Source of the DNA: Rhodoferax sp.
GTDB lineage: Bacteria > Pseudomonadota > Gammaproteobacteria > Burkholderiales > Burkholderiaceae_C
Length of the DNA: 64,000 nucleotides
Assembly: GCF_028689295.1 (NCBI RefSeq)
Contig: NZ_JAQTWL010000012.1
Span: forward strand, 1-64,000
Direction of reading: 5' to 3'
Shown one piece after another: positions 1 to 64,000 of the stretch. A program made the translations under genes and the position numbers. The notes beneath the pieces are model-generated. The model was not told the origin of the DNA, did no database searches, and worked only from the letters and a program-made list of their open reading frames with translations. Position 1 is the first letter of the stretch. Each line of letters starts with the position of its first letter.

Positions 1-99
1 GTGGGTGCGCCGGGTCGAATATCTGGCAAGGTCTGGTTCTTTGAGCATGGTGTGCACGATCGGTTACGTGCACACGATCTTGCGAGATCTGAGCGCTCA

Positions 100-135
100 A
101 TTCAAGATGGGTTTGCTGGGCGCTTACGTTTGATC
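100..135 (-). repeat. probable decayed CRISPR repeat at the trailer end
   Basis: Ends in GTTTGATC like the repeat and keeps partial TTCAA...GGG similarity; separated from the first clear repeat by a spacer-sized 33 bp. Confidence 0.4.
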
Positions 136-168
136 TCCAAAACTGCTACGCCCTTCAATCCGTCACAT

Positions 169-3100
169 GTTTCAAACTGGGCGTGAGCCCCAATCAGTTT
201 GATCAGGATTGAAATGAAAACAGATCGTGAATTACTGGAGTTTCAAACAGGGCGTGAGCCCCAATCAGTTTGATCGAAAGAACGCTGGTGGGGGTGACCC
301 TTGGGTATGGGGTTTCAAACAGGGCGTGAGCCCCAATCAGTTTGATCGTGGTTCCGGATGGGGATTCATGGGCGTTACCGGGTTTCAAACAGGGCGTGAG
401 CCCCAATCAGTTTGATCAGAGCCTCAAGCTCGATGATCCCAAGGTCACCTGGGTTTCAAACAGGGCGTGAGCCCCAATCAGTTTGATCTTCTGCTGTGGC
501 AGATTTTGCAAACGCTTTCTTAACGGTTTCAAACAGGGCGTGAGCCCCAATCAGTTTGATCTAAGTACACACGATTGGGATTTAGCAAAGCTGAAGTTTC
601 AAACAGGGCGTGAGCCCCAATCAGTTTGATCGAGTCGGCAGAAGGTAGCAATAGACAACGCTCGTTTCAAACAGGGCGTGAGCCCCAATCAGTTTGATCT
701 CAAATGGCCGATCCCGTCAACGCAGCGGCACAACGTTTCAAACAGGGCGTGAGCCCCAATCAGTTTGATCGCTTGATTGGTGGATTCACTTCTGCCATCA
801 TCCTGATGTTTCAAACAGGGCGTGAGCCCCAATCAGTTTGATCTTTTTCTTGCAGGTGAGCCGGCAGTGGGTGTTTGTGTTTCAAACAGGGCGTGAGCCC
901 CAATCAGTTTGATCAAAACCACGTACGCGAACGTGGCAAAGGAACTGATGTTTCAAACAGGGCGTGAGCCCCAATCAGTTTGATCTCGGCTATGGTCCTT
1001 GATCTACGGCTGTCAGCCGAGTTTCAAATAGGGCGTGAGCCCCAATCAGTTTGATCGCAGAGCTTGCCAGCATCAAGGGGCAGGAGCCTGTGTTTCAAAC
1101 AGGGCGTGAGCCCCAATCAGTTTGATCTGCTAACTGGTTCTATATCAGTGTCACCTTTTGGGTTTCAAACAGGGCGTGAGCCCCAATCAGTTTGATCGTG
1201 GTCAACGGCCTGTACCGCGACATCGTGGACACGCGGTTTCAAACAGGGCGTGAGCCCCAATCAGTTTGATCTCGCATCGTGGGTGAGGACACCGAAGCCA
1301 TCAAGTTTCAAACAGGGCGTGAGCCCCAATCAGTTTGATCGCAGCAGATCAAAAACATCAACCTCGCTGTAGGCGTTTCAAACAGGGCGTGAGCCCCAAT
1401 CAGTTTGATCCTCATCCCCTCGGGTCAATCGAAAGCGGCTTTGTGCGTTTCAAACAGGGCGTGAGCCCCAATCAGTTTGATCCTCATCAACATTCCTGAA
1501 TTCGTGGCGAAGCTCCTTGGTTTCAAACAGGGCGTGAGCCCCAATCAGTTTGATCAGGAAAAGCCAATGAAGAAACGCTTCGAAAAAGAGAGTTTCAAAC
1601 AGGGCGTGAGCCCCAATCAGTTTGATCAACGCACTCTCTCGACAATATCAATCCTGCATACATTGAGGTTTCAAACAGGGCGTGAGCCCCAATCAGTTTG
1701 ATCAGCAGACGACCACCGAGTTTCAACAAGTCTGTCAAGTTTCAAACAGGGCGTGAGCCCCAATCAGTTTGATCGATGCCGCCGCTGTACCCGTGCTCAC
1801 CGTATCAGGTTTCAAACAGGGCGTGAGCCCCAATCAGTTTGATCAAAAAACCTATTGCGACTGGATCAAGCGGTTTATTTTGTTTCAAACAGGGCGTGAG
1901 CCCCAATCAGTTTGATCCTCTGCGCTCAAAAGCATTATCAAGGCCAGCAGTGTGTTTCAAACAGGGCGTGAGCCCCAATCAGTTTGATCTCCCGTTGGCC
2001 ACGGCGCTGGCGTTTTTTGAGAGGTTTCAAACAGGGCGTGAGCCCCAATCAGTTTGATCAAAGGGCGTGAAGGACTGGGTCCTCACGTATAACTCTGTTT
2101 CAAACAGGGCGTGAGCCCCAATCAGTTTGATCTTCGCTAAAAACATCGGCTACCACACCAGGCTCTTTGGTTTCAAACAGGGCGTGAGCCCCAATCAGTT
2201 TGATCACGGAATTAAAGTGCTTGAGATGCTTGTGAAATATAGTTTCAAACAGGGCGTGAGCCCCAATCAGTTTGATCTGAGCCATGGCGCCCGATCACCC
2301 CCCCGGCGATTGCGTTTCAAACAGGGCGTGAGCCCCAATCAGTTTGATCCCACAACTGCTTTTCCGGCAGTTGTACCAGCCTTTTGTTTCAAACAGGGCG
2401 TGAGCCCCAATCAGTTTGATCCCGAAAAGCACAGTTTTCTGCTTTGGCAGATTTGTTTCAAACAGGGCGTGAGCCCCAATCAGTTTGATCTTCGGTCGCC
2501 CTTTCTTTTTTGGAGACATCATGGCGTTTCAAACAGGGCGTGAGCCCCAATCAGTTTGATCGCTGGATTCAGGCGCGGGGCTGGAGACTTGCAAGCAATG
2601 GTTTCAAACAGGGCGTGAGCCCCAATCAGTTTGATCTCAAGCCGCCTGTGCTGCCTAATTTGCGGCAGGTTGGGGTTTCAAACAGGGCGTGAGCCCCAAT
2701 CAGTTTGATCCAGCGATGTGGTTGTACTGCGCGAACGGATACTGTGTTTCAAACAGGGCGTGAGCCCCAATCAGTTTGATCAAAGGAGAAGTCTTCACTC
2801 TTTCTCCTGGCACCCAGGTTTCAAACAGGGCGTGAGCCCCAATCAGTTTGATCTCAAACGATCGATGACCCTCAACACGCCAGCTATCGGTTTCAAACAG
2901 GGCGTGAGCCCCAATCAGTTTGATCGCAGGAAAAGCATCCAGGCTTACGTCAATGCTTTGTTTCAAACAGGGCGTGAGCCCCAATCAGTTTGATCGCCCA
3001 ACTGTTGGGCTTCTGCTTGAACGACCAAAAAGTTTCAAACAGGGCGTGAGCCCCAATCAGTTTGATCAGAAATACTTTTCCACCAAGGAACACGCCATGA

Positions 3101-3722
3101 CCAGTTTCAAACAGGGCGTGAGCCCCAATCAGTTTGATCTCATGGATGATTTCGAGCGATTTCTCCAGCTTGCGATGTGGTTTCAAACAGGGCGTGAGCC
3201 CCAATCAGTTTGATCTTCTTTATGCACATGATCCAGAACACGAGCTTCTCCGGTTTCAAACAGGGCGTGAGCCCCAATCAGTTTGATCAAACTCAAGATC
3301 ACATCCAATGACGTTGAAGGTATGTTTCAAACAGGGCGTGAGCCCCAATCAGTTTGATCAAAAACTCATTGGCGAACGCCCGTTTTACACGATTGGTTTC
3401 AAACAGGGCGTGAGCCCCAATCAGTTTGATCGATCGGGATCCGAAGCGATACCCACCGACACTGCTTCGTTTCAAACAGGGCGTGAGCCCCAATCAGTTT
3501 GATCGCCATGATGGATGTGTGCGGCAATGACGCGCCGGTTTTGTTTCAAACAGGGCGTGAGCCCCAATCAGTTTGATCACAAAGGAGAATTGATATGAGC
3601 TATGGATCAGATACGTTTCAAACAGGGCGTGAGCCCCAATCAGTTTGATCCTCATGGCACTCATTGGAAAGATACCAAGGGTAACTGTTTCAAACAGGGC
3701 GTGAGCCCCAATCAGTTTGATC
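169..3722 (-). CRISPR. CRISPR array, 50 repeats counted by eye; + strand repeat GTTTCAAACAGGGCGTGAGCCCCAATCAGTTTGATC (36 bp); 49 spacers of about 32-40 bp; inferred transcription leftward (repeat RNA GATCAAACTGATTGGGGCTCACGCCCTGTTTGAAAC)
   Basis: Near-identical 36-bp repeats at ~71-bp spacing. The minus-strand repeat ends in TTTGAAAC, like type I/III 5' handles. Variant repeats at 169 (CAAACT) and 1021 (CAAATA). cas genes lie on the same strand. Confidence 0.98.
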
Positions 3723-3890
3723 AGCTCCCCCGCGAAGGGCGGCAGATCGTGGATTGCAGGGCGGTTTTCGGCGCGTGCGGAAAATAGCTGGAAGATCTGC
3801 AATTCCAGCACTAAGTTTGCCACATTTTTCAATGAAAACAATGCTCTGCGCAAGTTCACTGGTTCGCAGCCCCTTGTTGAGGGCAGTTTT
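3723..3890 (-). promoter_or_regulatory. putative CRISPR leader between the second cas2 and the array
   Basis: 168-bp non-coding interval on the cas-proximal side; AT-rich stretch; trailer-side repeat degeneration lies at the opposite end. Confidence 0.6.
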
Positions 3891-4175
3891 TCATATCAGG
3901 TAGTAGTGGCGGCTGGCAAAAGGGCGCACCGGGCCATCGTGTCGTATTTGCTGGCTGTCACGCGCGCAAAGCCGCAGGTACTGCACGGCGTCTTCATCGG
4001 TACGTATGCACCGCAGAACCCTGGCTTGAAGTTCTTCCAGTTCTGCTGCGTCAAGCTCGCATTCAAACACGCTCTTTTGCATGCGCTGACCAAACCCCTC
4101 CAACACCCGTGCGACGCGTTGCAGACGACCCGGGTGAGCAATGTCGTAGATCACAAGGTATCGGTAACAAGACAT
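3891..4175 (-). CDS. cas2: CRISPR-associated endoribonuclease Cas2 (copy B)
   Basis: 94 aa, MSCYRYLVIYDIAHPGRLQRVARVLEGFGQRMQKSVFECEL: Cas2 fold motifs (YDI, RMQKSVFEC). Confidence 0.92.
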   Translation of the reverse strand: MSCYRYLVIYDIAHPGRLQRVARVLEGFGQRMQKSVFECELDAAELEELQARVLRCIRTDEDAVQYLRLCARDSQQIRHDGPVRPFASRHYYLI

Positions 4176-4184
4176 GCCAGCAAT

Positions 4185-4517
4185 TTACACCAACCAGTAG
4201 GCTGGTGGGCTCAGACGCAGGGATCGCGCGCGCTGTGCTGCGGGCGTGGAGGGCGCCTCCCCCGGTATGTCACCCTTACCTTGCCATGTACTTTTTTCCC
4301 GGCAGGCTGTGCATTGTGGATAGTAGCTTAGCGCATCGTGCTCAGGTTCGGTGTGCCCGCTCAGTGCCTCGCACAGTTTGTCGTCTTGCCAGGCCTGCGG
4401 GCCACACTCAAACACACTGTTTTGAAGTCTGGTGCCTACGCCCTCAAGATGCTTGGCAACCCGGCGCAGGCGCTTGGGGTCGGCCACGTCGTAAGCGATG
4501 ATCCAGCGTTGCGGCAT
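4185..4517 (-). CDS. cas2: Cas2 paralogue (copy A) with divergent C-terminal tail
   Basis: 110 aa, MPQRWIIAYDVADPKRLRRVAKHLEGVGTRLQNSVFEC; tail contains YYPQCTACREK. Confidence 0.85.
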   Translation of the reverse strand: MPQRWIIAYDVADPKRLRRVAKHLEGVGTRLQNSVFECGPQAWQDDKLCEALSGHTEPEHDALSYYPQCTACREKSTWQGKGDIPGEAPSTPAAQRARSLRLSPPAYWLV

Positions 4518-4543
4518 ATCTCAGGGCGTTTGCGCAGTTGTGG

Positions 4544-6499
4544 TTACCGGACCTCGAAGCGGCAGTAAGCCGCCTGGCCGCGCAAGGCGCGCGTCCACAA
4601 CAATACCTGGCCATCAATGACGCGCCGCCAGTCAATGAGTCCACCATCGGGGTGCTGAATGGGGCTGGCGAGTTGCGCCTCAAAAGCTTCAATCAGCGAG
4701 CGCCTGGCATCAAGCTGGATTTCGCAGCCTGCTTTGCTAACGGTAAATTGTCCCGGTTGCACTGTTCCGGCGTGGATGAGCTTGAGCACCAACCGGTCCA
4801 CCAGCAGGGGGCGAAACTCTTCCATCAAGTCAGACGCCAGCGCCGCGTGGCCGGGGCGCAAGGCATGGTAGGCACCCCAATGTGGGTTGAGCCCGCGCGC
4901 GCGCAACAGGGCATACACGTTCCAGTGCAGCAGGGTGTAGCCATAAGAGAGCAAGGCGTTGACGGGGTCCAGCGGCGGTTGCCGGTTGCGGCCTTCAAAG
5001 CACCAACCCTCGGGCAGCAATTGGGCCCACGCCCCAAAGTATTCCCTAGCCCCGGCACCTTCAATGCCGTTGAGGGTTTCCGGGGTGTCAGCGCCTTTGG
5101 TGTGGGATGCCAGGTCGCGCAGCATGAATTCGCTGCCATGGGTGTCGGCTTGCCGATGGCGGCTACCACGTTGCAGCGCCAGGCGGCTGTTTTCAAGCTT
5201 GCCGCGCACGATGGCGCGTGCAGTTTCCAGGCGCCACGCGACGTCGGCGTGGCGTTGCACCTGGAGCATTTGCAGTTCAACGGCGCGCAGGTCCATCGCA
5301 TCGGCCACTCCGCAAAAGCGCCCTTGCGCGGTCAGGTAAGCCACGGGGATGGCGTGCTCGAAGCAAAACTGCAATGCGGGCGTGGTGATCTGGTTGTGTC
5401 CATAGATCAGCACGAGGTCCAGCAGGTGGGCCGGAATCTGGCTCAGGGTGGCGCCGTCTTTGGTGACGCACAGTTGCTCGCCGTCCTTGCGCAACTGGCA
5501 GCCTTGCTGGAGCAGGTACAGGGTGCGAAAGCTGTAGGCAGGTGGTTCGGGCGCCGCGGCGCTCGCATCGGGCTCGTTGCTGGTGGATAGTTGTGGCTCG
5601 GATTCTTGAAGGAGCGGCGGCTGCGGCGTCGTCTGAGGTAGGGCGTGTGCGTCCGTGATGTCGTTGTTGAAAAACTGCTTGCCAAGAAACCGGAAGCCGT
5701 GGCTGAAATGGGCAATGCGGGTTTTGTCGCTGTTGAGCCCGAGCTTGAGGTCTTGCAGTACGGTGCCGGTGAGTTCCAGGGCATCTTCGGCCCGCGCCTT
5801 TTCCCGACACAAAATGATGAAGTCGTCGGCGTAGCGCACCAGATGCAGGTTTTGCCCCAGAATCGCTTCGTCCAACTCATCAAGGTACAGGTTGGCCAGC
5901 AGTGGCGACAGCGGCGAGCCTTGCGCGATGCCCTGGGTGGGCACCGTGCGAAGGCCACCTTCGTCAATCGGCGCGTTCAGCCATTGGCCGATCAGGGTCT
6001 GCAAACGGATGTCGGGCACATGGCGCGCCACCAGTTGCCGCAAGCGCTGGTGGTCGATGGTGTCGAAGTAAGCACTGATGTCGGCATCCACCACCCAGCG
6101 AAAACCGGCATCGCGCAGTTCGGCGATGCGCGCCACTGCTTTTTGCACGCTGCGCTGGGGTCGGTAGGCGTAGCTGACCGACTCAAATTCCAGCTCAAAA
6201 ATGGGGCTGAGAACCAGCGCCACAGCAGTTTGCAGCACGCGGTCTTTTACCGTGGGTATGGCCAGAGCGCGCGGCGTTTTACCTTCGCGTGGCATCCAGG
6301 CGCGCTTGACGGGCTGCGGCTGGTAGTCGCCGCGCAGCACTTCTTTTTGTAGCGCCTTCAGCCGGGTCGGCGCACTGAGCGCGAAGTCTTGCAGACTGAC
6401 GCCATCAATGCCGGGTGCACCGTCGTTGGCCAGGTTCTTTTGCCATGCCTGCAGCAGGTTGCTGGTGGAGAGGACGCGGCGCAGGAGCGAGGCTGGCAT
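4544..6499 (-). CDS. cas1: reverse transcriptase-Cas1 fusion (RT-Cas1)
   Basis: 651 aa; RT with RYADDFIILC and group II intron-like motifs (GIDGVSLQDF, QGSPLSPLLANLYLDELD), Pro/Ser-rich linker, then Cas1 with IEGAGARE, GAYHALRPG, SDLMEEFRPL. Confidence 0.97.
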   Translation of the reverse strand: MPASLLRRVLSTSNLLQAWQKNLANDGAPGIDGVSLQDFALSAPTRLKALQKEVLRGDYQPQPVKRAWMPREGKTPRALAIPTVKDRVLQTAVALVLSPIFELEFESVSYAYRPQRSVQKAVARIAELRDAGFRWVVDADISAYFDTIDHQRLRQLVARHVPDIRLQTLIGQWLNAPIDEGGLRTVPTQGIAQGSPLSPLLANLYLDELDEAILGQNLHLVRYADDFIILCREKARAEDALELTGTVLQDLKLGLNSDKTRIAHFSHGFRFLGKQFFNNDITDAHALPQTTPQPPLLQESEPQLSTSNEPDASAAAPEPPAYSFRTLYLLQQGCQLRKDGEQLCVTKDGATLSQIPAHLLDLVLIYGHNQITTPALQFCFEHAIPVAYLTAQGRFCGVADAMDLRAVELQMLQVQRHADVAWRLETARAIVRGKLENSRLALQRGSRHRQADTHGSEFMLRDLASHTKGADTPETLNGIEGAGAREYFGAWAQLLPEGWCFEGRNRQPPLDPVNALLSYGYTLLHWNVYALLRARGLNPHWGAYHALRPGHAALASDLMEEFRPLLVDRLVLKLIHAGTVQPGQFTVSKAGCEIQLDARRSLIEAFEAQLASPIQHPDGGLIDWRRVIDGQVLLWTRALRGQAAYCRFEVR

Positions 6500-6852
6500 A
6501 AGGGTTTCCCGCGCGGGCGCCGCTGTAGTGCCGAGCAGCTCAGGCGCTGCAGCCAGCCGAGTTCTATGGGCAGTGCGCTCATCTCGTCAAGACTCAAGAC
6601 CCGCCCTTCCGGCAGGCGTTGCAGAAAACGCAGCACCAGAGCGGCATCGCCCGGCTGCAACATCACGCTGCGCCGCGCGACAGGCACCGGCATTTGCAAG
6701 CGGTGTTCCAGCAACTGCGCGGCGGCCGGGTGACCAATGGCGCTTTCAAACCCCGGGGCCAAACGTTCGCGCGCCTGCGCGTCGGTAAGTGGCCCGGTGA
6801 AGTCCCACCGGCCGTAGGCGGTGAGGATAGGGGCGTTGAGGAGGTAGAGCAT
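6358..6852 (-). CDS. crn2: DUF1874 / AcrIII-1-Crn2-like ring nuclease candidate; homologous part is about aa 1-104 (6541-6852), the tail overlaps RT-Cas1 out of frame
   Basis: MLYLLNAPILTAYGRWDFTGPLTDAQARERLAPGFESAIGHPAAAQLL...LPEGRVLSLDEMSALPIELGWLQRL matches the DUF1874 pattern including the SxIGH motif that carries the catalytic His in AcrIII-1. Confidence 0.85.
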   Translation of the reverse strand: MLYLLNAPILTAYGRWDFTGPLTDAQARERLAPGFESAIGHPAAAQLLEHRLQMPVPVARRSVMLQPGDAALVLRFLQRLPEGRVLSLDEMSALPIELGWLQRLSCSALQRRPRGKPLCQPRSCAASSPPATCCRHGKRTWPTTVHPALMASVCKTSRSVRRPG

Positions 6853-6858
6853 TTGCTT

Positions 6859-7722
6859 CTACCCAACGCTATGGCTTTCGTTCACAAGCGAATAGGTAAT
6901 GAGCCCATAGGGTGGAACAGTCTGGATGTATTGAAAATCAGCATCCGAAGTCAGCGTGACCATGGCGCCAGCGATGCTGGTGGTTTTTTGCCCGCCGGTT
7001 ACGTCGATCACGACATCAGACTCCACGTAATGTTCAGCCTTGGCCAACTCGATGGCTTGCGTGTAGGCGTGTTGCAGCCCCTTGAAATCTTCGAAATCGA
7101 CCGCTTCAACCTCCCGAATAAGGAACGGTTTGGTCCCAGCGGGTCGGGCCCAGTCGGTACTGTTTTGATAGTGTTCCATCCATTGAATGAATTGCTTCGT
7201 CTTTTGCGCCGAACCTCCGGCCCCGCTTGACGGCACCATGATCAGCAACTCCAGATCTTTTGCATGGTGATCGACTGCCCGTAGCGCTTGCTGCCAGTTG
7301 TGACGCTTCATGTCGGCCTTTGCTGCGGCAGGCGTGGGAATGGGCATGAGGTTGTCGGCCGCGTTTTCATACAGCACGATGGATTTTCCGCCTCCCAAAT
7401 CGAATCCTTTGACCTGCTCAGGCGGCGTTGAAAGCGTGACAACCAGCACCTTGCGTGGAACGCCACCTGTCGTTTGTTTGAGAACCCTCGGCGGTTCACC
7501 CCAGGCTGATCGGGTGGTGTAGAGCCAGAACGCGGCAGCGCACATAGAAATGAACAACGCGACTGCAATGAGTGCCTTCATTGCAAGTGGCGCTGGCGTC
7601 GCGCTGAACCAGTCGAAGAACGGGGGCACTCCTTTAATGGCGTCTGCAGTCCAGGTGCCGAGCAGAACAAACAAAATTGCCGGTGGCAGTGTGCGCAGGG
7701 CGCGCGAAGTTGATGGCGACAT
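6859..7722 (-). CDS. membrane-anchored CARF-domain protein (two predicted TM helices + CARF)
   Basis: 287 aa; hydrophobic segments ~aa 11-29 and 50-70; CARF-like VLVVTLSTPPEQV and DVVIDVTGGQKTTSIAGAMVTL; lies inside the type III operon. Confidence 0.85.
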   Translation of the reverse strand: MSPSTSRALRTLPPAILFVLLGTWTADAIKGVPPFFDWFSATPAPLAMKALIAVALFISMCAAAFWLYTTRSAWGEPPRVLKQTTGGVPRKVLVVTLSTPPEQVKGFDLGGGKSIVLYENAADNLMPIPTPAAAKADMKRHNWQQALRAVDHHAKDLELLIMVPSSGAGGSAQKTKQFIQWMEHYQNSTDWARPAGTKPFLIREVEAVDFEDFKGLQHAYTQAIELAKAEHYVESDVVIDVTGGQKTTSIAGAMVTLTSDADFQYIQTVPPYGLITYSLVNESHSVG

Positions 7723-7727
7723 GGTTG

Positions 7728-8813
7728 CTACTGTCCTGGAAAGAGGTGGGCCTTGAGACCAGGTCCGCAGTCACCTTTGGTTGTGCCAAGGCTATTGCGC
7801 AGGTAATCCAATGCCGCTGGGTACAGAGTGCTCGGTGGGGCCTGCAGTGCCTCTAGGGCCTTCACCAAGGTGTTTTGACTACCCTTATTTCGGCCGATAG
7901 AGCCAAAGCTCTTGCATGTCGCTTTGAAATCCCTCAACGGATCTGCCATCGCGACCAGATCGGGCGATGTCGGTGGCGCCTTCAAAATGGCATTGAACTT
8001 AAGCCGTCCGTAGCCAACCGCAGTCTTGGCGCCAATCCCGATAGTCTCCAGCGCATTGCGCATTGCGCCTCTTGTCGCCTCCGCTTCCGGATCACCCGTG
8101 TTCAGAGCTTTGCCGTCGCGCCGCGCAATTGAAAACATGAACCTCGTCTTTTCGGCCACGGTCAAGAATGGCGTCGGCGTCGGGCTGTGCCAATCGGCAG
8201 GTGGAATGTGTCCGGGATCGCGGTAGTAAGGACCGTAGTGCGGGGTGATGACATCGGCCTCCAGTCTGGGCACTTCGACGGGCAATGCGTCAAAGAAAAT
8301 TAGCTCGCCGACACCTTTGGAACTTGTGCCGACGTGCAGTTTTTCAAACCAACAGCGAAATGTTTCATCGCCCACCCAGTCACGCAGCCACGCATTGAGC
8401 ATGCCCTTGATGCTGCTACCGGGGATGTAGGGCAGGCCCAGCGTGGGGTGCCACAGGAACCCGTTTTCAACCGGGTGGTCTTGGCCCATGCCCACGACCA
8501 AACGGCTGGTGGTTTCAAAGTAAAGTGACAGGCCATTGCGGCTGGCACAAAGCGCCCATTGACGTGACAGATGTTCTGCCAGGAGTGGCAGTGGCGCTTG
8601 CTTGGCATAGTCGGTGCCGATAACTGTCTTGATCCATTTGAGTTTTGGACCTTCCTTGTCTTGAGCCGGTGCGCCAGGTATCTTCTTTGCGGCGAGACTC
8701 CATTTGAGTGGCTCGTCGCCAACCCATTGGTTGCAATACTTTTCGTACCACAGTCCAGCGTGACCGCGGCGTTCGGTCAACGCCGCAAGTGCGTCGTAAA
8801 CAGGGCGCTTCAT
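7728..8813 (-). CDS. cmr6: type III-B RAMP protein Cmr6
   Basis: MKRPVYDALAAL... FETTSRLVVGMGQDHPVENGFLWHPTLGLPYIPGSSIKGML; ATG overlaps cmr5 stop (ORF track extends upstream to 9002). Confidence 0.9.
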   Translation of the reverse strand: MKRPVYDALAALTERRGHAGLWYEKYCNQWVGDEPLKWSLAAKKIPGAPAQDKEGPKLKWIKTVIGTDYAKQAPLPLLAEHLSRQWALCASRNGLSLYFETTSRLVVGMGQDHPVENGFLWHPTLGLPYIPGSSIKGMLNAWLRDWVGDETFRCWFEKLHVGTSSKGVGELIFFDALPVEVPRLEADVITPHYGPYYRDPGHIPPADWHSPTPTPFLTVAEKTRFMFSIARRDGKALNTGDPEAEATRGAMRNALETIGIGAKTAVGYGRLKFNAILKAPPTSPDLVAMADPLRDFKATCKSFGSIGRNKGSQNTLVKALEALQAPPSTLYPAALDYLRNSLGTTKGDCGPGLKAHLFPGQ

Positions 8814-9235
8814 TCGTCGGCCCCAGCCGCGTTTCCTTCGGGCTTTTTGAGTTTGGCAACGGCAAATTTCTTCAACCACTCCAGGTAGGCCATGGCTTCT
8901 ATTTGGGCGCGCAGGTATTTGTCCTGGTTGCCAGCGGTCAGTTTGACCATGAAGTTCTCTGGCGTGGCATCGGATCCGAAAATAAGGCGCTTGCAGAGCC
9001 ACCCCGTGACGTGAGAATAGAGAAGGCCGTAGGGCTTGTCCAAGTCCCCCTCTGCTTTTGCCAGCGCAAAGGCCAGCGATTGGCCGAGCCCCAGGCTGCG
9101 GATGTTGGCGGGCAGGGCTTTGACGTATGCCAGATAGTTGCCGTAACTCGCGGGAGCGCCGGGGGCATTGACAATGTTTGCGATCTGTTCAAGCGCATCT
9201 CTGGCGCGTTGCTGGGCTAGTAGTTCTGTGGCCAT
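8810..9235 (-). CDS. cmr5: type III-B small subunit Cmr5
   Basis: 141 aa, MATELLAQQRARDALEQIANIV...YVKALPANIRSLGLGQSLAFALAK. Confidence 0.9.
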   Translation of the reverse strand: MATELLAQQRARDALEQIANIVNAPGAPASYGNYLAYVKALPANIRSLGLGQSLAFALAKAEGDLDKPYGLLYSHVTGWLCKRLIFGSDATPENFMVKLTAGNQDKYLRAQIEAMAYLEWLKKFAVAKLKKPEGNAAGADE

Positions 9236-10078
9236 TTACGCCCCCTGTTGCTGCGCGGTGCAGTTGTGAGAAAACCAACCCAGCCCGGTGGTTTCGCCGG
9301 CGCCAATTTGGAGGTGTGGCCGGCCTGTCAACTCCTTGCGTGCGGCCTTCATCGCTTCACGTTGATCTTCCGGTTTCAAAGTCGGGCGCGGAAGTATCAG
9401 CCCGTACATCACGGTGTCAGGCGCCAGGGTTTCTTCGTACCATAGGTTGGTTGAAGTCTTGTTTTCGTCGAGAACGTTGTGCGCATTCACTGGCAAGGCG
9501 AATTCGGCGAACCAGGCGAAGTCGGCATCACTCAAGACCACCAGCTGCATAGGGATGCGTGCTTTGGCGTTGGGGTGCGCAATAAGGGACTGCAGGGCCG
9601 CGACGAGCCCAGTGAGCTGCTGCGGGTTCGCTGGGGCTGCCTTGTCAAATTGCCGCTCTTCAAGCTGAAGCTGAGGCGGCGATTCCGGGTTGGCACTGTG
9701 ATATTGCCCGCTCGCTACAGCGGGGATCGTGAATGCTGCAGCCGCCGGCTTCCCTGCCCGTTGCGCATCGCGCTGCAATCGCTCCAGCAGAAGCGGACAG
9801 GTGACCCAGGCGTAACTGCCAGCCAGACTGCGCACTGGCAGCAGCAGCAGACGTATGTCAGAAAAGATGAGTTGCCCGGCGTTCGCCTCACTACCGGTGT
9901 AAACGGAGCCCTCGCCAAACCAGTCCTTGAGTGCCCCCTTGAACGCCGAGCCGGCAATAACCGGGTAGTGTGTGGCGGCCTCGCGCGCCACGGGCAGGTC
10001 AATGGCGCCGCCGCCGGTTTCCGCGCCGTAGTGAATGGGTGTCTCGGCAATCAAGCCCAGCAAGATGGGAGCAGTCAT
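9236..10078 (-). CDS. cmr4: type III-B backbone RAMP Cmr4
   Basis: MTAPILLGLIAETPIHYGAETGGGAIDLPVAREAATHYPVIAGSAFKGALKD; internal start chosen within the longer ORF 9236-10387. Confidence 0.9.
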   Translation of the reverse strand: MTAPILLGLIAETPIHYGAETGGGAIDLPVAREAATHYPVIAGSAFKGALKDWFGEGSVYTGSEANAGQLIFSDIRLLLLPVRSLAGSYAWVTCPLLLERLQRDAQRAGKPAAAAFTIPAVASGQYHSANPESPPQLQLEERQFDKAAPANPQQLTGLVAALQSLIAHPNAKARIPMQLVVLSDADFAWFAEFALPVNAHNVLDENKTSTNLWYEETLAPDTVMYGLILPRPTLKPEDQREAMKAARKELTGRPHLQIGAGETTGLGWFSHNCTAQQQGA

Positions 10079-10116
10079 ATCAGTTCGTCCTTTGGAATCG
10101 TTGAATCGGGTTTGCC

Positions 10117-11202
10117 TTACAGCGCCCAGGCACCGACCATCACGTGGCCGTAACCCTGCCCACTGGCAGCGCCTATGCAGCTGTTGTGAAGATTCATGAC
10201 GGCGGCCTGGTCGGCTGCGTCGGCTTCCAGCCACCAGACGCTGCCGGCCGCTCGGGCGCTGCGCACGCGTTCGGGCATCCTCATTTGCGTGTCGAAGCCG
10301 CCAATGCGCAGCGGCCGTCCCAGGGCGCAGCACACGATGCGCCCTGGAACGCCCTCTTGCACCGATTTGCCTGGGCCCGTGCCCCAAGCGGCGCCCAGGC
10401 CGGCGGTGATGAGGCTGAGCGTGTAGCGCAGCTTGCCGTCAGCATCGGGGGCAAGCTGCGCGGGCTTCGGCAGTGCAACGGGTGCCGACATTCGCTCTAC
10501 CCAGACGGCGCGGCCTTCACCGCCCAAGGGCAGATGGGGCGCAGCCCCCCACGGCTTTGCAGCGGGCGTCTTAGGCAGATTGACAAGCAAATCAGTATGG
10601 GGGCCCAGCCGTATGTGCGCCGCGCTATAGAGCCGCCCTTCGATGGCGGCGCGATTCACAAGGTCTCGCTCCAGGCCCGTATGGCGTTCCGTGGACCACA
10701 AGGTCTTGGTGGCCACATGGCCCGCACGCGCGGGTGCCTGGCCGTCGAGCCAACTTTGATAGGCACTCACCGTCAGCCATGTGTCTTCGAGGGCTTTGAC
10801 GCCATCAGCTGCCTCGGGTGCCTCAGGCAGATGCACGCTTTCGCCGAGATCGGTCTGGAATTTCTCCCGACTCGGGCGCAACAAATGGACCGCGCCATTG
10901 GCGTCGCCCAGCAACGCCAACGGCGCGGGCAAAAGAAGATCGTGGTCGTGGTTGCCCAGCCACGGCCCGCGGCTGATGTGGTGCCCTGGACGGGCGCGCA
11001 GGCCGTCTTCATGATCGAAGGCCGGGTCGTGGGCCAATCCGGCACCATTGAGCAATGCGCTGTTGAGCGCCGCGAACACGGTGCCGGGATGTGGCGGGAA
11101 CACGCTGCTCAGGTAGGCACCGCCGCCCGCCTCGGCGTCGAAGCGCTCAGGCCCCCTGAAGAACAGGGTGTCAAGTGCGGTAAGTCTTAGCCACTGTGTC
11201 AT
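10117..11202 (-). CDS. cmr3: type III-B RAMP Cmr3
   Basis: MTQWLRLTALDTLFFRGPERFDAEAGGGAYLSSVFPPHPGTVFAALNSALL; ATGA overlap with the cas10 stop. Confidence 0.9.
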   Translation of the reverse strand: MTQWLRLTALDTLFFRGPERFDAEAGGGAYLSSVFPPHPGTVFAALNSALLNGAGLAHDPAFDHEDGLRARPGHHISRGPWLGNHDHDLLLPAPLALLGDANGAVHLLRPSREKFQTDLGESVHLPEAPEAADGVKALEDTWLTVSAYQSWLDGQAPARAGHVATKTLWSTERHTGLERDLVNRAAIEGRLYSAAHIRLGPHTDLLVNLPKTPAAKPWGAAPHLPLGGEGRAVWVERMSAPVALPKPAQLAPDADGKLRYTLSLITAGLGAAWGTGPGKSVQEGVPGRIVCCALGRPLRIGGFDTQMRMPERVRSARAAGSVWWLEADAADQAAVMNLHNSCIGAASGQGYGHVMVGAWAL

Positions 11203-13253
11203 CGCTGTACTCCCTTGGTGGCAAGAAAGCGCACCAGCAATCCACCGTCTTCCGCCAGGAGCGTCGGCGGTGCGGGGGTGGTGGCTCGGTTGTCGCGGCT
11301 GATGGCGAACAGTTGGCTGGCCAGAGCCAGCGCCGTCGCCCGCGAGTCGTCGTTGACTTCTCCAAGGTCGCGATTGGATAACAGGTCGGCGGCCCAGAGC
11401 TGTTCCACCTCCTGTTGCGGAATGCCCAACTCGCGCTGCCCTTGCAGGTCTCTGGGTGCCAGGTCGCCCCATCGCTCGCGTATGCGGTAAAGGAAGCCGC
11501 TGGACAAGGGGACATCGCGCTTCGCGGCGTCTTGCCCGGTGCGGAACTTTCCCGCCAAGTCCAGCACAGTGGCCAGGGGCGCGAGCTGATCCACCGCAGC
11601 GTCCCAGCACGCAACCCACTGCAAGTGCTGCCCGCCGGGTTTATGGACCGTCACGGCCACACTGTTGCGCCCGTTCTCGGTCTTGGCGATGTCGTCCAGC
11701 AAACGGCTCGATTCGGCCATGACGAACGACAAAGGCAAGTGATAGTGCGCGAAGACAATGCCCGCGCTGATGGTCCCGTCCAATTGCTGCCTGTGCATCG
11801 CCTCCTGGTAGGCGTGCCGCAGCGCCTGCGCGCAGCCAATGGCATCGTCTAGTGGCAGCAAGGCCAGCACGTCGTCACCACCGGCATAGAGCGCGGCGCC
11901 GTGGTGCTCCGTATCGACGATGCGCTGCACCTTGCCAGCAAAGTCGCTCAAGGCACGGGAAACGGCACCCGCCTCGCGGCCAATAAGCTTGCCGACATTG
12001 TCGCCGTCCATGCGCAGCACGGCATAGAACGGCGAGGGCTTGCCGTCGGGATCGATCTTCGCCAGTTGCTTCTGCAGCGGCAGCACACTATTGGGCGCAA
12101 GCAGCCCTTCCTTGGCCGCAGCCTGTAAACCGTCCTCATAAAACAGCTGCCCATCCAGGGTACAAAAATACGGGCGTGCCTCAATGCCTTCGATCTGATT
12201 GAGCGTTTCGCTGAACAGACCTTCCTGTGTCTTGGCTGCGCTCGGGTGGACGCGGGCGGCGTTGAGCGCATCCACATACGCATCGCAGCGGGCGCGGCGC
12301 GCTGGGTCCGCCTCTGCGTAAACCTTCTTGATCCACGGCAGTGCTGCCATGTAGGCCGTGGAGGGCCAGTTGCCCGCGCTCTGGGTAATGCGGTCTGGCA
12401 CCCAGCCCAACACCTCCTTGATGTCATCCGGGTGGAGCTTGGGCCAGAGCCGCTTGACAAAGGCGACGGCGCAGAGCCGTTCGTCGTCGCGCAAATTCAG
12501 ACGGCCCGGTCCGGGGTTGCGTGGCCCTTGACCATGGTGAACGCCGGGCACGTGGTCGCGGACCGCCGCCCAGAAATCGTCTTGCTTCTTGCGCAACTCT
12601 TGGCTACGGCTGCGAATGTGGCCCGACAACTCCACAGAGCCGGGCATGAGGCTGCAGGCATCGCCCGGCTCCTGCTGGTCGGGCTGGATATGCTGGCGCC
12701 AGTTTTTGCGCCGATCCAGCCAACGTGCATCACCGCCATCCGCAGGCGCTACACCCTTGACCCATTGAACATCCCAGAAGTTGGCGACCTGCTGGTCCCA
12801 TAGGCTTTCAGTCAAGGTCTTGTTTTGCGCGTTGGGATTCTTCTGCTTCTTGCTTGGCACGAAGATCAGATTCTTGTCTTTGAGGGCCGTAAGTGGAAGA
12901 AACCGCTGGCGCACCAGGGTTGCCAACTCGCCCCACTTCGTATGCACCGCATCCGAACATTTACTCGGATCGAAGTCCGCTGCAACTTCTGCTTTGAACC
13001 GGTTGGGCAGCGTGCCGATGAAGGGCGCCTTGTCGGCGTTGCCCAGTATGGCGCGCAGCAGATCGTCGGTGATGGCGTCACCGTCAAGCACCGACGGAAA
13101 CAGGATGCGCCCGCCGCTCTTATGGACCTGGGCCATGGCCACGCCCGAAAGCCAGGACAGTAGAAAGGAGGATGACCACAGGTCACGCGTGCGCCGCGAC
13201 TGCCCGATGAAGGTTTGGACCGGGGAGATGGTGAAGTGGAGGATGTGCGTCAT
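11199..13253 (-). CDS. cas10: Cas10/Cmr2 large subunit with GGDD palm motif; N-terminal HD domain not apparent
   Basis: 684 aa; begins MTHILHFTISPVQTFIGQSRRTRDLWSSSFLLSWLSG (cyclase-like D1 start); DGDNVGKLIG and YAGGDDVLALLPL. Confidence 0.95.
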   Translation of the reverse strand: MTHILHFTISPVQTFIGQSRRTRDLWSSSFLLSWLSGVAMAQVHKSGGRILFPSVLDGDAITDDLLRAILGNADKAPFIGTLPNRFKAEVAADFDPSKCSDAVHTKWGELATLVRQRFLPLTALKDKNLIFVPSKKQKNPNAQNKTLTESLWDQQVANFWDVQWVKGVAPADGGDARWLDRRKNWRQHIQPDQQEPGDACSLMPGSVELSGHIRSRSQELRKKQDDFWAAVRDHVPGVHHGQGPRNPGPGRLNLRDDERLCAVAFVKRLWPKLHPDDIKEVLGWVPDRITQSAGNWPSTAYMAALPWIKKVYAEADPARRARCDAYVDALNAARVHPSAAKTQEGLFSETLNQIEGIEARPYFCTLDGQLFYEDGLQAAAKEGLLAPNSVLPLQKQLAKIDPDGKPSPFYAVLRMDGDNVGKLIGREAGAVSRALSDFAGKVQRIVDTEHHGAALYAGGDDVLALLPLDDAIGCAQALRHAYQEAMHRQQLDGTISAGIVFAHYHLPLSFVMAESSRLLDDIAKTENGRNSVAVTVHKPGGQHLQWVACWDAAVDQLAPLATVLDLAGKFRTGQDAAKRDVPLSSGFLYRIRERWGDLAPRDLQGQRELGIPQQEVEQLWAADLLSNRDLGEVNDDSRATALALASQLFAISRDNRATTPAPPTLLAEDGGLLVRFLATKGVQR

Positions 13254-13260
13254 GGTTTAC

Positions 13261-14391
13261 CTAGATGTCCGTGCCAATGGTGTCAAGCCATGTATCGATC
13301 CATGCATAGCCATTGGCAGGGGGTGTCGGAAGCGACTTGGCCGTGCCTAAACTGGCCGCAACGCCATAACCGTATGGCAAGAAATCTGACTTGAATAGGA
13401 TGGCAACAACGCCATACGTCCCGCTGGCATTGTCACGATAGACGTGCAACAGCAAGGGACTGGCACGCCGATCTAGCTCCTTCAAATCCGTTCTGTCCGA
13501 CAGCGCCTTGGGTTTGTGGTCAAGCGAGCCCTTTCCGTAACCACGAGGCAAGCCAAGGTAGGCCCAGCTAACGTCGTCGGGTGACGACAAGGCAACTCTA
13601 TTCTGCAGGCGAGAACCGCCTGCAGCCGGTATCTCGGTAAGCAGGGACTTGAACGCTTTTGCGATCGCGTTCAGGGCGCCTATGCCTGTCTGAAACTGCT
13701 GTGGTGGCTTGTTGACGAGCACCACGCGACAAAACCGTCTATCCCGGACAAACGCCGAATACACAGGCGCGGCTACAGTGGCGGCGGCTGTCGGGATATC
13801 TCGCAAGACACTTGCGAACACCGCTTCATAATCAGCGGATGCTGTTGGCAAGGCCTGATCTCTGTCGTCAATTCGAAGCATTTGCAGCGTGACGCTGCCA
13901 AAACCGCGACGACTGCGGTAGCCAAGTCCACCAAACATGCCAAATAGCTTCAGTACATTGACGTATTCCTGCTGACTGGCACATGCGGCTGGCTTGAGAG
14001 TGAGTTCAATGGTGAATGTTGGGCCAGAGTCAGCGGCTTTGCCAAACCTGTTTGCACCCGTTTCAGTCAGCCCATAGCCCAGGTACCGTGTGTTGCCGTT
14101 CGCAACCAGCTCGGTGGCGGATTTGAGTTGAAGAGCATCGACATGGTTTGCAACCACCCGCAACAGGAATGGACTCTGGCCTTTTGTGCTACCGAACAAT
14201 TCGCTCTCGCGCGCGGCCAGTGTCTGGCAGTTTCCCGACGCGGCGTCAACCAGCTGGTAATTCATCGCCCGCCACCAAAACCGAAGCGCCGCCTTGATTT
14301 CACTCACCCGCAACTCAGGTTTTGTTTCGTCCGCTCCCGACGAAAATAAGGGCGTGTTCAAAGAAAACTTGGCAGTGATGCGGTGGTGCAT
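13261..14391 (-). CDS. cmr1: type III-B RAMP Cmr1
   Basis: MHHRITAKFSLNTPLFSSGADETKPELRVSEIKAALRFWWRAMN; first gene of the operon. Confidence 0.9.
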   Translation of the reverse strand: MHHRITAKFSLNTPLFSSGADETKPELRVSEIKAALRFWWRAMNYQLVDAASGNCQTLAARESELFGSTKGQSPFLLRVVANHVDALQLKSATELVANGNTRYLGYGLTETGANRFGKAADSGPTFTIELTLKPAACASQQEYVNVLKLFGMFGGLGYRSRRGFGSVTLQMLRIDDRDQALPTASADYEAVFASVLRDIPTAAATVAAPVYSAFVRDRRFCRVVLVNKPPQQFQTGIGALNAIAKAFKSLLTEIPAAGGSRLQNRVALSSPDDVSWAYLGLPRGYGKGSLDHKPKALSDRTDLKELDRRASPLLLHVYRDNASGTYGVVAILFKSDFLPYGYGVAASLGTAKSLPTPPANGYAWIDTWLDTIGTDI

Positions 14392-14470
14392 TCAGTATGT
14401 CCTTCGGCAAGTTGCTACAACCAGTGCAGTTTGCTTGACCGGACTTGCAACGATCAGCTTGACCAGATAA

Positions 14471-14505
14471 TTATTCTATACCTGCGTATCCACGGCATTT
14501 TTCAA
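14471..14505 (-). promoter_or_regulatory. possible promoter of the cas operon (TTGAAA - 19 bp - TATAGAAT)
   Basis: -35-like TTGAAA (14500-14505 complement) and TATAGAAT (14473-14480 complement) upstream of cmr1; non-ideal spacing. Confidence 0.3.
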
Positions 14506-14753
14506 TAGGTCGCCAGTGGCGCACGGTTGGGCAGCATGATGCCACCCGAGCCGACATGAATGCGTTGCATGTCTGCGGTAAAGTGTGCCACCAACACGGC
14601 TTCGGCAGCACTGGCAATACTGGTCATATTGTGGTGCTCGGAAAGCTAGCAATAGTTAAAGCCGAAGGACACGGCGAGCTGTGCGGTTCACAAGTAAATG
14701 GCGAGTGCGGCTGCCGCCGTGCTGCCTTCGCGCAAGGGAAACCGATCCAGCAT
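14502..14753 (-). pseudogene. truncated, stop-interrupted luciferase-like (LLM) flavin-dependent monooxygenase remnant
   Basis: Minus-strand single frame: [84 protein letters not shown] motifs ([27 protein letters not shown]) with two internal stops. Confidence 0.85.
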
Positions 14754-14792
14754 GAATAAAGAAACTTTTCAGTATGTTCATGTGGTTTTCGA

Positions 14793-15254
14793 TTACAGCA
14801 ATTCGGGTGATTGCACCGAGACGATCAGGGTTTGCAGCAGGTCATCACGCTGTCGGCTTCGCAGCCACCAGACGGCCCCTTTTTTGACCGGGCATTCGGT
14901 GTCATTGAGTCCGATCAATTGGGCAATGGTTTGCCCCAGGGTGGGTTGGTGGCCGACGACCAGCACACAGCCCCTGGCATCCGGCCACTGCACCAATTCC
15001 AGCAATTGGGCCACCGTGCCTTCAGGGCCGAGTTCTTCTTTGATTTTGAACTTTCGGCCCAAGGCGCTGACGGTCTGCTCGGTGCGGCGCGCCGGGCTGA
15101 CAAAAATACGGGTGTTGTCGGGCAATTGTCGGTCGAGCCAGCCTGCCATGCGCGCGGCCTGCTTTTCGCCGCGCGCGGTCAGGCGCCGGGCCATGTCGTC
15201 ACAGCCTTGCGTCCATTCCTGCGCCTCGGCGTGGCGCCACAAAATCAGGTCCAT
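14793..15254 (-). CDS. sixA: SixA-type phosphohistidine phosphatase
   Basis: MDLILWRHAEAQEW...VGHQPTLGQTIAQLIG: RHA histidine phosphatase motif. Confidence 0.85.
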   Translation of the reverse strand: MDLILWRHAEAQEWTQGCDDMARRLTARGEKQAARMAGWLDRQLPDNTRIFVSPARRTEQTVSALGRKFKIKEELGPEGTVAQLLELVQWPDARGCVLVVGHQPTLGQTIAQLIGLNDTECPVKKGAVWWLRSRQRDDLLQTLIVSVQSPELL

Positions 15255-15328
15255 GATGCCAATATAGTCATGAAATATGACAGTGACAAGACAGGGCCGG
15301 GTGGCGTGGTGAGCCGCGTTGGCATGGG

Positions 15329-16645
15329 TTAGGTGCTGGCTCGCTGGTCGGCGTGCAGCGCTGCCGCGCGTCCGCGCTGCAGGTTCACCGGCACCAGCAG
15401 CAACAGGCCGAGCACAAACAGCACCGAGGTGCTCAGGATGGCGGTGCGCTGGTCGCCACCGGTGGCCCAGGTGATGAGACCGTAGCTCAAGGGGCCGACG
15501 ATGCTGGCGAGGCGGATGGCAAAGGTCCACAGGCCATAAAACTCGGCCACCTGGCGCTGCGGCGCAAACAGGCCGGCCATGGCGCGCCCGGCCGACTGGC
15601 TGCTGCCCATGCACAGGCCGGCAATCACCGCGGCGTACCAGAAGTCGCCCTTGCTGCCAGCCAGCGCGGCGATGACGCAGGTGGCAATCCAGCCCAGCAG
15701 GGTGATGGCCAGCGCAATCTTGTGACCGATGCGGTCTTGCAGGTAGCCCCAGGCAAAAGCGCCGGCTGCTGCGGCAATGTTCAGCACAAAGATCAGCACC
15801 ATGGTTTCTTGCTGCTTGAAGCCGATCACTTGCTCGGCATAGATGGCCGCCAGCGCAATGGCCACTGCCACGCCGGCCTGGTAACACACCGCGCAGGCCA
15901 GCAGCCACATGAAGTCCTTGAACTGCCTTGCCTGTTGAAAGGTGCGGTGCAACTGCTGCATGGCGGCCTTGAAGCCGCCTTGCCCCAGCGCTGCCGGGTT
16001 GGGCTGCGCCCGCTCCTTGAGCAGGGCAAAGGTGACCAGCGCGGCCGAGCCGTACAGCGCTGCCGTGATCAGCATCGTGACCGGCACAAACTGCGACGCG
16101 CTTTGGCCCTGGCCTTGCGCCCACATCACATAAGCCAGGCACAGGCCGAGCGCCAGCATGCCGCCGAAGTAGCCAAAGCTCCAGCCCCAGCCGCTGACCT
16201 TGCCCAGCGATTCCGCGCGCGCCAGTTCGGGCAGAAACGCCGCCGTCATCGATTCACCCCAGGCGTAAAAAGTGTTGGACACCACGATCAAGACGACGGC
16301 CAGCGCCACGCTGCCGGGGCCGACCAGCGCCAGCGCCGCCGTGGCCAGCACACAGCCCGCCGTGAACAGGGTCAGCAGGCGTTTCTTGGCCGCGCGCAGG
16401 TCGGCATAGGCACCCAGGCTTGGCATGGTGAGCATGACGACGGCGTTGGACAAGCTCAGTGCTGCGGTCCAGGCCAATGTGGCCCAGGGCGCGCCCTGCG
16501 CCACACCACCGACAAAATAGGCGGCAAAGACGGCTGTGATGACCACCGTGGTGTAGCCCGAATTGGCGAAGTCGTACATGGCCCAGCCAAAGACTTCACG
16601 CTTGCGCACGCCGGGTTGCAGCGCGGCCTGCGAAAAAAGAGTCAT
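15329..16645 (-). CDS. MFS transporter, UMF1/Atg22-like
   Basis: 438 aa polytopic; REVFGWAMYDFANSGYTTVVITAVFAAYF. Confidence 0.85.
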   Translation of the reverse strand: MTLFSQAALQPGVRKREVFGWAMYDFANSGYTTVVITAVFAAYFVGGVAQGAPWATLAWTAALSLSNAVVMLTMPSLGAYADLRAAKKRLLTLFTAGCVLATAALALVGPGSVALAVVLIVVSNTFYAWGESMTAAFLPELARAESLGKVSGWGWSFGYFGGMLALGLCLAYVMWAQGQGQSASQFVPVTMLITAALYGSAALVTFALLKERAQPNPAALGQGGFKAAMQQLHRTFQQARQFKDFMWLLACAVCYQAGVAVAIALAAIYAEQVIGFKQQETMVLIFVLNIAAAAGAFAWGYLQDRIGHKIALAITLLGWIATCVIAALAGSKGDFWYAAVIAGLCMGSSQSAGRAMAGLFAPQRQVAEFYGLWTFAIRLASIVGPLSYGLITWATGGDQRTAILSTSVLFVLGLLLLVPVNLQRGRAAALHADQRAST

Positions 16646-17592
16646 GAAATCGCCACCAGCCAGGCCTTCAATTCGGCAAACACCTTGGCTCTGACCGCCG
16701 CTTGCGACAGCACCAGGTCGTGCATGCCGTCCTCAATCGCGACCCGCTTGACCTGACGTCCCAGCCCGGGCGCCAGGCGCTGCATATCGGCCACATCCAG
16801 TACCACGTCGGTGCTCATGGCGTTAGGCGTCCACTCTTTGAGCCAGCTGCTGCGCCGGGCGTGCATCACCAGCACCGGGCAATGGATCGACAGCCCGCGG
16901 GCGACCTCTGCATGGGCGCGGTGAATGGCGCGAAACCAGCCGGCGTAAACGGGGAAACCAGCAATGGGTTTCCACAGCGTGTCGTAGCGCCATTCGCCAT
17001 GATGATCGGCGTGCAGGCTCTTGCCGTAAACCGTGGTTGTCACCGGGATGACCAGGGTCGGCCACCACGCTCCCAGGGCCGCCAGCACTGGCTCCAGAAA
17101 GCGTTCCTGCCAGGGCGGCAGATTCATGTCGAGAAACGGGCTGTTCAGGAACAGCGCATTCACCGCTGCGCGCTGCGCGCCACGGTGCGCGTAAAGGGCG
17201 GTCACCAGTCCCCCGGTGGAATGGCCGTTGAGCAGCAGCCAGTCAACGGCTTCGCTGGTTTTGAGGACATGAATGGCCGCATCGACATCCTCCAGGTAGT
17301 CGTCGATGCTGCGGGTGAAGTTGGGCAACTGCCGTGCGCGCATGGCCCGGCCGTGGCGGCGCAGATCAATCGCATAAAAATGCAGCCCAGCCTGGTTGTA
17401 GAAGTCCGCCAGATGGGTCTGGAAAAAGTAATCCACAAAGCCGTGCACATACAGAACGGCTCTTGCACTTTTGCAATTGCAGCGCCGGCGCACCAGCACG
17501 GCATCCGCGGGGCCATCAAAAGCCGCGCGGCCGGTCAGCTTGGTTTGCTCAAAGCCAGGCAGCACATCGGGCGTCCAGCTTGTCTGTTGCAT
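16642..17592 (-). CDS. alpha/beta hydrolase
   Basis: 316 aa; VLYVHGFVDYFFQTHLAD..., LLLNGHSTGGLV nucleophile elbow. Confidence 0.85.
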   Translation of the reverse strand: MQQTSWTPDVLPGFEQTKLTGRAAFDGPADAVLVRRRCNCKSARAVLYVHGFVDYFFQTHLADFYNQAGLHFYAIDLRRHGRAMRARQLPNFTRSIDDYLEDVDAAIHVLKTSEAVDWLLLNGHSTGGLVTALYAHRGAQRAAVNALFLNSPFLDMNLPPWQERFLEPVLAALGAWWPTLVIPVTTTVYGKSLHADHHGEWRYDTLWKPIAGFPVYAGWFRAIHRAHAEVARGLSIHCPVLVMHARRSSWLKEWTPNAMSTDVVLDVADMQRLAPGLGRQVKRVAIEDGMHDLVLSQAAVRAKVFAELKAWLVAIS

Positions 17593-17793
17593 AGGTGTCC
17601 CAGTAAAAATGCCAAGACGGGCATGTTAACAAGGGGCTGCCCAAGCGGAGCAGGGACATGACGGGCTAGGGCGATGCTTTACTGAGTGGACAAGACGCGC
17701 GGTGAGGTTTCACCAAATCTTCTTTTTTTGGTCACGGGCTTGTCACACCCGCACACTAGATTCAAGTTCTCTTCAACGTAACGGAGCTTTTTC

Positions 17794-19755
17794 ATGACCC
17801 GACCCAATTCCGCCATTTCCCTGAATTCTGAAAACGCCTTGTCTGTGCTCGGCACTGCCGCAAGCCAGGCCTGCCTGCCGCGCCGCCACGTGCTCAAGGG
17901 CGCGCTGGGCGGCTTCGCGGCCATGGGCCTGACCACCTTTGGCCTGAGCGCCTGTGGTGGTAGCGACGACGAAGCTGTCGTCAGCCCCGCCACGCTGACT
18001 TCGGTTGAGTTCCTGGGCATGGCGGCCCCGACCACTGCAGCCCTGCGCGCCGACATTTACACCAGCGCCAGCGTCAAGCTGGGCTACTCCGATGCCACCA
18101 GCAAAACCCAGGCACTCGCCTACAACACCATTTTCAAGACCGGTGACACCCTCAAGAACGGCAGCGCCAGTGTGATTGCCGGTGCCTACTACGACATCGA
18201 TGGCAACCCGATCATCGACCACTCGGGCGCAACGCCTGAACCGTTTTATTCCGACTGCCCGGACGGTAATGAGCTGATCGCCCTGGCCAACCCGACCGTG
18301 CCGGGTGTCACTGGCAATACCCTGTTCCTGGTGACGCAGTACGAGTACAAAAGCAGCGACAACGCCGGTGCCGATATGTACGGGAAACTGCCATCGCAAA
18401 TTTCCGTGACCACGCTGGACCAGGACAAGACCAGCGGTGCCCTCAAGGCGGTCAAGCACTTCACCGTGGACACCAAACCGGTTGATGGACTCTGGATTAC
18501 CTGCGCCTCCAGCCTGTCGCCCTGGAACACCTTTTTGTCCAGCGAAGAATACGAACCCGATGCCGTCAATATTGCCGGCAACACCATGTTTCAGGCCTTC
18601 AGCCAGAACCTGTTCGGCGACGCGACCAAGGCCAACCCTTACCATTACGCGCATGTGCCGGAAGTGACTGTCAAGCCCGACGGCAGCGCGACCATCGTCA
18701 AGCATTACTGCCTGGGCCGTGTGGCCCGCGAACTGGTTGAAGTGTGCCCCGACAACAAGACCGTGCTGATGGGCGACGATGGCGCCAACACCGGTTTGTT
18801 CATGTTCATTGCCGACAAAGAGAAAGACCTGAGCGCCGGCACCCTGTATGTGGCCAAGTGGACGCAAACCGCAGCCACAGCCGGTGGCGCCGCCACGCTG
18901 GGCTGGCTCAAGATGGGTCATGCCAGCAGCGCCGAAGTGAAAGGCCTGGCCGACAGCTTGACGGCCAGCGACATCGTGACCGTGGTCACCACCGACCCGG
19001 CGGATGCCAGCTTCACAAAAATTGCCTTCAACGGCACGACCGAATGGGTCAAGTTTGCCGCAGGCAAGGAAGTTGCTGCTGCTTTCCTGGAAACCCATCG
19101 CTACGCCGCATTTCTGGGAGCCACGCTGGAGTTCAGCAAGATGGAAGGTGTGGCGCTGAACCGCAAGGACAAGCTGGCCTACGTGGCCATGTCCCGCATC
19201 GAAAAGAGCATGAGCGACACCGCAGGCGACATTCAGGTCGGGAAAATCAGCGCTGGCGCTACCTACGAGCTGAAGCTGTCCACGGCGCAAAAGGACAGCA
19301 ATGGTGCCACCATTGGCAGCGACTGGGTGCCTTCCATGATGGCCGCCATCCCGGCCTTGGTCGGGCAAGATCAGGCTGCTGATGCCTTCGGCAACACTGG
19401 CAACGTGGACAAAATCGCCAATGCGGACAACCTCAAGTTTTCGGAAAAAATGCGCACGCTGTTCATTGGCGAAGACTCTGGCCAGCACGTCAACAACTTT
19501 GTCTGGGCCTACAACGTGGACACCAAAAAGCTGTCGCGCATCCTGTCGGTGCCCGCAGGCGGTGAAGCGACCGGCCTGGAAGCGGTGGACAACCTGAACG
19601 GCTTTGCCTACATTCTGGGCAACTTTCAGCACCCGGGCGATTGGGGCTCGATTCACTCGGTCATTCAAGCTGAAGTTGACCCGCTGATCAATGCCAAATG
19701 GAATAACAAGAAGAGCGCGGCGATCGGTTACATCAGCGGTTTGCCAGCGCTTTAA
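17794..19755 (+). CDS. phoX: PhoX-family (DUF839) alkaline phosphatase with Tat signal
   Basis: RRHVLKGALGGFAAMG Tat-like signal; DGLWITCASSLSPWNTFLSSEEYEPD and LMGDDGANTGLFMFIADKEKDLSAGTLYVAKW. Confidence 0.88.
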   Translation: MTRPNSAISLNSENALSVLGTAASQACLPRRHVLKGALGGFAAMGLTTFGLSACGGSDDEAVVSPATLTSVEFLGMAAPTTAALRADIYTSASVKLGYSDATSKTQALAYNTIFKTGDTLKNGSASVIAGAYYDIDGNPIIDHSGATPEPFYSDCPDGNELIALANPTVPGVTGNTLFLVTQYEYKSSDNAGADMYGKLPSQISVTTLDQDKTSGALKAVKHFTVDTKPVDGLWITCASSLSPWNTFLSSEEYEPDAVNIAGNTMFQAFSQNLFGDATKANPYHYAHVPEVTVKPDGSATIVKHYCLGRVARELVEVCPDNKTVLMGDDGANTGLFMFIADKEKDLSAGTLYVAKWTQTAATAGGAATLGWLKMGHASSAEVKGLADSLTASDIVTVVTTDPADASFTKIAFNGTTEWVKFAAGKEVAAAFLETHRYAAFLGATLEFSKMEGVALNRKDKLAYVAMSRIEKSMSDTAGDIQVGKISAGATYELKLSTAQKDSNGATIGSDWVPSMMAAIPALVGQDQAADAFGNTGNVDKIANADNLKFSEKMRTLFIGEDSGQHVNNFVWAYNVDTKKLSRILSVPAGGEATGLEAVDNLNGFAYILGNFQHPGDWGSIHSVIQAEVDPLINAKWNNKKSAAIGYISGLPAL

Positions 19756-19792
19756 GCTGCATCTAATGATTCGGCCCGATTCAGTGTGAACC

Positions 19793-19841
19793 GTTTGCCC
19801 TGAGCTTGTCGAAGGGCTTCGACAGGCTCAGCCCGAACGGA
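19793..19841. repeat. REP-like dispersed inverted repeat (GAGCTTGTCGAAGGGCTTCGACAGGCTC)
   Basis: Imperfect palindrome around TTGTCGAAGGGCTTCGACA; spurious translation SVRAEPVEALRQAQG is typical of this widespread repeat. Confidence 0.75.
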
Positions 19842-20051
19842 ACTTAAAACATCAGCGGGCCGCATCAATAGGGAACTGTCGGCCGGATGAGCAGGTTGGT
19901 GGCTTCGAACGGCAGGGCATCCTGTACTTTGGTGTGGCGGCGCTGAATCGAAGGTTGCCATCATCTTGCGAATTATCAAGTGCTGATTTATCCAGACAGG
20001 GAAACTGCATCCTCGCATTGATGGATTTCAACTGACCAATGGAGGTAAATC

Positions 20052-20456
20052 ATGAAGCAGTCATCCGTGTTTTTGTCGGCAGTTTGGCTCATCGCCGTGA
20101 GCAGTGCAAGTTTTGCGCAGACGAATTTTGATTTCGGAAAAAACGAGTACGCTGCCAGTTGCGCCAGTTGCCATGGCGTCAGCGCCAAAGGCGACGGTGC
20201 GGTGAGGTCGTTCTTGACCAAAACGCCTTCGGACCTGACCACCCTGGCCAAACGTCATGGGGGTGTGTTCCCGGTCCAATACGCATGGGAGGTGATCGAC
20301 GGCAGGTCTTCGGCTGCGATCGGGGCGCATGGCGCGCGTGAGATGCCGGTGTGGGGCTACATTTACCGCGCCGAGGACACCCAGCCCGCTGACCTGCATG
20401 CGCGCAACCGCATTGGCTCACTGCTCGACTACCTGGCGCGCATCCAGGTGAAATAG
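20052..20456 (+). CDS. c-type cytochrome, secreted
   Basis: Signal peptide + YAASCASCHGVSAKGDGAVRSFL, single CxxCH. Confidence 0.85.
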   Translation: MKQSSVFLSAVWLIAVSSASFAQTNFDFGKNEYAASCASCHGVSAKGDGAVRSFLTKTPSDLTTLAKRHGGVFPVQYAWEVIDGRSSAAIGAHGAREMPVWGYIYRAEDTQPADLHARNRIGSLLDYLARIQVK

Positions 20457-20476
20457 CGTGGTTTTGCGCTCTCGCC

Positions 20477-21100
20477 ATGTTTCAAGATCGCGATGAAGCG
20501 GCCCATCGCCTGGCCGACCAGCTCAAGGCCTACCGGGGCAAGCATCCGCTGATCCTGGCCATTCCGCGCGGCGGTGTGCCGATGGCCAAAATCATTGCCG
20601 ACCAGCTCGCTGGTGAACTCGATGTGGTGCTGGTGCGCAAGTTGCGCGCGCCGCAGCAGCCAGAGTTGGCCATTGGCTCGGTCGATGAGAGCGGCTGGAC
20701 TTATCTGGCCGATGACGCCAGGGCCTATGGCGGCAGCGCCGACTACATCGAGGCAGAGAAGCGTGACCAGATGGCGACCATTCGCCAGCGCCGCGCCCAG
20801 TACACGCCGATCAGGCCACCTATCAGCCCGGCTGGCCGCATCGTGATCGTGATCGACGACGGGCTGGCCACTGGCGCCACCATGATCTCGGCGCTTCATG
20901 GTCTGCGCACCATGAAACCCGCCAAATTGATTTGTGCCGTGCCTGTTGCGCCGCCCGATACGCTGGTCAAAGTGGTTGATCTGGCTGATGAAGTGGTGTG
21001 CCTTGAGGCGCCCGACTTTTTTCAGGCCGTGGGCCAGTTCTACCGCGACTTTCCGCAGGTGGACGATGATGAAGTGATCAATATCTTGCGGCAAGCCTGA
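20477..21100 (+). CDS. phosphoribosyltransferase family protein
   Basis: IPRGGVPMAKIIADQL...IVIVIDDGLATGATMISAL PRPP motif. Confidence 0.88.
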   Translation: MFQDRDEAAHRLADQLKAYRGKHPLILAIPRGGVPMAKIIADQLAGELDVVLVRKLRAPQQPELAIGSVDESGWTYLADDARAYGGSADYIEAEKRDQMATIRQRRAQYTPIRPPISPAGRIVIVIDDGLATGATMISALHGLRTMKPAKLICAVPVAPPDTLVKVVDLADEVVCLEAPDFFQAVGQFYRDFPQVDDDEVINILRQA

Positions 21101-21109
21101 ATGCCGCTG

Positions 21110-21598
21110 TCAGTCTTTAGACGTATGGCCGGTCTTGATGGGCGCAAGCGCCGTGACGGCGGCCAAAAACTGGCTGTCCGGCATGGTCACCAGCGCCTTG
21201 ATGCCGACGCGGACCAGCTCATTTTTCTTGACGGATTTCCCCAGCGCGCCAGCGCGCAGCTTCAGGGCGTCGAGCATCAGGTATTCCAGCTTGGGAATGG
21301 TAAAGCTGTCGCGCACCAATTTGATTTTTTTGGGTTTGAGCAGCTTGCTGGAAGCTGGTTTGTCTGCCGGCGCCAAGGTTGTTTTGACAGCCTTGACGGT
21401 CGACTTGACCACAGGCATTGGCATCGGTTTCCTGCTGTTTGCAGAAACTCGTTTGACCGGGGCCTTGGCAGCGCCGGACGTGGCCTTGTTGGCGGCTGCA
21501 AGGCTTGCTGTGGGTTTCGTGGCCATGCTTGTGTCAGGATGCGCGACAGAATCATTCGGCTGGGTGGTTGACATGCTCATGTTCCTCGATTCAAACAA
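21110..21598 (-). CDS. Ala/Lys-rich protein with low-complexity N-terminal region, adjacent to ppk2
   Basis: 162 aa; KATSGAAKAPVKRVSANSRKPMPMPVVKSTVKAVKTTLAPADKPASSKLLKPKK followed by an ordered-looking C-terminal part. Confidence 0.7.
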   Translation of the reverse strand: MFESRNMSMSTTQPNDSVAHPDTSMATKPTASLAAANKATSGAAKAPVKRVSANSRKPMPMPVVKSTVKAVKTTLAPADKPASSKLLKPKKIKLVRDSFTIPKLEYLMLDALKLRAGALGKSVKKNELVRVGIKALVTMPDSQFLAAVTALAPIKTGHTSKD

Positions 21599-22555
21599 TC
21601 AATAAATTTCAGGCACCAGGATTTCATTCGGAACGGGCAGGCGCACATAGTCGTCATTGCGTTCGCGCGGTGGCAGCATGATCGGCGGATGTACAACTTC
21701 GTGGTAGTCGAACTGGCTCAACAAATGGTGGATGCAATTGAGCCGGGCTTTTTTCTTGTCGTCGGCCTGCACCACCCACCAGGGCGATTCCGGGGTGTGG
21801 GTGCGCTCGAACATGACTTCCTTGGCCTTGGTGTATTCCTCCCAGCGGCGGCGCGATTCCATGTCCATCGGGCTGAGTTTCCATTGCTTGAGGGGGTCAT
21901 GAATTCGCCCCAAAAACCTGATTTGCTGTTCTTCATCAGAAATTGAAAACCAGTACTTGACCAGTTTGATGCCGGAGCGCAGCAGCATTTTTTCGAACTC
22001 GGGCACAGAACGAAAAAATTCTTCGTATTGCTCGTCCGAGCAAAATCCCATGACCCGCTCCACTCCCGCCCGGTTGTACCAACTGCGGTCGAACAAGACC
22101 ATTTCACCGGCGCCGGGCAGGTGCGCCACATAGCGCTGAAAGTACCACTGGGTTTGCTCGCGGGCGTTCGGAGCCGGCAAAGCCGCGACACGGCAAACCC
22201 GCGGATTCAGACGCTGCGTGATGCGCTTGATGGTGCCGCCCTTGCCAGCGGCATCACGCCCCTCGAACAGGATCACAATTTTTTGGCCGGTCTTGACGAC
22301 CCAGTCCTGCAACTTGACCAATTCGGCCTGGAGCCGGAACAGTTCGCGGAAGTACAGTTTTCTGCTGTTTCTGTACTCCTCGGACTCAATGTCCACTGCA
22401 CGCCCGGCGGCGGCATCGAGATTGTGGTCTTCTAGCTCCAGTTCGAATTCTTCGTCATTGCTGTCGGCCAGATCGCGGCGGATGCGTTGAATGAGTTTTT
22501 TCTCATTGAAATCCAAGTCCAGCTCCCGGGATGGTTTTTTGTAATTGCTCGACAC
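21599..22555 (-). CDS. ppk2: polyphosphate kinase 2
   Basis: 318 aa; VILFEGRDAAGKGGTIKRITQRLNPR and LFDRSWYNRAGVERVMGF. Confidence 0.95.
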   Translation of the reverse strand: MSSNYKKPSRELDLDFNEKKLIQRIRRDLADSNDEEFELELEDHNLDAAAGRAVDIESEEYRNSRKLYFRELFRLQAELVKLQDWVVKTGQKIVILFEGRDAAGKGGTIKRITQRLNPRVCRVAALPAPNAREQTQWYFQRYVAHLPGAGEMVLFDRSWYNRAGVERVMGFCSDEQYEEFFRSVPEFEKMLLRSGIKLVKYWFSISDEEQQIRFLGRIHDPLKQWKLSPMDMESRRRWEEYTKAKEVMFERTHTPESPWWVVQADDKKKARLNCIHHLLSQFDYHEVVHPPIMLPPRERNDDYVRLPVPNEILVPEIY

Positions 22556-22567
22556 AGTTTTGCTTGT

Positions 22568-22864
22568 CTATCTTGAATCTTGCACAGGCGAATCCTGCGG
22601 AATTTTGCCCAAGGCCTGCACCATTGTGCTGGAATCGAGCAGGCGCAGTTTGCTGGCGTAATGCCGATCGAGCCGCCACTCGTTCAGGATTTCCAAGGCC
22701 AACTCGAAACGCTTGTCGTCGAGCGCGTAAAGCCCTGCCACGGAAATGCTGGACTCGCTCTCGAGCGCGAGCACCAGTGCGGCAATGATTTGCGCGGCGG
22801 GATCGCCCGGGTTGGCCTCAATCAGTTTGCGGGCTTTTTTGATGGCAAGCATGTGTTTTTCCAT
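22568..22864 (-). CDS. hypothetical protein
   Basis: 98 aa ORF upstream of and co-directional with ppk2. Confidence 0.6.
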   Translation of the reverse strand: MEKHMLAIKKARKLIEANPGDPAAQIIAALVLALESESSISVAGLYALDDKRFELALEILNEWRLDRHYASKLRLLDSSTMVQALGKIPQDSPVQDSR

Positions 22865-22911
22865 TCATTTCGTGTTTGACCTAGGATAGCTGATAGTTGC
22901 CGTAATTTTGA

Positions 22912-22929
22912 TGACACTTCAGTGACACT
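22912..22929 (-). promoter_or_regulatory. candidate PHO box upstream of pstS (TGACACT-TCAG-TGACACT, 11-bp direct repeat)
   Basis: Perfect 7-bp direct repeat with PhoB-like 11-bp periodicity (reverse: AGTGTCA-CTGA-AGTGTCA). Confidence 0.5.
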
Positions 22930-23067
22930 GGCATGAATGGGGACTTGTTGCCAAGCCTTTCAAATAAGGTCTGGATTGTCACAGTTCTGACATATAGGTG
23001 TCGTAAATTACACCTCGTCGAACCGGATATGGTTCAACAACTGATCGATTCAACGAAAGGATTCCTC

Positions 23068-24069
23068 ATGAAAAATAGTCTCATCAAATCAATTTTGGCT
23101 ACCTCCGCGCTCGGATTCCTGAGTGCTATTCCTCTGGCTGCCACAGCGCAGGTGGTTAAGGTGGACGGCTCCAGCACGGTGTTCCCGATCACCGAAGGAG
23201 TTGCAGAAGATTTCCAGAAAGCCAACAAGGGCTACAAAGTTACGGTCGGTGTGTCCGGCACCGGCGGTGGTTTCAAGAAGTTTTGCCGTGACGAAATTGA
23301 CGTGGCTGACGCGTCTCGCCCGATCACGCTGAAGGAAATGGAAATTTGCAAGGCGGCTGGTATCGAGTACTTTGAATTGCCGGTCGCATTTGATGCCCTG
23401 ACCGTCGTGATCAACCCCAAGAACACCTGGCTCAAGGAAGCCACGGTGGCTGAACTCAAAGCCGTCTGGGAGCCCGCATCTCAAGGCAAAGTTCTGCGTT
23501 GGAATCAGGTCAACCCGGCCTGGCCAGACCAACCCATGAAGCTGTTTGGTGCTGGCTCTGATTCCGGCACCTTTGAGTATTTCACCGAAGCCATTGTTGG
23601 CAAGGCCAAATCCAGCCGCGGCGACTTCACGGCGTCTGAGGACGACAACGTGCTGGTGCAAGGTGTGGCAGGAGACGTGAACGCCATGGGCTATTTTGGC
23701 TATGCCTACTATGCTGAAAACACCGCCAAGTTGAAGGCCTTGCCGATCATTGCTGCTCCTGGCAAGCCGGCTGTGGCACCGAGCGCCGCTGCGGTGGAAA
23801 ATGGTTCTTACCAACCCCTGTCGCGTCCGATTTTCATTTACGTCAAGGCCAAGTCGCTTGCCAAGCCTGAAGTCAAAAAATTCATCGATTTCTACATGGA
23901 ACATGGCGGCAAGATGGCTAACGAAGTCAAATATGTGGCGCTCCCTGCAGCGGTTTACAAGTCCAACCTGAAGCACATCGCAGACGGTAAGAAGGGCACT
24001 GTATTTGGCGGCAAGAATGAAATTGGCGTCAGCATCGAAGAACTGGTCAAGCGCGAAGCCAAAAATTAA
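23068..24069 (+). CDS. pstS: phosphate ABC transporter substrate-binding protein PstS
   Basis: Signal peptide + VVKVDGSSTVFPITEGVAEDFQKAN... GTGGGFKKFCRDEIDVADASRPI. Confidence 0.95.
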   Translation: MKNSLIKSILATSALGFLSAIPLAATAQVVKVDGSSTVFPITEGVAEDFQKANKGYKVTVGVSGTGGGFKKFCRDEIDVADASRPITLKEMEICKAAGIEYFELPVAFDALTVVINPKNTWLKEATVAELKAVWEPASQGKVLRWNQVNPAWPDQPMKLFGAGSDSGTFEYFTEAIVGKAKSSRGDFTASEDDNVLVQGVAGDVNAMGYFGYAYYAENTAKLKALPIIAAPGKPAVAPSAAAVENGSYQPLSRPIFIYVKAKSLAKPEVKKFIDFYMEHGGKMANEVKYVALPAAVYKSNLKHIADGKKGTVFGGKNEIGVSIEELVKREAKN

Positions 24070-24095
24070 GCAAAACTTTCAACGGTTTTGACGGG

Positions 24096-24138
24096 AGCGG
24101 TTCGTAGGTCTGACAGACCTCACGAGCCGCTTATTTTT
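24096..24138 (+). terminator. intrinsic (probably partial) terminator between pstS and pstC
   Basis: AGCGGTTCGTAGGTCTGACAGACCTCACGAGCCGCTTATTTTT hairpin followed by a T-rich run. Confidence 0.65.
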
Positions 24139-24167
24139 GACACTAACCTGATGAGTCCAAACCTACA

Positions 24168-25133
24168 ATGGCTGCTTCAACGACTTCAGAACCCTTTGCC
24201 ATGGAAAACCGATTGACTGGTGCCGCGCGACTGGCTGAACTGGCTCGAATCAAGACAGCCCGAAAAAGAAAAGACCGTGTGATCGAGTTGATTTTGCTGT
24301 TTGCAGCCAGCGTGTCGGTTTTCACCACGCTGGGCATCATGTATGTGCTGATCAGCGAATCGGTGGTCTTTTTTACCCATGTTCCGTTGTGGGATTTCTT
24401 AACCGATTCTCAGTGGACACCGTTGTTTGACGACGCCCATTTTGGCATTGCCGTGTTATTGGCAGGTACCCTGTCGAGTTCTTTGGTGGCGCTGCTCATT
24501 GCCATTCCCCTGGGCACCATCATTGCCATTTATTTGTCCGAATTTGCCGAGCACCGCATTCGCGAAGTGCTAAAACCCGTGTTGGAATTGCTGTCCGGCG
24601 TGCCTACCATCATTTATGGCTTTTTTGCCCTGCTGTTTGTGACGCCGCTGATTCAAACAATTTACCCTGATCTGCCCACGTTCAACGTGTTGTCGGCAGG
24701 TATTGTGATGGGCATCATGATCATTCCGTATGTGTCGTCCCTGTCCGAAGATGCCATGCGTGCCGTGCCCATGAGTCTGCGCGAAGGTTCTTACGCCATG
24801 GGTGCCACCAGATTCCAGACCGCAATGCGTGTAGTTGTGCCGGCGTCGATTTCAGGCATTGCGTCAGCTTACATCCTGGGCATCTCTCGCGCCGTGGGCG
24901 AGACAATGATTCTGGCGGTGGCTGCGGGTATGCAACCCAATTTGTCGCTTAACCCGCTGGAGCCGGCTGCCACCGTGACTTCTTTCATTGTGCAGGTGGC
25001 TTTGGGTGACTTGCCGCATGGCAGCATCGGCTACCAGACCATTTTTGCCGCTGGCCTGACGCTTTTGCTGATCACGCTTTCGTTCAATCTGTTGGGGCAC
25101 TGGATGCGCCGTAAATTCCGGGAGGCTTATTGA
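24168..25133 (+). CDS. pstC: phosphate ABC transporter permease PstC
   Basis: 321 aa; ELLSGVPTIIYGFFAL; ISRAVGETMILAVAAG. Confidence 0.95.
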   Translation: MAASTTSEPFAMENRLTGAARLAELARIKTARKRKDRVIELILLFAASVSVFTTLGIMYVLISESVVFFTHVPLWDFLTDSQWTPLFDDAHFGIAVLLAGTLSSSLVALLIAIPLGTIIAIYLSEFAEHRIREVLKPVLELLSGVPTIIYGFFALLFVTPLIQTIYPDLPTFNVLSAGIVMGIMIIPYVSSLSEDAMRAVPMSLREGSYAMGATRFQTAMRVVVPASISGIASAYILGISRAVGETMILAVAAGMQPNLSLNPLEPAATVTSFIVQVALGDLPHGSIGYQTIFAAGLTLLLITLSFNLLGHWMRRKFREAY

Positions 25134-26062
25134 TGGCTACGCAAATGTCGCGCTCCGAAGAACTCAGGGCGATCATCAAACTACATAAGCGCTGGGACCT
25201 GATTTTTGCCGCAGTAGGGATTCTGGCTATCGCGATTGCCATCTTTACCCTGCTGGCTTTGTTTGGCCAGATGGTGATGGATGGCGCACCGCGCATCACG
25301 GCCGAGTTCTTTACCAACTTTCCGTCGCGACGGGCGGGACAGGCTGGCATTTTGTCGGCGTGGGTCGGTTCGTTTTTTGTCATGCTTGTCACCGCCTTGT
25401 TTGCCATTCCGGTGGGCATTGCCAGCGCCATCTACCTGGAAGAATACGCCCGCAAGAATTGGTTTACCGATGTCATCGAAATCAACATCAGCAACCTTGC
25501 CGGTGTGCCGTCGATTGTTTACGGTTTGCTGGCGCTGGGGCTGTTTGTCTATACCTTCGGCTTCGGGCAAAGCATTTTGTCTGCCGGCTTGACGCTGGCA
25601 CTGCTGATTTTGCCGATTGTGATTGTCACCACCCGTGAGGCCTTGCGCTCCATCCCGCAGGTAGTGCGCGAGGGAGCTTATGCCTGCGGCGCCACCAAAT
25701 GGCAGGTGGTCAGCGACCACCTGGTGCCCTACAGCATGCCGGGTATCCTGACAGGTGTGATCATCGGCTTGTCGCGCGCCATCGGCGAGACGGCGCCCAT
25801 CATCACCATTGGGGCCTTGACGTTTATCGCCTTTTTGCCACCCGTGCCGTTTACTGGCGAACCGGCGGCGGGCATGTTCGACTGGCTGTTTTCGCCGTTC
25901 ACCGTCATGCCGATCCAGATTTTCAACTGGACCTCACGGCCCGACCCGGCGTTTCATGCCAATGCGGCCGCTGCCAGCCTGGTGCTGGTGGTGCTGACGC
26001 TTGGCATGAACGCGCTGGCCATCTGGCTGCGATACCGCCTGCGCAAGAACATCAAGTGGTAA
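25130..26062 (+). CDS. pstA: phosphate ABC transporter permease PstA
   Basis: 310 aa; [45 protein letters not shown]. Confidence 0.95.
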
Positions 26063-26085
26063 AACCTTTAAAGAGAAACTTAGCT

Positions 26086-26880
26086 ATGTCTTCTACCATC
26101 ACGCTTCCGGACAGTCCGCCAGTTTTGAAAGCCGAATCGAAAGATCTTGATTTTTATTACAGCGATTTCAAAGCCCTCAAAGGTGTTTCGATGCCGGTTT
26201 ACGAGAACCGTGTCACTGCCCTGATCGGTCCCAGCGGTTGCGGCAAGTCCACTTACCTGCGCTGCTTCAACCGCATGCACGATCTCTATCCGGGGCACCG
26301 CTATGACGGCAAAATCGAACTGCACCCGGATGATGTCGATATTCTGGATGCTTCGGTGGACCCGATCGAGGTGCGCATGCGCATTTCCATGGTGTTCCAG
26401 AAACCCAATCCTTTTCCCAAATCCATTTTCGAAAATGTGGCTTACGGCTTGCGGGTGCGCGGTGAAAAATCAGAAACCTACATCGAAGACAAGGTGGAGG
26501 CAGCGCTCAAGGCTGCTGCCATCTGGAACGAGGTGAAGGACCGCATTGCCGAACCGGCAACCAACCTGTCGGGCGGGCAGCAACAGCGCCTTTGCATTGC
26601 CCGGTCGCTGGCCACCGACCCTGAAATCATCCTGTTTGACGAGCCCACTTCAGCGCTGGACCCGATTGCAACCGGTAGCATTGAAGAACTCATCAGTGAG
26701 ATCAAAAGCAAGGTGACGATCCTGATCGTCACCCACAACATGCAGCAGGCAGCGCGTGTGTCCGATTTTGTGGCTTATATGTACCTGGGCGAGATGGTCG
26801 AATATGGTCAAACCACTGACATTTTCATGAAGCCCAAGCGTCAGGAAACCGAAGACTATATTACCGGCCGTTTTGGTTAA
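26086..26880 (+). CDS. pstB: phosphate ABC transporter ATPase PstB
   Basis: [42 protein letters not shown]. Confidence 0.97.
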
Positions 26881-26897
26881 GCAACAAGGATATTGCC

Positions 26898-27599
26898 ATG
26901 AGTGAAAAACATTTATCAAGCCAATTCGACAGTGAACTCGGCGCCGTCTCCACCCGTGTCATGGAACTGGGTGGCTTGGTCGAATCGCAGATTCGCCAGG
27001 CCATTTATGCCTTGTCGCAGTTCAGCGTCGAGGTGGCCGACCAGGTCACTGAGACCGAGACCCGGGTCAATGCCATGGAGGTCGATATCGACCGTGAACT
27101 CTCCAGTATCATTGCCAGGCGTCAGCCCACAGCGCGCGATTTGCGCCTGCTGATTGCCATCTCCAAGGCGACTGCCAACCTGGAGCGGGTGGGCGATGAA
27201 GCCGCAAAAATTGCCCGCATGGTGCGCTCCATCATCCAGAGCGGCGCACCGCGCTCGCTGCCGTCGCTGGAGTTGCGCGTGGCCGCCGACTTGGCCTCAG
27301 GCTTATTGCGCAAGGCGCTGGATGCCTTTGCCCGGCTCGACACCACGGCCGCACTGGCCATTCTTAAAGAAGACGACCTGATCGACAAGGAGTTCGACGG
27401 TTTTGTGCGCAAGCTCATCACTTACATGATGGAAGATCCGCGCATGATTTCGCCCAGCCTGGACCTGCTTTTTTTGGCCAAGGCGATTGAGCGCATTGGC
27501 GATCACGCCAAAAATATTGCCGAACTGATCATCTATATTGTCAAAGGAACCGATATTCGCCATGCACCCATGGCGGAAATTGAGTCGGTGGTGAAATGA
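26898..27599 (+). CDS. phoU: phosphate signalling protein PhoU
   Basis: 233 aa; FDSELGAVSTRVMELGGLVESQIRQAIYAL... ERIGDHAKNIAELIIYIVKGTDIRH. Confidence 0.95.
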   Translation: MSEKHLSSQFDSELGAVSTRVMELGGLVESQIRQAIYALSQFSVEVADQVTETETRVNAMEVDIDRELSSIIARRQPTARDLRLLIAISKATANLERVGDEAAKIARMVRSIIQSGAPRSLPSLELRVAADLASGLLRKALDAFARLDTTAALAILKEDDLIDKEFDGFVRKLITYMMEDPRMISPSLDLLFLAKAIERIGDHAKNIAELIIYIVKGTDIRHAPMAEIESVVK

Positions 27600-28303
27600 G
27601 ACGTTTGCCCGGTGTGCTGATCGTTGAAGATGAGCCTGCCATCGCCGAGCTGATTTCGGTCAATCTGCGCCACAACGGGTTTCGGCCGATCTGGGCCATG
27701 GACAGCACCTCGGCGCAAGCGGAGTTGGATAACACGCTGCCTGATGTGATCTTGCTCGACTGGATGTTGCCCGGCGAAAGTGGGCTGGCATTGGCCAGGC
27801 GCTGGCGCGCGCACCCCCGCACCAAAGCCATCCCCATCATCATGCTGACTGCGCGCGGCGACGAGGTGGACCGGGTGGCGGGGCTCGATGCTGGTGCCGA
27901 CGACTACATTGCCAAACCGTTCTCTACCAAGGAACTGCTGGCGCGCATGCGTGCCGTGCTGCGCCGACGCGCGCCCGAGCGTGACGCTGGTGTGGTGACG
28001 CTTGGCGAACTGAGTCTTGATGCAGCCACTTACCGCGTCACCTACCAGGGGCAGTTGCTGAAGCTGGGTCCCACCGAGTTCAAGCTGTTGCATTACCTGA
28101 TGAGCCACGCCGAACGCGTTCACAGCCGTTCCCAGTTGCTCGACAAGGTCTGGGGCGACCACGTGTTCATTGAGGAGCGGACGGTCGATGTGCACGTCAA
28201 GCGCCTGCGCGAGGCGCTGGGCGAGGCCGGCCAGTTGGTGGAAACCGTGCGTGGCGCCGGCTATCGCCTGACTGCGCAAACGGTGCTGGCAAAACCGGCC
28301 TGA
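27596..28303 (+). CDS. phoB: phosphate regulon response regulator PhoB
   Basis: Receiver + winged helix; ILLDWMLPGESGLALARRWR...DDYIAKPFSTKELLARMRAVLRRR. Confidence 0.95.
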   Translation: MRRLPGVLIVEDEPAIAELISVNLRHNGFRPIWAMDSTSAQAELDNTLPDVILLDWMLPGESGLALARRWRAHPRTKAIPIIMLTARGDEVDRVAGLDAGADDYIAKPFSTKELLARMRAVLRRRAPERDAGVVTLGELSLDAATYRVTYQGQLLKLGPTEFKLLHYLMSHAERVHSRSQLLDKVWGDHVFIEERTVDVHVKRLREALGEAGQLVETVRGAGYRLTAQTVLAKPA

Positions 28304-28316
28304 ACCGGGCGCACGC

Positions 28317-29741
28317 ATGCTGGGCCGCGTCATTTTCTTTTCGGGATGTTTGGCGGCAGGGGCTTTGCTGGGGTTTTGGCTTGATGAATATTGGCCTGAA
28401 TACGATGCGGTCCCGATTGGTCTGGTGCTTGCGGCCGCCATCTGGATAGTGCTGGACAGCGCCCGTGCCAGCCAGTTTCTGGTTTGGCTGCGCCGGGACC
28501 GCATGGCTGATGGCGGCCCAAAATCTGGCGTTTGGGGCGAATTCACCGACCGCGTCCGGCGCATGCTGCGTGAGCGGGAGCGCCAGACCAAAGAAAGTCA
28601 GGCGCGTCTGCAGGATTTCCTGTCTGCCTTGCAGGCCTCGCCCAACGGCGTCATGTTGCTCGATGGCGAGGCGCGCATCGAGTGGTGTAACCAGACTGCG
28701 GCTGCGCATTTTGGCCTTGATCCCCAGCGCGACCTGATGCAGACCATTGGCAATCTGGTGCGCGATCCGGGTTTTGTCAGCTATCTGGCGGCGCGCAATT
28801 TTGAGACCAGCCTGACCATGCCGGGTCGCGACAGCACGCCTTCGCATCCGGTCACGCTGTCGGTGCAGCTTCATCGGTATGGTGACGGGCGCAAATTGCT
28901 TTTGTCGCGCGACATTACGGCGCTTGATCAGGCCGAGGCCATGCGGCGCGATTTTGTGGCCAATGTGTCGCACGAAATTCGCACGCCCCTGACGGTGCTG
29001 GCGGGTTTTGTGGAGACCTTGCAGACCCTCAACCTCGACGAATCTGAGCGCCAGCAATACCTCGCCCTGATGGCGCAGCAGGCCGACCGGATGCAGACCC
29101 TGGTGAGCGATTTGTTGACACTCTCCAAGCTGGAAGGCAGTGTGCCGCCAGGTCTGGAGACGCGCGTGGCAGTGCCGGCAATGATGCGCCAGCTCAAGAA
29201 TGATGCTCTGGCGTTGTCGCATGTCATGGGGGCAGCCGGGGACACGGATCACCAGTTTGCATTCGAGTGCGCATTTGACGGCTATTTGGCAGGCGCTCCC
29301 AGCGAGCTGCTCAGTGCCTTGGGCAACCTGATCAGCAACGCGGTGCGATATACGCCGTCGGATGGGCGCATCAGCGTGAGCGTTCGCCAGCGCACGGATG
29401 GCTGCCTGGTCTTTTCGGTGGCCGATACCGGGCCTGGCATTGCCGCCGAGCACCTGGGTCGCCTGACCGAGCGCTTTTACCGCGTGGATCGAAGCCGTTC
29501 ACGCGAAACTGGTGGCACTGGCCTGGGCCTGGCCATCGTCAAGCATGTGGCGCAGCGCCATGGGGCCATCCTGTCAATCGAGAGCACAGTTGGCAAAGGC
29601 TCTGTATTTAGTCTGATTTTTCCGGGCTCGAGGGTGGTGCCGACCGCTGCTCTGGCTGACGCTGATACAGTTGCAGGGAGTCTTTCCGTTCTGCAGGATG
29701 TCCCAGCGAGCGCCGCAATTGCCAACTCGAACCCGGGGTGA
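28317..29741 (+). CDS. phoR: phosphate regulon sensor kinase PhoR
   Basis: PAS + NVSHEIRTPLTVLAGFVETL + HATPase (GGTGLGLAIVKHV). Confidence 0.93.
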   Translation: MLGRVIFFSGCLAAGALLGFWLDEYWPEYDAVPIGLVLAAAIWIVLDSARASQFLVWLRRDRMADGGPKSGVWGEFTDRVRRMLRERERQTKESQARLQDFLSALQASPNGVMLLDGEARIEWCNQTAAAHFGLDPQRDLMQTIGNLVRDPGFVSYLAARNFETSLTMPGRDSTPSHPVTLSVQLHRYGDGRKLLLSRDITALDQAEAMRRDFVANVSHEIRTPLTVLAGFVETLQTLNLDESERQQYLALMAQQADRMQTLVSDLLTLSKLEGSVPPGLETRVAVPAMMRQLKNDALALSHVMGAAGDTDHQFAFECAFDGYLAGAPSELLSALGNLISNAVRYTPSDGRISVSVRQRTDGCLVFSVADTGPGIAAEHLGRLTERFYRVDRSRSRETGGTGLGLAIVKHVAQRHGAILSIESTVGKGSVFSLIFPGSRVVPTAALADADTVAGSLSVLQDVPASAAIANSNPG

Positions 29742-31353
29742 TGTCCGCGCGCCTGCTGGCCGCGCCAATGTCTGCGATCAACCATTGACACGGGCTTGTG
29801 GCATCGAGCGTTTGCAGCTCAAGCGCGCCATGGAATTGAAACGCCGCGATCTGGCTTCGGCTCAAGCCCAGCGTGGCCACGCAGCCGGGTGACTGCGGTA
29901 CCACAGCGATGACCAGTTTGACCATCGGTGCGTAGCTTCTGGCAAAGTCAAGCAAAGGCAAACACAGGGTCATCAGCAGCAGCCAGTTCAGGGCTACCCC
30001 TCCTGCAGGCAGCACCACGCTTTTCCAGATTGCCTTCCGGTGCCTGCCGACCCGCCATTTGACCAGCCAGACCCAGACCAGTGTGGCGCAGACAGCGATG
30101 ACAAACGGCGTCCATGAAAAGTGGTGGACAAAGCCGGGCGCCAGCCGCGCCACGTTGGCGGCTGGTTGTGCCGGCATGCCGGTCTGCATGGAAATCCAGA
30201 CCACCCAGATCACGAGCGCGCATCCAGTGAAAAAGACCAGGGTAAACCAGTCGATCAGCGCTCCCACGCTGCGACTCAGCGTGGGCAAGGCAAAGGCTGC
30301 CAACGCGGCCAAGGCCGGCAAGGCCAGAAGCAGCGAGCGATCGGCTGCGCTGGTGGTCAAGGTCGCCACACTGGCCACGGCGACAAACCAGATCGGCAAC
30401 CAGAGGTGCAACCCGGTGAAGCGCGCGCTCACAAGCTGGCGGCGCCAGCGCCAAAGCGTCAGGATGGCCAACGGCCAGGCAGGCCAGGTAAACCACAAAA
30501 AAAGTTGCCCCAGGCTTTGCCATTCGGCGAGGTTGGCTCGGGGTAATTCAATCCGCCAGCGCCATAAATTCAAAATGGTGGCCACCACGGCAGACGCGAT
30601 GGCCAACGCAACCAGCCCCGTTGCCCCAAATTTCATTTGCGCCGCATTGGTGGTGTCGGTCGGTGGTGCCAGCAGATAAAGGCTGGCGCTGCCCAGCCCC
30701 AAAGCCAGAGCCATGGAAGGTGCGCCCGACAGCATGAGCCCCAACAGCGCCACACCGGCGCTGACTCCGGATGCCCACGGGCGGTAGGGCAGGGCAGCCG
30801 TGGCGTAAAACAGCAGGGACGTGAAGCACAACTGTGTCAGCGCGGGGGTTGTTTCATGGGCCAGTTGTGCCAGCCCCAGGCAGGCAATGAAGGCCAGCAA
30901 AGCGCCATCGGCGATGGCGCGTGCGTAGTCCGTCGGGTGGGCTTCGCCGCCAAAGGCAAAGGCCACCGGCTGTGCCTTCGGATTGCGCGCCAGGTAGTAG
31001 GTGCCGTACCAAGTGGCCATCAGCGCCAGCGCCAGCAATAGCATGAAAGGGAAACGCGCGACCAGATCAGGGGGCAGCCAGCGGGGAGCCAGTTGCAAGG
31101 TCCAGGCACCCAGCCAGTAGGGCAGCAAGGCATCCACGTCAGGACTCAAGCCACCCAGAGTTGGCTGCCACCAGTCAGAGGCACCACGGGCCAGCTCCGC
31201 CATGTAGCCGAAGGTGGTGATGTCGTTGTACTTCCAGGGAACACGCCCCAGAAAACCGGGCAATATGTAAGCTATGCAAAACAGCAGCAGCGCCGGGCGC
31301 GGCAAGCGCTTGACAGCAGCTTGAGCAACGATGGCGGGGGTGGGCTGATTCAC
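29608..31353 (-). CDS. ArnT-like membrane glycosyltransferase
   Basis: 581 aa polytopic; GRVPWKYNDITTFGYMAELARG; 3' end overlaps phoR convergently. Confidence 0.8.
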   Translation of the reverse strand: MNQPTPAIVAQAAVKRLPRPALLLFCIAYILPGFLGRVPWKYNDITTFGYMAELARGASDWWQPTLGGLSPDVDALLPYWLGAWTLQLAPRWLPPDLVARFPFMLLLALALMATWYGTYYLARNPKAQPVAFAFGGEAHPTDYARAIADGALLAFIACLGLAQLAHETTPALTQLCFTSLLFYATAALPYRPWASGVSAGVALLGLMLSGAPSMALALGLGSASLYLLAPPTDTTNAAQMKFGATGLVALAIASAVVATILNLWRWRIELPRANLAEWQSLGQLFLWFTWPAWPLAILTLWRWRRQLVSARFTGLHLWLPIWFVAVASVATLTTSAADRSLLLALPALAALAAFALPTLSRSVGALIDWFTLVFFTGCALVIWVVWISMQTGMPAQPAANVARLAPGFVHHFSWTPFVIAVCATLVWVWLVKWRVGRHRKAIWKSVVLPAGGVALNWLLLMTLCLPLLDFARSYAPMVKLVIAVVPQSPGCVATLGLSRSQIAAFQFHGALELQTLDATSPCQWLIADIGAASRRADITPGSSWQLRRSLGHPAERKDSLQLYQRQPEQRSAPPSSPEKSD

Positions 31354-31390
31354 GGCGAGCGCTGGTTAAAGAGAGCTTTGATCAGTGCAA

Positions 31391-31425
31391 AGAAAAAGGC
31401 AGCGCGGCGTGACCCGGCTGCCTTT
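31391..31425 (-). terminator. intrinsic terminator downstream of rpmE2
   Basis: AAAGGCAGC...GCTGCCTTT stem followed by TTCTTT on the minus strand. Confidence 0.75.
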
Positions 31426-31446
31426 GGCAAAGCGCTTTTTTGCGGC

Positions 31447-31704
31447 TTACTTGGCCGCGGTTTTGCCGAAGCGGTTGCGGAAGCGTTCCACGCGGCCACC
31501 CATGTTGTCCACCGATTTTTGTGTGCCGGTGTAGAAGGGGTGTGATTCGCTGGAGGTGTCAAGCTTGAAGAGCGGAAGTTCGCGGCCATCTTCCATTTTG
31601 ATCATTTCTTTGGCGTTGGCGCAGGAGCGCGTCACGAATTTGAAACCATTGGACGAGTCCAGGAAACAAACGTCGCGGTAATTGGGGTGAATGCCTTCTT
31701 TCAT
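31447..31704 (-). CDS. rpmE2: 50S ribosomal protein L31 type B
   Basis: MKEGIHPNYRDVCFLDSSNGFKFVTRSCANA...SHPFYTGTQKSVDNMGGRVERFRNRFG. Confidence 0.95.
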   Translation of the reverse strand: MKEGIHPNYRDVCFLDSSNGFKFVTRSCANAKEMIKMEDGRELPLFKLDTSSESHPFYTGTQKSVDNMGGRVERFRNRFGKTAAK

Positions 31705-31825
31705 GTGTTCTCCATCAGATGCGTTAGCCGCGTCAGCCCTTGCGCAACCCATTGCGCAATTCAAAGCCGCTCGTACTTTTCGCTAAAAACCAGTGATTAT
31801 AGAGCAGCCGAAGGGCCTGCATTGA

Positions 31826-33088
31826 TTAACCGCCGCGACGCATCATGTCGAAGAACTCGCTGTTGTTCTTGGTGGCTCGCATTTGCTTGAGCACCATTTC
31901 CATCGACTCGATCTCGTCCATGTTGTACAAAAACTGGCGCAGGATGCGCGTTTTTTGCAGAATGTCGGGCGCCAACAAGAGCTCTTCGCGGCGGGTGCCG
32001 CTGCGGTTGAGCTGGATCGACGGGAACACGCGCTTTTCGTACAAGCGCCGGTCCAGATGAATTTCGCTGTTGCCGGTGCCTTTGAATTCTTCAAAGATCA
32101 CCTCGTCCATGCGGCTGCCGGTGTCAACCAGGGCTGTGGCGATGATGGTAAGTGACCCGCCTTCTTCCACATTGCGCGCGGCACCCAAAAAGCGTTTCGG
32201 GCGCTGCAGCGCGTTGGAGTCCACGCCACCGGTGAGCACCTTGCCGCTGGAGGGCACGACGTTGTTGTAGGCGCGCGCCAGGCGGGTGATGGAGTCGAGC
32301 AGAATCACCACGTCTTTTTTCAGTTCGACCAGGCGTTTGGCCCGCTCGATCACCATTTCGGCGACGTGCACGTGGCGCGCGGCGGGTTCGTCAAAGGTCG
32401 AGGCAATTACCTCGCCCTTGACGGTGCGCTGCATCTCGGTCACTTCTTCCGGGCGCTCATCGACCAACAGCACCATCATGTAAATGTCGGGGTAATTGGC
32501 AGCAATGGCGTGCGCAATGTGCTGCATCATCACCGTTTTGCCGCTCTTGGGTGGTGCCACCAACAGGGCACGCTGACCTTTGCCGATGGGGGCAATGATG
32601 TCGATGATGCGCCCGGTGATGTTTTCTTCGCCCTTGATGTCGCGCTCCAGGCGCATCTGCACATTGGGAAACAGCGGTGTCAGATTCTCGAACATCACCT
32701 TGTGTTTGTTGTCTTCGGGGCCGCCACCGTTGACTTTTTCCAGCTTGTTCAAGGCAAAGTAGCGCTCGCCGTCCTTGGGTGTGCGCACTTCGCCCTCGAT
32801 CATGTCGCCGGTGTGCAGGTTGAAGCGTCGCACTTGGCTCGGGCTGATGTAGATGTCGTCTGTGCTGGCGGTGTAGCTGGTGTCGGGGCTGCGCAAAAAG
32901 CCAAAACCGTCAGGCAATATTTCCAGCACGCCATCGGCAAAAATCTGCTCACCGGCCCGCGCGCGCTTCTTGATGATGGCAAACATCAGCTCCTGCTTGC
33001 GCATGCGGCCCGTGTTTTCGATCTCAAGATCTTCGGCTTGTTTGAGGACTTCTGACACGTGCAGTGCCTTGAGTTCGTTTAAATGCAT
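31826..33088 (-). CDS. rho: transcription termination factor Rho
   Basis: 420 aa; [39 protein letters not shown]. Confidence 0.98.
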
Positions 33089-33297
33089 GAATTAGCTCAG
33101 TGGGTGATTGGAATCTGCCGGGAGGGAAATGGTTTGGCGCTAAGGACTTGTGAGGATTCAAGTCGCATCGGCTTTGCGCCTGTGGTTCAAGCTGACCCTT
33201 GGTGAGGGAGAGCGAATGCTGAGAATTATGACAGGAAAAAGTCCCGGCGCGGATGGCCGGTCCCAGAGCAGATGCGCGGCACCTGCAAGAAATCGGC

Positions 33298-33630
33298 TCA
33301 GGCCAATTGCTGATCGATGAAAGCGGTGAGCTGGGCTTTGCTCATGGCGCCCACTTTGGTGGCTGCCAACTGGCCGCCTTTGAAGATCATCAAGGTGGGA
33401 ATTCCGCGAATGCCGAATTTGGCCGGTATGTCGCGGTTCTCATCGACATTCATCTTGGCGATCTGCAATTTGCCTTCGTAGGCCGTCGATACTTCGTCCA
33501 GGATCGGTGCAATCATTTTGCACGGACCGCACCATTCGGCCCAGTAATCCACCAGCACGGGAACATCGGCTTTGAGCACATCGCCTTCGAACGATGCATC
33601 GGACACATGTTTGATCAGTTCACTGGCCAT
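33298..33630 (-). CDS. trxA: thioredoxin
   Basis: [21 protein letters not shown]. Confidence 0.97.
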
Positions 33631-33719
33631 GGTTTTTTCCTAAAAAAAGGTTTTAAAAGAATACAGTGGGGAAATTGTGACAGAAACCAAATGAGTGCAT
33701 GCAAAATTCAGGTAGCAAG

Positions 33720-35000
33720 ATGAAGAAAGTAATGGTTGTCGGCGCTGGTCCGGCAGGTTTGATGGCGGCTGAGGTTTTGTCCGGCGCAGGCGTTGCTGTG
33801 CAGCTGCTTGATGCCATGCCCAGTATTGGACGCAAGTTTTTGCTGGCTGGTAAAGGCGGGTTGAATTTGACGCATGCCGAACCTGCCGACCTGTTTGCCT
33901 CGCGCTATGGAAAGCGACGGCCGCAAATTGAGGCGCTGTTCAAATCATTTGATTCAACCAGCGTGCGTGACTGGGCGGCCTCGCTGGGCATCGACACTTT
34001 TGTGGGCAGTTCGGGACGTGTTTTCCCTGCCGACATGAAAGCTGCGCCGCTGTTGCGGGCCTGGCTGACGCGGCTGCGCCACCCCAAAGTTGGTCCGTCG
34101 GTGGAATTTTTGATGCGCCACCGCTGGATCGGGTGGCACCAGCCCGTGCCCCAGGCCACGGATGCTGGCGCGCAGGCTGGCAACAGCTGGCTTGACTTCG
34201 AAACGCCATATGGCCCGCTGCAGGTGCAGGCCGACGCTGTGGTGCTGGCACTCGGCGGCGCCAGTTGGGCGCGTCTGGGTTCCAACGGCGCCTGGGTGCC
34301 GTGGTTGCAGGCCAAGGGGGTGGACATGGCGCCGCTGCTGCCCGCCAACTGTGGCTTTGATGTGCAAAACGGCTGGAGCACGCACTTTGCCAGCCGCTTC
34401 GCGGGCCAACCGTTCAAGTCGGTGGCGATTGAATACACCAATAGCCAAGGTCACAAGTTTGCCCGCAGGGGAGAGTTTGTGGCCACGGCCTCCGGGGTCG
34501 AAGGCAGTCTGATCTATGCCGCATCAAGCTGGCTGCGCGATGACATCCTGGTGCATGGCACGGCCACATTCCAACTGGATTTGCTTCCTGGCTTGCCAAT
34601 GGAGCGGGTGCTGGCCGAGGTGCAACACCCGCGTGGCTCGCGCTCGCTGTCGAGCCACCTCAAGAGCCGCCTGCATATCGAGGGAATCAAGGCGGCCATC
34701 CTGCATGAATTGTTGAGCAAAGAACAAATGACCGACCCGCTTCAATTGGCCAAGGCGATCAAGGCTTTGCCGATCACCTTGGCGGCGGTGCGCCCGATCG
34801 ACGAAGCTATTAGCAGTGCCGGTGGCGTGCAGTTCGAGGCCATGACGGAGCAGCTGATGTTGGCGACTTTGCCGGGTATTTTTTGCGCCGGTGAAATGCT
34901 CGACTGGGAAGCGCCCACGGGCGGCTATTTGTTGACTGCCTGTCTGGCAAGCGGTTATTGCGCGGGACGGGGGGTTTTGGCATTTCTCGAAGAAAAATAA
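33720..35000 (+). CDS. BaiN/HI0933-like NAD(P)/FAD-dependent oxidoreductase
   Basis: MKKVMVVGAGPAGLMAAEVLSGAG...GIFCAGEMLDWEAPTGGYLLTACLASG. Confidence 0.88.
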   Translation: MKKVMVVGAGPAGLMAAEVLSGAGVAVQLLDAMPSIGRKFLLAGKGGLNLTHAEPADLFASRYGKRRPQIEALFKSFDSTSVRDWAASLGIDTFVGSSGRVFPADMKAAPLLRAWLTRLRHPKVGPSVEFLMRHRWIGWHQPVPQATDAGAQAGNSWLDFETPYGPLQVQADAVVLALGGASWARLGSNGAWVPWLQAKGVDMAPLLPANCGFDVQNGWSTHFASRFAGQPFKSVAIEYTNSQGHKFARRGEFVATASGVEGSLIYAASSWLRDDILVHGTATFQLDLLPGLPMERVLAEVQHPRGSRSLSSHLKSRLHIEGIKAAILHELLSKEQMTDPLQLAKAIKALPITLAAVRPIDEAISSAGGVQFEAMTEQLMLATLPGIFCAGEMLDWEAPTGGYLLTACLASGYCAGRGVLAFLEEK

Positions 35001-35149
35001 ACTTTCCCGGTTTGTCGGGAATGAGTAGTCCTTCCGGGTTCCTGATGCGCCTGTGCTTGCTATGGACCGGCTTGAACGGCAGTCAGGGTCATGCAAGCTC
35101 AACGTCCATAATTATGAATTCAGTTTTACATAACCACCGGAGACAGCCC

Positions 35150-37045
35150 ATGACAAATTACGCCGAGTTTCACCACCGTTCGATCACGGACCGCGACGCT
35201 TTCTGGGGTGAACAAGCCCGCTTGGTGGAGTGGAAAGTTCAGCCCAGCCAGATTTGTGATTACAGCAACCCGCCGTTTGCCAATTGGTTTGCGGGCGGCG
35301 TGACCAATCTGTGCCACAACGCTGTGGACCGGCATCTGAAAGATCGTGCCGACCAGGCAGCGCTGATTTTTGTCTCGACCGAAACCAATCAGGAAAAGGT
35401 GTATTCGTTCCGGGAACTGCACGCTGAAGTGCAGCGTATGGCCGCTATCCTCAAGGATATGGGCGTGGCCAAGGGTGACCGGGTTTTGATCTACATGCCC
35501 ATGATCGCCCAGGCGGCGTTTGCCATGCTGGCCTGCGCGCGCATTGGCGCCATTCACTCGGTGGTGTTTGGCGGTTTTGCTTCCGGCTCTTTGGCGACAC
35601 GCATTGAGGACGCGGCGCCCAAGGTCATTATCAGTGCCGATGCGGGTTCGCGCGGCGGTAAGGCGGTGGCTTACAAACCGCTCCTCGATGAGGCCCTCAA
35701 CCTGTCGAGCTACAAGCCGGAGGCGGTGTTGTTGGTCGATCGCGGCCTGGTGCCGATGGAATTGGTCGCGGGGCGCGACAAGCTGTGGGCCGACCTGCGT
35801 GAAAAACACATGAACACCGTGGTGGAATGCGAGTGGGTCGATGCCACCCACCCCAGCTACACGCTGTACACCAGCGGTACCACTGGCAAGCCCAAGGGCG
35901 TGCAGCGCGACACCGGGGGTTATGCCGTGGCGCTGGCCGCCAGCATGAAACACATTTACTGCGGCAATGCGGGTGAAACCTATTTCTCGACCAGTGACAT
36001 CGGTTGGGTGGTGGGCCACAGCTACATCATTTACGGGCCGCTGATTGCCGGCATGGCGACGATCATGTATGAGGGTCTGCCGACGCGTCCTGATGGCGGC
36101 ATCTGGTGGAGCCTGATTGAAAAATACAAAGTCACGGTGATGTTCAGCGCGCCCACCGCGATTCGCGTGCTGAAAAAGCAGGATCCGGCGCTGCTCAAGA
36201 AATATGACCTGTCAACGCTCAAAGCGTTGTTCCTGGCGGGCGAGCCGCTCGATCAACCCACCGCCCAGTGGATCAGCGAAGGCCTGGGCCGGCCGATTGT
36301 CGACAATTACTGGCAAACCGAAACGGGCTGGCCGATCCTGAGCATTTGCAAGGGGGTGGACGATGCGCCCACCAAGTTCGGCTCGCCGGGCAAGGCGGTG
36401 TATGGCTACAACGTCAAGTTGCTCGATGAAACGACCGGTGAAGAGCTCAAGGGCGCCAACCAGAAGGGCGTGGTCGCCATTGAGGGCCCACTGCCGCCCG
36501 GCTGCCTGCAAACGGTGTGGGGCGATGATGCGCGCTTTGTCAGCACCTACTGGACAACCATTCCCGGGCGCATGATTTACAGCACCTTTGACTGGGGCAT
36601 CCGCGATGAAGATGGCTACTACTTCATCCTGGGGCGCACCGATGACGTGATCAATGTGGCGGGTCACCGCCTGGGTACCCGCGAAATTGAAGAAAGCATC
36701 TCGGCGCATCCGAACGTGGCCGAAGTCGCGGTGGTAGGGGTGGCCGATCAGCTCAAGGGGCAGGTCGCCATGGCATTCGCGGTGGTCAAGGACGCCAGCC
36801 TGATTGCCGATGAGGCCAGCGCGCTCAAGATGGAGGGCGAAATCATGAAAATCGTGGACAAAGACCTGGGCGCGGTGGCGCGACCTGCCCGCGTGCGCTT
36901 TGTCACTGTGCTGCCCAAGACTCGCAGCGGCAAGTGCCTGCGCCGTGCCATCACGGCAGTGTGCGAAGGCCGTGACCCCGGCGATCTGACCACCATGGAC
37001 GACCCGGCTGCCCTGCAGCAAATCAAGGACTTGATCAATTCCTGA
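35150..37045 (+). CDS. prpE: propionate-CoA ligase (acyl-CoA synthetase, PrpE-like)
   Basis: MTNYAEFHHRSITDRDAFWGEQA; YTSGTTGKPKGVQRDTGGYAVALAASM; internal start in longer ORF. Confidence 0.85.
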   Translation: MTNYAEFHHRSITDRDAFWGEQARLVEWKVQPSQICDYSNPPFANWFAGGVTNLCHNAVDRHLKDRADQAALIFVSTETNQEKVYSFRELHAEVQRMAAILKDMGVAKGDRVLIYMPMIAQAAFAMLACARIGAIHSVVFGGFASGSLATRIEDAAPKVIISADAGSRGGKAVAYKPLLDEALNLSSYKPEAVLLVDRGLVPMELVAGRDKLWADLREKHMNTVVECEWVDATHPSYTLYTSGTTGKPKGVQRDTGGYAVALAASMKHIYCGNAGETYFSTSDIGWVVGHSYIIYGPLIAGMATIMYEGLPTRPDGGIWWSLIEKYKVTVMFSAPTAIRVLKKQDPALLKKYDLSTLKALFLAGEPLDQPTAQWISEGLGRPIVDNYWQTETGWPILSICKGVDDAPTKFGSPGKAVYGYNVKLLDETTGEELKGANQKGVVAIEGPLPPGCLQTVWGDDARFVSTYWTTIPGRMIYSTFDWGIRDEDGYYFILGRTDDVINVAGHRLGTREIEESISAHPNVAEVAVVGVADQLKGQVAMAFAVVKDASLIADEASALKMEGEIMKIVDKDLGAVARPARVRFVTVLPKTRSGKCLRRAITAVCEGRDPGDLTTMDDPAALQQIKDLINS

Positions 37046-37068
37046 TCAGGGTCAATAGCTGCCTGTAA

Positions 37069-37103
37069 GGATTGTGCCGCTTTTCGGTGGCACAATCCCT
37101 CTT
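37069..37103 (+). terminator. intrinsic terminator downstream of prpE
   Basis: Perfect 10-bp stem GGATTGTGCC/GGCACAATCC followed by CTCTTT. Confidence 0.6.
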
Positions 37104-37229
37104 TGCATCAGGCCCTTCCAACGCCACTGTCGCATCCGCCAAACGGTCAAGCCGTGACGCGGGAGGTTAATTTAACCATCAGCTTTAACCAGCCAAAGTT
37201 TCCCCAAGGGAAATGAAAGTCAGCGAAAC

Positions 37230-40100
37230 ATGAGTGAGACCAACACGGTTTACCAAGCCTATCAGGCGAACACCTACCTTTTTGGTGGCAACGCACCGTA
37301 CGTCGAAGAGATGTACGAAAACTACCTCGACAACCCCGGCAGCGTGCCTGATTCCTGGCGCGAGTATTTCGATGCCCTGCAGCACGTGCCCGCCGTCGAT
37401 GGTTCCAATGCCAGGGACGTTCCCCACCAACCCGTCATCAATGCTTTTGCCGAGCGCGCCAAACAGGGCGGTACCAAAGTGGTGGTGGCCGCTGGCGCCG
37501 ACTCCGATCTGGGCCGCAAACGCGTTTTCGTTCAACAACTGATTGCTGCGTACCGCAACGTCGGTTCTAACTGGGCCGACCTGGATCCGCTCAAGCGCAC
37601 CGAGCGCCACCCCATTCCCGAGCTTGAGCCTTCGTTCTACGGTTTTTCAGATGCCGACCTTGAGACCGTGTACAACACCAGCAACACCTTCTTCGGCAAA
37701 GAAGTCATGGCCCTGCGCGAGTTGCTCAACGCGCTGCGCGAAACCTATTGCGGCTCCATCGGTGCCGAATATATGTATTTGACTGACCAGACGCAAAAGC
37801 GCTGGTGGCAGGAAAAACTGGAAAGTGTGCGCAGCAAGCCCAATTTCAATGAAGAGCAGAAAAAACACATTCTCGACCGTCTGACCGCCGCCGAAGGACT
37901 GGAGCGCTTCCTGCACACCAAATACGTGGGCCAGAAGCGTTTTTCTCTGGAAGGCGGCGAGAGTTTCATCGCCGCGATGGACGAACTGATCCAGCAAGCC
38001 GGCACCAAAGGCGTGCAGGAAATCGTGATCGGCATGGCCCACCGCGGCCGTCTCAACGTGCTGGTCAACACCCTGGGCAAAATGCCCGCCGATTTGTTTG
38101 CCGAGTTCGACCATTCCGCGCCCGAGGAACTGCCCGCGGGTGACGTCAAGTATCACCAGGGATTCAGCTCGGACGTGACCAGCCCGGGCGGCCCGGTGCA
38201 CCTGAGCCTGGCGTTCAACCCGTCACACCTGGAAATTGTCAACCCGGTGGTGGAAGGTTCGGTGCGCGCCCGCATGGACCGCCGCGCCGACCCGACCGGC
38301 CGCCAGGTGCTGCCGGTGCTGGTGCATGGCGATGCCGCTTTTGCTGGCCAGGGCGTGAATCAGGAAACCTTGGCGCTGGCGCAAACGCGTGGCTACAGCA
38401 CTGCGGGCACAGTCCACCTCATCATCAACAACCAGATTGGTTTCACCACTTCCGATCCGCGCGACATGCGCTCCACGCTGTACTGCACCGACATCGTTAA
38501 GGGCGTGGAAGCGCCAGTGATTCACGTCAACGGCGATGACCCAGAAGCCGTGGTGCTGGCTATGCAGTGGGTGCTTGACTTCCGCATGGAATTCCGCAAG
38601 GACGTGGTGCTCGACATCATCTGTTTCCGCAAGCTTGGCCACAACGAGCAGGACACGCCGGCGCTGACGCAGCCGCTGATGTACAAGAAGATCGCGGTCC
38701 ACCCCGGCACTCGCAAGCTTTACGCTGACAAACTGGCGGCGCAGGGTCTGGGCGCCACTCTTGGCGACGATATGGTCAAGGCCTTCCGCGCTGCCATGGA
38801 TGCGGGCAAGCACACGGTGGACCCGGTGCTGACCAATTTCAAGAGCAAGTACGCCGTTGACTGGACGCCGTTCCTGGGCAAGAAATGGACCGATGCCGGC
38901 GACACCGCCATCCCGATGTCGGAGTGGAAACGCCTGGCCGAAAAAATTACCACCATTCCGGCCAGCGTGACACCGCACCCGCTGGTGAAAAAAGTCTATG
39001 ACGACCGCGCTGCCATGGGACGCGGCGACATTCCCGTGGATTGGGGCATGGGGGAACACATGGCCTTGGCGTCGCTGGTGGCCAGTGGGTACCCGGTGCG
39101 CTTGTCAGGCGAAGACTGTGGCCGCGGCACCTTTACCCACCGCCACGCGGTTATCCATGACCAGAGCCGAGAAAAATGGGACGTGGGCACCTATGTCGCG
39201 CTGCAAAACGTGGCTGAAAACCAGGCCCCTTTCGTTGTCATTGATTCCATCCTGTCGGAGGAAGCCGTGCTGGGCTTCGAGTACGGCTACGCGTCGAACG
39301 ACCCCAACACGCTGGTGATCTGGGAAGCGCAGTTTGGCGATTTTGCCAACGGTGCCCAGGTGGTGATCGATCAGTTCATCGCCTCTGGTGAAGTCAAGTG
39401 GGGCCGTGTCAATGGCCTGACCATGATGTTGCCCCATGGCTATGAAGGCCAGGGCCCGGAACACTCTTCAGCCCGGATCGAGCGCTTCATGCAGCTCGCG
39501 GCCGACACCAACATGCAATTGGTGCAACCCACCACCGCCAGTCAGATATTCCACGTGCTGCGCCGCCAGATGGTGCGCAACCTGCGCAAACCGCTGGTGA
39601 TCTTCACGCCCAAGTCGCTCTTGCGCCACAAGGATGCAGCCTCTCCGCTGGCTGAATTCACCAAAGGCAGCTTCCAGACCATCATCCCGGAGCAAAAGGC
39701 GCTCAAGGGTGACAAGGTCAAGCGCCTGGTCGTCTGTTCCGGCAAGGTCTATTACGACCTCGTCAAGAAGCGTGAAGAAAAGGGTTCCGACGATGTGGCC
39801 ATCATCCGCCTGGAACAGCTGTACCCGTTTCCGCACAAGGCCTTTGCCACCGAACTCAAAAAATACCCCAATGCAACCGATGTGGTGTGGACGCAGGATG
39901 AGCCACAAAACCAGGGCGCCTGGTTTTTTGTGCAGCACTACATCCACGAGAACATGCTTGAGGGGCAAAAGCTGGGCTATTCCGGCCGGGCCGCATCGGC
40001 ATCACCCGCTGTCGGCTATTCGCACCTGCACCAGGAGCAGCAGAAAGCGCTGGTTGAAGGCGCCTTTGGCAAGCTCAAGGGGTTCGTCCTCACCAAGTAG
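37230..40100 (+). CDS. sucA: 2-oxoglutarate dehydrogenase E1
   Basis: 956 aa; IGMAHRGRLNVLVNTLGK; LPHGYEGQGPEHSSARIERFMQ. Confidence 0.97.
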   Translation: MSETNTVYQAYQANTYLFGGNAPYVEEMYENYLDNPGSVPDSWREYFDALQHVPAVDGSNARDVPHQPVINAFAERAKQGGTKVVVAAGADSDLGRKRVFVQQLIAAYRNVGSNWADLDPLKRTERHPIPELEPSFYGFSDADLETVYNTSNTFFGKEVMALRELLNALRETYCGSIGAEYMYLTDQTQKRWWQEKLESVRSKPNFNEEQKKHILDRLTAAEGLERFLHTKYVGQKRFSLEGGESFIAAMDELIQQAGTKGVQEIVIGMAHRGRLNVLVNTLGKMPADLFAEFDHSAPEELPAGDVKYHQGFSSDVTSPGGPVHLSLAFNPSHLEIVNPVVEGSVRARMDRRADPTGRQVLPVLVHGDAAFAGQGVNQETLALAQTRGYSTAGTVHLIINNQIGFTTSDPRDMRSTLYCTDIVKGVEAPVIHVNGDDPEAVVLAMQWVLDFRMEFRKDVVLDIICFRKLGHNEQDTPALTQPLMYKKIAVHPGTRKLYADKLAAQGLGATLGDDMVKAFRAAMDAGKHTVDPVLTNFKSKYAVDWTPFLGKKWTDAGDTAIPMSEWKRLAEKITTIPASVTPHPLVKKVYDDRAAMGRGDIPVDWGMGEHMALASLVASGYPVRLSGEDCGRGTFTHRHAVIHDQSREKWDVGTYVALQNVAENQAPFVVIDSILSEEAVLGFEYGYASNDPNTLVIWEAQFGDFANGAQVVIDQFIASGEVKWGRVNGLTMMLPHGYEGQGPEHSSARIERFMQLAADTNMQLVQPTTASQIFHVLRRQMVRNLRKPLVIFTPKSLLRHKDAASPLAEFTKGSFQTIIPEQKALKGDKVKRLVVCSGKVYYDLVKKREEKGSDDVAIIRLEQLYPFPHKAFATELKKYPNATDVVWTQDEPQNQGAWFFVQHYIHENMLEGQKLGYSGRAASASPAVGYSHLHQEQQKALVEGAFGKLKGFVLTK

Positions 40101-40181
40101 GGCAGTCACCCCCTTCATGCCGTTTGCAGCGGGCGCAGACCCGCTGTCAAGACACTCAAGATCATTTTTGAAAGAACCGTT

Positions 40182-41438
40182 ATGGCAATCGTAGAAGTCA
40201 AAGTTCCGCAACTTTCCGAATCCGTGGCCGAAGCCACCTTGTTGCAGTGGAAGAAAAAAGTGGGCGACGCCGTCGCCGTGGATGAAATCCTGATCGATGT
40301 GGAAACCGACAAGGTGGTGCTGGAAGTGCCCGCGCCGTCAGCCGGCGTCATCGTCGAAATCATCGAACCCGATGGCAGCACCGTCGCTGCCGAGCAGCTC
40401 ATTGCCCGCATCGACACCGAAGCCGTTGCCGGCGTTGCGCCGGTGGTGGCGGCGATGGCTGCGGCTGCGGCTGTGGTCCCTCTCGCTGCGGCCACGGCCA
40501 ACGCTTCCTTGGCTGGCGTGGCGATGCCCGCAGCTGCCAAGTTGATGGCGGACAACAAGCTGGCAGCCGGCTCGGTGGCAGGCACGGGCAAGGACGGCCG
40601 GGTCACCAAGGGAGATGTGCTGGCTGCGGTGGCCGCGCCAAAAGTGGCAACTGCGCCGACCGTGCACGTCAGGGCCGCAGCCCCGTTGTTGACCCAAGTG
40701 CCGGCACCTGCCAGCAGCCTGGCGGATCAATTGGCGGGTCGCCCGGAACAGCGCGTGCCGATGAGCCGCCTGCGCGCCCGCGTTGCCGAGCGCTTGCTGC
40801 AATCGCAATCCACCAACGCCATATTGACCACGTTCAACGAGATCAACATGGCGCCGGTGATGGACATGCGCAAGCGTATGCAGGAGCGCTTCGAGAAGGA
40901 GCATGGCGTCAAGCTTGGCTTTATGAGCTTCTTTGTCAAGGCGGCTGTGCATGCGCTGAAAAAATTCCCGGTGCTTAACGCTTCGGTCGATGGCAACGAC
41001 ATTGTCTATCACGGCTACTTCGACATCGGCATTGCCGTGGGCTCGCCGCGTGGTTTGGTGGTGCCGATTTTGCGCAATGCCGACCAGATGAGCTTTGCCG
41101 ATATCGAGAAAAAAATTGCCGAATTTGGCAACAAGGCGCGTGACGGCAAGCTGGGCATGGAAGAAATGACCGGTGGCACGTTCTCGGTTAGCAATGGCGG
41201 CACTTTTGGCTCGATGATGTCCACACCCATCATCAACCCACCGCAAAGCGCCATTTTGGGCATTCATGCCACCAAAGACCGCGCCATGGTGGAAAACGGC
41301 CAGGTGGTGGTGCGCCCGATGAATTACTTTGCCATGAGCTACGACCATCGCATCATCGACGGCCGCGAAGCTGTGCTGGGCCTGGTGGCCATGAAAGAGG
41401 CACTGGAAGACCCGGCGCGTCTGCTGTTTGATATTTGA
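40182..41438 (+). CDS. sucB: dihydrolipoyl succinyltransferase E2
   Basis: Lipoyl domain [26 protein letters not shown]. Confidence 0.97.
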
Positions 41439-41516
41439 CAACCTGAAACTTTGCGGGACAGACCGCATTACGCGAAGCGTGCAAGCTCTGTCCTCAACTG
41501 ACTAGAAAGTGAATAA

Positions 41517-42944
41517 ATGAGCAAGCAATTTGATGTGATCGTGATCGGTGGCGGTCCCGGGGGCTATATAGCCGCCATTCGCGCCGCACAGCTGGGCAAA
41601 AACGTGGCCTGTGTGGACGAGTGGAAAAACGCCAAGGGCGGCCCGGCGCCTGGTGGCACCTGCACCAATGTGGGCTGCATTCCGAGCAAGGCGCTGCTGC
41701 AGTCCAGCGAGCATTTCGAGCAGGCCAGCTACCACTTTGCCGACCATGGCATCACGGTCAAGGGCTTGAGCATGGATGCCGCCAAAATGGTGGCGCGCAA
41801 GGACGCCGTGGTCAAGCAGAACAACGATGGCATCCTGTACTTGTTCAAAAAGAACAAGGTCAACTTTTTCCACGGGCGTGCCTCGTTCGTCAAGGCGGTA
41901 GAGGGTGGCTATGAGATCAAGGTGGCTGGTGCCGCCGAGGAAACCCTGGTCGGTCAGCAGGTCGTTGTGGCGACCGGTTCCAATGCCCGTGAGCTGCCCG
42001 GAGCGGCATTTGACGAGTCCATGGTGCTGTCCAATGTCGGCGCGCTGGCGCTGACCGACGTGCCCAAGAAACTGGGCCTGATTGGCTCCGGCGTGATCGG
42101 CCTGGAGATGGGCTCGGTCTGGCGTCGTCTGGGTTCCGAGGTCACCATTCTGGAAGGTCTGCCAGACTTCTTGGGTGCCGTTGACCAGCAGATTGCCAAG
42201 GAGGCGCACAAAGCCTTCGTCAAGCAGGGTCTCAAGATCGAACTTGGTGTCAAGGTGGGTGATATCAAGGTCGGCAAAAAAGGCGTGAGTGTGGCCTGGA
42301 CCAACGCCAAGGGCGAAGCCCAGAACCTCGACGTCGACAAACTGATCGTGTCGATCGGCCGCGTGCCCAACACAACGGGCCTGAGTGCCGAAGCGGTGGG
42401 CCTGAAGCTCGACGAGCGCGGCGCGATCATGGTCGACGCGGACTGCAAGACCAATCTGCCCGGCGTCTGGGCGGTGGGTGACGTGGTGCGCGGCCCGATG
42501 CTGGCGCACAAGGCCGAGGAAGAGGGTGTGGCGGTGGCTGAGCGTATTGCCGGGCAGCATGGCCATGTCAATTTCAACACCGTCCCCTGGGTGATTTACA
42601 CCAGCCCCGAGATCGCCTGGGTCGGCCGCACCGAGCAGCAGCTCAAGGCCGATGGCGTGGCTTACAAGGCGGGCACTTTCCCGTTCCTGGCCAACGGCCG
42701 CGCGCGTGCCCTGGGTGACACCACCGGCATGGTCAAGATGCTGGCCGATGCGACCACGGACGAGATTCTGGGCGTGCATATCGTTGGCCCCATGGCCAGT
42801 GAGCTGATCGCCGAGTGTGTGCTGGCTATGGAGTTCCGAGCCAGCAGCGAGGACATTGCACGCGTCTGCCATGCGCACCCGTCCCTGAGCGAGTCGACCA
42901 GGGAAGCGGCGCTGGCGGTTGAGAAACGCACGCTGAACTTCTGA
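41517..42944 (+). CDS. lpdA: dihydrolipoyl dehydrogenase E3
   Basis: [20 protein letters not shown]; 475 aa. Confidence 0.97.
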
Positions 42945-43021
42945 TGGCTGAGAAATAAGCTGACGACCTATTTTTCGCAAAGAGGCATCGGATTTCCCCC
43001 AATTTAGCCATCGACAGTGCT

Positions 43022-44119
43022 TTGACAGTCAAAAAAATCTACCAGGCCGAGTTGCTGGCGCGCGGCTACAGCGCCGACCCGGCGCAGTTGCGCGCCTTGC
43101 AAATGCTTGAAACCTGTGCGCGTGAATGGGGCAAATACCGTGAACAGCGCTCCAATGCGTTCAAGAAGTTGATCAATCGCCCGCCCATTCCGCGCGGCGT
43201 TTACATGTACGGCGGCGTGGGCCGGGGCAAGAGTTTTTTGATGGACTGTTTTTACAGTGCTGTCCCGCTCAAGCGCAAGACGCGTCTGCATTTTCACGAA
43301 TTCATGCGCGAGGTTCACCGCGAGCTGGCGGCCATGCAGGGCACGGTGAATCCGCTCGACTTGCTGGCCAGGCGCATGGCTGAAAAATTCCGCCTGATCT
43401 GCTTTGATGAGTTTCATGTGTCTGATGTCACCGACGCCATGATTCTGCACCGCTTGCTGACAGCGCTGTTCGAGCAGGGCGTGGGCTTTGTCACCACTTC
43501 CAACTTCAAGCCGGATGATTTGTATCCCAACGGACTGCACCGCGACCGCATTTTGCCGGCCATTGCCCTGCTCAAGGCGCGTTTGAACGTGATCAATGTC
43601 GATAACGGGACCGATTACCGTGGGCAGACCATGGCGCAGCTTGAGCTGTACCACACGCCTCTGGGGGATGCAGCAGAAGAAAAAATGCTGAATGCTTTCG
43701 AGCGCCTGGCCGAATCCCAGGACGAAGACCCGGTGTTGCAGATCGAAGCCCGCAAAATCCATGCGCGACGCAAGGCAGGCGGTGTGGTGTGGTTTGACTT
43801 CAGAACTCTATGCGGCGGTCCGCGCTCGCAAAACGATTACCTTGAAATAGCCAGCCAGTTCCATACCGTGTTTCTCAGCGAAGTGCCGCAGATGCCGCCA
43901 CGGATGTCTTCTGAAGCCCGCCGTTTTACCTGGCTCATCGATGTGTTGTACGACCGTCGCGTCAAGCTGATCATGTCGGCGGATGTCCCTGCGGCGGAGC
44001 TCTATACCGAGGGGCAGATGAGCAACGAGTTCGCCCGTACCGTGTCACGACTTCAGGAGATGCAGTCGGCAGAGTTTCTGGCCTTGAGTCGCCGTGATGT
44101 GGATACCTGTTTGACGTGA
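43022..44119 (+). CDS. zapE: cell division AFG1-like ATPase ZapE
   Basis: GVYMYGGVGRGKSFLMDCFY; TTG start assumed. Confidence 0.9.
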   Translation: MTVKKIYQAELLARGYSADPAQLRALQMLETCAREWGKYREQRSNAFKKLINRPPIPRGVYMYGGVGRGKSFLMDCFYSAVPLKRKTRLHFHEFMREVHRELAAMQGTVNPLDLLARRMAEKFRLICFDEFHVSDVTDAMILHRLLTALFEQGVGFVTTSNFKPDDLYPNGLHRDRILPAIALLKARLNVINVDNGTDYRGQTMAQLELYHTPLGDAAEEKMLNAFERLAESQDEDPVLQIEARKIHARRKAGGVVWFDFRTLCGGPRSQNDYLEIASQFHTVFLSEVPQMPPRMSSEARRFTWLIDVLYDRRVKLIMSADVPAAELYTEGQMSNEFARTVSRLQEMQSAEFLALSRRDVDTCLT

Positions 44120-44137
44120 AAGCCGTAGTGACTCGGC

Positions 44138-44902
44138 TCAAGCCCTCGCGGGTTCAAATTTGACGATCACCAGCGACAGGTTGTCGCCACTGCCGTGCGC
44201 CCGGACCCTGGCCTTTTCAATCAGGAATTCCGTGGCTTCACGGGGAGCCAGCGCGGCCACCACATTGCCCAGTTCTTCATCGGTGAAATAGTGCCAGACA
44301 CCGTCGCTGCATGCCATCAAGGTATCGCCTGCAGACATCTGGGGAATGTCATGAAGTGTCATGGTCAGGTCACTGGCGGTACCCAGACAGCCCATCAAAA
44401 TATTTGATTTGGGATGGCTTTTGGCCTGTTCTTCTGTGATTTCACCGTAATCCACCAGCATTTGAACGTAGGAGTGATCGAGCGTGCGCTTGATTAACTT
44501 GTTGCCCTGGAAATAGTAGATGCGGGAATCGCCGGCATGAATCCAATGGCAGTCCCCCCCAGGGTTCAACAAAAAGGCGGCGATGGTGCTGTGGGGCTCC
44601 TCTTCAGCCGAAATGGCGATCAGCTTGATCACCGTATGGGCTTCGTTGAGCAATTGTTTCAGGATGGCTTGCGGGGCATCTGTGGCCGGGTCATAGCGCT
44701 CAAAGAGTTGACGCGCCGTCAGCATGACCTGGTCTGACGCCTTGCGTCCGCCACTGCGTCCACCCATGCCATCAGCCAAAACCGCCAGCAAACAGCCTTT
44801 GATTCTGGGGTGGCTGAGCAAGACCACCTGATCCTGCTGGTAGTCTCGATCGCCTTTGTGGATGCCGGTCGAGGCGGTGAGTCGATAAGCGGGAGGGGTC
44901 AT
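44138..44902 (-). CDS. PP2C-family serine/threonine phosphatase
   Basis: GDRDYQQDQVVLL...LAVLADGMGGRSGG...MACSDGVW. Confidence 0.9.
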   Translation of the reverse strand: MTPPAYRLTASTGIHKGDRDYQQDQVVLLSHPRIKGCLLAVLADGMGGRSGGRKASDQVMLTARQLFERYDPATDAPQAILKQLLNEAHTVIKLIAISAEEEPHSTIAAFLLNPGGDCHWIHAGDSRIYYFQGNKLIKRTLDHSYVQMLVDYGEITEEQAKSHPKSNILMGCLGTASDLTMTLHDIPQMSAGDTLMACSDGVWHYFTDEELGNVVAALAPREATEFLIEKARVRAHGSGDNLSLVIVKFEPARA

Positions 44903-44906
44903 GCAG

Positions 44907-45713
44907 CTACCATATCTTCCACCAGGGGTCGTTCTTCGACTTGAGGCCCTGCACCAGATAGGGGGTCTGCGGGTAATTCTTTTCCAGCACGCGTTGCGTG
45001 TCATCGCGCAAGGCGGTCATGCCCAAGGCGTCGTAAGACTTGACCATGATGAATAGGGCTTCTTCCAGAGCAGGAACGCCCTGGTAGTCAACAATGGCGG
45101 TCTGGGCCCGATTGATCGCCGCCAGATAAGCGCCACGCTGATAGTAGTAGCGTGCCACATACACCTCGGATTGCGCCAGCGAGTTCACGATGTAATTCAT
45201 GCGCTGGCTGGCCTCTGCGGCGTAGCGCGAGTCGGGGAAGCGGCTGGTCAGTTCCTTGAACGATTCGAAGGAATCCTTGGCGGCTTTTTGATCGCGTTCT
45301 GCCAGATCCTGGCGGGTCAAGCCTGAAAAAAGTCCGAGATCGTCGTTGAAATTGACGATGCCCTTGAGGTACAGGGCGTAGTCGAGGGCCGGGCTCGAAG
45401 GATGCAATTTGATGAAGCGGTCGAGTGTTGCGATCGCCAGCACAGGCTCACCGGCTTTGTAGTGGGCATAGGCCTTGTCGAGTTGCGCTTGTTGTGCCAG
45501 AGGCGTTCCGGCTGCGCGTCCTTCGAGCTTTTCCAGCAGCGGGATGGCCTTGTCATAAGCGCCACTGCTCATTTCGTCCTTGGCCTCGGCGTATATTTTG
45601 TTGGGGCTCCACTCGGCCGTTGGGTCGGTCGTGGTGGTGGAGCAAGCGCTCAGCAAGACAAAGCTGCCAGCCAACATCCGGACACAAACGGCAGATAATT
45701 TGGCATGAGACAT
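44907..45713 (-). CDS. bamD: outer membrane assembly lipoprotein BamD
   Basis: LLSACSTT lipobox; TPR architecture; YYYQRGAYLAAINRAQ. Confidence 0.92.
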   Translation of the reverse strand: MSHAKLSAVCVRMLAGSFVLLSACSTTTTDPTAEWSPNKIYAEAKDEMSSGAYDKAIPLLEKLEGRAAGTPLAQQAQLDKAYAHYKAGEPVLAIATLDRFIKLHPSSPALDYALYLKGIVNFNDDLGLFSGLTRQDLAERDQKAAKDSFESFKELTSRFPDSRYAAEASQRMNYIVNSLAQSEVYVARYYYQRGAYLAAINRAQTAIVDYQGVPALEEALFIMVKSYDALGMTALRDDTQRVLEKNYPQTPYLVQGLKSKNDPWWKIW

Positions 45714-45727
45714 AGCGAAAGACTTTC

Positions 45728-46744
45728 TTGAAAAAAACAGAGTTGATTATATCGGGCACCCTCACCCTGGACGAGCTGGAAGGGAGCGTACAGGTCGAGC
45801 CGGAAATGGAGCAACGCCCGCTTGTTTTTAATGCTGCCCACCATGGTATGCGATTGGACCGGGCGTTGGTTGATATGGTGCCGGAATTTTCCCGCAGTTA
45901 TTTGCAGCAATTGATCGATTTGGGTCGCGTCTGGCTCAACGGTCGGGTGCTGGTCAAGGCCTCCCATAGGGTCCGGGCCGCAGATACGGGGTTGATCGAG
46001 CTGAGGCCAACGCCGCAAAGCCAGGCGTTCAAGGCCGAAGCCATGGCGCTCGACGTGGTCTATGTCGATGCGCATTTGCTGGTCATCAACAAGCCCGCCG
46101 GTCTGGTGGTCCATCCCGCCCCCGGCAACTGGGCGGGCACCTTGATGAACGGGCTTCTCGCTTATGACGCCAAAGCTTTCGATTTGCCGCGTGCCGGCAT
46201 CGTCCATCGCCTTGACAAGGACACCAGCGGCCTGATGGTGGTGGCGCGCACCCGTAGCGTGATGGATGCGCTGGTGCGCGCCATTGCCGCGCGTGAGGTA
46301 AAACGCCAGTACCTGGCGATTGGGCAGGGGCACTGGTCGGGTGCCCTCCGGTGCGTGGTCGATGTGGCCATTGGCCGCGATCCGGTCAATCGGCTGCGCA
46401 TGGCCGCTGTCGATCTGTCACTGCATCCGGGAAAAGCAGCCAGGACCGACTTTGACCTGCTCGCCAATGCAGACCGCGCCTGTCTGGTGCAATGCACCCT
46501 GCACACCGGCAGAACCCACCAGATCAGGGTCCACATGGCCAAACTGGCGCACCCGCTGGCTGGCGATGCGCTTTATGGCGGATCGATGGCGCTTGGCATT
46601 CAAAGGCAGGCGTTGCACGCCTATCGGCTTGCTTTCGTGCACCCGGTCACCGGGCTAGCGATGGACTTTTCTGCCGTTCTGCCCGATGATTTTTCACAGG
46701 CGCTCAACCCTTTGGGGCTCAAGTACAATCGAGAGATACTTTAA
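45728..46744 (+). CDS. rluD: 23S rRNA pseudouridine synthase RluD
   Basis: S4 + GIVHRLDKDTSGLMVVART; adjacent to bamD. Confidence 0.93.
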   Translation: MKKTELIISGTLTLDELEGSVQVEPEMEQRPLVFNAAHHGMRLDRALVDMVPEFSRSYLQQLIDLGRVWLNGRVLVKASHRVRAADTGLIELRPTPQSQAFKAEAMALDVVYVDAHLLVINKPAGLVVHPAPGNWAGTLMNGLLAYDAKAFDLPRAGIVHRLDKDTSGLMVVARTRSVMDALVRAIAAREVKRQYLAIGQGHWSGALRCVVDVAIGRDPVNRLRMAAVDLSLHPGKAARTDFDLLANADRACLVQCTLHTGRTHQIRVHMAKLAHPLAGDALYGGSMALGIQRQALHAYRLAFVHPVTGLAMDFSAVLPDDFSQALNPLGLKYNREIL

Positions 46745-46859
46745 TTTGTTGTTCCACTGAGCAACTGATGCGTCGCCGAACACTTGTTTGGTTTGCCACG
46801 CCCCTTCCATTCTTTGTTTTGATGTCTGTATCGGCATCCCTTTTCACTATCGCGACACC

Positions 46860-47495
46860 ATGAAAACTTTGGATGCCAAGTGCATTCTTGAAGCGGCGTT
46901 GATGTGCGCCCAACAGCCGATGTCGATGCATGACATACTGTTGCTTTTCGGGCAACAGCAGAGCGCGGCCGACATCCGTCTTTTGTTGAACGCACTGCAG
47001 CAGGACTGGTTGCAGCGGGGGGTGGAATTGGTGCAGCTGGCGAGCGGCTGGCGCTTCCAGAGTTGTGCAGAAATGCGGCCTTACCTGGATCGCCTGTATC
47101 CGGAGAAGCCGCCGCGCTACGCACGTGCCACGCTGGAGACCCTGGCCATCATTGCCTACCGTCAGCCTGTCACCAGGGGTGATATCGAGGACATTCGCGG
47201 CGTTACCGTAAATTCGCTGACGATCAAGCAACTCGAAGACCGGGGCTGGATCGAGACGATCGGGCATCGAGATACGGTCGGGCGGCCAGCGCTGTTGGCC
47301 ACCACACGGCAATTTCTGGACGATTTGGGACTGGCTTCGCTGGACCAACTGCCTTTGCTGTGCGACTCGGTTTCCGCCATGGATGGCCTAGACCTGGCAC
47401 TGGCTTCGAACCCTGAGTTGAACTGGTCTGAAACTGCGGTTTCTGTTGAGGTCGAAGTAGCGGTGACGAACGTGGAATCAAAGGAATCAACATGA
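46860..47495 (+). CDS. scpB: segregation and condensation protein ScpB
   Basis: [27 protein letters not shown]. Confidence 0.93.
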
Positions 47496-48649
47496 AACAT
47501 GAACAAACCGGTCGCCAGGAGTCCCTTGCAATCCGGTTCGAAGACGTTGTCTCGGGTCAGTTTGATGCAGAAGACACGCAGGTCACAGCCCCGCTCAAGA
47601 GGGTGCTGACGCCGCAGCCAGAGTCGCCCAAACTGCATAAGGTATTGGCGCAGGCCGGCATGGGGTCGCGACTGGAGATGGAGCAATTGATCATGGAGGG
47701 GCGCATCACCGTCAACAACGAGCCTGCGCATATCGGGCAGCGCGTTCAGTTCGGTGACCACGTCAAAGTCAACGGCAAACCGATCCGCTTCAGGATCGAG
47801 CCGCCGCCAGCCCGGGTCATTGCCTATCACAAGCCTGCTGGTGAGGTGGTGTCCAACGACGATCCGCAAAACCGTCCCACCGTTTTTCGCAAGTTGCCCA
47901 AGCTGTTCCAAGGCAAGTGGCAGGCCGTGGGTCGGCTGGATCTGAACACCGAGGGCCTGCTGCTGTTCACCAGTTCCGGTGAATTGGCCAACAACCTGAT
48001 GCATCCGCGCTTTGGCCTGGAGCGAGAGTACGCGGTGCGGGTGCTGGGTGCCTTGAGTCCGGAAGAAAAACAGCGCTTGCTCGAAGGCGTCAAGCTTGAT
48101 GATGGCCTGGCTAGTTTCGGCTCCATCGAACCCGGTGGCGGCGAGGGCGCCAACTGTTGGTACCGGGTCACCATTTCCGAGGGCCGCAACCGGGAAGTGC
48201 GGCGCATGTTTGAAGCCGTTGGCCATGCTGTGAGCCGTTTGATCCGGATCCGCTACGGCGCCATGGTGTTGCCGCGCGGCCTCAAGCGCGGTGCCTGGAT
48301 GGAACTCGACGCGGCCGACATCAACGCACTGACGCAAAAAGCCAGGAATTCTGCCGCGACCGCCAGCGCAGATGCCGGGGCGCCTTCGCCCGACGAAGGT
48401 GCGACCCTTGCACAGCCACCACGTTTGCCTTTGCGCGGTCCTCGCCCGGCGGGGCGCAACCAGGGTGGGCGCAACAACAAGCCCGCCAACAATGCCAATG
48501 CGGCGGCAAAGTCCCAGCCGGATCCGCTAAAAACCAATTTCGGCTATATCGGCGCCGACAGTTACAACCGGCAACGACAGGAGCAGGGCAGCAAGCGTGG
48601 CGCGGGTTCTGGATCGTCCGGCGCCAGACGCATCGGCAGAAGCCGTTGA
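47492..48649 (+). CDS. rluB: 23S rRNA pseudouridine synthase RluB-type
   Basis: [21 protein letters not shown]; low-complexity C-terminus. Confidence 0.92.
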
Positions 48650-48750
48650 ACTGGGGGCTTGGCCTCGTCGGCGGGGCAATGCCAAGCAGATCAGGTTAAC
48701 ATCCAAGGTTTTGACAAACGCGTCAAAATCCACATTTATAAGGAAAAATC

Positions 48751-49176
48751 ATGACCATTGAACGTACCCTTTCCATCATCAAACCCGATGCCGTCGCCAA
48801 AAACGTGATCGGCCAGATTTACGCGCGATTCGAGGCTGCGGGGCTGAAAATCGTGGCCGCCAAAATGGCCCATCTGTCGCGCCGCGAGGCCGAGGCTTTT
48901 TATGCCGTGCACAAGGCGCGTCCCTTTTTCAAGGATCTGGTGGACTTTATGATTTCCGGTCCGGTCATGATCCAGGTGCTCGAAGGCAAGAACGCCGTTC
49001 TGAAAAACCGCGAACTCATGGGCGCCACCGATCCCAAAAAGGCTGACCCAGGCACCATTCGTGCCGATTTTGCCGACAGCATCGATGCCAACGCGGTGCA
49101 TGGCTCCGACGCGGCTGAAACCGCTGCCGTGGAAATGGCGTTTTTCTTCCCCGGTATGAACATTTACGCGCGCTGA
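48751..49176 (+). CDS. ndk: nucleoside diphosphate kinase
   Basis: [18 protein letters not shown]...[20 protein letters not shown]. Confidence 0.98.
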
Positions 49177-49184
49177 TATCCAAC

Positions 49185-50333
49185 ATGACGGTTAACCTGC
49201 TCGATCTCGATCTTGAAGGCCTGACCGTCTTTTGCGAGCGGTTGGGTGAAAAGCGCTTTCGCGCCGTGCAACTGTTTCGCTGGATTCACCAGAAGGGCGC
49301 GCGTCAATTCGACGACATGACCGACTTGGCAAAATCCCTGCGGGAGAAGCTCAAGACCTGCGCCAAAGTTGAGCCGCTTGCGGCCGTCTCGCAGCATATT
49401 TCATCGGACGGCACCATTAAATGGCTGTTCGACGTGGGTGGCGGCAACGCCATTGAGACGGTTTTCATTCCCGAGGAAGATCGTGGCACCTTGTGCATTT
49501 CTTCCCAGGCTGGATGCGCCGTCGGTTGCCGGTTTTGCTCAACCGGGCACCAGGGCTTCAGCCGCAACCTCACCACCGGTGAAATTGTGGCTCAGCTCTG
49601 GTTTGCCGAGCATTTTTTGCGTCAACGCCTGCAGCGCGATGAGCGCGTCATCTCCAATGTGGTGATGATGGGCATGGGCGAGCCGTTGCAGAATTACGGC
49701 GAACTGGTGCCTGCCTTGCGCGTGATGCTTGATGACCATGGCTATGGCCTCTCCAGGCGCCGGGTGACGGTGTCAACCTCGGGTATTGTGCCCATGATCG
49801 ACCGTTTGGCGCAAGACTGCCCGGTGGCGCTGGCAGTGTCCCTGCACGCGCCCAATGATGCGCTGCGCGACACCTTGGTGCCGCTGAACCTGAAGTACCC
49901 CTTGGCGCAACTGGTTGCGGCTTGCCATCGCTATCTGGCTTTCGCGCCGCGCGATTTCATTACCTTTGAATACTGCATGCTCGAGGGTGTCAATGACACC
50001 GACGCCTGCGCCCGTCAATTGGTTGAGCGGATCAAGGCCCATCCGGGGGCCTGGTGCAAATTCAACTTGATCCCGTTTAATCCCTTTCCGGCCTCAGGCT
50101 TGCTGCGCTCCAAACCCGAGCGTGTGCAGGCCTTTGCCAGCATCCTCAATGATGCGGGCATCACCACCACGATTCGCAAAACTCGCGGTGATGACATTGA
50201 TGCGGCCTGCGGTCAGCTGGCCGGCGATGTCAAGGACCGCACCCGGGTGATGCTCCGGATGGAACGCAACAGAACTTTGCGGCCTCATTCCCTGCAAGAT
50301 TTGACCAAAACGGTCACAGGAGTATCAGCATGA
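49185..50333 (+). CDS. rlmN: 23S rRNA/tRNA adenine C2-methyltransferase RlmN
   Basis: [26 protein letters not shown] radical SAM motif. Confidence 0.97.
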
Positions 50334-51157
50334 ACCGGATGATGATTGTCTTTCAGCGCTGCTGCTGGTTGCCATGTCTGTTCATGGCCCTTATGGGTGG
50401 CGCCATGTTGACGGGCTGCGCCAGTATTTCTGACTCGGGCGCTTCCAGTCGCAAAGATCTTGTGACGGATTCAGACGAATCCAGCGACCGGAAAAGGGCG
50501 CGCATCCGGGTGGAACTGGCGATGGGCTACCTCGAGCAAGGCAAAACTGCCATTGCGCTCGACGAAGTCAAACTGGCGCTGGCCGCCGATCCCAATTTTG
50601 CAGATGCCTACAACTTGCGCGGGTTGATTTACATGCGTCTCAATGAATTTCCTCTGGCGCAGGACAGCTTTATGAAAGCGCTCTCGATACGTTCCGGCGA
50701 CGCTAATATTTTGCACAATCTGGGGTGGTTGCGGTGCCAGCAGGCGCGCTATCCGGAGGCCTTGGCTGATTTTTCCAGGGCCTTGGCAGACCCGGCCTAT
50801 GGCGAACGCTCCAAAACCTACATGGCCCAGGGGCTCTGCCAGATTAGGGCGGGGCAACGGCGTGAAGCCGAGCAAAGCCTGCTCAAATCGTTTGAGTTCG
50901 ATGCGTCCAATCCCGTCACCGGATACAACCTGGCCAAACTGCTGTTCCAGAATGGCGAGTTTGCCAGAGCCCAGTTTTATATCCGCCGCCTCAATAACAG
51001 CGAATGGGCCAACGCCGAGTCGCTTTGGCTCGGCATCAAGGTAGAAAATCGGATAGTTGACCAGGTCGCGCTGCTGCAACTGGCCAACCAGTTGGAGAAG
51101 CGCTTTCCGCAGTCCAAGGAGGCGGCCGCATACCGCCGTGGTGCATTTGATGAGTGA
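50330..51157 (+). CDS. pilW: type IV pilus biogenesis/stability TPR protein PilW/PilF
   Basis: Lipoprotein signal + [30 protein letters not shown]. Confidence 0.85.
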
Positions 51158-52021
51158 GTCTTTCCAGATTGGTCAACCGCAGCCTGCGGTCGAACCGGTG
51201 TTCGGCGGCGCTTCAGCCGGTGCTTTGTTGAAAGCTGCGCGCGAGGCGCAGGGCCTGCACATCGGTGCCTTGGCGGTCATGCTGAAAGTGCCCGTGCGCA
51301 AGCTTGAAGCCCTGGAGGCCGATCGCCTTGACGAACTATTGGACATGGTCTTCACACGTGCCCTGGCTGCCAGTGTCTGTCGGGCGCTCAAGATCGATCC
51401 GGCAGCCGTGCTGGCAGCCTTGCCGCAGTCCGAAAAGCCCGGCGTCAAGACGAGTGCAGCGAACCTGAACACCCCATTCAAAACAGATCAGTTTGCCTTG
51501 GGGCAGCAACTCAAAAGCAGACTCACGAGCCCGCTGGTTCTCGGCGCGGGGCTGCTGGTGCTAGGGATCGTTGCGATTCTCTTTTGGCCCGATCTCCAGA
51601 GATTTGATGTTGTCTCCAAGGACGTGGCCAACCCTGAATTCCAGACCAGCCAGGTGACGACGTCGGTCATGCATGAACCGACAGCAAGCGCTGTCGTGAA
51701 GGCGAGGCTTTCGGCGGTTTCCCAAAACCTGGCCTCGACGGGACAAGAGACAGTTCCAAGCGCTGCGGATACCCCGGCTGCGGGTGCTGAAACCCTGACG
51801 CTGCAATCGCGCGGCAGCTCCTGGGTCGAGGTTACCGACGCCAAAGGCCTGCTGCTACTGCGTAAAACCCTGGCGCCCGGTGAGCAGATTCGACTTGCCG
51901 GTGCCCTGCCCTTGTCGGTGGTGTTGGGACGGGCCGACGAGGTAGAGGTGAGCGTGCGCGGTCAGCGTCTGGATGTGACTGCCAAGACCAGGGACAACGT
52001 CGCCAGATTCGAGGTGGAGTA

Positions 52022-52022
<1 letters not shown>
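51150..52022 (+). CDS. RodZ-like helix-turn-helix membrane protein
   Basis: [41 protein letters not shown] segment; DUF4115-like C-terminus. Confidence 0.85.
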
Positions 52023-53293
<1,271 letters not shown>

Positions 53294-53304
53294 TTTGACG
53301 TGTC

Positions 53305-54615
53305 ATGACTGAACCCACTCAATCCAAGATAGAAAAACTCACTGCCGTAAAGGGCATGAACGACGTGTTGCCGCCCGATTCGGCCGCCGTCGAGTGGCTC
53401 GAAGCCAAGGTGCGCGCCCTGATGGCGCGTTACGCCTACCGCAACATCCGAACACCCATCGTCGAACGCACCCCTTTGTTCATCCGCGGGCTGGGTGAAG
53501 TGACCGACATTGTCGAAAAGGAAATGTACTGTTTCGAGGACCGCCTCAATGGCGACCCGCTGACGCTGCGCCCCGAGGCCACCGCCGGCGTGGTGCGCGC
53601 CGCGCTGGAACACAACCTGCTGTACGAAGGCGGCAAGCGCCTGTATTACATGGGGCCGATGTTTCGCCATGAACGACCGCAAAAAGGCCGCTACCGCCAG
53701 TTTGACCAGATCGGCGCCGAGGCGCTGGGCTTTGCCGGGCCCGAGGTCGATGCCGAGCTGATTCTGATGGCGCAGGCCCTGTGGCAGGAAATCGGCCTCA
53801 CCGATGTGCGTCTGGAACTCAACAGCCTGGGCCAGGCACAGGAACGGCTGGAGCACCGCAGGGCGCTCATTGCCCACTTTGAACACCACGCCGAACAACT
53901 CGATGAAGACGCCAAACGTCGTCTTTACAGCAATCCGTTGCGTATCCTCGATAGCAAAAACCCGCATATGCAGGCTCTGGTGGAAGCCGCGCCCAAGCTG
54001 CTCGACTTTTTGGGTGCTGAGTCGCTGGCGCATTTCAAGGCCCTGACCGATATTCTTGAGGCCAATGGTGTCGCCTACCGCGTCAACCCGCGGCTGGTGC
54101 GCGGCATGGACTATTACAACCTGACGGTGTTCGAGTTCGTCACCGACCGTCTGGGTGCGCAGGGCACGGTGTGTGCAGGTGGCCGTTACGACTATCTGTT
54201 CGAGCAGTTGGGCGGCAAACCGGCGCCCGCCGTAGGTTGGGCACTGGGCGTTGACCGTGTGTTGGCCCTGGCCAGGGGCGCGGGCCTGCCCGATCTGAGC
54301 CCAACGCTGGATGCCTACGCCGTGGTGACTGATGCCTCGGCCCTGCCTCTGGTTTTGTCAACCCTGCAGGCATTGCGCGCGGCAGGCATCAGTGTGCAGA
54401 TGCATGCCGGCGCCGGCGCTGCCATGAGCAGCATGAAGAGCCAATTCAAGCGCGCCGATGCCAGTGGTGCACGTTTTGCGCTGATTTTCGGCCCCGATGA
54501 AATCCTGGCCCACCAAGTCACGGTCAAACCCCTGCGCGACGCCGACGCCAGCCAGCAAGTGCATTCGCTGGCCGATGTGGCCGACTGGGCCGCCACCCTA
54601 CAATCAGCCGCTTAA
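53305..54615 (+). CDS. hisS: histidine-tRNA ligase
   Basis: [43 protein letters not shown]. Confidence 0.98.
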
Positions 54616-54627
54616 CCGGAACCCCCC

Positions 54628-55305
54628 ATGGCCAACCAATTAGACCTTGAAGAACAAGAACAACTTGACCAGATCAAGCATTTCTGGAAGCAGTATGGCA
54701 ACGCCATCACTTGGGCGCTCATTGTCGTTTTGGGCGCCTTTGCCAGCTGGAATTTTTACCATTATTGGCAGCGCAGCCAGGCCCAGCAGGCGGCCGCATT
54801 GTTCGATGAAATGGATCGTGCCGTGCAGGCGGCTGACGCAGCACGCATGGACCGTGTTTTCAGCGACATGAAGGACAAATTTTCTTCCACCGCCTATGCG
54901 CAGCAAGCTGGCCTGCTGGTGGCCAGGCAGTACATCAATCTGGACAAGACCGATGCCGCCAAGTCGGCGCTTGTCTGGGTGGCAGAGAAATCTGCCGACC
55001 CCGGCTATCAGGCGTTGGCGCGCTTGCGCTTGGCTGCCATTGCCATGGAATCCAAGAAATTTGACGAAGCCTTGAGCCTGTTGAACAACGCTTATCCGGC
55101 CAGCTTCGAAGCGCTGGTGGCCGATCGGAAAGGGGATGTCTTCGTCTTGCAGGGTGACAAGGCCAAGGCGGTTGTCGAATACGACAAGGCTTACCGCCTC
55201 TTTGATTCGCGCGCCGAATACCGGCGTCTGGTCGAGGTCAAACTCAATGCGTTGGGCGTCGATGTCGGGCCTCAAGCCAAAGTGGCCTCTGCGGCCGGAA
55301 AGTAA
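54628..55305 (+). CDS. YfgM-like tetratricopeptide membrane protein
   Basis: Single TM + TPR; EEQEQLDQIKHFWKQYGNAITWALIVVLGAFA; between hisS and bamB. Confidence 0.88.
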   Translation: MANQLDLEEQEQLDQIKHFWKQYGNAITWALIVVLGAFASWNFYHYWQRSQAQQAAALFDEMDRAVQAADAARMDRVFSDMKDKFSSTAYAQQAGLLVARQYINLDKTDAAKSALVWVAEKSADPGYQALARLRLAAIAMESKKFDEALSLLNNAYPASFEALVADRKGDVFVLQGDKAKAVVEYDKAYRLFDSRAEYRRLVEVKLNALGVDVGPQAKVASAAGK

Positions 55306-55311
55306 TTCATC

Positions 55312-56448
55312 ATGGCACATCTTTTTTCAGCCCTGTCGTTGTGTCGCCTCTTGATGCCGGTGTTGGTCGCAGCGTTGTCGGCATGCGCCAGTGGGCCGGA
55401 GCAAATCAAACCGGCAGAATTGGGCGTAAACCCGTCGCTGCTTGGCGTGCGCACGGTCTGGACCAGCAAAGTTGCACCGGTCGATTTTCCCTTGCAGGTC
55501 AAGGTGAATGGCTCCACGGTGATGCTCGCTGGAGCAGACGGTGTGGTGCAATCACTCGACGCGCGCACCGGTGCGCAGCTGTGGCGCGTCGAGGTAGGCG
55601 CGACGATCTCCGCCGGTGTGGGCAGCGACGGCCGCTTTGCCGCCGTGGTCACGCGCAACAATGAACTGGTGGTGCTGGAGGCCGGCCAGGTGCTTTGGCG
55701 CGCGCGTTTGCCTGCTCAGGTCTTCACCGCCCCGCTGGTGGCCGGCGAGCGCGTCTTTGTGCTCGGGGCCGATCGCGGTGTGGCAGCCTTCGACGCCAGA
55801 ACCGGGCGCAAGCTGTGGCAACAGCAGCGCCCCGGCGAAGCGCTGGTGTTGCGCCAGGCGGGCATCCTGATGCCAATGGGCAATACCTTGGTGGCCGGAC
55901 TGGCGGGTCATCTGGTCGACATGAACCCCCTTAACGGCAACGTGGTGTGGGATGCGGCACTGGCCTCGCCACGGGGCACCAATGACATTGAACGCCTGGT
56001 GGACCTGGTGGGCGGTGTCAGCCGTCAGGGCAACGAGGTTTGTGCGCGCGCCTTCCAGAGCGCCGTGGGTTGTGTCGATGCGCTGCGCGGTTCGGTCATC
56101 TGGAAGCGCCCGGCGGTTGGCACTGTGGGCTTGCAGGGTGACGATGTGCATGTGTACGGCGTCGAGGGTGATGGTACCTTGCTCGCCTGGCGCCGCACCG
56201 ACGGCGAACCGGTCTGGACCTCGGAGCGGCTGCGTTACCGTACCCTGAGTACCCCGCTGGTTTTGGGGCGCTCGGTAGTGGTGGGCGATGCCACGGGACT
56301 GGTGCACTTTGTGTCGCGCGCTGATGGCACCCCCCTGACCCGCCTGTCAACCGATGGATCAGCCATTACCGTCGCACCGGTGGCGGCCGCTGGCACGCTG
56401 GTCGTGGTGACGCGAAATGGCGGTGTTTACGGTTTCCAGCCTGAATAA
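55312..56448 (+). CDS. bamB: outer membrane assembly factor BamB
   Basis: Lipoprotein signal; PQQ/beta-propeller repeats (DARTGAQLWR, DARTGRKLWQ). Confidence 0.95.
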   Translation: MAHLFSALSLCRLLMPVLVAALSACASGPEQIKPAELGVNPSLLGVRTVWTSKVAPVDFPLQVKVNGSTVMLAGADGVVQSLDARTGAQLWRVEVGATISAGVGSDGRFAAVVTRNNELVVLEAGQVLWRARLPAQVFTAPLVAGERVFVLGADRGVAAFDARTGRKLWQQQRPGEALVLRQAGILMPMGNTLVAGLAGHLVDMNPLNGNVVWDAALASPRGTNDIERLVDLVGGVSRQGNEVCARAFQSAVGCVDALRGSVIWKRPAVGTVGLQGDDVHVYGVEGDGTLLAWRRTDGEPVWTSERLRYRTLSTPLVLGRSVVVGDATGLVHFVSRADGTPLTRLSTDGSAITVAPVAAAGTLVVVTRNGGVYGFQPE

Positions 56449-56475
56449 CACGCACGCTTTCACGGATATCACGGC

Positions 56476-57813
56476 ATGAAACCTGTATTGGCATTGGTCG
56501 GGCGACCCAACGTCGGCAAATCGACGTTGTTCAACCGTCTGACCAGATCGCGCGATGCCATCGTGGCAGATTTTGCGGGTTTGACGCGCGATCGTCACTA
56601 CGGAAATGGCAAACAGGGTAAACACGATTACATCGTGATTGACACCGGCGGTTTCGAGCCCGATGCCAGCGCCGGCATTTACAAGGAAATGGCCAAACAA
56701 ACGCGCCAAGCCGTGGCCGAGGCCGATGTGGTGATTTTTCTGGTCGATGCCCGTGCTGGTGTTTCGGCCCAGGACCATGACATTGCCAACTACCTGCGGC
56801 GTCTGGGCAAACCCTGTTTGCTGGTCGCCAACAAGGCCGAAGGGCTGCTCGCAGGCAGCCAACTGGTCGAGTTCTATGAACTGGGGCTGGGTGAAGTGCA
56901 TGCGGTATCGGCCGCCCATAACCAGGGCGTCCATACCCTGGTCGAGTTGGCCCTGCAAACGATACAGCCCGGTGAAGAAGAGGCTGAAGAAGCAGAACAA
57001 CCCGGCGTCATCAAACTGGCGGTCGCCGGTCGGCCGAATGTCGGCAAATCCACCCTTATCAATGTCTGGCTGGGCGAAGAACGCCTGGTGGCATTTGACT
57101 TGCCCGGCACCACGCGCGATGCAATTTCGGTGCCGTTCGAGCGCAATGGGCAAAAGTTCGAACTGATCGACACGGCGGGTTTGCGCCGCCGCGGCAAGGT
57201 GTTCGAGGCCATCGAAAAGTTTTCGGTGGTCAAGACCCTGCAAGCCATCGAGTCCGCCCATGTCGTATTGTTGCTGATCGATGCCACGCAGGGCGTCACC
57301 GATCAGGACGCCCACATTGCCGGTTACATTCTGGAAAATGGTCGCGCCGTGGTGCTGGCCGTCAACAAATGGGACGCGGTGGACGAGTACCAGCGCGAAT
57401 TGGTCAAGCGCTCCATCGAGACCCGCCTGCCTTTCCTGAAGTTTGCCAATCTGCACTTCATCTCGGCGCAAAAACGTCAGGGACTTGGGCCATTGTGGAT
57501 TTCCATTGCGCAGGCTTACAAGGCGGCCAATTGCAAAATGTCAACGCCGGTGCTGACGCGGCTGTTGCTTGAAGCGGTGCAATTCCAGAGTCCCAAACGT
57601 GCCGGCATGTTCCGGCCCAAATTGCGTTATGCCCACCAGGGCGGTATGAATCCGCCGGTCATCATCATCCACGGCAATTCCCTGGAGCATGTGACAGACG
57701 CTTACAAGCGTTTTCTGGAAGGGCGTTTCCGCCAAGCCTTCGATCTGGTGGGTACGCCCTTGCGCATCGAGTTGAAGACGTCGAGCAATCCTTTCGCCGA
57801 CAAAACAGCGTGA
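56476..57813 (+). CDS. der: GTPase Der/EngA
   Basis: Two G domains: [16 protein letters not shown] and [17 protein letters not shown]. Confidence 0.98.
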
Positions 57814-57931
57814 ACCGCGCCGGTCGCCGCTGCCAGTCCATTTCTTGAGGATTTAGGCGGCAGCTGCCAGGATTGCGGATGTCACTGTGGTATCGTCACT
57901 GCTTCTTAAATTTCCGAACACGGAGAATATC

Positions 57932-58180
57932 GTGAATAACAAAGGCCAACTCTTGCAAGATCCATTTCTGAACACGTTGCGTCGGGAGCATGTGCCCGTG
58001 TCAATTTATTTGGTCAATGGCATCAAACTTCAAGGTCAGATCGAGTCGTTCGATCAGTACGTGGTGCTCTTGCGCAACACCGTGACCCAAATGGTTTACA
58101 AACACGCGATTTCGACCATTGTGCCCGGTCGGGCCGTCAATTTCTCAGTCGCTGAGGGTGAACAACCTGCAGCAGCCTGA
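57932..58180 (+). CDS. hfq: RNA chaperone Hfq
   Basis: [50 protein letters not shown] start. Confidence 0.98.
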
Positions 58181-59363
58181 ACGCCCCATCGCTCCCGCCT
58201 TGCTGGTGGGGGTCGATTTGGGTCTTCCCTTTTTTGATGCGCAACTCGAAGAGCTGGGGCTGCTGGCCCAGACGGCCGGGCTGACGCCTGTTGCGCGGCT
58301 GACCTGCAAGCGCAAGGCGCCAGATGCGGCCCTCTTCATCGGCAGTGGCAAGGCCGATGAGATCAAGGAGCTAGCCACCCAACTGGGTGTGCAGGAAATT
58401 CTTTTCGACCAAAGCCTGAGTCCGGCGCAGCAGCGCAACCTGGAGCGTCATCTCGAACTGCCGGTCAACGACCGCACGCTGTTGATCCTGCAAATTTTTG
58501 CCCAGCGCGCGCGCAGCCACGAAGGCAAGCTGCAGGTCGAGCTGGCCCGCTTGCAGTACCTGAGCACCCGCTTGGTGCGGCGCTGGTCGCACCTGGAACG
58601 GCAAAGCGGCGGTATCGGCATGCGCGGCGGTCCGGGTGAATCGCAGATCGAACTCGACCGGCGCATGATCAGCGACAACATCAAGCGCATCAAGGAGCGG
58701 CTGGTCAAGGTCAAGCGACAGCGGACCACCCAGCGCCGCCAGCGCTCGCGGCGCGATGCCTTCAACATCTCTCTGGTAGGCTACACCAACGCTGGCAAGT
58801 CCACGCTCTTCAACGCCCTGGTCAAGGCGCGCGTCTATGCGGCGGACCAATTGTTCGCCACGCTCGATACCACCACCCGGCAGTTGTACCTGGGCGAATT
58901 GGGGCGCGTAGTGTCCTTGTCGGACACGGTCGGTTTCATCCGCGACTTGCCGCACGGCCTGGTCAATGCGTTTCAAGCCACCTTGCAGGAAGCCGTTGAT
59001 GCCGACCTGTTGCTGCATGTTGTTGATTTTTCCAGCTCGAACCATGTCGAGCAAATCGCCGAGGTGCAACGCGTGTTGTCTGAAATCGGCGCCGCCGACA
59101 TTCCGCAGTTGCTGATTTTCAACAAACTCGATCAAATCGATCCTGCCCTGCGACCCACTGCGCTACAGGACATTTACGATCTGGCCGGGGTGGCCACGCC
59201 GCGCGTGTTTTTGAGCGCGCAGACTGGCGATGGTTTGCCCCTGCTGCGTCAGCTGCTGGTGGAGAAAATTCAGGGCTCTTCAGCGGAGCCTTCGTCGCCA
59301 GATTTCCATGCAAGTCATGAGGCTGGCACCAGTTTCGGCACAATGGCGGCAAAACAAATATGA
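58158..59363 (+). CDS. hflX: GTPase HflX
   Basis: [38 protein letters not shown] start in frame with ORF 58119-59363. Confidence 0.95.
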
Positions 59364-60772
59364 GTGATTCGATGAAACTTCAACGACCTACTTTCGGCCT
59401 GGCCTTGTTGCCATCCCGGCTGCGTGGCATGTTCAACCTGAATGACCCGCGCTGGGGACGCTCAGACGACAAGCCCGGCACGCCTGATCCGCAGGGTTCT
59501 GAACCACCCCCCGAGCAAGCTCCCGAGGGAACACCTCCGCCCAATCCGCCGGAACGCGGCCCCAGGCGGGGAGCCAACCAGGGTCCGCCTGATTTGGATG
59601 AGTTGTGGCGTGACTTCAACCGCAAACTGGGTGGCCTGTTCGGTAACGTCAAAGGCGGTGGCCGCGGTGCCACGCCCATCCGTGGCGGTGGCGGCGGTTC
59701 GGGTGGTGGCGGTGGTTTTCAGCCCGACATGAAAAGTGCCGGTATCGGCATGGGACTGGTGGCCGCCGTCGCGGTTTTGATCTGGCTCGGCACAGGCTTT
59801 TTCATTGTGCAGGAAGGTCAGCAGGCTGTGATCACCCAGTTTGGCAAGTACCACTCCACCGTGGGGGCCGGTTTCAATTGGCGCCTGCCTTACCCGGTGC
59901 AGCGCCATGAGTTGATTTTTGTCACGCAAATCCGCTCCGTCGATGTCGGACGCGACGTCGTCATCAAGGCCACCGGTTTGCGCGAATCCGCCATGCTGAC
60001 CGAGGATGAGAACATTGTCGAAATCAAGTTTGCGGTGCAGTACCGGCTCAATGATGCGCGCGCTTTCCTGTTCGAAAGCAAGAACCCGGCCGACGCCGTG
60101 GTGCAGGCTGCCGAGACGGCGGTGCGTGAGGTGGTCGGCAAGATGAAAATGGACAGTGCCCTGTCCGAAGAGCGTGACCAGATCGCCCCGCGGGTGAGGG
60201 CCATGATGCAGAAAATCCTCGATCGCTACAAGGTCGGCATTGAAGTGGTCGGCATCAATCTGCAGCAGGGCGGTGTGCGCCCGCCCGAGCAGGTGCAGGC
60301 TGCGTTCGACGATGTGCTCAAGGCCGGCCAGGAGCGCGAGCGCGCCAAGAACGAAGCCCAGGCCTACGCCAACGACGTCATTCCGCGTGCCGTGGGTGCG
60401 GCCTCACGCCTGAAGGAGGAAGCCGATGCCTATAAATCCCGCATCGTGGCGCAGGCGCAGGGCGATGCGCAGCGCTTCAAGTCGGTGCTGGCCGAGTACC
60501 AGAAGGCGCCACAGGTCACGCGTGACCGCATGTACATTGACGCCATGCAGCAGATTTACAGCAGCGTCACCAAAATCATGATCGATTCCAGGCAGGGTTC
60601 GAACCTGCTCTATTTGCCGCTGGACAAGCTGATTCAGATGACCGGACAAGTGGCTGAAGATACCGCTGCCGTGCCGGTGACCGTATTGCCCAACCCCGCC
60701 AATGCCGCAGCCGCGATTCCGGACGCGCGCACCCGTGATGCGTCGCGTGACCGTACCCGTGAAACCCGATAG
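59360..60772 (+). CDS. hflK: FtsH modulator HflK
   Basis: Gly-rich N-terminus + SPFH domain; VQEGQQAVITQFGKY. Confidence 0.95.
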   Translation: MSDSMKLQRPTFGLALLPSRLRGMFNLNDPRWGRSDDKPGTPDPQGSEPPPEQAPEGTPPPNPPERGPRRGANQGPPDLDELWRDFNRKLGGLFGNVKGGGRGATPIRGGGGGSGGGGGFQPDMKSAGIGMGLVAAVAVLIWLGTGFFIVQEGQQAVITQFGKYHSTVGAGFNWRLPYPVQRHELIFVTQIRSVDVGRDVVIKATGLRESAMLTEDENIVEIKFAVQYRLNDARAFLFESKNPADAVVQAAETAVREVVGKMKMDSALSEERDQIAPRVRAMMQKILDRYKVGIEVVGINLQQGGVRPPEQVQAAFDDVLKAGQERERAKNEAQAYANDVIPRAVGAASRLKEEADAYKSRIVAQAQGDAQRFKSVLAEYQKAPQVTRDRMYIDAMQQIYSSVTKIMIDSRQGSNLLYLPLDKLIQMTGQVAEDTAAVPVTVLPNPANAAAAIPDARTRDASRDRTRETR

Positions 60773-60781
60773 GAGCCACGC

Positions 60782-61678
60782 ATGAATCGCATTGGATTTA
60801 TTTTTTCAAGTATCCTTTTTGCTCTGGCTATTCTTAGCTCGATGCTCTTTGTGGTGGATCAGCGCCAGTTTGGCGTGGTGCTGGCCCTGGGCCAGATCAA
60901 GGAAGTGATCACCGAGCCGGGTCTCAACTTCAAATTGCCGCCGCCCTTTCAAAACGTGTCCTACATCGACAAGCGTCTGCTCACGCTCGACAGCACCGAC
61001 AACGAACCGGTGCTGACCGCTGAAAAGCAGCGGGTCGTCATCGACTGGTACGTGCGCTGGCGCATTTCCGAGCCAACCGAATACATTCGCAACGTCGGCA
61101 CCACCGAGGCGGCCGGCGCCAGTCAGCTCAACCGGGTGGTGCGCAATGCCTTCCAGGAGGAAGTCAACAAGCGCACCGTCAAGGAACTGCTCTCGGCCAA
61201 GCGCGAAGAGGTCATGGAAGACGTCAAAAAAGAGGTCTTGAGCCAAGTGCGCGGCGCCAAGCCGTGGGGCGTCGATGTGATCGACGTGCGCATCACCCGG
61301 GTCGATTACGTGGATGCCATCACCGAGTCGGTTTACCGCCGCATGGAAGCCGAACGCAAGCGCGTCGCCAACGAACTGCGCTCGACCGGTTTTGCCGAAG
61401 GCGAAAAGATCCGCGCCGATGCCGACCGGCAGCGTGAAATCACGGTGGCAAATGCCTACCGCGATGCGCAGAAATTCAAGGGCGAGGGCGATGCCGAAGC
61501 GGCCCGTCTGTATGCCGAGGCTTTTGGCCGCGACCCCCAGTTTGCCCAGTTCTACCGCAGCCTGGACGCCTACAAATCGACATTTTCCAAAAAGAGCGAC
61601 GTGATGGTGCTCGACCCCTCCAGCTCAGATTTTTTCAAGTCCATGCGCGGTGGCCTGGTCGCCAGTCCGAAAAAATAA
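60782..61678 (+). CDS. hflC: FtsH modulator HflC
   Basis: SMLFVVDQRQFGVVLALGQIKEVITEPGLNFKLP. Confidence 0.95.
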   Translation: MNRIGFIFSSILFALAILSSMLFVVDQRQFGVVLALGQIKEVITEPGLNFKLPPPFQNVSYIDKRLLTLDSTDNEPVLTAEKQRVVIDWYVRWRISEPTEYIRNVGTTEAAGASQLNRVVRNAFQEEVNKRTVKELLSAKREEVMEDVKKEVLSQVRGAKPWGVDVIDVRITRVDYVDAITESVYRRMEAERKRVANELRSTGFAEGEKIRADADRQREITVANAYRDAQKFKGEGDAEAARLYAEAFGRDPQFAQFYRSLDAYKSTFSKKSDVMVLDPSSSDFFKSMRGGLVASPKK

Positions 61679-61689
61679 CAGGGGCTGGC

Positions 61690-61878
61690 TTGAACGGCAC
61701 CACCTTTTGGCTGGCCATGGCACTGGTGCTGGTAATTGAAGGTTTCATGCCTTTCATGTCGCCCGGCACCTGGCGCCAGACCTTCGTCCAGATTCTCAAA
61801 CTCAGCGACGGCCAGTTGCGATTTTTTGGTTTATGCAGTCTGCTGCTCGGTGTGGCGCTGATTTGGTGGCTGACCTGA
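61690..61878 (+). CDS. DUF2065 small membrane protein
   Basis: 62 aa, ALVLVIEGFMPFMSPGTWRQ...LRFFGLCSLLLGVALIWW; downstream of hflC. Confidence 0.88.
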   Translation: MNGTTFWLAMALVLVIEGFMPFMSPGTWRQTFVQILKLSDGQLRFFGLCSLLLGVALIWWLT

Positions 61879-61936
61879 CTGATTGCCGAACTTTTGCCCG
61901 GTAAAATCACGGTTTTAATAGCCTGCGAAAAATCAC

Positions 61937-63088
61937 ATGTCCGCCTGGGTTCTGCCGGATCACATTGCCGATGTCTTGCCTTCCGAGGCCCGCCACATCG
62001 AAGAACTTCGCCGCGACTTGCTCGACACTGCCCGCAGCTATGGTTACGAGCTGGTCATGCCGCCTCTGCTCGAACACCTCGAATCGCTGCTCACCGGCGC
62101 CGGCGAGGCCCTCGACCTGCAAACCTTCAAGCTGGTGGACCAGCTATCTGGCCGCATGATGGGTCTGCGCGCAGACTGCACGCCGCAAGTGGCGCGCATC
62201 GACGCCCATTTGCTCAACCGCGCGGGCGTCACCCGTCTGTGCTACTGTGGACCGGTGCTGCATACCCGCTCGGGCTCGCCCCATGCCACGCGTGAACCGC
62301 TGCAACTGGGCGCTGAAATCTACGGCCACGCCGGGCTGGAAGCCGACATCGAGATCCTTTCGCTGGCTTTCGACTGCCTCAAGGCAGCTCAGGTGCAGTC
62401 CCCCAGCATCGATCTGGCCGATGCCAGGCTGGTCAAAGCCCTGCTCGCCGATGTGCCGCTAAGCGCCCCCCGGCTGGCTGCCTTGCACGCGGCGCTGGCG
62501 GCCAAGGACAGTGCCGAACTGAAGGGCCTGGCCCGTGATTTGCCAGACCAGGTGCGCCAGGGCTTGCTGGCCCTGGTGCAACTGTATGGCGATGAAGGCG
62601 TGCTGGCCGAGGCCGAAAAGGCCTTGCCGTCCCTGCCTGCCGTGCGTGAGGCGCTGCAGGGCCTGAAACAATTGGCGCAGCACCTGCCGGCTGCCAGCGT
62701 CACCTTCGATCTGGCAGATTTGCGTGGCTACGCGTACTACACCGGTGCCCGGTTTTCCATTTATGTGCCAGGTGCCAGCAGCGCCTTGGTGCGCGGGGGC
62801 CGTTACGATGAAGTGGGGGCCGTGTTTGGTCGTAACCGTCCCGCTGCTGGTTTCAGTCTGGACCTGAAAGTGCTGGTGGCGGTGGTGGCGCCGCGTGCCT
62901 TGCAGGCTGCCATTCGCGCCCCCTGGCGCGATGACGCCGGTCTGAATACGTCCATTGCCGCTTTGCGCGCAAGCGGCGAAATCGTGGTGTGCGTGCTGCC
63001 GGGTCATGAAAGTGAAGTAGATGAGTTCCATTGCGACCGCGAGCTCATCGAAGCCGCCGGGCAATGGGTTGTTCAAGCGATGAATTGA
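61937..63088 (+). CDS. hisZ: ATP phosphoribosyltransferase regulatory subunit HisZ
   Basis: HisRS-like: [23 protein letters not shown]; between hflC and purA. Confidence 0.93.

Positions 63089-64000
<912 letters not shown>

Follow-up and report, generated by a model that had tools for sequence, protein, structure and literature searches.

The window analyzed here, a 64,000-nucleotide stretch of Rhodoferax sp. DNA (contig NZ_JAQTWL010000012.1), carries a CRISPR-Cas operon that raises two questions: how might a locus with one predicted membrane effector, a neighboring candidate ring nuclease and a reverse transcriptase-Cas1 (RT-Cas1) fusion work, and is such a combination new? An earlier note on this DNA had proposed that a Cas10-generated signal acts on a membrane CARF protein and is reset by a DUF1874 protein, with adaptation through RT-Cas1, and had called the combination unusual.

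The operon occupies the minus strand (14391-3891) in the order cmr1-cas10-cmr3-cmr4-cmr5-cmr6-TM/CARF-DUF1874-RT/cas1-cas2a-cas2b and is followed by a CRISPR array. Every gene previously named was found at its place by profile searches, with E-values mostly between 1e-16 and 1e-104, indicating that these matches are not due to chance; start codons were refined for cmr3 (11202), cmr4 (10078) and cmr6 (8813). The features are as follows.

13261..14391, minus: cmr1, RAMP subunit, 376 aa (TIGR01894 4.7e-16, PF03787)
11199..13253, minus: cas10/cmr2, 684 aa (TIGR02577 2.5e-45, PF22335, PF12469; motif scan)
10117..11202, minus: cmr3, 361 aa (PF09700 5e-52)
9236..10078, minus: cmr4, 280 aa (TIGR02580 9.8e-42)
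8810..9235, minus: cmr5, 141 aa (PF09701 5.3e-30)
7728..8813, minus: cmr6, 361 aa (TIGR01898 1e-43)
6859..7722, minus: TM-CARF, putative effector, 287 aa (PADLOC TM+CARF 2.7e-26, CARF8_TM 1.2e-23, CARF 2 TM 2.1e-23)
6358..6852, minus: DUF1874, predicted ring nuclease of the Crn2-AcrIII-1 family (PF08960 5.7e-18; AFV3-109 E 1.5e-9)
4544..6499, minus: RT-Cas1 fusion, 651 aa (PF00078 1.6e-33, PF01867 1.8e-83, Cas6-RT-Cas1 7kft 9.1e-72)
4185..4517, minus: cas2a, CxxC-type Cas2, 110 aa (PF09827 3.5e-16; tree and alignment)
3891..4175, minus: cas2b, CxxD-type Cas2, 94 aa (TIGR01573 5.3e-14; tree and alignment)
3723..3890, minus: probable CRISPR leader, bounded by cas2b and by the array end with perfect repeats (the far-end repeat is degenerate)
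169..3722, minus: CRISPR array, 50 repeats and 49 spacers (repeat analysis; RNA fold)

Read 5' to 3', the gene junctions are +7, -4, +38, 0, -4, +5, +6, -142, +26 and +9 nt, in line with the earlier account of junctions that either overlap or leave a short gap of roughly 40 bp at most. Scans for sigma-70 promoters and terminators gave signals no better than those in shuffled sequences.

Profile searches found the type III-B gene set to be complete for Cas10/Cmr2 together with Cmr1, 3, 4, 5 and 6. A motif scan of the 684-aa Cas10 located an intact cyclase motif (GGDD, residue 458) in the palm domain and no HD motif. On the basis of its sequence, we assign the locus to type III-B (Cmr), with a cyclase motif of the cyclic oligoadenylate (cOA) type. 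Catalytic motifs are intact in Cas10 (GGDD), the RT, Cas1 and the DUF1874 protein, and all open reading frames except that of DUF1874 are intact.

We consider it quite likely that this type III-B system joins RT-Cas1 adaptation to a cOA pathway with a Cam1-type effector and a DUF1874 reset, a wiring supported by family assignments, catalytic residues, the modelled fold and comparison with other genomes. In such a system, the Cmr-crRNA complex would bind invader RNA, upon which Cas10, having a cyclase motif and no HD nuclease, would make cOA, most likely cA4. Binding of cOA to the CARF domain of the two-helix membrane protein would lead it to perturb the inner membrane and arrest growth, until the neighboring DUF1874 protein cleaved the signal and reset the cell; RT-Cas1 and the Cas2a/Cas2b pair would add spacers from RNA as well as from DNA. 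With one predicted effector, one predicted off-switch, no HD nuclease and no further effector that could blur the result, the locus offers a compact and nearly complete natural set for studying how RNA-derived memory and a reversible response at the membrane work together.

The candidate effector is TM-CARF, no other effector having been found within this operon. Consistent with the proposed membrane CARF protein, its AF2 model (pLDDT 75) has membrane helices at residues 3-30 and 46-69, of which only the second (TM2) is strongly hydrophobic, followed by a CARF domain with a DVTGGQK motif. The top PDB match of this model by Foldseek was Cam1 (8t66; probability 1.00, target TM-score 0.69), at a modest E-value of 1.2e-3, followed by other cA4-binding CARF proteins, with Crn1-family ring nucleases among the matches. 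Cam1 is a membrane-depolarizing effector gated by cA4 (Baca et al. 2024, PMC10808066). TM-CARF shares with Cam1 of Nitrosococcus halophilus (PMC10808066) its setting within a type III locus, an N-terminal membrane segment with a conserved Asp nearby, and a C-terminal CARF domain. However, Cam1 has one helix and 206 aa whereas TM-CARF has two predicted helices and 287 aa, and a search of the PDB with the TM-CARF sequence gave no match to Cam1 (a plasmid search with TM-CARF also gave no match). Cam1 is characterized by a single N-terminal transmembrane helix; because TM-CARF has two, in agreement with the PADLOC annotation "CARF, 2 TMs", we class it as a CARF8 TM-CARF that is Cam1-like rather than as Cam1 itself. 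The name of a further PADLOC model, CARF8--CARF_CSX16_TM (PDLC01940), indicates a physical fusion of this same TM-CARF clade to a ring-nuclease family. TM-CARF matches the second half of PDLC01940 and the DUF1874 protein does not match it, so the fused domain of that model seems to belong to another ring-nuclease family.

Alternatively, TM-CARF could be anchored in the membrane as a sensor or ring nuclease, tuning or localizing the signal rather than forming a pore or depolarizing the membrane, with the real effector encoded elsewhere. The strong hydrophobicity of TM2 alone, the ability of CARF domains to cleave their own ligand, the Crn1-family structural matches, and the additional CARF-PD-(D/E)xK nuclease in two related loci (L065 and L064) would all fit such a role. 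Nevertheless, we regard it as improbable, given that separate ring nucleases accompany TM-CARF, that Cam1 is the best structural match, and that the operon lacks another effector.

The protein proposed to act as the off-switch of this Cam1-like effector is encoded by a 164-aa open reading frame that scores 65.4 bits against PF08960 (curated cut-off, 26). It keeps H41, R79 and E82, aligned with CRISPR-linked relatives and AFV6, and the active-site His is required in a DUF1874-family ring nuclease (PMC7293037). PADLOC names the matching model Csx16 (8.6e-42); the same model matches AFV6 ORF109 and a B. subtilis protein, and thus represents the DUF1874 family under that name. These features place the protein in the AcrIII-1/Crn2 ring-nuclease family. 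It shares its Pfam family and the active-site His with Csx1-Crn2 of Marinitoga (PMC7293037) and AFV3-109, and is 32-39% identical to viral members of the family; however, Csx1-Crn2 is fused to Csx1 and the others are virus-borne, whereas the protein here stands alone, is paired with a membrane CARF protein and has lost its stop codon. The family domain ends at about residue 104, and the remaining ~60 aa come from translation running on, out of frame, into RT-cas1. The resulting 142-nt overlap suggested a programmed frameshift fusing DUF1874 to RT-Cas1, a candidate that we rejected: relatives end with a normal stop and a related locus (L013, below) has no overlap, making loss of the stop codon the simpler explanation. 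This loss might have left a tail that impairs the protein in this genome.

Comparison with relatives bears on both the role of the DUF1874 protein and the novelty of the locus. Searches with the DUF1874 model outside this genome returned four genes (in G413, G520, G522 and G764), each adjoining a TM-CARF gene in a type III locus, and a search with the TM-CARF protein returned two other genes (in G260 and G373), both with DUF1874 no more than 5 kb away. The earlier reading depended on the CARF and DUF1874 genes being linked in relatives, and both searches came out for linkage. In each of the eight other loci that have the two genes, DUF1874 is adjacent or close to TM-CARF. The full set of TM-CARF, DUF1874, RT-Cas1, cas2a and cas2b recurs in three other loci, two of them type III-B (L016 and L065); L065, the G260 locus, differs in having an extra CARF nuclease and cas6, and the third (L013, Candidatus Nitrotoga sp. 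HW29) differs in having a III-A (Csm) complex. Moreover, Csx3 (Crn3) takes the ring-nuclease slot between TM-CARF and the RT in L017 and L050 (from Scalindua and a deltaproteobacterium), a non-homologous swap that argues for a ring-nuclease role of DUF1874. Thus, the cassette goes with III-A and III-B complexes alike, and an unrelated ring nuclease can fill the DUF1874 slot.

The DUF1874 gene might also have been taken from a virus as an anti-CRISPR, weakening the system instead of serving the host as an off-switch. Many members of the family are viral (AFV, ARV, Bicaudavirus, Fusobacterium and Vibrio phages, and viral contig L070), and a viral origin of Crn2 has been suggested (Hoikkala 2025, PMC12409355). 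Such an origin is compatible with present host use, though, and the stable position beside or near TM-CARF, the 52-60% identity to CRISPR-linked copies and the substitution by Csx3 make capture of an inhibitor highly improbable.

The description of the combination as unusual did not survive this comparison. TM-CARF and DUF1874 recur together as a cassette, the full set is found elsewhere, and Hoikkala et al. 2025 (PMC12409355) reported a ring nuclease alongside the membrane effector Cam1 in 81% of loci; the locus is a well-conserved example of a known design, not a new kind of system. What the comparison adds is this recurrent cassette, to a literature in which type III loci with Crn2 number only seven (PMC12409355). 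An apparent rarity, in which the window was the sole match of an RT-Cas1 search across 399 genomes of the order (E <= 1e-100), was rejected: the search missed G260, whose RT-Cas1 scores 2.6e-142 in direct comparison, and we therefore discarded the tally as an abundance estimate.

The RT of the adaptation fusion is group-II-intron-like with a YADD motif, and its Cas1 has the E/H/D-E residues; both sets of catalytic residues are kept in ten of ten fused proteins. The fusion resembles the RT-Cas1 modules of Marinomonas (Cas6-RT-Cas1) and Thiomicrospira (7kft) in its intact catalytic residues, but it has no Cas6 domain, and no cas6 gene was found. A cas2a/cas2b pair is present in all ten proteobacterial RT-Cas1-fusion loci. 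In a Cas2 tree (built without the V. vulnificus sequence) the A and B proteins split 10:10 with one change (81/76 support, 90% of bootstrap trees), and CxxC is found in 10/10 Cas2a and CxxD in 10/10 Cas2b proteins; the two genes are paralogues of old standing. Gonzalez-Delgado et al. in 2019 reportedly showed that Vibrio vulnificus needs both of two distinct Cas2 proteins, so we do not claim the pair as new; V. vulnificus likewise has Cas2A and Cas2B with its RT-Cas1, and its effector is III-D rather than III-B.

Homology suggests that memory may be taken from RNA here. It would be rather unlikely, although far from negligibly so, that this RT-Cas1 takes spacers mostly or only from DNA, making the idea of RNA memory inapplicable. 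Marinomonas RT-Cas1 moved to E. coli acquired DNA spacers only (PMC11014452), and protospacer searches without a match leave no spacer origin for the window's array; on the other hand, the RT motif is intact and conserved in the fused relatives, and RNA acquisition has been reported for the Marinomonas, Fusicatenibacter and V. vulnificus enzymes (PMC11014452).

The array comprises a 36-bp repeat present 50 times (48 copies identical) and 49 spacers of 32-40 nt, all unique. The copy at 169 is degenerate, marking the trailer end and placing the probable leader at 3723-3890, adjoining cas2b. On the transcribed strand the repeat forms a stem-loop with the 3' end UUUGAAAC (RNA fold -12.2 kcal/mol, z -3.5). 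Searching phage and plasmid records with the full array, and viral contigs with three of its spacers, yielded no protospacer. A point that went unremarked in the earlier note is the absence of cas6: PF10040, TIGR01877, PDLC01477 and the Cas6 protein of relative L015 all gave no match in the locus or the genome (96.8% complete), leaving crRNA maturation without an explanation. Five relatives (L014, L015, L016, L021 and L065) have cas6 near the locus. A Cas6 of its own is not a strict requirement of type III-B. A host RNase can stand in for it in certain systems of this type, as RNase E does in Synechocystis, and in this incomplete draft genome the contig stops 168 bp beyond the array, so that an assembly gap could hide the gene. 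Processing by a Cas6 from elsewhere or by a substitute would account for crRNA production. The missing cas6, the DUF1874 read-through and the lack of protospacers could together reflect a decaying locus with neither crRNA production nor signal control, but the other reading frames are intact with their catalytic residues and the repeats are nearly uniform, and with the contig break and the possible RNase substitute also to be considered we judge decay distinctly unlikely.

For a working locus of this design, effector choice and adaptation chemistry may be connected. Effectors predicted to act at the membrane accompany RT-Cas1 in the window, L013, L016 and L065 (TM-CARF), L015 (Csx23) and L055 (CorA). 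A strict pairing was rejected, as it fails outside Proteobacteria and Planctomycetota: Poribacteria have CARF-HEPN and CARF-RelE. That proteobacterial RT-Cas1 type III systems are selectively paired with RNA-sparing membrane effectors, the two features being co-selected, is a doubtful proposal; its rationale is that RNA-degrading effectors would destroy the transcripts used as a source of spacers. Were it true, the ring nuclease would allow the cell to live on and benefit from its new memory.

The eleven genes that the earlier note had placed in the operon were found at the positions it gave. They span 14391 to 3891, each on the minus strand, with intergenic spacing of -142 to +38 nt.

Genes of the operon and the models they match
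Cmr1, minus strand: TIGR01894 profile
Cas10, minus strand: TIGR02577 profile
Cmr3, minus strand: PF09700 profile
Cmr4, minus strand: TIGR02580 profile
Cmr5, minus strand: PF09701 profile
Cmr6, minus strand: TIGR01898 profile
6859-7722, minus strand: TM-CARF, predicted membrane effector (PADLOC TM+CARF, CARF8_TM, 'CARF, 2 TMs')
6358-6852, minus strand: DUF1874, predicted ring-nuclease gene (PF08960 profile)
RT and Cas1 in a single ORF, minus strand: PF00078, PF01867
3891-4517, minus strand: two Cas2 (profile matches)

In Cas10, a motif scan located GGDD at residue 458 but detected no HD dipeptide, and the (Y/F)ADD motif and Cas1 Glu/His/Asp-Glu residues are kept in RT-Cas1 of the window and nine relatives. 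Alignment of DUF1874 showed retention of the Arg/Glu of RLPEG and of the SAIGH His; in the Csx1-Crn2 fusion of Marinitoga this His is essential (PMC7293037). Relatives of the gene end at a stop codon at about residue 104; at window 6358-6540 that stop has been lost, and the ORF runs ~60 aa into RT-cas1, out of frame, giving a 142-nt overlap.

Every independent case pointed to linkage of TM-CARF and DUF1874. Searching the class and phylum with DUF1874 models recovered four other genomes (L062, L063, L064, L069), each with a type III locus in which a CARF8-group TM-CARF adjoins DUF1874; when TM-CARF was searched in the order, DUF1874 lay <5 kb away in both loci (L065, L066); and a search for RT-Cas1 in 84,980 species yielded both genes in two further loci, one from Candidatus Nitrotoga sp. 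HW29 (L013), the other from an uncultured proteobacterium (L016). These counts are lower bounds, since few loci were sampled and some true matches escape the search (e.g. the RT-Cas1 of L065). The possibility raised earlier that the two genes would prove unlinked in relatives is therefore not borne out. The pair occurs in III-B loci (the window, L016, L063 and L065) and in L013, which is III-A (Cas10 plus Csm genes), as L069 also looks to be from its HD-type Cas10 start. It accompanies RT-Cas1 and two cas2 genes in the window, L013, L016 and L065; L063 has an RT close to the pair, together with another ORF that matches RT-Cas1. Csx3 (Crn3) takes the place of DUF1874 between TM-CARF and RT in L017 (9385-9687) and L050 (6417-6698).

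TM-CARF had no match in Pfam. An AF2 model built from six relatives (pLDDT 75) predicts two helices, residues 3-30 and 46-69, ahead of a CARF domain. Its top Foldseek match was Cam1 (8t66; probability 1.00, TM-score 0.69 on Cam1), with Card1, Crn1-type ring nucleases and Can2 ranking next. We call the protein Cam1-like rather than Cam1 because Cam1 has one helix, whereas the window protein has two. In nearly all relatives a W/F-x-(A/S/G)-D motif closes TM1 (residues 24-27 of the window's TM-CARF, at window ~7642-7653) and is a candidate pore or gating element; comparison of its Asp with the conserved Asp of the Cam1 helix, proposed to line a pore (PMC10808066), is suggestive only.

An effector could be identified within reach in six of the ten loci with fused RT-Cas1, and in each of these six at least one is a membrane effector.

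Membrane effectors of fused RT-Cas1 loci
TM-CARF (four loci): window, L013, L016, L065
Csx23: L015
CorA: L055

Planctomycete RT loci likewise carry TM-CARF or SAVED-TM (L017, L018, L043, L039); Poribacteria RT loci do not follow the pattern. SAVED-TM lies beside RT/Cas1 in Scalindua and Brocadia (L018:8514-9092, L039:5639-6193) and would be a second kind of membrane effector. The wider pattern, drawn from RT-positive loci only, is unproven.

Two Cas2 genes occur in each of the ten proteobacterial loci with fused RT-Cas1 (the window, L013, L014, L015, L016, L020, L021, L048, L055 and L065); they flank RT-Cas1 in L016 and L020 and are otherwise in tandem. One change on the tree splits Cas2a from Cas2b (support 81/76; 90% of bootstrap trees); CxxD is present in all ten Cas2b, and CxxC in most Cas2a and most single Cas2 of other RT loci. 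The two are ancient paralogues, and we hypothesize that they form a heterodimer. Such a pair is already known, since Gonzalez-Delgado and colleagues reportedly found in 2019 that V. vulnificus RT-Cas1 requires two different Cas2 proteins; new here are its breadth and diagnostic residue.

The array, the only one found in a search of the host genome, comprises 50 repeats of 36 bp and 49 spacers, all unique. The transcribed-strand repeat, predicted by RNA folding to form a stem-loop, ends in UUUGAAAC, a handle typical of Cas6 processing. Despite this handle, Cas6 was detected neither in the CRISPR locus nor in the genome (queries PF10040, TIGR01877, PDLC01477 and the L015 Cas6 protein). Cas6 lies near effector genes in L014, L015, L016, L021 and L065. 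The contig ends 168 bp beyond the array, so an assembly gap possibly hides cas6; otherwise, crRNA processing must fall to a host RNase.

Each pairwise principle behind the window's set is already known, and we found no description of the exact combination of TM-CARF, DUF1874, RT-Cas1 and Cas2a/b in the literature examined. A ring nuclease accompanies Cam1 in 81% of loci, and seven loci contain Crn2 (Hoikkala 2025, PMC12409355); sensors, effectors and ring nucleases shuffle freely (2025 classification paper, PMC12669027), which the window locus fits.

Several further observations were made. PADLOC model PDLC01147, labelled Csx16, matches B. subtilis as well as DUF1874 proteins of viruses; its name therefore clashes with Csx16 of Hoikkala 2025. 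A DUF1874 protein on a viral contig (L070:3869-4255; best segment 52% identical to the window's) is a possible phage-borne counterpart. The III-B locus L063 encodes, in the interval separating DUF1874 from its cas2/RT genes, a 370-aa protein (4891-6003) with a membrane-like N-terminus that matched no PADLOC model. Finally, the remainder of the window has the appearance of ordinary core chromosome, with a sucA RNA motif (RF01070) at 37130-37225, upstream of an ORF starting at ~37176.
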